From: Halodesulfovibrio sp.
GTDB taxonomy: Bacteria > Desulfobacterota > Desulfovibrionia > Desulfovibrionales > Desulfovibrionaceae
Assembly (NCBI RefSeq): GCF_015482765.1
Contig: NZ_JADMLB010000007.1
Span: forward strand, 1 to 37,328
Direction of reading: 5' to 3'
Length of the DNA stretch: 37,328 nt
Shown: in pieces, positions 1 through 37,328 of the stretch
Layout: every line of letters begins with the position of its first letter
Numbering within the stretch: the stretch's first letter is position 1
Notes under the pieces: model-generated
Databases searched by the model: none
Seen by the model: only the letters and a program-made list of their open reading frames with translations
What the model was told of the DNA's origin: nothing
Program-made: the position numbers and the translations under genes

Positions 1-34
1 TTTCATTATTGATTACTATTAACAACAAGATCAT

Positions 35-979
35 ATGAAAAAACTTTTCCAAAAATATTCTCTTTCTTTCGAAAGACAGCGCCCTGACATTGAAATTCCC
101 GGAAGTCCAGAGCGTTGTCTAGCACGCTTTGTTGCTGAAGACTCCAACGGCACACTCTGGCTGGTAGAAAAACTCAAAGCTAATCAGGCCGATTGGCGAA
201 ATACTGTTGGGTTACTTTTGGCTGATTTACATACACAAGACGTTCCACACGTGCATTCCCCCGCCCTAACTCCAAATGGGCAAACTGTAGTGACACATGA
301 TGGAAGCCCATATCAACTCACTCCATTTATTATTGGAACAGATTTACCGCGCCCTGAGTACTGTGGGGATAAAGCTCGCGGGGTTGCTATTGGTAATTTC
401 ATCAACAAACTTCAGGCGGCTGGCAGACGATTCTCAATCCCCAAAAAATCCACTGCACCGCTGCCCGAGTATGTATCAGAAATTGTTCGTACCATTTCAA
501 CAAGACGATCTGACATTGCACAACAGCTTGACCAGATTCTTCCACACTTGCAGACATTTTTTGCCCAATATGATGCTATTCCCAGAGCACTAGCCCATGG
601 TGATTGTCACCCATTGAATATTATCTGGCACGACACAGAGATTGCCGGTGTTATTGACTGGGAATTTACTGGTGAAAAAATTGTTCTCTATGATGCGGCA
701 AATTGTATCGGGTGTGTCGGCATTGAACATCCCAACTGGCTCATTAACGGACTTGTGCCTGAACTTGTAACGACCATGTATGCTAACAACGAAACATTTG
801 CTGCTAACATACATCACCTTATGCCTACAGTTCTCTGCTTACGTTTTGCATGGTTATCTGAGTGGTTACGAAAAAACGATACAGAAATGCAAGAGCTGGA
901 ACTGGATTATATGCGGCTGCTCATTCGCAGCAAGGAAGAAATCGAAAAGTTCTGGAAAAGACGCTATTCAGCTGTGTAG
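35..979 (+). CDS. Aminoglycoside/homoserine-kinase-type phosphotransferase (APH fold)
   Basis: Protein of 314 aa with the kinase-like APH/choline-kinase fold. The catalytic-loop signature HGDCHPLN is visible at residues 188-195 (catalytic Asp190, metal-binding Asn195), and the metal-binding Asp208 lies in the VIDWEF segment, the equivalent of the DFG motif. The overall pattern resembles the YihE/SrkA and homoserine kinase II group, which phosphorylate a hydroxyl on a small molecule or a protein Ser/Thr. The residues 'LAHGDCHPLNIIW' are especially SrkA-like, and SrkA is a stress-response protein kinase. The next gene is msrA (+), about 80 nt downstream, and a stress-repair pairing would fit, but the substrate cannot be read from sequence. 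The ribosome site before the ATG is weak (aacaagatc), so the start is less certain than the reading frame. Confidence 0.8.
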   Translation: MKKLFQKYSLSFERQRPDIEIPGSPERCLARFVAEDSNGTLWLVEKLKANQADWRNTVGLLLADLHTQDVPHVHSPALTPNGQTVVTHDGSPYQLTPFIIGTDLPRPEYCGDKARGVAIGNFINKLQAAGRRFSIPKKSTAPLPEYVSEIVRTISTRRSDIAQQLDQILPHLQTFFAQYDAIPRALAHGDCHPLNIIWHDTEIAGVIDWEFTGEKIVLYDAANCIGCVGIEHPNWLINGLVPELVTTMYANNETFAANIHHLMPTVLCLRFAWLSEWLRKNDTEMQELELDYMRLLIRSKEEIEKFWKRRYSAV

Positions 980-1059
980 CTCTAATTATCCTTCGACTCA
1001 TATCCCCGTCCTGTTTTTGCTGTGGTAAACTCACGGGTGTACCTCAAAGGAGAGCATTT

Positions 1060-1668
1060 ATGTTTACATACAAACCAACTCTTTTAGCATTACTTTTGGC
1101 AGGTATTATGATGACTTTCACCACTCAGGCAGGTGCAGCACCTAAGGCTTCGGCTGTTTTTGCAGGCGGTTGTTTCTGGTGCATGCAGCCGGCATTCGAT
1201 AAAGTTCATGGCGTACTGGATACTGTTGTCGGCTACACAGGCGGCACAACCAAAAACCCTACCTATGAACAAGTCGGAACAGGCACAACCGGTCATTTTG
1301 AAGCAATAAAAGTTGATTATGACCCGCAGAAAGTAAGCTATGAGGGTTTGCTCAGAATTTTCTGGCACAATGTTGACCCATTCGATGACAAAGGGCAGTT
1401 CTGTGACAAAGGGCCTACGTATAGAAGCGCCATTTTCTATGCAAATCCGTCAGAGAAAAAAGAAGCTGAAGCAAGCAAAATGATGGTTGAAAAACGCTTT
1501 AAGCAACCGGTTGCAACAGAAATTCTTAAAGCAAAAGAATTTTGGCCTGCTGAAGAATACCATCAAGACTATTACAAGAAGAATCCTATCCGCTACAAAT
1601 TCTACAGATATCGTTGCGGAAGAGATGCCCGACTTATGGAAGTTTGGGGAAGTGATTATAAGCACTAG
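1060..1668 (+). CDS. msrA: Peptide methionine sulfoxide reductase MsrA, exported form
   Basis: MsrA reduces the S-epimer of methionine sulfoxide in proteins. The 202-aa product carries the active-site motif GGCFWC, with catalytic Cys38 and a second Cys41, plus the family segments GYTGG and FWHNVDPFDDKGQFCDKG. A further cysteine in YRYRCGRD near the C-terminus is a likely resolving residue. Residues 1-27 form a typical signal peptide (hydrophobic core LLALLLAGIMM, cleavage near QAGAA), so the enzyme probably acts in the periplasm. The frame is open upstream to 862, but the ATG at 1060 is preceded by AAAGGAG and begins the signal peptide, so I place the start there. The gene is followed directly by a strong terminator (1678-1706). 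It may be co-transcribed with the phosphotransferase upstream. Confidence 0.93.
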   Translation: MFTYKPTLLALLLAGIMMTFTTQAGAAPKASAVFAGGCFWCMQPAFDKVHGVLDTVVGYTGGTTKNPTYEQVGTGTTGHFEAIKVDYDPQKVSYEGLLRIFWHNVDPFDDKGQFCDKGPTYRSAIFYANPSEKKEAEASKMMVEKRFKQPVATEILKAKEFWPAEEYHQDYYKKNPIRYKFYRYRCGRDARLMEVWGSDYKH

Positions 1669-1677
1669 ATGAAACAA

Positions 1678-1706
1678 GCGCCCTCCTGAACGGAGGGCGC
1701 TTTCAT
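1678..1706 (+). terminator. Rho-independent terminator after msrA
   Basis: A perfect 9-bp stem GCGCCCTCC/GGAGGGCGC (1678-1686 and 1692-1700) with a 5-nt loop is followed by TTTCATATT. It lies 9 nt after the msrA stop codon. Confidence 0.9.
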
Positions 1707-1727
1707 ATTAGAGCATTATCCAAGGCA

Positions 1728-1760
1728 AGAAAAAAGCTGGAAGCAAATGCAACCAGCTTT
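1728..1760 (-). terminator. Rho-independent terminator after the NYN-LOTUS gene
   Basis: On the minus strand the stem AAAGCTGG/CCAGCTTT (1753-1760 and 1733-1740) is followed by a T-rich run (positions 1728-1735). It lies just beyond the stop of the minus-strand gene ending at 1769. Confidence 0.75.
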
Positions 1761-1768
1761 CTGTAGAG

Positions 1769-3049
1769 CTATTCTTTTTCCTGATTAAAAGACATCCAAT
1801 TAAACAGGAGACTGATTTCTTCTGTGCGCAAATCAAACTGCGTCCGACTGCACAAGTCCTTAACATTACGCATAAATGCTTTTTTAACCTCGTCCAGATC
1901 CACCACTTCCTGTTCGGAAAGCGGGTATCCACCACGAGAAATGCCTACAAGAACAAAGTTAACGTGCGCTCTGCCAACCGGCACGCCAGCTTCTACACAT
2001 TTATCGCGAACATTACGCGAAGTATTTGTGAGGAAGAAGCCATTTTCATTCACTTCATCTACAATAAACTCAAGAAGTTGATTGTAATGAACAGGCATGA
2101 GTAACGGAACATCTGTAAGACGATGCACCCTGAGAGCAAAGTCGAACAATTCCGGATACTGTGTTTTAAATTCTGCTCGAACACTTGTTTCTTCCGGCTC
2201 ATCATGCCGACCCGGATCATACACATACCCAGGAACAACATTGGAAATTTCCAATTCTCCAAGCTCAAGCGCTTCTAAGAATTCGCGGAATCTCCCGTAA
2301 CCGAACCAGTCATGCCCTGCGTCCAGTTCTTTTTGAAGATTATGCGACAGCTGCGCAAGAGGTACCGGTGAAGAAGATTCCTGCACCATTGTTTTCACAA
2401 CATCAGAACCACGATGAAGGATATCAATATCGGCGCTTTCCGGCTCTTCCTCTTCTTCAGTACGAGCCTGTGCCGGATAGTCTTCCAAACCTTTTTCTTC
2501 GAGAGCCTGCTGTACAAACCAGTCTTCACGGATACGCCAAGAGCTTGCTGCTGTATACGCTGGGGATGCATACCCCACAGAAAGCACTAAGGTACGTCGT
2601 GCGTGCTCCTGCAATCTAATCAGAAGCGGGGTAAAATCTGCATCACCGGAAAGTACAATAAATTCGTCAAAGTGCGTTTTGTGGCTCAAAGTATCCATCG
2701 CATCCATCACAAGATGAATGTCTGCACTTGTCTTACCTTGATTAGTAAGAGGCGGACAATCAATCACGTTAAATGCTGCGCGAATAAAAAAGGGCCTGTA
2801 TTGATGATAGCAGTGCGGATTGAGATAACAGCAACGCATTAAAATTCTACGGCGAACTCCATCACCGTACAGCATGCGCACTGCATGGGTTTCCAACCAC
2901 TTAAGCCAGCGCTGAGGGTTAGTTGCAAACACATGAGCTGCAGACGGCTCTATCTCTTCCAAGCGCGTGTATATATTGTCGAAATCGACGAATAAAGCGC
3001 TATACACCTCCTCAAATCCATACTGATTTCGAAAACCTCTTCGATCCAT
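1769..3049 (-). CDS. NYN-domain (LabA/DUF88-type) protein with LOTUS/OST-HTH region
   Basis: 426-aa protein. Residues about 15-170 match the NYN/PIN-like nuclease fold. The acidic residues expected for metal binding are present: Asp22 and Asp24 in LFVDFDN, Asp110 in the KTSADIHLVMD segment, and Asp136/Asp138 in LSGDADF. Residues about 210-285 look like a LOTUS/OST-HTH RNA-binding module (pattern VVKTMVQ...PVPLAQLSHNL...GYGRFREFLEAL). The remaining ~130 residues may hold a second, diverged copy. NYN-LOTUS proteins occur in bacteria and in eukaryotic germline factors and are thought to act on RNA; the target here is unknown. The start is supported by GAGGAAAAT before the ATG at 3049. The gene stands alone between uvrA, about 90 nt upstream on the same strand, and its own terminator. 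Confidence 0.85.
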   Translation of the reverse strand: MDRRGFRNQYGFEEVYSALFVDFDNIYTRLEEIEPSAAHVFATNPQRWLKWLETHAVRMLYGDGVRRRILMRCCYLNPHCYHQYRPFFIRAAFNVIDCPPLTNQGKTSADIHLVMDAMDTLSHKTHFDEFIVLSGDADFTPLLIRLQEHARRTLVLSVGYASPAYTAASSWRIREDWFVQQALEEKGLEDYPAQARTEEEEEPESADIDILHRGSDVVKTMVQESSSPVPLAQLSHNLQKELDAGHDWFGYGRFREFLEALELGELEISNVVPGYVYDPGRHDEPEETSVRAEFKTQYPELFDFALRVHRLTDVPLLMPVHYNQLLEFIVDEVNENGFFLTNTSRNVRDKCVEAGVPVGRAHVNFVLVGISRGGYPLSEQEVVDLDEVKKAFMRNVKDLCSRTQFDLRTEEISLLFNWMSFNQEKE

Positions 3050-3141
3050 ATTTTCCTCATTACGGATAGAAATAACAAATCAGATTATAAAAGCATAACT
3101 CTAGTACGTATAGTGATACCTGCCCAGCATAGAAATAGCAA

Positions 3142-5913
3142 CTATGAACTATTCCTAACTGCTTGCTCTGCAACTAAATATGCACCGGTGACAGAGTTTG
3201 TGTCGTTGATAATTTCCTCTGGAGTACCCGCAGATACAACACGTCCACCGTTCTCGCCACCACCGGGACCGAGGTCAATAACATGGTCAGCCGCCATAAT
3301 AACATCCGTATTATGTTCAATGACAATAACAGTAGCACCTTTATCCACAAGCTTTTGCAGCACGCGGATGAGCTTTCCGACTTCGTGCATATGCAGCCCT
3401 GTTGTCGGTTCATCAAGTATGTATAGTGTACCGGGAAGATTACGTTTTCCTAACTCTCGGGATATTTTAATACGTTGTGCTTCCCCGCCTGAGAGAGTTG
3501 TCGCAGGCTGTCCAAGACGTATGTATTCAAGCCCTACGTCTTCCAGAACTGACAGACGGCGTTTTAACGTTGGATGATTTTCAAAAAAAGCTTTTGCCTG
3601 ACGAACAGTCATGTTCAGTACGTCTGCAATATTCTTTTCTTTATAACGCACCTCTAATGTCTCATGACTATACCGTTTACCGCCACAGACATCACACGTT
3701 ACATACACGTCCGGCAGAAAATGCATTTCAACACGAATCTGTCCGTCACCGCTACAGGCTTCACAGCGACCGCCTCGTACGTTGAAGCTAAATCGCCCCG
3801 GTTTGTATCCACGTTTTTTAGCGTCCGGTGTCATTGCAAAAATATTGCGAATCTCATCAAAGATCTTCGTATATGTAGCAGGGTTTGAACGAGGAGTTCT
3901 TCCAATAGGGGTCTGGTCAATCGACACAATACGTTCGATATCCTCCAGCCCTTTAATCCCCTTAATCTGTCCGGGGTTGTCAACTTTAATCGATTTAGAC
4001 AGTGCAATATGCTTATAAAGCGAATCAACAACTAAAGAGCTTTTACCTGAACCTGAAGGGCCCGTAACACAGGTAAGAGTCCCTAATGGAAATTTCACAT
4101 TTAAATTCTGTAAGTTGTTGGTAGAAACGCCTTGGAGCACCAAATCATGCTCAGCACCCCTGCGCTCCTCAGGCACATCAATAACCATTTCACCACGGAG
4201 ATACTTTGCTGTCAGCGTGTCCGCATCACCGAGCATTTTTTCAACAGTACCATTGAACATGATTTCACCGCCAAGCATACCCGAACCAGGTCCAAGCTCA
4301 ATCAGCGTATCTGCCTCACGCATTGTTGCTTCATCATGCTCAACAACAAGCACTGTGTTGCCTCGACGCTGCAGGCTGCGAAGCGTGTTTATAAGACGGA
4401 CATTATCTTTTGGGTGCAAACCGATAGACGGTTCATCAAGAACATATGTAACACCGACAAGACCAGAGCCAAGCTGAGATGCAAGCCTGATACGCTGCGC
4501 TTCACCGCCGGACAGTGTTGACATGTTACGGCTGAGAGAAATGTAGTCCAACCCGACGTTAACCATAAAACCTAAACGATGGGTCAGTTCTTTCAACAAT
4601 GGCTCTGCAACCACCATTTGGGATTCAGAAAAACTCTGCTGCTGCAACCACTCAAGAGCACGCCAAATGGAAAGGGAACAAAAGTCGTAGATAGAATGGT
4701 CGCCAACACGGACGGAAAGCGATTCATTTTTAAGACGTGCACCACCACAAACAGGACATGGGTGACTTTGACGATAACGAGAAAGCTCATCACGCCAAGC
4801 ATGACCAAACTGCATCCCCCGTTCAAGCAAAGAAACAACTCCTGGCCAATCTCCCTGCCCTTCAAACAATGCTTTCCAAGCTTTTGCTGAATATTCAGAA
4901 AACGGAGTTTCCAAGGTGAAACCATTCTTCTTGCCCAACGCTTTTAAATCATCCGCGTATCGCTCCATCACTTTCGGATTTTTCCATGGAAGCAATCCAC
5001 CACCTTTAAGTGACAACCCTTTGTTAGGGGCAAGCAAATTAGGCTCAAAATAGTCTACAGACCCAATACCGGAGCACCGAGAACAAGCTCCCTGAGGGCT
5101 GTTAAATGAGAATAGTTGTGGAGATAAGCGCGGCAGACTAATTTTACACGTTGGACATACAGATTCTGTAGACAAGGCTCTGTCTTCCCCGCCGACAATT
5201 GACACAATTAAGCGCCCTTCTCCGTACTTTAACGCTAACTCAACAGAATCAGCCAAACGCCCGCGAAGTCCTTCTTTAATAACAAGACGATCGATTACAA
5301 GATCAATTGTATGCTTTTTGTTCTTTTCAAGCGCTGGTGCATCATCAATTGTGTGCATCTCACCGTTGATGCGAACGCGAACAAAACCTTGCGCCTTTAA
5401 CTTCTTGAATCGATCAGCATGTGTACCTTTCTGATGCTCAACAAGCGGAGCCAGCACCATAAACTTGGTACCACTCTCAAGCTCAAGAATCTCGTTGATA
5501 ATTTCATCGGCAGCACGTGCAGCAATAGGCTTATTACATTTAGGACAGTACATCGTCCCAAGTCGGGCGTAAAAAACGCGCAAAAAGTCATAGATCTCTG
5601 TAACCGTCCCTACAGTCGAACGAGGGTTACGGGTAGAGGCAGTTTGTTCCAAAGATATCGCAGGAGAGAGCCCTTCGATTTTATCAACATCCGGCTTGTC
5701 CATCTGCGGCAGAAACTGGCGCGCGTATGCAGATAAAGATTCAACATAGCGGCGCTGTCCTTCTGCATAAACAAGGTCAAAAGCAAGAGTGGACTTACCG
5801 GAGCCAGATGGCCCGCACACAACAACAAGCTCATCCCTTGGGATTTCAAGGGTAAGATCTTTCAAGTTATGCTGGCGGGCACCTTCAATACGAATTACGT
5901 TATCTTTGGTCAT
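3142..5913 (-). CDS. uvrA: Excinuclease ABC subunit A
   Basis: UvrA is the damage-sensing ATPase of nucleotide excision repair; it loads UvrB at lesions. The 923-aa length is close to the usual ~940. Both ABC ATPase modules are visible: GPSGSGKST near residue 34 and again in the second half, the signatures [11 protein letters not shown] and [11 protein letters not shown], and the Walker B segments [11 protein letters not shown] and [11 protein letters not shown]. Cysteine pairs of the zinc modules are intact (CPTC...CSRC, CPVCGG, CEAC...CDVCGG). The start at 5913 matches the canonical UvrA N-terminus [14 protein letters not shown]. The ribosome site is weak, and a 15-bp perfect palindrome sits 13-27 nt upstream of the start, which could be an operator. 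No uvrB or uvrC is nearby. Confidence 0.97.
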
Positions 5914-5925
5914 ATAGTATCTCGT

Positions 5926-5940
5926 TAGTGCTCAGCACTA
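5926..5940. promoter_or_regulatory. Perfect palindrome upstream of uvrA, candidate operator
   Basis: TAGTGCT-C-AGCACTA is a perfect 7+1+7 palindrome beginning 13 nt upstream of the uvrA start codon. A repressor bound there would block transcription or the leader of the mRNA. It does not match the E. coli LexA box (CTGT-N8-ACAG), so SOS control is only a guess from the gene it precedes. Confidence 0.4.
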
Positions 5941-6116
5941 TTGGTAACTAGTTATCATTAAGAAGTAGGACTAGCAGTATGTAATCAGTTCTCCAGTTTA
6001 GGCAACCCCTGAATTGTGGAAAAGCAGAATTGGCAAAAAATCATGCTCAAATCTTCACAAAACAGCACCAGCTGACTATCATTTTTCAGAAAAAGAAAAA
6101 AATATTTGCAAATTGG

Positions 6117-6145
6117 TTGACAGCTTGCGCTAGTTCCCATAAACA
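6117..6145 (+). promoter_or_regulatory. Candidate promoter of tRNA-Leu
   Basis: A perfect -35 hexamer TTGACA (6117-6122) is followed after 17 nt by a weak -10 (TAAACA). The tRNA begins at 6159, which leaves a short leader. Confidence 0.5.
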
Positions 6146-6158
6146 CCTTTTCACGCAT

Positions 6159-6245
6159 GCCGGGATGGCGGAATTGGTAGACGCAGCGGATTCAAAATCC
6201 GCCGGCTTTACAGCTGTGGGAGTTCAAGTCTCCCTCTCGGTACCA
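6159..6245 (+). tRNA. tRNA-Leu (anticodon CAA)
   Basis: 87-nt gene with an encoded CCA end (6243-6245). The acceptor stem GCCGGGA pairs with TCTCGGT. The anticodon stem gcgga/tccgc encloses the loop TTCAAAA with anticodon CAA at 6193-6195. A long variable arm (class II) and the T-arm sequence GTTCAAGTC complete the molecule. All elements fit tRNA-Leu reading UUG. Confidence 0.96.
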
Positions 6246-6256
6246 TGTGCATTCTC

Positions 6257-6302
6257 AAGGGGTTACGTACTGTCTCTATGACGGGTCGTAATCCCTTTTT
6301 TG
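6257..6302 (+). terminator. Terminator after tRNA-Leu
   Basis: An 11-bp stem AAGGGGTTACG/CGTAATCCCTT (one G-T pair) at 6257-6267 and 6287-6297 is followed by a T run. It lies 12 nt after the tRNA. Confidence 0.8.
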
Positions 6303-6400
6303 CGTTCTATTGCGCATCATTTTTCAGGCCAGCTCGTGCTCAATAATCAAGTTACGTAAACCTTTATCCATCTAAGCCTTCCAGCATGATAAAAATCCAA

Positions 6401-6433
6401 ACAAAAAAGACCGGCACCTACAGGTACCGGCCT
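6401..6433 (-). terminator. Terminator of the dgcN-dgcA-dat operon
   Basis: On the minus strand a GGCCGGTACCT/AGGTGCCGGTC stem ends in TTTTTT (plus-strand A run 6403-6408). It is positioned about 40 nt beyond the dat stop codon. Confidence 0.85.
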
Positions 6434-6474
6434 TTCTAAGATCAGTATTGCTTCGCTTAGCGAACAAAAAAAGC

Positions 6475-7320
6475 TTACACAGCAGCTTTACGACTTTCTT
6501 CGAGATAGAGTTGACTTAAACGGGTCACAACTGGACCAGGCTTTCCACCGGAAAGCTCAACATTATCAATCTCAATAACTGGATTTACAAATGCTGTTGC
6601 AGCAGTAACAAATGCTTCTGCTGCGTTCTGTGCTTCTTCAATAGTAAAAGCCCGTTCTTCAATTTCCATATCAAGTTCTGCGGCAAGCTTCAGCACTGCA
6701 GCACGAGTAATACCATGAAGAATTGAGTGAGAAAGATCTCGAGTAACAATCTTACCATCTTTGGTCACGATGTAAGCATTACATGATGTACCTTCCGTAA
6801 CAAAACCATCCTGTACCATCCATGCATCATCTTTGCCCTCAGCTTTAGCCAACATTTTAGTCATGGAAGGTGCTAACAATTGAACGGTTTTAATATCGCG
6901 ACGTCCCCAACGAATATCAGGAGCAGAGATAATGCGGATACCTGTCTTAGGAGCAGAAAGAGGCTTTACCTGTGTAAACAGAACAATGGTCTGTTTTGCA
7001 TCTTTAGGGAAAACAAAATCCCTGTCAGCTGCACCACGGGTAATCTGTAAATAGATTGCACCTTCAGTAAGATTATTACGCGTAATAAGTTCGCGGTGCA
7101 CTTGAAGCAACTCTTCTGTACTGATAGGCAAATCCATTTTGAGCTCTTTAAGAGATCGTTCAAGCCTGGCAGTATGACCAGCGTAATCCACTAACTTTCC
7201 ATCAAGTACAGCGGTTACTTCATAAACACCGTCGGCAAATAAAAAGCCGCGATCAAAAATTGAGACAGTTGCTTCTTCTTCAGGTAGGTAACTACCGTTA
7301 ACATAAACTGTACGACTCAT
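6475..7320 (-). CDS. dat: D-amino-acid aminotransferase (class IV PLP enzyme)
   Basis: 281-aa class IV (branched-chain/D-alanine type) PLP aminotransferase. The catalytic lysine is Lys144 in RRDIKTVQLL, the context typical of D-amino-acid transaminase. Other family marks are VSIFDRGFLFADGVYEV near the N-terminus, VTEGTSCNAYIV for cofactor binding, and LHGITRAAVL. The length matches the family (~280). D-amino-acid transaminases interconvert D-Ala/2-oxoglutarate and pyruvate/D-Glu. It is the last gene of a three-gene minus-strand operon, 32 nt after dgcA, with ribosome site AAAGGATAATC before the ATG. The neighbours point to D-glutamate or D-alanine metabolism. A role in branched-chain or aminodeoxychorismate metabolism is the main alternative but fits the context less well. 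Confidence 0.85.
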   Translation of the reverse strand: MSRTVYVNGSYLPEEEATVSIFDRGFLFADGVYEVTAVLDGKLVDYAGHTARLERSLKELKMDLPISTEELLQVHRELITRNNLTEGAIYLQITRGAADRDFVFPKDAKQTIVLFTQVKPLSAPKTGIRIISAPDIRWGRRDIKTVQLLAPSMTKMLAKAEGKDDAWMVQDGFVTEGTSCNAYIVTKDGKIVTRDLSHSILHGITRAAVLKLAAELDMEIEERAFTIEEAQNAAEAFVTAATAFVNPVIEIDNVELSGGKPGPVVTRLSQLYLEESRKAAV

Positions 7321-7352
7321 GATTATCCTTTATCTCTCTACGATAATTCTTT

Positions 7353-8339
7353 CTATGCTGGGGTAATCTTAGAAGAACCCCAAAGTTCTGGTAATGGAGG
7401 ATGCACATAACTGTCGTCATAGGTCAGCCCGAACGCCCTGTCTTCTGCTAACAGCAAAGGACCATCAAGATCCGTAACAGCAGCATCCTGGGCAACCAGC
7501 ACGGCAGGTGCCATGGCAAGAGAAGAGCCGACCATACAGCCGACCATGATCTGATAACCACTTTTTCTCGCAATGTCTCTTAACGCCAGAGCCTCTGTGA
7601 GTCCACCAGTCTTATCAAGTTTTATATTGATCATGTCATATTTACCCTGCAGGTCTTCTAACGAGCTACAGTCATGACATGATTCATCAGCACAAACAGG
7701 CAACACTCGTTTCAATGTGCGCAATGCTTCATCATCGCCGGCTGGGAACGGCTGTTCTACCATTTCCACACCGAGCTTTATCAGCACTGGCGCAATCTTG
7801 TCGTACAACTCAGGAGTCCATCCTTCGTTCGCATCGACAATAATACGTGCTGAAGGAGCCCCTTTGCGAACGGCTTCGATGCGAGCGATATCGCCCTCGC
7901 CTCCGAGCTTAATCTTAAGCAACGGACGTGAAGCATTCTTTTCCGCTTCGATAAGCATATTCTCAGGAGTATCCAGAGAAAGGGTATACGCTGTAACTTC
8001 CGGCTTCGGTGTATCGAGACCTGCAAGCTCCCACACACTTTTACCAGAAAGACGCGCTTCTAAATCCCACAAAGCGCAGTCTACCGCATTTCGAGCAGCT
8101 CCGGCCGGCATCAGAGTTTGAACCTGCTCACGAGTTACCGGAACAGGAAGAGCCTCGATTTGAGCAGTCACACTCTCTACGGTTTCGTTATAGCGAGCAT
8201 AAGGAACGCACTCTCCGCGCCCGATAACTCCGTTGTGTTCAATTTCAACACGAACAACAACTGCTTCAGTTTTAGACCCTCGGGAAATAGTAAAGACCTT
8301 GGCTAACGGAAAAATATCTTTCGTTACAGTTATACGCAT
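7353..8339 (-). CDS. dgcA: Enolase-superfamily epimerase; dipeptide epimerase / N-acetyl-D-glutamate racemase DgcA-like
   Basis: 328-aa muconate-lactonizing subgroup member of the enolase superfamily. The general acid/base lysines lie in LLKIKLGG and NIKLDKTGG. The metal ligands lie in IVDANEGW, VEQPF and CADESCHD. The GCMVGSS segment near the C-terminus is typical of L-Ala-D/L-Glu epimerases. Proteins of this type next to a DUF1611 protein have been described as DgcA, which racemises N-acetyl-D-glutamate in a D-glutamate catabolic pathway of marine Proteobacteria; others act on murein dipeptides. The gene overlaps the end of dgcN by 10 nt, so translation is probably coupled. The conserved neighbour makes the DgcA role my first choice, but substrate specificity is not provable here. 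Confidence 0.85.
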   Translation of the reverse strand: MRITVTKDIFPLAKVFTISRGSKTEAVVVRVEIEHNGVIGRGECVPYARYNETVESVTAQIEALPVPVTREQVQTLMPAGAARNAVDCALWDLEARLSGKSVWELAGLDTPKPEVTAYTLSLDTPENMLIEAEKNASRPLLKIKLGGEGDIARIEAVRKGAPSARIIVDANEGWTPELYDKIAPVLIKLGVEMVEQPFPAGDDEALRTLKRVLPVCADESCHDCSSLEDLQGKYDMINIKLDKTGGLTEALALRDIARKSGYQIMVGCMVGSSLAMAPAVLVAQDAAVTDLDGPLLLAEDRAFGLTYDDSYVHPPLPELWGSSKITPA

Positions 8340-9331
8340 TCCAATGCCTCGATAAGACGACCAACACCCTGTCGGAACGGATCAACAGAAGGAAGTCCCA
8401 ACTGCTCTTCCACTCCTTCAAGATAACGAAGGGCTTCAGCCTCTTCCATATGCTGAGTGTTAATTGAAACACCGACAACCTTACAGTCTGGATTCACTAT
8501 CTTCGACATCTGTAACGCCAAGTCACGCAAGTCTTCAAGAGAAGGTAACTGGTATTCAGGCAAACCACGCATATGCTCCCTTGTAGGCTCATGACAAAGA
8601 ATCAACGCATCCGGCTGTCCACCATGGATCAGTGCTGTCGTTACACCAGAGTATGATGCATGGAACAAGCTGCCCTGTCCTTCAATAAGATCCCAGTGCT
8701 CAGGATCATTATCCGGTGTAAGCCATTCAATAGAGCCAGCCATAAAATCTGCAATAACAGCATCAAGCGGAACACCGTCACCTTCAATCAAAATACCGGT
8801 CTGTCCAGTTGCACGGAAAGTTGCCTTCATGCCTCGTTTTTCCATTTCACGATGCATTGCCAGTGTTGTGTACATCTTACCAACAGAACAATCTGTTCCA
8901 ACAGCGAGGCAGCGCTTACCTGAACGCTTTTTCCCATTCGCAATAGGGTATTTGATTGAAGGAATACGTACATCATGCAGTGCACAACCATTCTTTTCTG
9001 CAGCTGCAACCAAGTCAGGTTCATCACGCAAAAGGTTGTGCAAACCAGAAGCAATGTCCATACCTGCTTCAAGCGCTTCTATAAGAATTGTCTTCCAACT
9101 ATCTGAAATCACACCACCGCGATTAACGATGCCAATAACCAGCGTCTTTGCGCCTGCCGCTACTGCATCCTGAATTGACAAATCTGTAATACCGAGATCA
9201 ACATTACAGCTTTCCATGCGCAATTGCCCAATTGCTGCATCAGGACGCCAGTCATAAATACCTTGCGCCATTTTTGCAGCAAGACGATCAGGGGCATCAC
9301 CAAGGAATAATAAATAAGGTGCTTCAAACAT
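8330..9331 (-). CDS. dgcN: DUF1611-family P-loop protein, D-glutamate N-acetyltransferase DgcN-like
   Basis: 333-aa protein of the DUF1611 family. An N-terminal Rossmann-like domain (residues ~1-130) is followed by a P-loop domain with the nucleotide-binding motif GTDCSVGK. Further marks are TGQTGILIEGDGVPLD and LIEGQGSLFHASYSG. The family was long uncharacterised; members paired with DgcA have been reported as D-glutamate N-acetyltransferases (DgcN). That assignment is from memory of the family and is supported here by the overlapping dgcA gene. It is the first gene of the operon, with GGAG placed 8 nt before the ATG. About 575 nt of non-coding DNA lies upstream. Confidence 0.82.
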   Translation of the reverse strand: MFEAPYLLFLGDAPDRLAAKMAQGIYDWRPDAAIGQLRMESCNVDLGITDLSIQDAVAAGAKTLVIGIVNRGGVISDSWKTILIEALEAGMDIASGLHNLLRDEPDLVAAAEKNGCALHDVRIPSIKYPIANGKKRSGKRCLAVGTDCSVGKMYTTLAMHREMEKRGMKATFRATGQTGILIEGDGVPLDAVIADFMAGSIEWLTPDNDPEHWDLIEGQGSLFHASYSGVTTALIHGGQPDALILCHEPTREHMRGLPEYQLPSLEDLRDLALQMSKIVNPDCKVVGVSINTQHMEEAEALRYLEGVEEQLGLPSVDPFRQGVGRLIEALECV

Positions 9332-9845
9332 AAATATACTCCGTAGCTAGCTGAGTTTTTTCAAAGTGATAGAAAAACTACAGGGTGAATTTGATACACA
9401 GTTTTCGATTATTAGATGTGCGATAACGAAATTGTAAAACTAGAGACCCTGAGCGGATACTTTTGCGCTTTTTACTGTTTATTGGCAATATTCATATAAG
9501 CAAAAAGGGTGGGGACGATTGTGGAAAAAAGCAGATTTTTTTATGAGACAAAAAAAGAGAGTACCTACAACCAATTTTCAATGTGCTTAACCGTGCATAA
9601 GATGTAACACTTCGATACTCTTAGCCATACAACTATATCAAGAATTGTACTTATATCTTAAAACCTTACTCTCGAAACATACAATATTGTAAAAAACAAG
9701 TTTAGGGTCAAACCGCAGAAATCATCATTTGAGTCATTCTCATCAAAATATGCAGTAGTTTGCAAATTAGCGTAAAAATTTTCCACACTCCTGCACTCAC
9801 ACTATCAGTTACAAGAACGCCATTACTCGCCTCCTCCAATTTACC
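9332..9845. other. Intergenic region upstream of dgcN
   Basis: About 515 nt with no supportable open reading frame on either strand; it is more A+T-rich than its surroundings. It must contain the dgcN promoter. A possible minus-strand pair is TTTACA followed about 18 nt later by TAATAA (about 9438 down to 9410), but it is unconvincing. I see no riboswitch, RNA gene or repeat family here. Confidence 0.4.
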
Positions 9846-9878
9846 AATAAAAAATCCCTGCCGACAATCGACAGGGAT
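9846..9878 (-). terminator. Terminator of the TauE/PEP operon
   Basis: On the minus strand ATCCCTG...CAGGGAT (9872-9878 and 9854-9860), with additional CGA/TCG pairing inside, is followed by TTTTTTAT. It lies about 30 nt after the stop of the last gene of the operon. Confidence 0.88.
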
Positions 9879-9907
9879 AACACACCGAAAATAAAGAACA
9901 CCTACAA

Positions 9908-12493
9908 TTATGCAGCTAAATCCTTTCTCAACTTTGCTAACACATTTTGAAATGCCTGCTCTGAATGCAATACTATATCAAGTTGGCGGGTATGCATAAG
10001 CAAATGCCCAACAACATGCAGCCGTTCTTTTATGTCGTTTGCAGACATCCCTTCACATCTGGCTGTAAGTCGATCACGAACCACATTTACTCGAAAATCG
10101 TGCTCATCAAGTAATATCGCTATCAAACGAACACGGGCATTCTTTTTCTTTAAATCTGCTGCACCACCGGAAAACTTCATTGATATGAAGTTTTCTGCAG
10201 GCACGTCTCCGCACAGCGTTTCAACGGTACAGAAATGATACCCAAAGCGAAATTGTAAACAGCAGAATTTACTACTTATCAAAAAGTAATTCCGCATTGT
10301 GTATACAGAGTTCGCATCCGGTACAAGTGAAGGGTCACAAGCTGATTCTGCAAGAATGGACAGAAAGCTTTTTGCCGTTGCCGGTGGTGGTCCAGCCCAT
10401 TTAATCGCTGTCATTCCCTTCCATATAGCAAGCATCGGAACAGATGAAATATTATCAAAAGTAATAAACTTTCCTGTAGGATACGTAACAAAGCCATCAT
10501 CCAAATCAACCACCCAATACTGCATAGGACAGTTATCATACAACTGCTTTGTTTTTCCTGAAGGAATATGCATTTCGCGTCCCACCCTGAACATTTCATC
10601 AACTGCATATTCATGGCAAAAACGAGTAATATCGTGAAGAGTTTTGCAATTTTCTGCGGTGAACTCTGGACTGGTTGGATCAGTCAGATACAAAGGGACA
10701 ATTTTTTCAACGGCGCTGGCTAACATTTCATAAACAGGAGTACCCTTCATTGACCTGTCGCGCCTACTCCAAAGCTCGATTAACGGTTCAACTCTTCCCG
10801 CATAGACCTTACAATAAGCAGCATCTAACGTAACGTCTCCCTGATACCCCACAAGTTTATCAACACTGCCTACCCCAAAAATCCCAGGAACACCGTATTC
10901 TCTTGCGACACTGGCAAGATGCCCTGCTCTTGAGCCGGTTCCGGAAATAACTCCGCTGGCTTTTGACAAAAGTGGTGCCCATCGAGGTGAGGCATATTGG
11001 ACAACAAGAATAGCCCCTTCCGGAAACGTCAACGCGTCCACTTCTCGCTGCACAAAAATTAATTCACCACACCCTACACCAGTTGAAACAGTATCTCCAC
11101 CAGCTAACAGTAACGGCGCATCAACTTCAATAGAATGCACCACACACGGGGTCTGTGCCAATGGTCTACTCTGCAAAAAGCGAATCTCTCTGTTCTTGGT
11201 AATCCCCCATTCAATATCTTGAGGACAACCATAGTGAGCTTCTATTTTCTCTGCATTATGCTGAAGCATTTTTAATTCTTTCAACGTCAATACGGGCACG
11301 TATTGCATCGGCAACGGTACAGCTATCAATTCTACACCGCCATCAACAGAAACATACTGCTTCTCTTTATTTACTATATTCTGCCCGACAACCACCGGCC
11401 CCAAACCGGACTCTTTACGCATTTTGACGATGTCCGCCGCAACTCTTCCATCAACGACTCCTTTAGGAAGTCCATACGCTGCGTGTACCGTGGTTATATC
11501 ATGCTCACAATCAATTGGGTCTGTGCTGTAAAGCACACCGCCTGCAACCATTTCCTGCATCGGCATTATGGCAACACATACTGCTAGGTCACGAGGAGCC
11601 AGCCCCTTTGCTTTACGATACGCAACCGCTTCGGGAGAATACTTCGATGCAACAACCTCTTTCCATGCAGAAAGAAGTTCTTCATACGAGACATTAAGAC
11701 GGGAAAGATATTGACCGGCAAAAGCATGATGGCGGCCATCTTCGCCAACAGCACTGCTGCGAACGGCAAAGCGCATTTTTGCTGGATCACCCAGCGCTTC
11801 TGCCATCTGTAAAATTTGACGGGAAAGTTCCTCCGGAACAGCTGCACCCTCAATGTCCTGCCGTATCTTTGAACATACGGCATACAATTCATTCAGTGAG
11901 TCAGAAGTCACTTGGCGTAATCTTCGATCACAGACTTCATGCAGCTCATTATGACGCATAAACGTCCAGAATGCTCTTGTGGTAGAGGTAAAACCATCTG
12001 GAACAGGCACGCCTATGTTATTGCGCAACTCGCCAAGGTTTGCAGCCTTCCCACCCACAAGAAGTGCATCATCAGCTGTAATATCCTTAAAAGACAAAAC
12101 AAGAGGACATTCTGTGTCGGAAGGAACATTCAGCAGCTCTGCATTCAGTTCTTTCTGAATTTCAAGAAAGCGCTGCTTCACAGGAGCAAATTTCTCAGGG
12201 GAATACCCTTCAATACTGGAGATAAGCTGAAAAACAGCAGTATTCACACGCGTGACCTGCGTGCGCACGTACGTCGCATCGAATTCACGTCCCTCAGACA
12301 ACGCAAGCTCCATCTGCGCCATCACATCCAAAGCTTTATTGTTTGCACTTATCAGACGCTTAAAATTAGACGCGGCTTTCGTAAAATCTTGCTGCAAAGC
12401 CTCTTCTCCCCTGTCTTGGTCAGAGGAGAAGAGGCGTCGGGTCGTTTCAGCAAGTCCCTTCAAGCAATGTAAACCTTGATGAAGGATCTTCAT
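9908..12493 (-). CDS. PEP-synthase-like ATP/phosphohistidine protein with distinct C-terminal domain
   Basis: 861-aa protein. Residues ~1-125 are helical and polar. Residues ~130-445 form a PPDK_N-type ATP-grasp domain (LLVGGKAANLGEL, FAVRSSAVGEDG, DIEWGITKNREIRFLQSRPL). Residues ~465-560 are the swivelling phosphohistidine domain; His525 in SGTGSRAGHLASVAREYGVP matches the catalytic His of PEP synthase. The C-terminal ~300 residues do not show the TIM-barrel PEP/pyruvate domain; they carry an unfamiliar region with RFGYHFCTVE and NFISMKFSGGAAD. It is therefore probably not a classical PEP synthase (ppsA) and may transfer phosphate to another acceptor, as rifampicin phosphotransferase does. 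It is the last gene of the TauE operon, starting 3 nt after the upstream stop with AAAGGAAG as ribosome site. Confidence 0.85.
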   Translation of the reverse strand: MKILHQGLHCLKGLAETTRRLFSSDQDRGEEALQQDFTKAASNFKRLISANNKALDVMAQMELALSEGREFDATYVRTQVTRVNTAVFQLISSIEGYSPEKFAPVKQRFLEIQKELNAELLNVPSDTECPLVLSFKDITADDALLVGGKAANLGELRNNIGVPVPDGFTSTTRAFWTFMRHNELHEVCDRRLRQVTSDSLNELYAVCSKIRQDIEGAAVPEELSRQILQMAEALGDPAKMRFAVRSSAVGEDGRHHAFAGQYLSRLNVSYEELLSAWKEVVASKYSPEAVAYRKAKGLAPRDLAVCVAIMPMQEMVAGGVLYSTDPIDCEHDITTVHAAYGLPKGVVDGRVAADIVKMRKESGLGPVVVGQNIVNKEKQYVSVDGGVELIAVPLPMQYVPVLTLKELKMLQHNAEKIEAHYGCPQDIEWGITKNREIRFLQSRPLAQTPCVVHSIEVDAPLLLAGGDTVSTGVGCGELIFVQREVDALTFPEGAILVVQYASPRWAPLLSKASGVISGTGSRAGHLASVAREYGVPGIFGVGSVDKLVGYQGDVTLDAAYCKVYAGRVEPLIELWSRRDRSMKGTPVYEMLASAVEKIVPLYLTDPTSPEFTAENCKTLHDITRFCHEYAVDEMFRVGREMHIPSGKTKQLYDNCPMQYWVVDLDDGFVTYPTGKFITFDNISSVPMLAIWKGMTAIKWAGPPPATAKSFLSILAESACDPSLVPDANSVYTMRNYFLISSKFCCLQFRFGYHFCTVETLCGDVPAENFISMKFSGGAADLKKKNARVRLIAILLDEHDFRVNVVRDRLTARCEGMSANDIKERLHVVGHLLMHTRQLDIVLHSEQAFQNVLAKLRKDLAA

Positions 12494-12496
12494 GCA

Positions 12497-13207
12497 TTAC
12501 ACTTCCTTTTTTGAACCACCTTTCATCGCGAGTCCAACGCCCTCACACAGGAAGAACAGAGCGTAGCCCCACCATAATGTGTACAAAACATAGAAGATCA
12601 ATGCAAATGACAGAATTCCATAGCTGTTTGAGGCTTTTTTCGGCTCAATACCAAAATAGTTGTACCCAACCTCTACACCTCTAACAGTAACTGCGTTTAC
12701 AACGACAGCTTCAGAAAACTTCTCCTGACGCTTCAGGGACTTTTCTGCTTCAGTCAACGTCTGCCACCATCTGTACATAGCCAGCTTCGGAAGCAAACCA
12801 TACTTTGTCATAAACGTAGACTCGTCGTTATAAAAAGCTGTGTCACTATCTGTAATCGCCTCAGAAAGCATAGCTCCGAGAGATCCGGTAAACGTGAGCG
12901 TTGTATCATCCTTATGCGCTACCTCTCCAGCACTTGCCAATAACAAAGAGGCCTGCTTTGCAGCTTCTTCGCTGCTATATTTCAAAGAAACAGTCACAGC
13001 AGTATTTTCAACAGCTTTATTCTGCTTTCTTAATGTTTCAATATAATGCGTTGAACCTTTTGAAATTGAGTTGAACAAGGCATCAGACGCTTCAAACGCA
13101 CATCGCCCATTACCGTACCAAGGCATAAACAGTCCGGCGAAAACGCAACCGAAACTAATGGCCATTACCAAACCGAGCATGAAATGTTTGCGATCTCGAA
13201 TCAACAT
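12497..13207 (-). CDS. Two-TM membrane protein of the TauE operon, unknown function
   Basis: 236-aa protein with a transmembrane segment at about residues 9-29 and a second near the C-terminus (about 194-222, SYGILSFALIFYVLYTLWWGY). The ~165-residue loop between them is polar and probably periplasmic. I do not recognise the family. The frame is open to 13261, but the ATG at 13207 follows GGAGGG and begins 2 nt after the permease stop, so I choose it. Tight spacing to the permease and to the PEP-synthase-like gene suggests that the three products work together, perhaps with this one as an accessory or sensor subunit of the permease. Confidence 0.8.
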   Translation of the reverse strand: MLIRDRKHFMLGLVMAISFGCVFAGLFMPWYGNGRCAFEASDALFNSISKGSTHYIETLRKQNKAVENTAVTVSLKYSSEEAAKQASLLLASAGEVAHKDDTTLTFTGSLGAMLSEAITDSDTAFYNDESTFMTKYGLLPKLAMYRWWQTLTEAEKSLKRQEKFSEAVVVNAVTVRGVEVGYNYFGIEPKKASNSYGILSFALIFYVLYTLWWGYALFFLCEGVGLAMKGGSKKEV

Positions 13208-13209
13208 AA

Positions 13210-14460
13210 CTAATCCCTCCTCAGTGTTGGTATGTTGGTAATGAACTTTGTAATTACCCACAGAGCAAAAATACTTACCACTACAAAGAAGGCATAGTTA
13301 CCCCACGTTGCAAGTGACTGAGCAAACTGCGGCGAAATGTCCAAAATTTCCATTTCCTGCAACTTGGCAGGCAACGCGAAGAGACGGTTCACAAAACCGG
13401 CAAGAATAGCAGTTGCATAGAAACCGCGAATATAAATGCCTTTAACTACACGAGTGGTCAACGCACCAAGCTGAATACCGAGCAGAGAGCCGATAAGCAT
13501 ACCCATTGCGAGTGTGTAGAAGATAAAGCCATAAATTGCATACTGGGAAATAGAAGCAAAACCAGCGGTAAAGATAATCTGAAGAATGTCAGTACCAACA
13601 GTGGTAAAGCTGGAAACACCCAGAATGTATACGAACATAGGGAAGGTAAGGAAGCCGCCGCCTACACCCATAATAGCTGCAACAAAACCTACGAAAGCAC
13701 CACACATTGCAACAAAGACACCGGAGATCTGCTTACCGCCCGGTACGAGGTCTTCGTCAAACGTGATCATCGGCGGCAGGTTTACACCTTGAAGTTTAGA
13801 CGCAAGTCCCTGTCCGTCTGCCGGAGCGGAACCATGAGCATCACCGCCGTCATCCTGCTTACGCAGCTTTAAAAAGTCGATAAGCGCATAAAAACCAAGA
13901 AATCCAAGCAGTACTACATAAATAGCACTAATAAATGTGTCACTGAGCACCGGATTGATCTCGTACAGTGCACGGTTTACCAATCCACCGCCGACAACGC
14001 CGCCCAGTGAACCTACCAGAAAAGCAATCGCCAGCTTGGGCGAAACGTTTCCAAGCTTTTTATGAACAGCTGTTCCCATAATTGCTTTTGCAAAGATATG
14101 GAAAAGGTCGGTACCTACTGCCAAGATACCTTTGATTCCCGCGCTCATAAGTGCCGGTGTAATAATAAAGCCGCCACCGGCTCCGATACACCCGGTGATA
14201 AGACCAGCAAAGAGACCGATAACAATTGAGACTACAAAAATACCAGGTGTGTAAAAAGCAGGTGAGTATGCCTTTTTTCCACCTAAAATTTCTGGCATTA
14301 CATCGCCCGCCACTGCCATGGACACAACGATTGCCGGTAGCGCAAGAGCCAACAGTATCAACATACGTTTTTTGCTTCGCAATATATTGTGCGAAACTTC
14401 CAACTCCCACTTCGCGTGCGCCCGCGAGGCGGCCATTAATACAGCATAAAATTTCCTCAT
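13210..14460 (-). CDS. TauE/SafE-family sulfite/organosulfonate exporter-like permease
   Basis: 416-aa polytopic membrane protein of the TauE/SafE (DUF81) family. The two family repeats are visible as glycine-rich motifs: LITGCIGAGGGFIITPALMSAG in the first half, and FVGFVAAIMGVGGGFLTFPMF after a cytoplasmic loop. About eight to nine hydrophobic segments are seen, with an N-terminal extension of ~30 residues before the first. Members move sulfite, sulfoacetate or other sulfur-containing anions; substrate and direction cannot be read from sequence. The start at 14460 follows AGGAGGAAGTT. It lies between a receiver gene and two downstream genes in one minus-strand operon controlled by a sigma-54-type promoter. 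The sulfur-anion role would suit a sulfate reducer. Confidence 0.88.
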   Translation of the reverse strand: MRKFYAVLMAASRAHAKWELEVSHNILRSKKRMLILLALALPAIVVSMAVAGDVMPEILGGKKAYSPAFYTPGIFVVSIVIGLFAGLITGCIGAGGGFIITPALMSAGIKGILAVGTDLFHIFAKAIMGTAVHKKLGNVSPKLAIAFLVGSLGGVVGGGLVNRALYEINPVLSDTFISAIYVVLLGFLGFYALIDFLKLRKQDDGGDAHGSAPADGQGLASKLQGVNLPPMITFDEDLVPGGKQISGVFVAMCGAFVGFVAAIMGVGGGFLTFPMFVYILGVSSFTTVGTDILQIIFTAGFASISQYAIYGFIFYTLAMGMLIGSLLGIQLGALTTRVVKGIYIRGFYATAILAGFVNRLFALPAKLQEMEILDISPQFAQSLATWGNYAFFVVVSIFALWVITKFITNIPTLRRD

Positions 14461-14503
14461 AACTTCCTCCTAGATAGCTATCCACAGGTTCCGACGTGTA
14501 CCG

Positions 14504-14887
14504 CTAGGAACTATGTGAATTATGTACACTTGCTGCATCGTGAACTTTAAACATCAGCTCATCGATGTCTGCAGGCTTAAGCAAATAGTCATAGGCACCA
14601 AGTGCCATGCCGCTGATAGCAACATCTAGATCCGCGTGACCTGTAAGCATGATTACTTCTACATCCGGCATCATTTCTTTGATGCGGCGCAGTGTTTCAA
14701 TGCCGTCAATCCCCGGCATTTTCACATCAAGAACAACCACTTTTACAGGATCTGCCTTCAACTTTTCCAAGGCCTCCATGCCGGATGAAGCAACACTGAC
14801 TGCAACATTTCTTCGTGCAAGCCTGCGCGCAATAACTGACAAAAAGTCCGGCTCGTCATCTACTAAAAGTATTTTTAAATCTTCCAT
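14504..14887 (-). CDS. Stand-alone response-regulator receiver protein
   Basis: 127-aa CheY-like receiver without output domain. The acidic pocket is Asp10/Asp11/Glu12 (LLVDDEPDF), the phosphoacceptor is Asp54 (VVLDVKMPG), the switch residue is Thr82, and the conserved lysine is Lys104 (LLKPAD). It begins 26 nt after the histidine kinase stop, with AAGGAG as ribosome site, and precedes the permease by about 40 nt. It is probably phosphorylated by that kinase. With no DNA-binding domain it must act on a protein partner: a phosphorelay, the permease, or the PEP-synthase-like protein. Confidence 0.92.
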   Translation of the reverse strand: MEDLKILLVDDEPDFLSVIARRLARRNVAVSVASSGMEALEKLKADPVKVVVLDVKMPGIDGIETLRRIKEMMPDVEVIMLTGHADLDVAISGMALGAYDYLLKPADIDELMFKVHDAASVHNSHSS

Positions 14888-14913
14888 GACTCACTTCTCC
14901 TTGGATTTACAGG

Positions 14914-16281
14914 CTATAGAGCCGGTAAATAATCCACCTCTGCCACAGGCAGTGTCAGTGTGAAACTGCTTCCCTTACCGGGGCTCGATTCCACAGAAAG
15001 GCTACCGTTATTACGCCTTGCAAGGGAGTGAGAGATTGACAATCCAAGCCCTGTCCCCTTGCCTGCTGCTTTAGTGGTGAAAAATGGTTCAAAAATTCTA
15101 TTTTTCAACTCCAGCGAGAGTCCGACTCCGGTATCAGTAATGCGAATAAGAACAGAATGCTTCGTGCTGAATGTTGAAATAATGACTTTATGTTCCTCGC
15201 CCTCTGCCGCCGCAACGGCATCAATCGCGTTATTCACTACATTCATTAAGATCTGCTGAACGTGTCCGGATGATGCGTACGCCGGCACAAAAGCATTCAG
15301 CTGCCATTTAAACTCTATTCCCAAATCAAGTGCTTTAGGCTGAAGCAGATGCACAACGTCCTGAACCATCACATTCACATCAACTTCAGTTTTATTCTCT
15401 GCTCCCTTACGGGACATTCTCAGCAAGCCGTGGGTAATATCTGCGCATCGTTTCCCCTGTTTCTGCATCATATTCAGGGAAGTATTCATTTCAGTAAAAG
15501 TTGCTCCCAAAGACTTTCTTGAGTCCTTGTCCAGTAAGTCTGCCTGTTCCTGCAAATCTTCCAGAAGCTCTTTCACCCATCCGGCTTCCTGAATCATAAT
15601 AGCCAACGGTGTATTAATTTCGTGGGCTATTCCCGCAACCACTCTTGTCTGGGCAGAGAGCCTGTTGGATTCAATCAACTTCTGTTCAAGCTTTTCCCGC
15701 AGCCCCCTTTCCTGAGCAAGCTTCTCGTGGACAAAGCTGGAAAAAATGATCGAGTTAAAAATGGATGTAAAAAGCAGGGAAAAAAACAACGTCAAACACA
15801 AACCGAATGAGAATGTAGCACCGGGGAGCAGGGACTCTATGGATACGCCATAAAAGACACTGCCTGCCCCCGGTACGTACACATGTAGCCAAACGCTGGA
15901 ATTTGGTGGTAGCGGCCACATGGGAACATATATTGAGCTTGCGTGGTCACCGTTCTGCTTATGTACGGTGTCAATAAGACGCTGCTGCTCTTGCACATCG
16001 TCAATATTTGAGGAGGTGATGTGCTGACTATCATCCTGAAGAATCCACCGCCCTTCCGGAAGCAACATAGAAAGCTGTTCCTTTACTTCCTGTGTTGTAC
16101 GAACTTCCTTCTTTTCAACCAGTGCCAGCGCATAGCGCAAAGCAGGTGTAGCGGCATCATCCAGAAAATTATGCATTACCCGACTGCAAAGCACCGCAAA
16201 CAAAATAAACAGCGGGCCTATGCCAATCAGAAAAATTCTTGTAGCAAGCCAGCGGAAGGAGTTATGCGAGGATATATACAT
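14914..16281 (-). CDS. Membrane sensor histidine kinase (TauE operon)
   Basis: 455-aa transmembrane kinase. TM1 is at about residues 15-38 and TM2 at about 155-182, enclosing a ~115-residue periplasmic sensor that I cannot assign to a family. The DHp H-box is GIAHEINTPLA with His220. The catalytic domain shows the N-box NVVNNAIDAV, the G1 box ITDTGVGLS and the G2 box GKGTGLGLSISHSL. A coiled-coil stretch (residues ~184-208) links TM2 to the H-box. A strong ribosome site, GGAGGGAGGAACGC, precedes the ATG. It is the first clear gene after the sigma-54 promoter at 16688-16702, with a leader of nearly 400 nt. Confidence 0.92.
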   Translation of the reverse strand: MYISSHNSFRWLATRIFLIGIGPLFILFAVLCSRVMHNFLDDAATPALRYALALVEKKEVRTTQEVKEQLSMLLPEGRWILQDDSQHITSSNIDDVQEQQRLIDTVHKQNGDHASSIYVPMWPLPPNSSVWLHVYVPGAGSVFYGVSIESLLPGATFSFGLCLTLFFSLLFTSIFNSIIFSSFVHEKLAQERGLREKLEQKLIESNRLSAQTRVVAGIAHEINTPLAIMIQEAGWVKELLEDLQEQADLLDKDSRKSLGATFTEMNTSLNMMQKQGKRCADITHGLLRMSRKGAENKTEVDVNVMVQDVVHLLQPKALDLGIEFKWQLNAFVPAYASSGHVQQILMNVVNNAIDAVAAAEGEEHKVIISTFSTKHSVLIRITDTGVGLSLELKNRIFEPFFTTKAAGKGTGLGLSISHSLARRNNGSLSVESSPGKGSSFTLTLPVAEVDYLPAL

Positions 16282-16676
16282 TGCGTTCCTCCCTCCGCAT
16301 GGCTATGCGCGACAACAGTAAACGAATTGCCCCAACAAGACGTTTAGCCTTCATAAAAATGCTGTTTTCAAGCTTATGCTGCCAGCGATGGTACGGAACA
16401 ATAACTACGCTCAGCAGACACGAAATTGTTGGGAGTAAACGGTATGCAATGCCCCTGCATACAATGCTAGTCTTCACTGTAGACTGACTGCCCGCAGCAA
16501 AAGATGTGATCGAATCTTTCTGGCTGGCTGAAGGCAAGACTTCTCTACAAGTCCGAACCAATACGCCGTCGAGAAATACGGAGAATAACGTATCCTCAGC
16601 ATCCCACATGCTAGACCGACGGGGTACGGCTCCGATTGCTGCCGTGAAGTTATATGTAGTTACATTGCATACCATG
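16282..16676 (-). other. Long leader between the sigma-54 promoter and the histidine kinase
   Basis: About 395 nt lie between the predicted transcription start (~16676) and the kinase start codon. The region holds an inverted repeat GTATGCA/TGCATAC (about 16442-16461) and a further TGCATAC at 16665-16671. One minus-strand frame is open through the whole stretch, from an ATG at 16675 to a stop at 16262 that overlaps the kinase start by 20 nt; it would encode 137 aa with one hydrophobic segment. I see no ribosome site and no clear codon bias for it, so I leave it uncalled. It could instead be a structured 5' leader. Confidence 0.4.
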
Positions 16677-16687
16677 CTCTCTATAAG

Positions 16688-16702
16688 GCAAGGGTTGTGC
16701 CA
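16688..16702 (-). promoter_or_regulatory. Sigma-54 promoter P1 (TauE operon)
   Basis: The minus strand reads TGGCACAACCCTTGC, a perfect -24/-12 element (TGGCAC-N5-TTGC) with correct spacing. Transcription would start near 16676 and run into the kinase-receiver-permease operon. Three upstream copies of a shared element lie at 16801-16866. Confidence 0.88.
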
Positions 16703-16800
16703 AAAAGCACACACAGAAAAACACAAAGATAACCATTTGTTTTACAAGGAAATAAATGACAAAAATCAAAAAAGAGCACACTGATAAACAGCACGCTCTC

Positions 16801-16866
16801 ACGTCAGTTTCTTTTACAGTTGATGTAATTTCCTTTTACAGTTCACCTGGAAAGAAAACTGACACC
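16801..16866. promoter_or_regulatory. Tandem upstream activator sites for P1
   Basis: Site A1 (16801-16818) reads ACGTCAGTTTCTTTTACA. Site A2 (16823-16840) matches it at 14 of 18 positions and lies 22 bp, two helical turns, further on. An inverted partial copy follows at about 16849-16866, so GTCAGTTT and AAAACTGAC bracket the block. This lies about 125-190 bp upstream of the predicted start, the usual range for an NtrC-type activator. The same 18-bp element occurs upstream of P2. Confidence 0.72.
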
Positions 16867-16889
16867 TACCGCTATTCAGCCAAAAATCC

Positions 16890-16917
16890 ACAAAAAAGGG
16901 CAGCAAAATGCCGCCCT
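16890..16917 (-). terminator. Terminator of the kinase-NtrC unit
   Basis: On the minus strand AGGGCGGCA/TGCTGCCCT with a 3-nt loop is followed by TTTTTT. It separates the activator gene (ending at 16965) from the P1 upstream region. Confidence 0.9.
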
Positions 16918-16964
16918 GAAATACAAGCTTATTTCTTGATGACGTCTGTCATCAACAAAGACTA

Positions 16965-18356
16965 TTACCGTTCCTTCAATCCGTACTTTTCGATTCGCCC
17001 CAGCAGTGTTGGTCTGGACATACCAAGTAATTTAGCAGCACGAGTTTTATTCCATGACGCCAACTCCAGAGCTTCTTTAATCACAATAGCTCCAAATCGA
17101 TCAGCTAGAGTCTCAAATGCCTTTTCGTGATGCTCCGTCATAAGGGTGCGCGTTACCCATGCCCGTACATCTTCTTCATCACCTTCCGACTGGGGGGTAG
17201 CCGCCGCAACATCTACAAGCTTAACAAAATCCTCTTTATCTAACGGCAAACCACGACTGAATATGAGCGCCTTGTGCATCTTATTACTCAGCTCACGCAC
17301 ATTCCCCGGCCATGGGTATTTCTGCATCACAGTCAGAGCCTCTTCGGTCAACCCCGGATTGTGCATATCTGATGCGCTGGCATGCATAGAAAGAAAATGT
17401 TCTGCCAACATCGGAATATCTTCACTGCGTTCGCGTATCGGAGGAAGCGTAATATTCACAACATTTAAGCGATAATACAAATCCTCTCTAAATTCACCAT
17501 TTGCTACAGCCTGTTCCAAATCCTTATTGGTTGCGGCAAGAACACGGACATCTACTGAAATAGGCTGGCTTCCACCAAGCCGCTCAACCTGACGTTCCTG
17601 AAGCAATCGTAAAATCTTAGCCTGAATAGAGGTCGGCATATCTCCGATTTCATCAAGAAACACAGTGCCACCATTAGCTAGTTCTATTTTACCGGCTTTA
17701 CGTTGCGAGGCTCCTGTAAATGCCCCCTTCTCGTATCCGAACAATTCACTTTCCAACAAGGTGTCAGGAATTGCTACGCAGTTAATAACCTGAAACGGTG
17801 ATTTAGAACGCAGGCTGTGCTTATGAATTGCCTGTGCTACCAATTCCTTGCCAGTTCCCGATTCACCACGAATAAGAATAGTGGCATCTGTAGGCGCAGC
17901 ACGGCCTATGCGCTTACATACATCCTGCATAGCCCTGCTCTTGCCTAGAAGGATAGGCGTGTTCGAAGCCATGGGGGTTGCACAAGCACTTGCCGCCGCA
18001 GCCTGAATAGCCTTTTCAATTAAAGACAAGATTTCTGGGATATCAAACGGCTTCATGACATAGTCAAACGCCCCCATCTTGGTGGATTCAATTGCTGTGT
18101 CAGTAGTGCCGTAGGCCGTCATAATAAGAACAGGCAAATCAGGGTACAGCGACCGTAAAGCTTTAAACGTTTCCAGCCCGTTCATCCCCGGCAAACGAAC
18201 ATCCAGAACCGCTATATCCGGCCTATTTCGCTCTGCCAGTTCAACACCGGTTTCTCCGCAGTGCGCTTCAAGCACTTCGTACCCTTCAGTATTAAGGATC
18301 TTCTGAAAACTTTTGCGTAACTGAGCATCATCATCGACTAAGAGAATTTTTGCCAT
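16965..18356 (-). CDS. NtrC-family sigma-54-dependent response regulator
   Basis: 463-aa activator with three classical parts. The receiver (1-120) has Asp8-Asp10, phosphoacceptor Asp52 and Lys102. The AAA+ domain (~135-370) has Walker A GESGTGKE at 164-171, the sigma-54 contact loop GAFTGA at 211-216, Walker [13 protein letters not shown] and the arginine region [12 protein letters not shown] Fis-type helix-turn-helix ([25 protein letters not shown]) ends the protein. It would activate sigma-54 RNA polymerase when phosphorylated by the kinase encoded just upstream, whose gene overlaps it by 19 nt. Two sigma-54 promoters flank this unit and share an 18-bp element, so they are its likely targets. 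GGGGA precedes the start. Confidence 0.96.
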
Positions 18357-19822
18357 GTGTTTCCCCGTGTTGCAGGAAGCGCGAGTAAAAAGGTTGTACC
18401 TTGATTTTCTACAGAGGTTACATGCAGCCAGCCGCCATGCTCTTCAACAATTCTGCGTGCAATTGCCAGCCCCAAACCGGAGCCTTCTTCTTTGGTACTG
18501 AAGAACGGCTCAAAGATCTTCTCCAGAACATCCTCAGCAATACCGGGGCCAGTGTCTTCTATTCTGATAAAAACGATTGTTCCAAGGGGATCAACAACGT
18601 CTGTTTTTTCGGTAATTGTAATCGCACCACCTTGAACCATTGCATCACAGGCATTCAAAATTAAGTTCACAAGCGCTTCTTTAAGCTGTCCGCCATCAAT
18701 AGGAATAGCAGGCAAAAGACCTGTTCGCTCAACCGTGACACGAACCTCCTGTGATTCGAAACGATGCTTAAGTAAACGTAACGCCATATCCACAACCTCA
18801 GACGGGCTTTGGATCTTTGCTTTCAGTTCAGGACGGCGTGAAAATTCTAAGAAGTTCTTTGTAATATTATCGATATGCGAGATCTCTTCGCTCACCACAT
18901 CAAAATCTTCCTGCTGCTGGTCATCCAATTTTAAAGTACGCTCAAGCGAAAACAGCCGCATTTTTACCGAGGTAAGCGGATTACGGATGGAATGGGCAAC
19001 CCCTGCTGCAAGTTTACCGACCAGCGCCATCTTTTCAGACTGCACAAGAGTCTCTTTGTTTGCATCAAGCTCCCGTTGTGTATCCCCTATATGGCTCAAT
19101 AAGGACTCCACCTTATTACTCAATGCCAACACATCATTTTTCGTTGAAAGCGGGGTTTCATCACCAAGATCATCTGTGGCATGGGCAAGATTACGGATAG
19201 GATCAAGAATCTTTCTGTACAGGAAAACAACAAGTAAAATTTCTATGATGGCGGATAATACCAACCCTGCTACAATAAGGTCACTTACGATTGTTGCCTC
19301 TTCAGCAAACTCTTTACGGTTGTTCTCTATTGCCTGTACGTACAGTCCTCTAAATTCCTTACAGAGCAAGAGAAGCGTATTGAACTCATCACGAATTTTC
19401 CAATGCAGTTCTGCACCTGCTTCCGGCTCTCCCTGCTTATACAGCTCAATAACTTCCTGCCTACTGGCATCATACTTAAAGTACAATTTCTCAAGGTCAG
19501 CCAAAACCAGCATACTTTCCGGTGAAAAAGCAGCCTGTTTGGCTTTCGTTAACCAGCCCTCAAATAGTATGCGTTTTTCATTCAGCTCTGTAATCCACGC
19601 ATCATCGTGGGAAAGCAGGTAATATGTTGTATTCCCCTTCTGATCCATGAGAGAAGCGGACAGCTCGTGCGATGCCTCCAGTGCAGCAACATTTTTAGCA
19701 GAAAGTTGCACCTGAAGGCTCTGCGTCCGGTTTGTGTACCACAACGTGATACCCGCACCAGCCAGATTCAACACGATAATACAGAACAGAAGTAATGCTA
19801 TTCGGGAGCGTAATGAGATCAT
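18338..19822 (-). CDS. Membrane sensor histidine kinase, partner of the NtrC-type regulator
   Basis: 494-aa kinase. TM1 is at residues ~8-30 and TM2 at ~182-203, with a ~150-residue helical periplasmic domain that resembles a four-helix-bundle (MCP-like/CHASE3-type) sensor. A HAMP region (~204-250) and a coiled coil follow. The H-box is GVAHSIRNPLTS with His277; the Ser-Ile-Arg variant is typical of NtrB/ZraS-type kinases. N-box NLILNACDAM, G1 IEDTGPGIA and G2 GSGLGLAIARRI are intact. The frame extends to 19873, but the ATG at 19822 follows TAGGAAGC and gives a normal N-terminus. Its 3' end overlaps the activator gene, so the two are a translationally coupled pair. Confidence 0.92.
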   Translation of the reverse strand: MISLRSRIALLLFCIIVLNLAGAGITLWYTNRTQSLQVQLSAKNVAALEASHELSASLMDQKGNTTYYLLSHDDAWITELNEKRILFEGWLTKAKQAAFSPESMLVLADLEKLYFKYDASRQEVIELYKQGEPEAGAELHWKIRDEFNTLLLLCKEFRGLYVQAIENNRKEFAEEATIVSDLIVAGLVLSAIIEILLVVFLYRKILDPIRNLAHATDDLGDETPLSTKNDVLALSNKVESLLSHIGDTQRELDANKETLVQSEKMALVGKLAAGVAHSIRNPLTSVKMRLFSLERTLKLDDQQQEDFDVVSEEISHIDNITKNFLEFSRRPELKAKIQSPSEVVDMALRLLKHRFESQEVRVTVERTGLLPAIPIDGGQLKEALVNLILNACDAMVQGGAITITEKTDVVDPLGTIVFIRIEDTGPGIAEDVLEKIFEPFFSTKEEGSGLGLAIARRIVEEHGGWLHVTSVENQGTTFLLALPATRGNTWQKFS

Positions 19823-20052
19823 GCTTCCTACCTTTCTATTGCCTTGTGAATATACACCAGAACCACCTGCCACCAGAGAAGCTACTCACTATCTGCCAAA
19901 AAATTACTTTCAACACAAATAGACAATCTTCATAGTAGCGTATTCAAAGCTAATACATAATGCGCTGTAAAAAGATAACGGGTCAACCCCGTAAGGTAGA
20001 CCCATTATACGTGTGCGCCAATGCCATAACCAATATATTCAAGGAGGCACAT

Positions 20053-20433
20053 CTACGTTTCTACACCTACTTGCTCATATGCCGCCATGATAGTTATGAT
20101 AAGTGTTTCAAAATCAACAGGTTTTGTCATGTAAGCAAAGGCGCCAAGCTGCATAGCCTGTGTTTTTTCTTTTTCGCCGCCGTGACCGGTAACAATGATG
20201 ACTTGGACATTCGGATAGTTTTCTTTTACCCGTTCAAGCACTTCAAGTCCGTTAATTCCCGGCATCATAATATCCAGCAGCATAACATCCGGTACACCGT
20301 CTTCCACAATGGACAGTGCGGTTTCACCATCCAGCGCAACTGTGGAACCGAAATCACGGAGCCGTAACCGTTCAGCAAGAGTTTCTACAAAATCCTGCTC
20401 ATCATCCACAAGTAACAGTTTAATTTCACGCAT
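20053..20433 (-). CDS. Stand-alone response-regulator receiver protein
   Basis: 126-aa receiver without output domain: Asp10/Asp11/Glu12, phosphoacceptor Asp54 (MLLDIMMPG), Thr82 and Lys104 (YMTKPVD). I use the ATG at 20433, which follows GAGGTAAC, rather than the open frame to 20451. It starts 17 nt after the duplicated-motif protein and is the third gene of the unit driven by promoter P2. Its likely donor is the dCache kinase encoded two genes upstream. It is closely similar in layout to the receiver at 14504-14887, so the locus has two output-less receivers. Confidence 0.92.
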   Translation of the reverse strand: MREIKLLLVDDEQDFVETLAERLRLRDFGSTVALDGETALSIVEDGVPDVMLLDIMMPGINGLEVLERVKENYPNVQVIIVTGHGGEKEKTQAMQLGAFAYMTKPVDFETLIITIMAAYEQVGVET

Positions 20434-20450
20434 TGTTACCTCACTCCACA

Positions 20451-20831
20451 TTAAATAGTTACAAGACCGTAACGAACCTGATCCTGTCGCAAGCCGACTG
20501 TTTCAATAAAGGACATAAACTCGTGCTCACGCTCAACCGGCGACGGTTCTCTACCCATCAATTTCTGGGCAATATCAGGATGTCCGGCTTCTGCATACGT
20601 CATAGGCACAAAGAGATTATCCATCACGTCAAATACAGTCGTAGCTTTTTCACGTTCAATGCGGGCAGCCCAGTCACCTTCTGACATTGCTGCGGAAACC
20701 ATATGTTCCTCCAGCCAACCTTCAACAGGGCTAGGCAAAGCTGCCATTTCCCGTGCTGTGGAAGGGAAACCGGCCTCAGCGTATGTAGCTGCGGTAAACG
20801 AATTTTCTAAAAACATAAAAACTTTCTGCAT
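20451..20831 (-). CDS. Small protein with a duplicated TYAEAG motif, unknown function
   Basis: 126-aa soluble protein between a histidine kinase and a receiver. Two internal copies of a ~25-residue unit are visible: FTAATYAEAGFPSTAREM near the N-terminus and FVPMTYAEAGHPDIAQKL about 60 residues later, each followed by a P-S-P-V-E/R stretch (LPSPVEGW, EPSPVERE). The first half and the second half thus look like tandem duplicates. I recognise no family, enzyme motif, membrane segment or DNA-binding motif. A strong ribosome site, AGGAGGTCGTC, supports the start. Its place inside a two-component operon suggests a role as adaptor or modulator of kinase or receiver. Confidence 0.85.
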   Translation of the reverse strand: MQKVFMFLENSFTAATYAEAGFPSTAREMAALPSPVEGWLEEHMVSAAMSEGDWAARIEREKATTVFDVMDNLFVPMTYAEAGHPDIAQKLMGREPSPVEREHEFMSFIETVGLRQDQVRYGLVTI

Positions 20832-20912
20832 GACGACCTCCTGATGTGCTTCTTCAACAGTTCACACTTGCAACTGTGTATACCGTAAAGAGTTACTTCA
20901 TAATTTTCGTGC

Positions 20913-22643
20913 CTACGCCTTTTTTGATTCTGCTGAAAACGGCAATGTAATGGTGAACACACTTCCTGTACCTACATGGCTTGTTACAGAAATATCACCG
21001 CCCAGCTTCCTGATGATGCCGTATGAAATGGCTAATCCAAGTCCATTTCCGGCATTTCGTTTGGTGGTAAAAAACGGTTCAAAAATACGACTCATGGTTT
21101 CTTCACTCATACCGCAACCGTCATCACCGATGACTAGCCGTATACCGTTGTCCACTGTTTTACTTTCCAGATAAATGACGCCGCCCTCATCAACTGCTTC
21201 CAGAGCATTGCTGACGATATTCAAAAATACCTGCTGCAACTGTCCCTTGTCAGACTCAATTTCAGACAATGACTCTTCAAGCATAAGGTTGACGGAAATA
21301 GAGCGCTTTGTGAGTTCCTTCTCTAAAAACTCGAGCACTTCGCTGACGACTTCATTAACATTCAGCCACTCATTTTTTGCCTCAACTTTACGGGCAAACC
21401 CGAGCAGTCTGTGTGTAATGGCACTGCACCGTTCAACAGACGATGTAATCCCTTTAATTTGCCGCTCCAACACGCCGTTCAATTCAAACTCCGGCGAACG
21501 AGCCAAAATGTCAGTCATTAAACCGGACTTCTCTTTTATGACCGCGAGGGGATTATTAATCTCATGAGCAACGCCCGCTGCAAGCCGTCCTATGGAGGAT
21601 AACTTCTGCGTATGCTCAATTTCTTTCATAATATTTTCGCGGCATTCATCCGCCATCATTAACTGGCGAATTAGAACATTAGTTAATCCGAAGGCTACAA
21701 TAGTGATAAGGAGTGCACCGCCGATCAGTACCACAAGCAAATCAGTGCGAAGAGAAAACCATGCACCAGTAGCCTGTGAGGCAGGACGAACCGCCATCAG
21801 GATGAACTCGGGCTGAACAAAATTTACATACGTTGCGGAAAACTTGCCCTGTTCTGTTGTTATCAACGCGTTACCACCGCGATACTGAGCATGTGGCAAC
21901 TCAAAAGGAACAGCACTCAACACGGAACCGAACAAACGGGACTCTGTCTGCAACACCCTGTCTTTATTCAACAGAAATGCATCTACTCCCGGAGCCAAAT
22001 TCATAAATGATATCAGTTTGGAAAACGGCTCAGTTGCAATGGTTGCACGCAACACCCACGGCTCACCATTTGCTGTAATACTCTCCACCGCTATGGCGAT
22101 GTGCGGCAATTTTCGGTACCCGAGAAAAACACTGCTAATATACGTACCGCGCACTCTCGTTTCATTAAACCAGTCATGCTTTGAGTAATCTTTTCCAAGC
22201 AACTTATACGGGCCTGCGTAAGCCACCTGTTTGCCTTCCGAATTGATCAATCCTAAGTCAACCAACCCTTCAAATTCTTCTTTTGCTGTATGAAAGATCT
22301 TTCGAAGCTTTTGTGTATTGGAAAGCTCTTCAAAGCTGTTTGTTGCTGCAATGAAGCTCACAGCAGAAAGACGTTCATTTAAATACAGTTCAAATGAGTA
22401 CTTCGTTTTTGTGACAAGACTTTGTGTTGATAGCCGCTGCTCTTTCTCCAACGAAGATTTATAGATATGAAAATTTATCAGTGCCATGAGGCATAACGGA
22501 ACCAAGGCAACCATGCCGAAAAGGCCGATCATCTTAAATCGAAGAACATTGTACCGACGTAATCCGCCTTCCTCTTTTGGCACAAAGTACTTCACAAATG
22601 ATTTTGAAAAACGATTTAAAGCTGCCATCAGTTCCATCCACAC
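20913..22643 (-). CDS. dCache-type sensor histidine kinase
   Basis: About 576 aa. TM1 is at residues ~38-60 and TM2 at ~300-325. The ~240-residue extracytoplasmic part between them looks like a double Cache domain, with the Cache-like stretch LINSEGKQVAYAGPY...DYSKHDWFNETRVRGTYIS. Such domains bind small molecules such as organic acids or amino acids. The H-box is GVAHEINNPLAVIKE with His360. N-box NIVSNALEAV, G1 IGDDGCGMS and G2 GNGLGLAISYGI are intact. The start is uncertain: GTG at 22643 and ATGs at 22637 and 22628 are all possible and none has a strong ribosome site. It is the first gene after sigma-54 promoter P2 and leads a unit with the small protein and the receiver. Confidence 0.9.
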   Translation of the reverse strand: MWMELMAALNRFSKSFVKYFVPKEEGGLRRYNVLRFKMIGLFGMVALVPLCLMALINFHIYKSSLEKEQRLSTQSLVTKTKYSFELYLNERLSAVSFIAATNSFEELSNTQKLRKIFHTAKEEFEGLVDLGLINSEGKQVAYAGPYKLLGKDYSKHDWFNETRVRGTYISSVFLGYRKLPHIAIAVESITANGEPWVLRATIATEPFSKLISFMNLAPGVDAFLLNKDRVLQTESRLFGSVLSAVPFELPHAQYRGGNALITTEQGKFSATYVNFVQPEFILMAVRPASQATGAWFSLRTDLLVVLIGGALLITIVAFGLTNVLIRQLMMADECRENIMKEIEHTQKLSSIGRLAAGVAHEINNPLAVIKEKSGLMTDILARSPEFELNGVLERQIKGITSSVERCSAITHRLLGFARKVEAKNEWLNVNEVVSEVLEFLEKELTKRSISVNLMLEESLSEIESDKGQLQQVFLNIVSNALEAVDEGGVIYLESKTVDNGIRLVIGDDGCGMSEETMSRIFEPFFTTKRNAGNGLGLAISYGIIRKLGGDISVTSHVGTGSVFTITLPFSAESKKA

Positions 22644-22693
22644 TATAAAAAAACATTACAGAGACTTTGCTCACACCACCTGCTTCCATAAAG

Positions 22694-22708
22694 GCAAAAG
22701 ACATGCCA
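22694..22708 (-). promoter_or_regulatory. Sigma-54 promoter P2 (dCache kinase operon)
   Basis: The minus strand reads TGGCATGTCTTTTGC. It matches the -24/-12 consensus with the same spacing as P1 and one change (T for C at the end of TGGCAC). Transcription would start near 22682, about 40 nt before the kinase start. Copies of the shared 18-bp element lie 88-125 bp upstream of that start. Confidence 0.82.
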
Positions 22709-22769
22709 CTTTTTTATCCTTGTAAAACAGGATATTAGTAAAAATTGCCTTTTGATGAATATAAAAAAA

Positions 22770-22807
22770 ACGTCAGGTCTTTTTACAATCGTAAAAAAAG
22801 CTGACGT
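22770..22807. promoter_or_regulatory. Palindromic upstream activator site for P2
   Basis: Two inverted copies of the element face each other. 22770-22787 reads ACGTCAGGTCTTTTTACA on the plus strand, and 22790-22807 reads ACGTCAGCTTTTTTTACG on the minus strand. Both fit ACGTCAGNTYYTTTTACR, also found upstream of P1. The dyad is not followed by a T run, so an intrinsic terminator is less likely. Confidence 0.72.
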
Positions 22808-22855
22808 CCTGACACCCGATGTAATCAGAGATTTCCCGTTTCTTTTGCTTTGTTC

Positions 22856-22878
22856 CGCCCTCGTCCTCTTTGAGGGCG
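22856..22878. repeat. Small GC-rich hairpin
   Basis: CGCCCTC/GAGGGCG forms a 7-bp perfect stem with a 9-nt loop and no T run. It lies between the P2 activator sites and the promoter of the small plus-strand gene. Its role is unknown. The remainder of 22644-22997 holds P2, its sites and a TATAAT at 22958-22963 that may serve the small gene. Confidence 0.4.
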
Positions 22879-22997
22879 ATCTGTTGATTGTCATTATATT
22901 CGACAATGCAATTTCTTAAAATCTAATTGGACTTTTCCACTCAGAATCGTATATTTTTATAATACCTTTTTTTATCATTTAACCTCAGGAGTCAGCC

Positions 22998-23213
22998 ATG
23001 CTCGTTGATTGTTTCAAAGATGCTGACAATTCGTTCAAGGTGTATTTTTGTAATGCTCACAAAAAACATGAATCCATTCCGGAGACTGCGCAACTTGTAA
23101 GTTCGCAGCCGATTGAGAAATGGCAGTGTGCTCCACTCTACAGGAGTTACAATATCTTTGAGACGATTCAGAACCAAGGTGTCTGTATCGTTGACCACAA
23201 CGTAAAAAGGTAA
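22998..23213 (+). CDS. Small protein of 71 aa, unknown function
   Basis: The reading frame from ATG 22998 follows a strong ribosome site (CAGGAG, 6 nt spacing) and an upstream TATAAT (22958-22963). It ends about 48 nt before a near-perfect terminator, so promoter, ribosome site, frame and terminator line up as a complete small gene. The product is soluble and mixed in charge, with three cysteines. I recognise no family. An overlapping minus-strand frame of 77 codons exists (22992-23225) but has no comparable signals. Confidence 0.55.
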   Translation: MLVDCFKDADNSFKVYFCNAHKKHESIPETAQLVSSQPIEKWQCAPLYRSYNIFETIQNQGVCIVDHNVKR

Positions 23214-23260
23214 CCATTGCATCACGAACAGAATAGCTGACCTTACTCATGCACACTAAG

Positions 23261-23300
23261 AAAAGTCCGGACATGTTCCCATGTCCGGACTTTTTTAGTC
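23261..23300. terminator. Strong bidirectional terminator
   Basis: A 15-bp perfect stem AAAAGTCCGGACATG/CATGTCCGGACTTTT (23261-23275 and 23280-23294) with a TTCC loop and a T run on the plus strand. It serves the small plus-strand gene and, from the other side, the minus-strand MarR-GNAT gene that ends at 23295; its stem touches that stop codon. Confidence 0.92.
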
Positions 23301-24224
23301 TTCTTCAAAACTATACAGATACCGTAATTCGCAAATACCATGTCCGGTATCGCCCAACGCACAATCTTGCGTGGAAAATCCAAGAGCTTGATAGAGAGAA
23401 GTAGCCTCTTTCAGCTCTTTGGTCGTTTCTAAATAGCACGCCCTGTATCCTGCACTGCGTGCAAACTCCAAGGCTTTTAAAACAAGTCTGCGCCCAAGCC
23501 CCCGTCCTCTGCATACAGGCATAAAATACATTTTTTGCAATTCACATAAGCCATCGTCACTACCTGCAAGAGGGGCAATGCCACCACCGCCAACGATAAC
23601 ACCTTGATGCTCTATCACCCAGTAACGACAGCCTTTAACGTCATAAGTTTCAAACATTCTATCTACAACAGGATCTCCAACAGCAAAACCATCTTCAGCT
23701 TTCAAACCATACTCGTCTGAAACACTGCGAATGACTGATGCAACAGCTGCATTATCAGCTATTGTTACAGGACGAATTACAAAGTCTTTTTGTCTACGAT
23801 TGTAACGCAATGCCTTTGCGTAGATATTCAACCCTTCTGCAACCTTTTCCCGTTCCTGAGGACTAAGGAGACGAAGCGCTCCATCAACAAGCTCATCTGC
23901 TTCAGAATGCACACTGGCTAAACGAGATAAGCCCGAGTCACTAATGGAAACATCTTTTGCACGTCTGTCATCTTTATTAATAGAGAACTCTACAAGCCCC
24001 TGTTTTCCAAGAGAAGCCAATGCCCTGCTGGCATTAGACTTATCAATCAAAAGCATGTCCGCAATGTCTTGCACTGACAGCGTTCCGTGTGTGGATAACT
24101 CTATCAACGCATGTGCCTCAGGCACGGTCAGCCCTTGCTGGTCTGCACGGTTCGCAACAAGCTTCCACTCTCTGGCAAGCTTTCTGGAATCCCTGCGGAT
24201 TGTTCGAACTTCATTTTCTTCCAT
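23295..24224 (-). CDS. MarR-type regulator fused to a GNAT acetyltransferase
   Basis: 309-aa fusion. Residues ~1-140 are a MarR winged helix: LSVQDIADMLLIDKSNASRALASL is the recognition region and KDDRRAKDVSIS the wing. Residues ~155-309 are a GNAT domain (FVIRPVTIADNAAV at its start, acetyl-CoA loop CRGRGLGRRLVLKALEFA, and YLETTKELKEATSLYQALGF). Such MarR-GNAT fusions are a known bacterial architecture; the substrate is unknown. The frame extends to 24257, but the ATG at 24224 follows AGGGAGAAATAC. A 25-bp palindrome just upstream (24243-24267) is a probable self-regulatory operator. The gene is monocistronic. Confidence 0.9.
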   Translation of the reverse strand: MEENEVRTIRRDSRKLAREWKLVANRADQQGLTVPEAHALIELSTHGTLSVQDIADMLLIDKSNASRALASLGKQGLVEFSINKDDRRAKDVSISDSGLSRLASVHSEADELVDGALRLLSPQEREKVAEGLNIYAKALRYNRRQKDFVIRPVTIADNAAVASVIRSVSDEYGLKAEDGFAVGDPVVDRMFETYDVKGCRYWVIEHQGVIVGGGGIAPLAGSDDGLCELQKMYFMPVCRGRGLGRRLVLKALEFARSAGYRACYLETTKELKEATSLYQALGFSTQDCALGDTGHGICELRYLYSFEED

Positions 24225-24242
24225 GTATTTCTCCCTTGCGCA

Positions 24243-24267
24243 AATTAGTTGCGACATACAACTAATT
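24243..24267. promoter_or_regulatory. Palindromic operator of the MarR-GNAT gene
   Basis: AATTAGTTG-N7-CAACTAATT, 9-bp perfect arms, begins 19 nt upstream of the start codon. MarR proteins bind such dyads of about 20-25 bp and commonly repress their own genes, so autoregulation is the likely reading. Confidence 0.72.
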
Positions 24268-24330
24268 AGCCATCAAACACAAAAGGTCAAGGGATAACAT
24301 TTTTAAAAGTCATGAAAAAATATGAAATTC

Positions 24331-24367
24331 AAAAAAAATCCTCTGCCAATAACGGCAGAGGATTTTT
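24331..24367 (-). terminator. Terminator after the CobW-family gene
   Basis: The stem AAAATCCTCTGCC/GGCAGAGGATTTT (24335-24347 and 24354-24366) has a 6-nt loop; on the minus strand it is followed by a T run. It lies about 70 nt beyond the CobW-family stop. Confidence 0.9.
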
Positions 24368-24436
24368 ATCTTTTTGTTTATACATAAGGAGGTTGTCAGA
24401 AACCTCACAATGCATACAAAACAACGAGAGAAGCTT

Positions 24437-26260
24437 TTACAACGTAAGCTGCAACCCTTCATCCGCAAGATCTTGACCGATAGCGATCAAAAAATCAGAC
24501 ATTGCATCAGCCGGATGCGGGGTAATATCATACCGCCCTGCTACAAACTGAACCACACTCGGATTTTCATCACCGGAAAATGTCAGTGCACCTTTTACAC
24601 GGTAGACTGTTTCCGGAAGTGTTTTCAACCATGCCTCAAAGCTACTTCGTTCAACGACATCCGGCAACGGAATAGAAATTGATGACATCTTGTCATGCGT
24701 GTGATTACGCAAGTCAGTAAGTAACAATGGCATACGCTTATCTTTTATACTTCGTGGATTTTCTGACTCCAAAGCACACGGATGCACATCACCGTGAATG
24801 GTCTCCAACACCGATGCCCTTGGATTCATCTTCCGAAGCTCTTCATGAAGGACCCGCAAGTCTTCTTTATCCACCAAATCAACTTTGTTTAAGAGAATCG
24901 TATCAGCCATTGCAGCCTGACTGCGTGCAACCTCAAACTGCTGCAAACAGCGCGACCCTTCACTGGCATCAAATACCGTAGTGATCGAATCAAAAACAAT
25001 AAGCTCTTCTAGCTCTGCAATTTCTGACAACAGGTTTGCCGGATTTGCCAACCCTGTTGTTTCCACCACTATATAGTCCGGCTGGAAAGTATGTGTAAGT
25101 TCAATGGCAGCAGCTTTTAGAGAACCGACAAGGGAACAACAAACGCACCCTTCATCCACTTCTGTAACAGCATATTCCTGACCGAGAATTTTGCCATCAA
25201 GCCCTTGCTTCCCTATTTCGTTCTGTACAACAGCAACAAACTGGTTACGGGCTATCTGATACTCAATAAACTCACGCAGAAAACTTGTTTTTCCAGATCC
25301 TAAGAAACCGGTAAGCACAATCAGCCGAGGCTTTTCTACTATTCCCAGTACATGCTTATCAAGAGCGTGTGTCTCCGCATCCGGTAAAGAATGCCACCAC
25401 CCTTCATCTGCATATTCGCAAGGAACTTCTTCACCGGCCTGCCAAATTGACTCCAGCGGCTGCCCCCATGAACTGTCCTCAAGAACAATATTTTCCTGAG
25501 GCATTTTTCCGTATTGCAATACAATCTGCTTGTCGTGCTCATCTGTGTCCGGAACCGCAATACATGTTCCCTTTGCAGTGTATTCTACAATACGCCCCTC
25601 GCGAGTACGCAGCATCATCCCCCCCGGTCGATGCTGCATACAATACGACGTGGACGCCGCAATTACGCGAAGAAAATCATACGCAATATCCCATGCCGGT
25701 AAATTTTGATCATATTCGCCAGCAGCAACAATTTCGTTCTGTTGTCCATTGTTCTCCACCACCACACCATCTACAGCCACAGAGGCAAGGCGCGTTGATG
25801 ATTCCAACCCGAGCGTAAAACCTGTGCCGTCCGGCAACACTGCAATGTGTATAGCGCCAATAGTAAACGCATCGCACAATGCTTCATGCCGTACAAATTC
25901 TCTAAGCAATGGTTTGTACTCGTCCAGCTGCGTAATCAATGCAGCCTGAACAGAAAAACTATCAACCAGATCTTCGTCCGGCTGAGGAAAATAGCTTATT
26001 GGAAAAACGCCAACAGAAACACCATGTTGCTCTGTTACCGTTCCACGGCGGATACCGAAAACACCTTCGTGTCCGGCAAGTTTCATCGTCCATGCATCAG
26101 AGGTTGAGCAACAGTCTTTTACACCGCGCCACCCCAGTTTGAATCGGATTCCGGGAATAAAATTAGAACGGACAATAATTGCCTTAAGCACTTCTGAAGC
26201 CGCAACCTCAGACTCCTCAAGCACAGCATGAGGGCAAATTGAGTTCGGTATTACTCGCAT
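24437..26260 (-). CDS. CobW/G3E-family GTPase with an uncharacterised N-terminal region
   Basis: 607-aa protein. Residues ~310-607 are a CobW/G3E GTPase: Walker A GFLGSGKT (318-325), the metal-binding CXCC motif CVCC (372-375), ETTG (400-403) and guanine-recognition NKVD (458-461), then a CobW C-terminal domain. G3E GTPases act as metallochaperones or insertases for Zn, Co or Ni enzymes. The first ~300 residues are not part of the usual family (~320-400 aa) and match nothing I recognise; they include a Cys-Cys pair at 50-51. The start follows AGGAG. It sits 107 nt downstream of the metallo-beta-lactamase-fold gene on the same strand, so metal delivery to that enzyme is a reasonable but unproven idea. 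Confidence 0.88.
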   Translation of the reverse strand: MRVIPNSICPHAVLEESEVAASEVLKAIIVRSNFIPGIRFKLGWRGVKDCCSTSDAWTMKLAGHEGVFGIRRGTVTEQHGVSVGVFPISYFPQPDEDLVDSFSVQAALITQLDEYKPLLREFVRHEALCDAFTIGAIHIAVLPDGTGFTLGLESSTRLASVAVDGVVVENNGQQNEIVAAGEYDQNLPAWDIAYDFLRVIAASTSYCMQHRPGGMMLRTREGRIVEYTAKGTCIAVPDTDEHDKQIVLQYGKMPQENIVLEDSSWGQPLESIWQAGEEVPCEYADEGWWHSLPDAETHALDKHVLGIVEKPRLIVLTGFLGSGKTSFLREFIEYQIARNQFVAVVQNEIGKQGLDGKILGQEYAVTEVDEGCVCCSLVGSLKAAAIELTHTFQPDYIVVETTGLANPANLLSEIAELEELIVFDSITTVFDASEGSRCLQQFEVARSQAAMADTILLNKVDLVDKEDLRVLHEELRKMNPRASVLETIHGDVHPCALESENPRSIKDKRMPLLLTDLRNHTHDKMSSISIPLPDVVERSSFEAWLKTLPETVYRVKGALTFSGDENPSVVQFVAGRYDITPHPADAMSDFLIAIGQDLADEGLQLTL

Positions 26261-26273
26261 AAAAACTCCTAGG

Positions 26274-26319
26274 GAACCGCCTGAAGCCCCTTTCGGGAGC
26301 GTAGTGCTTCAGGCGGTTC
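26274..26319. repeat. Perfect 14-bp inverted repeat between the MBL-fold and CobW genes
   Basis: GAACCGCCTGAAGC (26274-26287) and GCTTCAGGCGGTTC (26306-26319) flank an 18-nt loop. No T run follows on either strand. It may be an mRNA-stabilising or attenuating hairpin, since the two genes read through it in the same direction. Confidence 0.7.
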
Positions 26320-26367
26320 AAATGGACTTACTATCCCCTCCGTAGGGAGTGCAGGGGAGGTAGGGAG

Positions 26368-27534
26368 CTATCCAAAGGTAATAGTATCACCATTACCAAG
26401 ATAGGCTGTGTCTTTAGAGCGGAACTGAGCGGTTCCTTCAACAACAGGATACCCAGCGTTGATGAACTTTTTGGCACACAACACACCCGTACAATGGTTG
26501 CAGCCAATGCGCTCAAAACCGTATTTCCCTAAGGAGATAACTAAGTCATCATATTTAGGATCCCAATCTTCAAACGGGGAAATATGTAATCCACCGTAGA
26601 TTCCATGGAAGTTGTCATTTTCGTAAGCAATTTCCTGATAGGCGGTCTCAGCAAAACGGATAATACCCTGATGGCAACATCCTGTAACACTGACAAGCCC
26701 TTTACCGGCAATGTTGAAGTACAATGACTGTTCACCATATACTCGGCAGATAATCGGTACAGGGAATACATACGTTGCAAAACCGGGAGCTACTTCAAAC
26801 AGCCCGTTTTTCACAACATGCACTTCACCTTTGTGTCCGCAATCTTTTATGTATTGCAGACCTTCTTCATAAAAGCCTTCAGGTATATAAATGGTTATCT
26901 CAGGATCATACTGTAATGTAACCGGCAGTCCCCAATAATGGTCGAAATGTTCGTGGGAAATGAATAATGCTTCAATTTCTTTATTACGCAGCATGGTATC
27001 AATACCTTCGCGCTTAAAGCACTCATCCATCCACTTGTAAGACCAACCGGTATCCAGCAGGAACTTACGTTTATTACCGTCCATCTCTTCCATCTCGATA
27101 AGGCATGAATAGCCGCCCGGGTTATCCGGATGGATGCAATTTTCTAAAATCACATCCCATGCTTCATCAAGACGATCAGGAAGGAACTCTTTAATCTTAG
27201 CCATACCATCTTTGTAGGAACCTTTACCAAGCCCCTGACCATTACCAAATGGCGGCCAGTTGTAATCGTACTGGTTTACAAGCAACCCACCGGATTTCTT
27301 AATATCTCCAATCAACGTTGCATTATCGAACCAACTGGTTTCTGAAATGTTTGTAACGTGAATAGATTTACAAACGCCGATGTCTTTTTTCTTACGTTCC
27401 TTTTGCGGGAACAGTTCTTTTCGAGCATCTGAGTAAGAATACATACCCATTGCTGCGAACACACCGACACCGACACCGGTTGCTGCGCCTTTTAAAAAGT
27501 CACGGCGCTTCACTTCTTTTTTATCAATACTCAT
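26368..27534 (-). CDS. Tat-exported metallo-beta-lactamase-fold protein (COG1237-type)
   Basis: 388 aa. The N-terminus carries a twin-arginine signal (KRRDFLKGAATGVGVGVFAA, Arg10-Arg11), so the protein is probably exported folded, with its metal already bound. The MBL metal motif is HEHFDH at 194-199, with a further motif TGCCHQG (His288), GGLH and a C-terminal CNHCTG. This set is typical of COG1237, the group annotated after a dihydropterin/methanopterin precursor synthase, though most members have unknown reactions. A Tat-exported member is unusual for a biosynthetic role. The gene starts 18 nt after the large membrane protein. Confidence 0.85.
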   Translation of the reverse strand: MSIDKKEVKRRDFLKGAATGVGVGVFAAMGMYSYSDARKELFPQKERKKKDIGVCKSIHVTNISETSWFDNATLIGDIKKSGGLLVNQYDYNWPPFGNGQGLGKGSYKDGMAKIKEFLPDRLDEAWDVILENCIHPDNPGGYSCLIEMEEMDGNKRKFLLDTGWSYKWMDECFKREGIDTMLRNKEIEALFISHEHFDHYWGLPVTLQYDPEITIYIPEGFYEEGLQYIKDCGHKGEVHVVKNGLFEVAPGFATYVFPVPIICRVYGEQSLYFNIAGKGLVSVTGCCHQGIIRFAETAYQEIAYENDNFHGIYGGLHISPFEDWDPKYDDLVISLGKYGFERIGCNHCTGVLCAKKFINAGYPVVEGTAQFRSKDTAYLGNGDTITFG

Positions 27535-27552
27535 GACAGCTACTCTCTTGAA

Positions 27553-28965
27553 CTACTTCAGGATATCAATGGCTGCATACAGCCCTGGAAGCGCATAGAT
27601 GGTAATTGCATAGAATGCCACACCAGCAAGTACGCCCATACCCAATCCGGCACCGAGACTTGGAGACCATCGAACATCATCAATTTCTGCCTGACGTGCG
27701 ACATGGTCTGCTTCGATTTCTTCAACAGTCTTCGGAACCATTTTCCATCCCGGCCAGTTGTCCATAAACCAGTTGTTAGCAAGCCAGATATTTACAAGCC
27801 AGATCAACGGAATCATCGGGAACTGCTGAGGGTGAGAGAAACCTTTCTGTGTTCCAAGGAACAAGTGAGAGGTTTTGTAGTACATAATGTACAAAGTAAC
27901 TGCTGCAACTAAGGTAATTACTGTGCGGATAAGCACGTTAACCGGCATACTAAATTTTCTAGGCCAGTTCCCGCAGTAAAAGTTGAGGAACAAAGCAGGA
28001 ACAAGAAAGAAGATTGCCATTTCAGCAACATGCAACCAACGCCAGTCCGGTGCAAATGCACGACGAGTACCGCGAATAGCTTCGCCCCAAGTCAATTCCT
28101 GAACAAAGTACAAGAAGAAGTGCATAGCAAACGCAATAACAATAATGCCGAAGAAGGTCGCGATACGACGCAACCAAGGGTTGCGGATCAAGTTGAACGG
28201 ATAACGCTGCCAGATTGTTTCAAGCAACCAGACAACAACCGTACAACACATAATCCATGCCATATGGAAGTTACCAGACACAGTGTCTGCAAAGCCTTCC
28301 CAGTACGGCGGCGCGATTGAAGTAAAGGACTGCCAAGGGTGATACAGAATACCCATGTGCGGGTGCATGGTTACAAAATAAACAATGGTTGAAAGAAAGA
28401 ATGTGCAGATAAAAAGACTGAACCCTTTTGCAGGCTGCGGCAATTTACTCCACGGCTCTTCTTCCATTGCTATAACCCATGCAGGGCTGATCCATGCAGC
28501 AATTGCTGCAAACATCAAAATAGCAAGGCAGGAATACTCAACAGCAAAAAATTCTGTAATCCCCGGCAACTTAACAAGTTGATCCGGATTAAAATAGGCA
28601 AGCCCGAAGTTGCCAAGAATACCTTCAAAAAAGCCATTGATCATAACGTACAGCACGCCGAAGGAAAACGCGCAAAGCACAAGACCTTTGGTCAACGGAT
28701 GTGTGTTCTCCAGCCACTTACGCTTAAACGGCCAGAAGTTAAATAAATACACAATCCAAATCATAACAATAAGCCACCAACAGGTGTACATGTACCCCAC
28801 GTTTGGAGTGTACATGCGCATTACCCCGCGTGGATCATGGAAGAACCACCATGTGGCGTAAAATACGATTAGTGTAAAAAGCAGGTTCAGCAGAGCTGGA
28901 ATTGGACCTGACCATCGTTTGATCAGTTTTCTTTCTTCCAGATAGTTAGTCCCGTACCGTTCCAT
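27553..28965 (-). CDS. Polytopic membrane protein (~11 TM), unknown function
   Basis: 470-aa protein with about eleven hydrophobic segments and very high Trp, Tyr and Phe content; several histidines lie near predicted membrane faces. The last TM is preceded by a polar stretch (about residues 408-440). I recognise no transporter or redox family signature. A strong ribosome site (AGGAGGTCACTA) supports the start. It sits between an 82-aa protein and the Tat-exported MBL-fold protein, so it may anchor, feed or take products from that enzyme at the cytoplasmic membrane. Confidence 0.82.
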   Translation of the reverse strand: MERYGTNYLEERKLIKRWSGPIPALLNLLFTLIVFYATWWFFHDPRGVMRMYTPNVGYMYTCWWLIVMIWIVYLFNFWPFKRKWLENTHPLTKGLVLCAFSFGVLYVMINGFFEGILGNFGLAYFNPDQLVKLPGITEFFAVEYSCLAILMFAAIAAWISPAWVIAMEEEPWSKLPQPAKGFSLFICTFFLSTIVYFVTMHPHMGILYHPWQSFTSIAPPYWEGFADTVSGNFHMAWIMCCTVVVWLLETIWQRYPFNLIRNPWLRRIATFFGIIVIAFAMHFFLYFVQELTWGEAIRGTRRAFAPDWRWLHVAEMAIFFLVPALFLNFYCGNWPRKFSMPVNVLIRTVITLVAAVTLYIMYYKTSHLFLGTQKGFSHPQQFPMIPLIWLVNIWLANNWFMDNWPGWKMVPKTVEEIEADHVARQAEIDDVRWSPSLGAGLGMGVLAGVAFYAITIYALPGLYAAIDILK

Positions 28966-29014
28966 TAGTGACCTCCTATTCCCTTACGGAATACGTTCTT
29001 TCTAGCAGCAGAAT

Positions 29015-29263
29015 CTATTGTGATTGCTTACAGCTTTCCAATGCAGCATGGATAGCACGACGCACCTCGTCGCTATCCGCATCGGCAGGCAATCCCAACC
29101 GTTCTGCTTCAATAGCAAGCAGTTCTGCGGGGAATTCGCTCAAAAGCTCCACACTTCTCCCGTCTGAATCTGCATGCTCACTTTTTAGTTCACTCGACTC
29201 CTCAACAACAGTTGAGACAGTCGTAAATGGCGCGGAAAAAAAAGCTCTACGGGTCATCTTCAT
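29015..29263 (-). CDS. Small 82-aa protein coupled to the GntR-type regulator
   Basis: The start codon overlaps the regulator stop (ATGA), a sign of coupled translation, and the gene ends 49 nt before the 470-aa membrane protein. The N-terminus MKMTRRAFFSAP looks like the start of a twin-arginine signal but lacks a hydrophobic core. The rest is acidic and helical, with a pattern near EFPAELLAIEAERLGLPADA that could be a short helical hairpin. No family recognised. It may be a small subunit or chaperone for the exported MBL-fold protein. Confidence 0.72.
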   Translation of the reverse strand: MKMTRRAFFSAPFTTVSTVVEESSELKSEHADSDGRSVELLSEFPAELLAIEAERLGLPADADSDEVRRAIHAALESCKQSQ

Positions 29264-29994
29264 GACCAGTCCCCCTCGCGCTCCTGCATTGCAGCGAATA
29301 CTAAGTCAGTTGCTTTAACACCGCAGTGTTCTTCAGCAGCATAGGCAAAAAACAACACATATTCACAAACAATGTCCGCAGCGTATACTCGATCTCGCTC
29401 ACGTAACGCATGAATCATTTTTACATGGGAAGCGAACATCAAATCCCGCTCTCTTTGACTTAAACGGGTAATAATTATTCCGAGTAAATCTGAGTATGCA
29501 AAAAGATTTTCAACAACCGTTACGAAATATTGATTATTAGCACCTTGTGCCAGTATTCGAAAAAAACTTACCACGTCTTCATATATCAAAGGCGTTTCAC
29601 CAGACAGCAGACTACGCGACAACGCAATGTTTGCCTGTTGTAGCCTGTCAATCATACGTACTCCAATATTTTCAGCAGACTGCACCGCAACTATTGGAAG
29701 AAAGAGGTAAGCACTTTCACAACGTTCTGCCATCTGTCTTGCAGTGTCATGGCCTGTTACTTCCTGCATATCTTCATATTCAAGCAAGCAAGTATGCAGA
29801 TAGGTACCGCTACCTCTACGTATTGATAATAACTTGCGAGCCTCAAGCGTATGCAAAAGATTACGAAGTGTGTTTCGTGAAACACCTAAAAGAGGAGCAA
29901 GCTCTCTTTCCGGCGGCAAACGGTCTCCCGGTTGCAAGCTTCGTTCACTTACAATAGCTGACAGTTTTTTCAACAATTCCTGATAGCCTTTCAC
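29260..29994 (-). CDS. GntR/FadR-family transcriptional regulator
   Basis: About 244 aa. The GntR winged helix occupies the first ~75 residues (LQPGDRLPPERELAPLLGVSRNTLRNLLHTLEARKLLSIRRGSGTYL). An all-helical FCD-type effector domain follows. I choose the GTG at 29994, which follows GGGAGG and gives a normal GntR N-terminus (VKGYQELLKKL); the frame is open to 30060 but that stretch is not family-like. It leads the minus-strand cluster with the 82-aa protein, the membrane protein, the MBL-fold protein and the CobW-family GTPase. FCD regulators usually sense carboxylates, so the cluster may respond to an organic acid. Confidence 0.85.
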   Translation of the reverse strand: MKGYQELLKKLSAIVSERSLQPGDRLPPERELAPLLGVSRNTLRNLLHTLEARKLLSIRRGSGTYLHTCLLEYEDMQEVTGHDTARQMAERCESAYLFLPIVAVQSAENIGVRMIDRLQQANIALSRSLLSGETPLIYEDVVSFFRILAQGANNQYFVTVVENLFAYSDLLGIIITRLSQRERDLMFASHVKMIHALRERDRVYAADIVCEYVLFFAYAAEEHCGVKATDLVFAAMQEREGDWS

Positions 29995-30102
29995 ACATCC
30001 TCCCGAAAGTTTGTGCTGTATTGCTACAGGCGAAAGTAAGTATGTAACTACCCGCCTCAAAAAGCATACACAATAAAAAGTATTTATTTATGCCATACTT
30101 AA

Positions 30103-30155
30103 CCCAATCTAATCCAATTATAACCCAAAAGTTCAATTGGGTGATCCAATTATAA
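30103..30155. promoter_or_regulatory. Operator cluster upstream of the GntR-type regulator
   Basis: A perfect palindrome AATTGG-GTGAT-CCAATT (30135-30151) overlaps one of two direct copies of ATCCAATTATAA (30112-30123 and 30144-30155), spaced 32 bp, about three helical turns. A further CCCAAT lies at 30103-30108. This lies about 110-160 bp before the GTG start and probably binds the regulator encoded next to it. Confidence 0.62.
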
Positions 30156-30160
30156 TAAAA

Positions 30161-30190
30161 AAAACACCTAAGCCATCGCTTAGGTGTTTT
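30161..30190. terminator. Bidirectional terminator
   Basis: A 13-bp perfect stem AAAACACCTAAGC/GCTTAGGTGTTTT with a CATC loop (30161-30173 and 30178-30190) has T runs on both strands. It ends the PAS-GAF gene (minus strand). Confidence 0.9.
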
Positions 30191-30230
30191 TTTCTGCATT
30201 TAATATCTAAAAGGCGATATGCCTATTCGA

Positions 30231-31190
30231 CTATATTTTCACATTATCCTGCCTTCTCCAAGTGCGGGCAAGTTCCACAAAAGGATTAAAGATGTCATCA
30301 TATGAGCTCACATCTTTTCCTTGAAAATTTGCAGACTTTTTGGAACAGACGATCACGACACTCGTCATAACCCCATTCAAATAATACGGCTTAGCATAAT
30401 AGGAACGGATTCCCCGTGGAACAAACAGTGCCCAGTCAATTGGTTTAATACTGTCCATCGTATTATCCACAATCAAAAAATCATGACTGTAGTGAGCAAT
30501 ATCTTGTGCAATAGTTCCCTTGTATGGATATATTTCCCCCTGTGCCGCCCCATCAAACGCTTTGCCAGAATAATATACAACAACCTTGCTCGCGTCACTG
30601 TGAACAACCGAGAATAACACTCCATCCAGATCTTCACGTTGCTGAAGTGTTTTCAACATGTTTCGCAACGAATCTTCAATATCAATCTCATACTGACTTC
30701 CAGCAAGATTCGGAGCTGTTTGCGGCTGCATTTGCGGCAGGTTTGATCTGGACTCTTCAACAAAAGCCTTTTCGGCAATCTCTGTTACGACTGCCGCTGT
30801 ATCCGTAACATCGCTCAGCGTTCCATGATAGTAATTGGGATCGCAGGAGCTCCGTACCCCAACAAGCTTGAGCCACATAACGTTACCCGCCTTGTTGGTA
30901 ATACGAAAGACAGTTGATGCGCTTTGGCGCTCTTTCATTTTATCGAAAAACTCATCAACCCGCTCGCGTTCCCCCGCTAACAGCAGTGTATCCCTGAAGG
31001 ACGCATTTTTCATGAACAAGGGAGTATCCTCATCCAAGCCGGCAATGACAAAGTCATTTAACAGTTCAATGCGAGATAGGGGTATTTCTACACGCCACAG
31101 CAATGCCTGAAAATCACTCACAAAACACAGTAGTTCGTGAGCCGACATATTTGCTACACTTATAGCACACCCATTTTTGTCCTGATACAT
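30231..31190 (-). CDS. PAS-GAF protein without output domain
   Basis: 319 aa. Residues ~15-140 have a PAS-like layout (a helical start, a DEDTPLFMKNASFRDTLLLAG stretch, and the typical end VFRITNKAGNVMWLKLVGVRSSCDP.YYHGTLSDVTD). Residues ~170-310 look like a GAF domain (DLDGVLFSVVHSDASKVVVYYSG, GVMTSVVIVCSKKSANF). No kinase, GGDEF, EAL, HTH or AAA+ region follows, so this is a sensor that must work through a partner. The ribosome site before the ATG at 31190 is weak. The gene is monocistronic, closed by the terminator at 30161-30190. Confidence 0.72.
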   Translation of the reverse strand: MYQDKNGCAISVANMSAHELLCFVSDFQALLWRVEIPLSRIELLNDFVIAGLDEDTPLFMKNASFRDTLLLAGERERVDEFFDKMKERQSASTVFRITNKAGNVMWLKLVGVRSSCDPNYYHGTLSDVTDTAAVVTEIAEKAFVEESRSNLPQMQPQTAPNLAGSQYEIDIEDSLRNMLKTLQQREDLDGVLFSVVHSDASKVVVYYSGKAFDGAAQGEIYPYKGTIAQDIAHYSHDFLIVDNTMDSIKPIDWALFVPRGIRSYYAKPYYLNGVMTSVVIVCSKKSANFQGKDVSSYDDIFNPFVELARTWRRQDNVKI

Positions 31191-31646
31191 AGTTAGTCCG
31201 TCTTAATCTACGAGTTGGTAAAACAATATGCTCAAGAGAGCAGGATAGAAACCTCTCACTAGAAATAGCAAGCTCTAAAAAAATAAGTTTGAGCTTACTC
31301 TTTCTTGAAAGTATAACCATCAGTAATTTTAAGTAAAATTACTTTTTTAATTTATGAAAAAATTTATTGAGATGTCATATATTGATATATCAATAGTGCT
31401 TTACAATACATTTTTTGCAGCATTTACTCGCAATACTGAATGCTACTCACATACATTTTAAGAGCGATGAAAAAAGAGATATACGAATACGCTCAGTAGC
31501 AATTTTCACTGTTTTGTTACACTTTCCTAACAAACTTGACATGACGAAGCATATATGTCGGATTACTTAGGTCACCCGTTTTTGAAAGGATGTCTATCGA
31601 CATTATTCCTAATTTATTTTTCAAAAAATGCTGAAACGAGATCACA
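31191..31646. promoter_or_regulatory. Divergent intergenic region with three perfect inverted repeats
   Basis: About 455 nt between the PAS-GAF gene (-) and the FetA-like gene (+). It holds AGTAATTTTA-AG-TAAAATTACT (31322-31343), TATTGATATATCAATA (31380-31395) and TTTGTTA-N8-TAACAAA (31513-31534), the last directly before a TTGACA (31536-31541) that could be the -35 of the ABC exporter. These are candidate operators. I cannot match them to Fur, PerR or another known box. Confidence 0.5.
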
Positions 31647-32345
31647 ATGTATTCACCATTACCAGACACCGGCTTACCGCCTAATAGTACACCAGTACTC
31701 GAATTTACTAATGTAAATTTTTCCTGGCCAGGTGGTGCCGGACTTCAAAACGTATCTTTTAAAATCCCGAAAGGACAATTTGTTCTCATATCCGGTCCTT
31801 CAGGCTCTGGAAAATCCACGCTGCTTCGTCTTATTATCCGCATGGAAGAAATTTCATCAGGAAATATTTACCTGAGCGGAACTTCCATTTCTTCTTTTTA
31901 TCCCCCAGAACTGAGAACACACATCGGCTTCGTCCAACAGCAACCGACACTCATCTCTGGAACCGTCAGGGCAAATCTACTTTTCCCTTTTACACTACAG
32001 AGCCGTAAAAACTGTACGCAGCCGGATGACAGCACCCTGCTCCAATGGCTCCAAAAACTGGCACTGGATACTATTTCACTGGATGCCCCTGCACAAGTCC
32101 TTTCAATTGGACAACAGCAACGGCTATGCTTCATCCGTGCGGTACTGACGAATCCTGAAGTTATCTGTCTTGATGAACCCACCAGTGCCCTTGATATGGA
32201 AAGCAGGGAATGTGTTGAACATGCCGCAGAAGAACTCATAAAGCAGGGTACATCTATTCTTATGGTTAACCATACAAGCTACCACCCTACATGCCCGCAT
32301 ATGCACATTTCAGTTGCAAACGGCACAGTGAGCGTGCTCTCATGA
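31647..32345 (+). CDS. fetA: ABC exporter ATP-binding subunit, FetA-like
   Basis: 232-aa ABC ATPase. Walker A is GPSGSGKST, the Q-loop is GFVQQQP, Walker B is VICLDEPTSALD, and the H-loop is NHT. The signature motif reads LSIGQQQR instead of LSGGQ; the second glycine position (Ile for Gly) is unusual and might reduce activity. Length and the following UPF0014-type permease match FetA (YbbL) of E. coli, which with FetB exports iron and aids peroxide resistance. The ribosome site before ATG 31647 is weak. The stop overlaps the fetB start, so the subunits are made together. Confidence 0.85.
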   Translation: MYSPLPDTGLPPNSTPVLEFTNVNFSWPGGAGLQNVSFKIPKGQFVLISGPSGSGKSTLLRLIIRMEEISSGNIYLSGTSISSFYPPELRTHIGFVQQQPTLISGTVRANLLFPFTLQSRKNCTQPDDSTLLQWLQKLALDTISLDAPAQVLSIGQQQRLCFIRAVLTNPEVICLDEPTSALDMESRECVEHAAEELIKQGTSILMVNHTSYHPTCPHMHISVANGTVSVLS

Positions 32346-33136
32346 CAGAATTTATCTCAATCTCCTGGACACAGTTAGCTATTGCCCTCGGGCTTGTCAG
32401 CATATCGGCCGTTGCCTCGCTCTACTACCATCTTAAACTAGAGCGTGATCTTTTTATCGGCGTAATCAGAACCTTTGCCCAACTACTTGCCATGGGCTAC
32501 CTGCTGAATATTTTATTCGGTCTAAATAATGCAGTATTGGTAATCGCTGTCTATATGGTCATGACGTTTGTTTCCGTGCACATTGTATATGGACGAGTCA
32601 ACGAAAGACAGGTTGCCTACTTCGCTCCCACAACACTTGCAGTCATGCTCAGCTACTCGCTCATTACTATCATTGTAACCAAGGTCATTATCGGAGCTGA
32701 ACCATGGTGGAGTCCGCAGTACTTTATCCCGATTGGAGGCATGGTTGCCGGAAACTCTATGAATGCTCTTTCTCTGACACTTGAACGCTTTTTTTCAGAA
32801 CTCCGGACAAAGCGTAATGTTGTAGAAATGTACCTGTCTCACGGTGCCAACTATAAAGAAGCGACAGAGGGAATATTCAGAACATCCCTCAGAGCCGGTA
32901 TGATTCCAGCCATAAACTCTATGATGAGTGTCGGCCTTGTTTCCATTCCCGGTATGATGACAGGACAAATTCTTGCCGGTGCAGACCCCCAAGAAGCAGT
33001 ACGTTACCAGATTGTCGTCATGCTTATGGTTGTCGGCTCAACGGCACTAGCATCCATCATTGTGCTTTTGCTCGTAAGAAAGCGTTGCTTTACACCAGCT
33101 ATGACCTTGGTTCTTACCAAAGACCATACTTCATAA
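32342..33136 (+). CDS. fetB: ABC exporter permease, FetB-like (UPF0014)
   Basis: 264-aa membrane protein with about seven hydrophobic segments and the family-typical stretch IPIGGMVAGNSMNALSLTLERFFSEL followed by SHGANYKEATEGIFRTSLRAGMIPAINSMMSVGLVSIPGMMTGQILAGADP (family UPF0014/FetB). The ATG at 32342 overlaps the fetA stop (ATGA), so I use it rather than the upstream open frame. A strong terminator at 33261-33297 follows after a ~125-nt tail. Role: probable iron (or other metal) export across the cytoplasmic membrane together with FetA. Confidence 0.88.
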   Translation: MTEFISISWTQLAIALGLVSISAVASLYYHLKLERDLFIGVIRTFAQLLAMGYLLNILFGLNNAVLVIAVYMVMTFVSVHIVYGRVNERQVAYFAPTTLAVMLSYSLITIIVTKVIIGAEPWWSPQYFIPIGGMVAGNSMNALSLTLERFFSELRTKRNVVEMYLSHGANYKEATEGIFRTSLRAGMIPAINSMMSVGLVSIPGMMTGQILAGADPQEAVRYQIVVMLMVVGSTALASIIVLLLVRKRCFTPAMTLVLTKDHTS

Positions 33137-33260
33137 CTTCAACAGAATATTGGTGTAAGAACACTTAGGTTGCCAACCGATAACGCACGCCTCAACGCAT
33201 TACGTTGAAGACGGCTCCTTTCTCATAAACAAACCGATAATGCCAGACATATGATCAAAA

Positions 33261-33297
33261 AAAAGCCCGACACGATTATCGTGTCGGGCTTTTCCAT
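33261..33297. terminator. Bidirectional terminator between fetB and the chemoreceptor gene
   Basis: A 14-bp perfect stem AAAAGCCCGACACG/CGTGTCGGGCTTTT (33261-33274 and 33280-33293) with an ATTAT loop and T runs on both strands closes the two convergent genes. Confidence 0.93.
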
Positions 33298-33313
33298 TTT
33301 TTAGAAGTAACGG

Positions 33314-35470
33314 CTAGATTCGTTTCAATCCGTCGATAACTTGTGACAGTTCTCCGGAAAGACGAGCAAGTTCACTCATAGCCAGCGCTGACTGGCTCAT
33401 AGACTCAGCAGTCTCTCCTGCGATTCTGTTTACCTCTTCTGTATTATGGCTGATCTGCTCAGACGCAGCAGACTGCTCTTCAGCAGCAGTAGCAATAGTA
33501 CGAACCTGATCAGAGGTATCTTCAACAATTCTAACAATTGCTCCAAGCGCTTCGCCAGCCTGCTCAGCCAGCTGCGTGCTTGAACCGACAGTTTTTACTG
33601 TTTCCTGCATACCCACAATATTATCTCGGGTACCCTGCTGGATCGCTGAAACAGCACGCTCAACTTCAGAAGTCGCCTGCATGGTTTTTTCAGCAAGCTT
33701 ACGTACCTCATCAGCAACGACAGCAAAACCACGACCGGCTTCGCCGGCACGGGCAGCTTCAATCGCAGCATTAAGTGCAAGCAAGTTTGTCTGATCCGCA
33801 ATATCAGAAATAACGCTCATGATATTACCGATACCTTCAGCCTGAACACCAAGATCACCAAGACCGGACTCAAGTCGAAGGGCTTCTTCATTCACACGCT
33901 GAATGGAACGAACAACATCTTCAACAATATTGCCACCGGATTCAGCGTTAGAACGGGCTTCATCTGCACTCTCTGCTGCTTTGCCTGCATTCTGCGCAAC
34001 TTCAAGAACAGTAACGTTCATCTGTTCCATTGCGGTAGCAGCCTCAGCTGTGCGCTCTCGCTGTACGTCTGCACCTCTGCTTGCTTCATCAACCTGTGCT
34101 GCAAGTTCATCAGAAGCAGAGGAAATCTGCATAACAATGCCTTCCAACTGCGATGCGGCCTGAAGCATACCTTCGCGCTTTGCAACCTCGGCCTGCGCAC
34201 GGGCTTCTTCCGCCTGTTCAAGAGCCACTTCAGCTTCACGACTTTTCTGCTCGGCTTCACGAGTCTTGTCATCCGCCATACGCATATTGTGCACGAGCTT
34301 ATCCACCATATCTTTCATTGCAAGATAGAGAGTTAAAAACTCGCTTGAGAAGTGGTGTTCGTCCGGCATTGCTTCATAGTTACCAGAAGCTACTTCTTCA
34401 GTTGCTTTAATAAGCACTGCAAAAGGCTTAGTAAGGTATGTAACAATGCCGAAAATTACGATTGAAACAAGCAACACGGCTACAACAGAAAAAATCATGC
34501 TGAATGTCAAAAACTCGTTGGCTTCCTTAAAGATAGTCTCTGTAGGGATAATTACGAGAATACTCCAAGGAGTGTCTGTTCCTGAGATTGTAATCGGCTC
34601 AAAAACATACATGTTCTCTTTGCCATCCAGCGGAGAAACAGAAGTGAACTGGAGAAACTCTCCGCTCTTTACCGCTTCGCTGACTTTTGCTCTATCTTCG
34701 GGTGAAAAAGCCTCAGTAATATTTTTGCCCACAAGGTCTGCATTTGGGTGTGCTACCAAATACCCGCTTGTAGACATAATTGCTGCACGCCCTGTCCCCA
34801 TCGGTTTAATTTTCTCAATCATGTCCTTAAATGAAGACAGGGTAAAATCGATACCAATAATACCTAAAAATTTTCCAGCTTCAAATAAAGGAGCACAAAT
34901 CGTCGCCATATATTTTTTGGCAACCGGTGCAAAATATGGCTCAGTCAGTACAACAGAACGCTTGTCTCTAGGTTCCATGTACCAACTTCTGTTTGTCTCT
35001 GGACTATGCTGTGTTAAGTCCTCTGCTTTAAATGTTCCATTTGTTTTCCAGAAATAAGGACCATAACGCCCGTCCTTACCCCACCATTCACGTGTGTTCG
35101 CATATTCAGCATCGCGGCCGTCAAGCCCGTTAGGCTCAAATACTGCCTGAATGCCGTAAAAGGAATGACCGTTGCGAATAGCCTCTTTCATCATACCGTC
35201 AATAACGTCACGATCCATTGTCTCTGGATGTGCACGCATTGCACGAACAACCTCTACTAATGTCAGGGATACATTTAAGGCTTCTTCGATTTCCAGTTTT
35301 ACCTCGTTACCGTATTTTCCCCCAACGAGTTTTGCCTGTGCTCTGGCCTGCACCTCGGCCATTTCGCGTGCTTCAACCGAAAGTTCGTAAGAATACACAC
35401 CGAAAACAATACACATAGCAATACACAGACACAGAATAATCTTGTTTCTAAATTTCATGCGATCGAACAT
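33314..35470 (-). CDS. Methyl-accepting chemotaxis protein with dCache sensor
   Basis: 718-aa chemoreceptor. TM1 is near residues 10-27. A large double-Cache domain (~35-325) follows, with [35 protein letters not shown] and [18 protein letters not shown]; the YFxW..D pattern suggests amino-acid, amine or carboxylate binding. TM2 is at ~325-350, then HAMP and a long coiled coil rich in Glu/Ala. The signalling tip is canonical ([38 protein letters not shown]). The frame is open to 35533, but the ATG at 35470 follows GAAGGG and gives a normal N-terminus. The C-terminus lacks a CheR-tether pentapeptide. Monocistronic; a flagellar-type promoter-like element lies ~300 nt upstream. Confidence 0.94.
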
Positions 35471-35745
35471 ATTATACCCTTCTAACAAACACGAACATAC
35501 TGCCCCCAGTACCTGTTCTTTTGCGTAATACATGATTCCAAAAGGGAGTGACTAATCCAAACTCCTGCCAGTGTGTCGGTCGCAATTACTAAGCTTGATG
35601 TTATAAAAAACATCAACTGCCCTCTTATGCCGTAAATTTTGCCAACAAAAAAAGAATAATGCGCCCTTTTTACAACCAGTTCCTCCGTGGGCGTTCAATA
35701 CTAAAAAGCTACCCGCGCACTACATACAATGCAGTACGGACCACA

Positions 35746-35781
35746 CAAAAAAACGTATGCCAGCAAAAGTTGCTGACATAC
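35746..35781 (-). terminator. Terminator after the FAD-monooxygenase-like gene
   Basis: On the minus strand GTATGTCAGCAA/TTGCTGGCATAC (one T-G pair) with a 3-nt loop (35770-35781 and 35755-35766) is followed by TTTTTTT. It lies ~100 nt beyond the stop at 35883. Confidence 0.85.
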
Positions 35782-35783
35782 TC

Positions 35784-35810
35784 TTATCGGCTATTAAATA
35801 AATAACATTA
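35784..35810 (-). promoter_or_regulatory. Candidate sigma-28 (FliA) promoter for the chemoreceptor gene
   Basis: The minus strand reads TAAT-N15-GCCGATAA, matching the sigma-28 consensus TAAA-N15-GCCGATAA at 11 of 12 positions. Transcription would start near 35776 and reach the chemoreceptor gene after ~300 nt. It overlaps the upstream gene's terminator, which makes it less certain. The rest of 35534-35882 shows only a small hairpin (TTGATGTT/AACATCAA at 35595-35616). Confidence 0.5.
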
Positions 35811-35882
35811 CAAGAAAAAAAAGAGAAACACGTTGCAAGTATACAACATTAACAAAAAAGGAATCTGATGTGTCGGCACAAC

Positions 35883-37082
35883 TTACTTCATAATCTTAAC
35901 AATATCTTTCAATAATCCCTTTAGTGAGTACATCCGAACAAGATAGTTACGCACTAATGCAGTAGATAAAGAATCTTGAAACATCATTCTTGCAAGAAAT
36001 CTCGAGTTCTTTTGTGCCATTTCGACTCTATTTTGTTGACGCAATACATACTTTTCCAGTGCTAACGCTAAATATTCAACATTGGTACGCGACAACTCAT
36101 CTGCCAAGACCGCCGCCGAATCCATTGCCATGGATGCGCCAACACCCGCAGTGGGCAAAAACGCAGTAGCAGAGTCACCCAGCAAAACAACACGCTTAGA
36201 TACCCATTGTGAAGAACGACAATCTTCCATATCCCAAAAATACGCCCCATCAAGGCCTTCAAGAGACTGCAGCGCTGAGCGCAGGAGGCCGGCCGGAATC
36301 CTTTTTCTAAGAAGTTCTGCAAATTCTGCTGCAGTATATTTAGATAATTCCTTCTTGCTTCCCCCTAAAAATACTGCAAGCTTGTCATGTACAGGGTACA
36401 CTCCTACAAACCATCCACCTGCCCATAATTCTCTATATGTTGCTCCATCAAACCCACTTAAAGGACGCCACACACCCCAGCCCCCCCAACCGGTTTTCTT
36501 ATACGTATACATATCCTGTGGAAATACCATGGCACGAACATCAGAGTGAATCCCATCCGCCCCGACGACCAGATCAAATTCCTGAGCTGATCCATCTGAA
36601 AATGTTACAACAACACCGTAGGGGTTATTTTGGATGTGCTGCACTGTAGTGTTATAATAAATATTCTCTTCAGGCACACCACTCCGCAACAATGCTAGCA
36701 GTAACCCGCGATCAATCCCGCGAATATCTCCATAATTTTCAGAAAACTCTTCCAGAGAAAATTCCCGCAGAACATTACCGGAGCTTTCATGCATCACATA
36801 CCGTTCCATCTTTCTGCTGATCTGACAGTAACGCTGATACATATCCAAGCCATGCAGCACTCTTCCACCTAATGGGTATAATCCCAATGCATACCCGCTA
36901 ACCCCGTTCTTACCGCCACGCTCAACAAGAACCGGCGGTTCTCCGCGTCTGGACAAAAGCGCAGCTAAGGTACTCCCTGCGATACCGCCTCCGACAATAA
37001 GAATACGCAATCGGGCATGAGTAAGGATATTGCTGGTGCAGCCGCCAACAGTTAGCTGACAAGATGTATGTTGTGCAGTCAT
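35883..37082 (-). CDS. FAD-dependent monooxygenase-like oxidoreductase (PHBH fold)
   Basis: 399-aa flavoprotein of the p-hydroxybenzoate-hydroxylase group. The Rossmann nucleotide motif is LIVGGGIAGSTLAALLSRRG (GGGIAG at 31-36). The middle motif is LVVGADGIHSDVR, and the FAD-ribityl motif is LLGDSATAFLPTAGVGASMAMDSA. The length matches group A flavin monooxygenases, which need O2 and NAD(P)H; that is unusual for a strict anaerobe, so a reductase or dehydrogenase role within the same fold (as in geranylgeranyl reductases) or an oxygen-defence role is possible. An N-terminal extension of ~25 residues precedes the fold. The start follows AGGAGGCGAGTC, which is strong. Monocistronic with its own terminator. 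Confidence 0.85.
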   Translation of the reverse strand: MTAQHTSCQLTVGGCTSNILTHARLRILIVGGGIAGSTLAALLSRRGEPPVLVERGGKNGVSGYALGLYPLGGRVLHGLDMYQRYCQISRKMERYVMHESSGNVLREFSLEEFSENYGDIRGIDRGLLLALLRSGVPEENIYYNTTVQHIQNNPYGVVVTFSDGSAQEFDLVVGADGIHSDVRAMVFPQDMYTYKKTGWGGWGVWRPLSGFDGATYRELWAGGWFVGVYPVHDKLAVFLGGSKKELSKYTAAEFAELLRKRIPAGLLRSALQSLEGLDGAYFWDMEDCRSSQWVSKRVVLLGDSATAFLPTAGVGASMAMDSAAVLADELSRTNVEYLALALEKYVLRQQNRVEMAQKNSRFLARMMFQDSLSTALVRNYLVRMYSLKGLLKDIVKIMK

Positions 37083-37212
37083 GACTCGCCTCCTGAATAA
37101 AACGGATTACTCTATGATACGAAACTCCTGCCTGAACAGCCTGTATTTTGTGAGTACATCACAATACCAACTCATGCATTTCAACACATCAAAAATCGAT
37201 CTATTAAGACCA

Positions 37213-37238
37213 TAAAAAAGCCTTCCCAAAAGGAAGGC
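37213..37238 (-). terminator. Terminator after the gene at the right edge
   Basis: On the minus strand GCCTTCC/GGAAGGC (37232-37238 and 37220-37226) with a 5-nt loop is followed by TTTTTT. It supports the presence of a minus-strand gene ending just to the right. Confidence 0.82.
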
Positions 37239-37277
37239 CTTCTATTTCAAGCTATAAACAGCACACTCTTCGGACAG

Positions 37278-37328
37278 CTACCTATTACGGCGTGCGTCGT
37301 CCAAAGCTTCCATCCACGCATTTTTTCC
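37278..37328 (-). CDS. C-terminal end of a gene cut by the window edge
   Basis: The minus strand reads 16 codons and a TAG stop at 37278-37280 (ending in AWMEALDDARRNR), followed about 40 nt later by a terminator. The stop placed just before a terminator, and the helix-like composition, suggest a true gene end. Too short to assign a function. Confidence 0.45.
   Translation of the reverse strand, partial: GKNAWMEALDDARRNR

What the first reader, a model, noticed from the sequence alone, without database searches (positions are those of the whole stretch)
16688..22807. Shared 18-bp activator element links two sigma-54 promoters around an NtrC-type gene
Two sigma-54 promoters (16688-16702 perfect; 22694-22708 one mismatch) each have copies of ACGTCAGNTYYTTTTACR upstream: two tandem copies plus a partial inverted copy near P1, and an inverted pair near P2. 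The identical core ACGTCAG...TTTTAC at both places, at the right distances, and the activator gene lying between them, indicate one dedicated regulon driving the dCache kinase unit and the TauE permease unit. The element is not one I know.
Basis: partly seen in the sequence, partly recalled or inferred. Interest (0 to 1): 0.78.

Follow-up and report, generated by a model that had tools for sequence, protein, structure and literature searches.

The report
Activator sites for a permease operon
Two promoters in a sulfate-reducing-type bacterium share a short DNA site that a neighbouring gene activator very probably binds; the site precedes the same permease operon in dozens of related genomes, so the circuit looks real but of a familiar type.

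Summary
Exact copies of ACGTCAGNTYYTTTTACR lie at 16801-16818, 22770-22787 and 22790-22807; the core occurs exactly nowhere else in the 3.71 Mb genome. Each 18-mer is one complete TGT-N11-ACA quasi-dyad, two or three per promoter.

Conservation makes the case. In 26 of 26 fetched relatives that contain TauE, a leave-own-locus-out matrix finds the site plus a sigma-54 promoter upstream of TauE (reversed control 0 of 26). A strict site-plus-promoter pattern hits 58 of 288 family genomes, control 0; 54 of those 58 carry the NtrC-type gene, in some genomes far away.

It is ordinary in kind: Desulfovibrio sigma-54 regulons for TSUP permeases and TGT/ACA motifs are published (PMC4641369); DVU0118 is a probable, unproven counterpart.

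Unexpected: the TauE transcript should begin with a conserved structured RNA (16441-16673), found in four species only.

The parts
16802..16818 (-). P1 activator site, proximal dyad TGTAAAAGAAACTGACG
16824..16840 (-). P1 activator site, second dyad TGTAAAAGGAAATTACA
16848..16864 (-).
16688..16702 (-). sigma-54 promoter P1, TGGCACAACCCTTGC; predicted start 16676
16772..16800 (-). terminator-like hairpin of the regulator operon, between P1 sites and P1 promoter
16441..16673 (-). conserved structured leader RNA of the P1 transcript
14914..16281 (-). histidine kinase, 455 aa, first recognised gene of the P1 unit
14504..14887 (-). single-domain receiver, 127 aa
13210..14460 (-). TauE/TSUP permease, 416 aa
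12497..13261 (-). 254-aa protein without Pfam or NCBIfam match, conserved behind TauE
9908..12493 (-). PEP-synthase-like protein, 861 aa (PPDK_N and PEP-utilizer mobile domains only)
16965..18356 (-). NtrC-type sigma-54 response regulator (receiver, AAA+ with GAFTGA, Fis HTH)
18338..19873 (-). sensor kinase with four-helix-bundle-type sensor, presumed partner of the regulator
22771..22787 (-). P2 activator site, proximal dyad TGTAAAAAGACCTGACG
22790..22806 (-). P2 activator site, second dyad CGTCAGCTTTTTTTACG
22694..22708 (-). sigma-54 promoter P2, TGGCATGTCTTTTGC; predicted start 22682
20913..22643 (-). dCache histidine kinase, 576 aa, first gene of the P2 unit
20451..20831 (-). 126-aa protein without Pfam or NCBIfam match
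20053..20451 (-). single-domain receiver, 132 aa

Best explanation
The 18-mers are upstream activating sequences for the NtrC-type response regulator encoded at 16965-18356. Its partner kinase (18338-19873) is presumed to phosphorylate it. Dimers then bind the TGT-N11-ACA dyads, two or more per promoter and about two helical turns apart, assemble the AAA+ ring, and drive open-complex formation by sigma-54 polymerase bound about 60-100 bp further downstream. P1 turns on kinase-receiver-TauE permease-254 aa-PEP-synthase-like; P2 turns on the dCache kinase-126 aa-receiver unit. Shown here: the sites, the promoters, their conservation, and their co-occurrence with the regulator gene. Inferred: binding, phosphorylation, activation, operon extents, and what the permease carries.
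For: Leave-own-locus-out matrix: 26 of 26 TauE-containing loci have the site plus a good sigma-54 promoter upstream of TauE, reversed control 0 of 26. Strict composite pattern: 58 of 288 family genomes, control 0. 54 of the 58 have the regulator at E<=1e-135; of the 4 others, G065 and G104 hold partial matches 65% and 60% identical, and G191 and G197 are 84% and 73% complete. Of the 60 matches 30 were fetched, and all 30 lie ahead of TauE-operon genes: TauE itself within 1.5 kb in 20, earlier operon genes in 10. The site goes with the operon where it lies more than 100 kb from the regulator gene on the same contig (G085, G086, G103, G148, G196). Footprint among the four closest species: both P2 dyads 15 of 17 columns invariant, P1 proximal dyad 12 of 17, P1 promoter 14 of 16. 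The regulator keeps GAFTGA, D52 and a Fis HTH. The genome has one rpoN.
Against: No binding or expression data. 46 of the 100 genomes with the regulator lack the strict composite pattern; fetched loci show a relaxed site or promoter in 9 of them, no TauE and no hit in 5, and 32 were not looked at. The P1 second dyad (10 of 17 columns) and the P2 promoter (10 of 16) are no better or little better conserved than their surroundings. The P2 pair is also a stable hairpin (-18 kcal/mol) followed by T8, so its palindromy alone does not prove protein binding. Genomes are not phylogenetically independent, so the Fisher p of 1e-25 is nominal.
Confidence: 0.87

Rival explanations
1. At P2 the inverted pair is mainly an intrinsic terminator for transcription entering on the minus strand, and its likeness to the P1 element is incidental or secondary.
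For: RNA fold -18 kcal/mol, z -7.0, followed by U8. The T8 is invariant in four species whose flanks diverge. In G009 both arms change together and keep the palindrome. The P2 promoter keeps only 10 of 16 columns.
Against: The same 18-mer at P1 is tandem, not a hairpin, and its proximal copy runs on into non-T sequence. The P2 site lies 77-78 bp from a sigma-54-like promoter in all four species. In G005 and G006 a site precedes the dCache-kinase unit 100 bp from a promoter-like string, and no T run follows it in the short G005 stretch printed. The upstream GNAT gene already has an inverted repeat at its 3' end, 23259-23296 (listed by the scan for the plus strand).
Confidence: 0.2
2. The sites are bound by another enhancer-binding protein, such as a paralogue, and the adjacency of this NtrC-type gene is incidental.
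For: The genome has five more related proteins at E<=1e-100. In G005 and G006 a PAS-type regulator-like gene is itself the first gene behind a site. Paralogues DVU0539 and DVU0946 share one motif in D. vulgaris (PMC3333781, passages).
Against: Across 288 genomes the strict site tracks this regulator (54 of 58), including genomes where the two are unlinked.
Confidence: 0.08
3. The repeat is a chance or AT-rich compositional similarity.
For: The window alone is weak: 1 of 100 shuffles also gave 5 hits.
Against: 26 of 26 versus 0 of 26 reversed; 58 of 288 versus 0.
Confidence: 0.01

Closest known systems
D. vulgaris Hildenborough DVU0118 regulon (target operon DVU0123-DVU0121; Table 1 of PMC4641369, read)
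   Same: Two-component sigma-54 response regulator with GAFTGA, driving one nearby operon described as 'transmembrane transport'; a three-gene operon would fit TauE-254 aa-PEP-synthase-like.
   Different: Not shown to be the orthologue: no held genome was recognised as D. vulgaris, the gene contents of DVU0121-0123 were not seen, and its motif is in a figure or supplement that was not read. The P2 dCache-kinase unit is not among its listed targets.
TGT/ACA-type enhancer-binding motifs of Desulfovibrio (PMC4641369, section 6 read)
   Same: [quoted passage not shown] the window element is TGT-N11-AC(A/G).
   Different: The inner letters (AAAA, CTG) and the paired arrangement seen here could not be compared with the published logos.
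DVU0539/DVU0946 regulons (PMC3333781, PMC4641369, PMC10102598; passages)
   Same: NtrC-type regulators, auto- and cross-regulated operons, a putative anion exporter as target.
   Different: The DVU0542-0545 exporter is of the PSE family with universal stress proteins, not TauE/TSUP with a PEP-synthase-like protein.
LurR regulon (PMC6456213, passages)
   Same: NtrC-type regulator with several 16-bp sites upstream of a sigma-54 promoter, conserved across the order.
   Different: Different site (GTCCGCTTTTCAAGAC type) and a lactate operon.

Membership tests
sigma-54-dependent NtrC-type regulon | activator with AAA+ sigma-54 interaction domain, GAFTGA and Fis-type HTH | tested here: met
sigma-54-dependent NtrC-type regulon | -24/-12 promoter ahead of the targets | tested here: met
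   P1 perfect, P2 one mismatch; P1 14 of 16 columns, P2 10 of 16 columns invariant in four species
sigma-54-dependent NtrC-type regulon | rpoN in the genome | tested here: met
   TIGR02395 over cut-off, one copy
sigma-54-dependent NtrC-type regulon | conserved activator sites upstream of the promoter | tested here: met
   26 of 26 TauE loci, control 0 of 26
sigma-54-dependent NtrC-type regulon | regulator binds the sites and activates transcription | not testable with these tools
   needs DAP-seq or gel shift, and mutants
DVU0118 regulon orthologue | regulator orthologous to DVU0118 and targets orthologous to DVU0123-0121 | tested here: inconclusive
   an exact D. vulgaris promoter string matched 0 of 288 held genomes, so no comparison was possible
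DVU0118 regulon orthologue | same binding motif | not testable with these tools
   logos are in a figure or supplement; not read
intrinsic terminator (P2 pair) | stable stem followed by a U run | tested here: met
   the consensus scan did not list it
intrinsic terminator (P2 pair) | an upstream same-strand transcript that needs ending there | tested here: inconclusive
   the GNAT gene has an inverted repeat at its own 3' end; no other same-strand ORF of at least 100 aa lies between

The most novel reading that the evidence does not exclude
In this four-species lineage the gene that opens the conserved TauE operon elsewhere, a degenerate receiver, has given way to a roughly 233-nt structured leader RNA that begins at the predicted sigma-54 start site, so the activator would switch on an RNA-controlled transcript; and the activator's site was carried along when the dCache kinase became a separate unit, keeping one regulon over two operons.
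Probability: 0.4. Interest if true: 0.55.

Novelty: new member of a known kind. Interest (0 to 1): 0.4.

Why it matters
It gives a sequence-level definition of an activator site, with a partner regulator, for a TauE permease/PEP-synthase-like operon that is found in many genera of the family and whose transported substrate is unknown. The regulon can now be called from sequence in relatives, and the sites are short enough for direct binding tests. The structured leader adds an unexplained second layer of possible control.

Tried and rejected
The extra degenerate genome hit C46:40099 (GTAAAAAAAGCTGACA) was set aside as a target: it lies inside ORFs and has no sigma-54-like sequence within 260 bp. 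The other three off-locus hits were not examined. DVU3305 and DVU0539 were considered as the D. vulgaris counterpart and set aside on operon content. An attempt to recognise D. vulgaris among the held genomes by a published promoter string failed, 0 of 288. The ORF of 122-137 codons over the leader was tested as a protein: changes fall rather evenly over codon positions (for example 52, 43, 52; 40, 25, 46) and most changed codons are nonsynonymous. It is not convincingly related to the receiver of the sister clade (hhalign probability 0.7%, E 0.076; best blastp E 0.13). Yet its frame is open in all four species (chance about 0.001-0.002 each by shuffling, not independent), so the point stays open. 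Rfam gave no family near its gathering score. A paper search for a Desulfovibrio leader RNA gave one unrelated paper.
Full report
WHAT WAS CHECKED. The core ACGTCAGN4TTTTAC has 12 hits with up to one mismatch in the 3,714,212-base genome, three of them exact and all three here; the backward control has 14. A looser form, GTAAAN5CTGACR, gives seven hits, three of them here, against six in the control. Within the window the evidence is modest (1 of 100 shuffles equals it), and the consensus came from the sites themselves, so comparison between genomes was needed.

ANATOMY. Read on the transcribed strand, each 18-mer is a 17-bp quasi-palindrome of TGT-N11-AC(A/G) type. P1 has TGTAAAAGAAACTGACG (16818-16802), TGTAAAAGGAAATTACA (16840-16824) and a weak TGTCAGTTTTCTTTCCA (16864-16848), spaced 22 and 24 bp. 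P2 has TGTAAAAAGACCTGACG (22787-22771) and CGTCAGCTTTTTTTACG (22806-22790), 19 bp apart. A terminator-like hairpin of the regulator operon lies between the P1 sites and the promoter (16800-16772). P1 leads to kinase, receiver, TauE permease, a 254-aa protein without a Pfam match, and a protein with PPDK_N and PEP-utilizer mobile domains only. P2 leads to dCache kinase, a 126-aa protein and a receiver. The regulator has a receiver domain, an AAA+ domain with GAFTGA and a Fis HTH; rpoN is present once.

CONSERVATION NEARBY. Aligning the four closest species (window, G007, G009, G004; regulator 92-93% identical) gives a footprint. At P2 both dyads keep 15 of 17 columns and the T8 behind them 8 of 8, against 104 of 213 ungapped columns overall; the P2 promoter keeps only 10 of 16. 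At P1 the proximal dyad keeps 12 of 17, the second 10 of 17 and the promoter 14 of 16, against 261 of 549 overall. The P1 dyads are thus only moderately better than their surroundings on this measure, partly because the leader downstream is itself conserved.

CONSERVATION FAR AWAY. I fetched 39 stretches around regulator orthologues. TauE (over 50% identical) lies in 26 of them. With a matrix trained without the locus tested (close relatives stay in the training set), 26 of 26 have a site with a sigma-54 promoter 88-113 bp further on (55-150 allowed), within 5 kb upstream of TauE on its strand; the reversed sequence gives 0 of 26. In the 13 stretches without TauE only one weak hit appeared (L052). 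For six of those 13 genomes (G022, G085, G086, G148, G188, G196) the strict pattern was found elsewhere in the genome.

CO-OCCURRENCE. The regulator (E<=1e-135) is in 100 of 288 family genomes. The strict site-plus-promoter pattern is in 58 of 288, its backward control in 0. Both are in 54; the site alone in 4; the regulator alone in 46; neither in 184 (Fisher p 1e-25, nominal because species are related). Of the four exceptions, G065 (87% complete) and G104 (100% complete) hold partial regulator matches, 65% identical over residues 1-291 and 60% over 74-392; G191 and G197 (84% and 73% complete) show none above 49% identity. Thirty of the 60 matches were fetched: 20 have TauE within 1.5 kb downstream and 10 have earlier genes of the same operon. 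For 9 of those 10, TauE was seen in longer stretches (and the window itself); the tenth, G011, was not followed. In G085, G086, G103, G148 and G196 the site and the regulator gene lie more than 100 kb apart on one contig. The site thus belongs to the target operon, and its likely partner is this regulator. Of the 46 regulator-only genomes, nine are covered by fetched loci that show a relaxed site or promoter (G018, G032, G062, G081, G183, G226, G237, G271, G279), five by fetched stretches without TauE and without a hit (G014, G025, G028, G031, G079), and 32 were not looked at.

P2. The inverted pair and its distance to the promoter are kept in the four closest species (77-78 bp). In G005 and G006 of the same genus a site lies 100 bp from a sigma-54-like sequence ahead of a PAS-regulator-like gene, a 124-aa protein and then the dCache kinase (the gene names there are read by eye, without a family search). 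None was found in the first 4.5 kb of the G003 locus, and the G002 contig starts too late to tell. Against a pure activator role, the P2 pair folds at -18 kcal/mol and is followed by an invariant T8. In other genera a dCache kinase (29-35% identical) sits in the TauE operon behind the single site, which suggests that the kinase became a separate unit here and kept the control. That step is inference.

LEADER RNA. The predicted P1 start (16676) is three bases before a 233-nt element (16673-16441) closed by an invariant 12-pair helix, GGUAUGCAAUGU/GCAUUGCAUACC. Its consensus structure has 12 pairs changed on both sides versus 5.7 +/- 1.5 in shuffles and 0-6 when slid; the structure was derived from the same four sequences. 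Its alignment folds 12 sd below column-shuffled alignments; the flanking 179 columns 0.6 sd, the reverse complement 4.7 sd and the neighbouring region with the regulator operon's terminator 11.5 sd below. A 295-nt stretch of the window from the start site has z -2.6. A covariance model, run with strict filters, finds it in four genomes of 288, once each at this locus; the other listed hits are weak (reverse-strand matches of the same element and a 56-base piece in G296). In G002, G003, G005 and G006 the same place holds a 132-133-aa degenerate receiver, and similar receivers follow the site in many other genera. An ORF stays open across the leader without protein-like constraint. With four sequences the RNA is likely, not proven.

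WHAT IS KNOWN. In D. vulgaris, 36 sigma-54 regulons were reconstructed, nine sigma-54 operons carry TSUP or PSE transporters, and several motifs are TGT/ACA half-sites with 9, 11 or 12 bp between (PMC4641369: abstract and sections 5, 6, 7 and 13 read, other passages seen). DVU0118 with target DVU0123-0121 ('transmembrane transport') is the most likely counterpart, but the link rests on neighbourhood reasoning; a search for DVU0118, DVU0119 and DVU0121-DVU0123 names found only that paper. PMC3333781, PMC10102598, PMC6456213, PMC4481167, PMC5840216, PMC4001038 and PMC6299228 were seen as passages only. According to PMC5840216 (passages), functions of TSUP proteins in sulfate reducers cannot yet be predicted from sequence.

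VERDICT. It is a new, or at least newly delimited, member of a well-known kind. The leader RNA is the more unusual part.

Noticed in passing
16441-16673 (-): Conserved structured leader RNA at the predicted 5' end of the P1 transcript; single copy, four species only among 288 genomes, no Rfam match.
   Followed up: partly
16262-16675 (-): An ORF of about 120-137 codons stays open over the leader in four species but shows no codon-position constraint; in sister species the same position encodes a degenerate receiver.
   Followed up: partly
22763-22808 (-): The P2 site pair doubles as a terminator-like hairpin with an invariant T8 tail.
   Followed up: partly
9908-12493 (-): PEP-synthase-like protein with only PPDK_N and PEP-utilizer mobile domains; no further Pfam domain was found C-terminal to them, so its phospho-acceptor is unclear.
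   Followed up: no
L053:4642, L171:2380, L172:14152: In one other genus (g25) a site also precedes a 690-708-aa gene that looks like a chemoreceptor by its N-terminal sequence (by eye, no family search).
   Followed up: no
L054:1340, L170:15384: In another genus (g11) a further site lies just behind the PEP-synthase-like gene, ahead of another membrane sensor-like gene.
   Followed up: no
L042:1699, L044:17710: In G005 and G006 a PAS-type regulator-like gene and a 124-aa protein precede the dCache kinase behind a site.
   Followed up: no
20451-20831 (-) and 12497-13261 (-): Two small proteins of the units have no Pfam or NCBIfam match.
   Followed up: no
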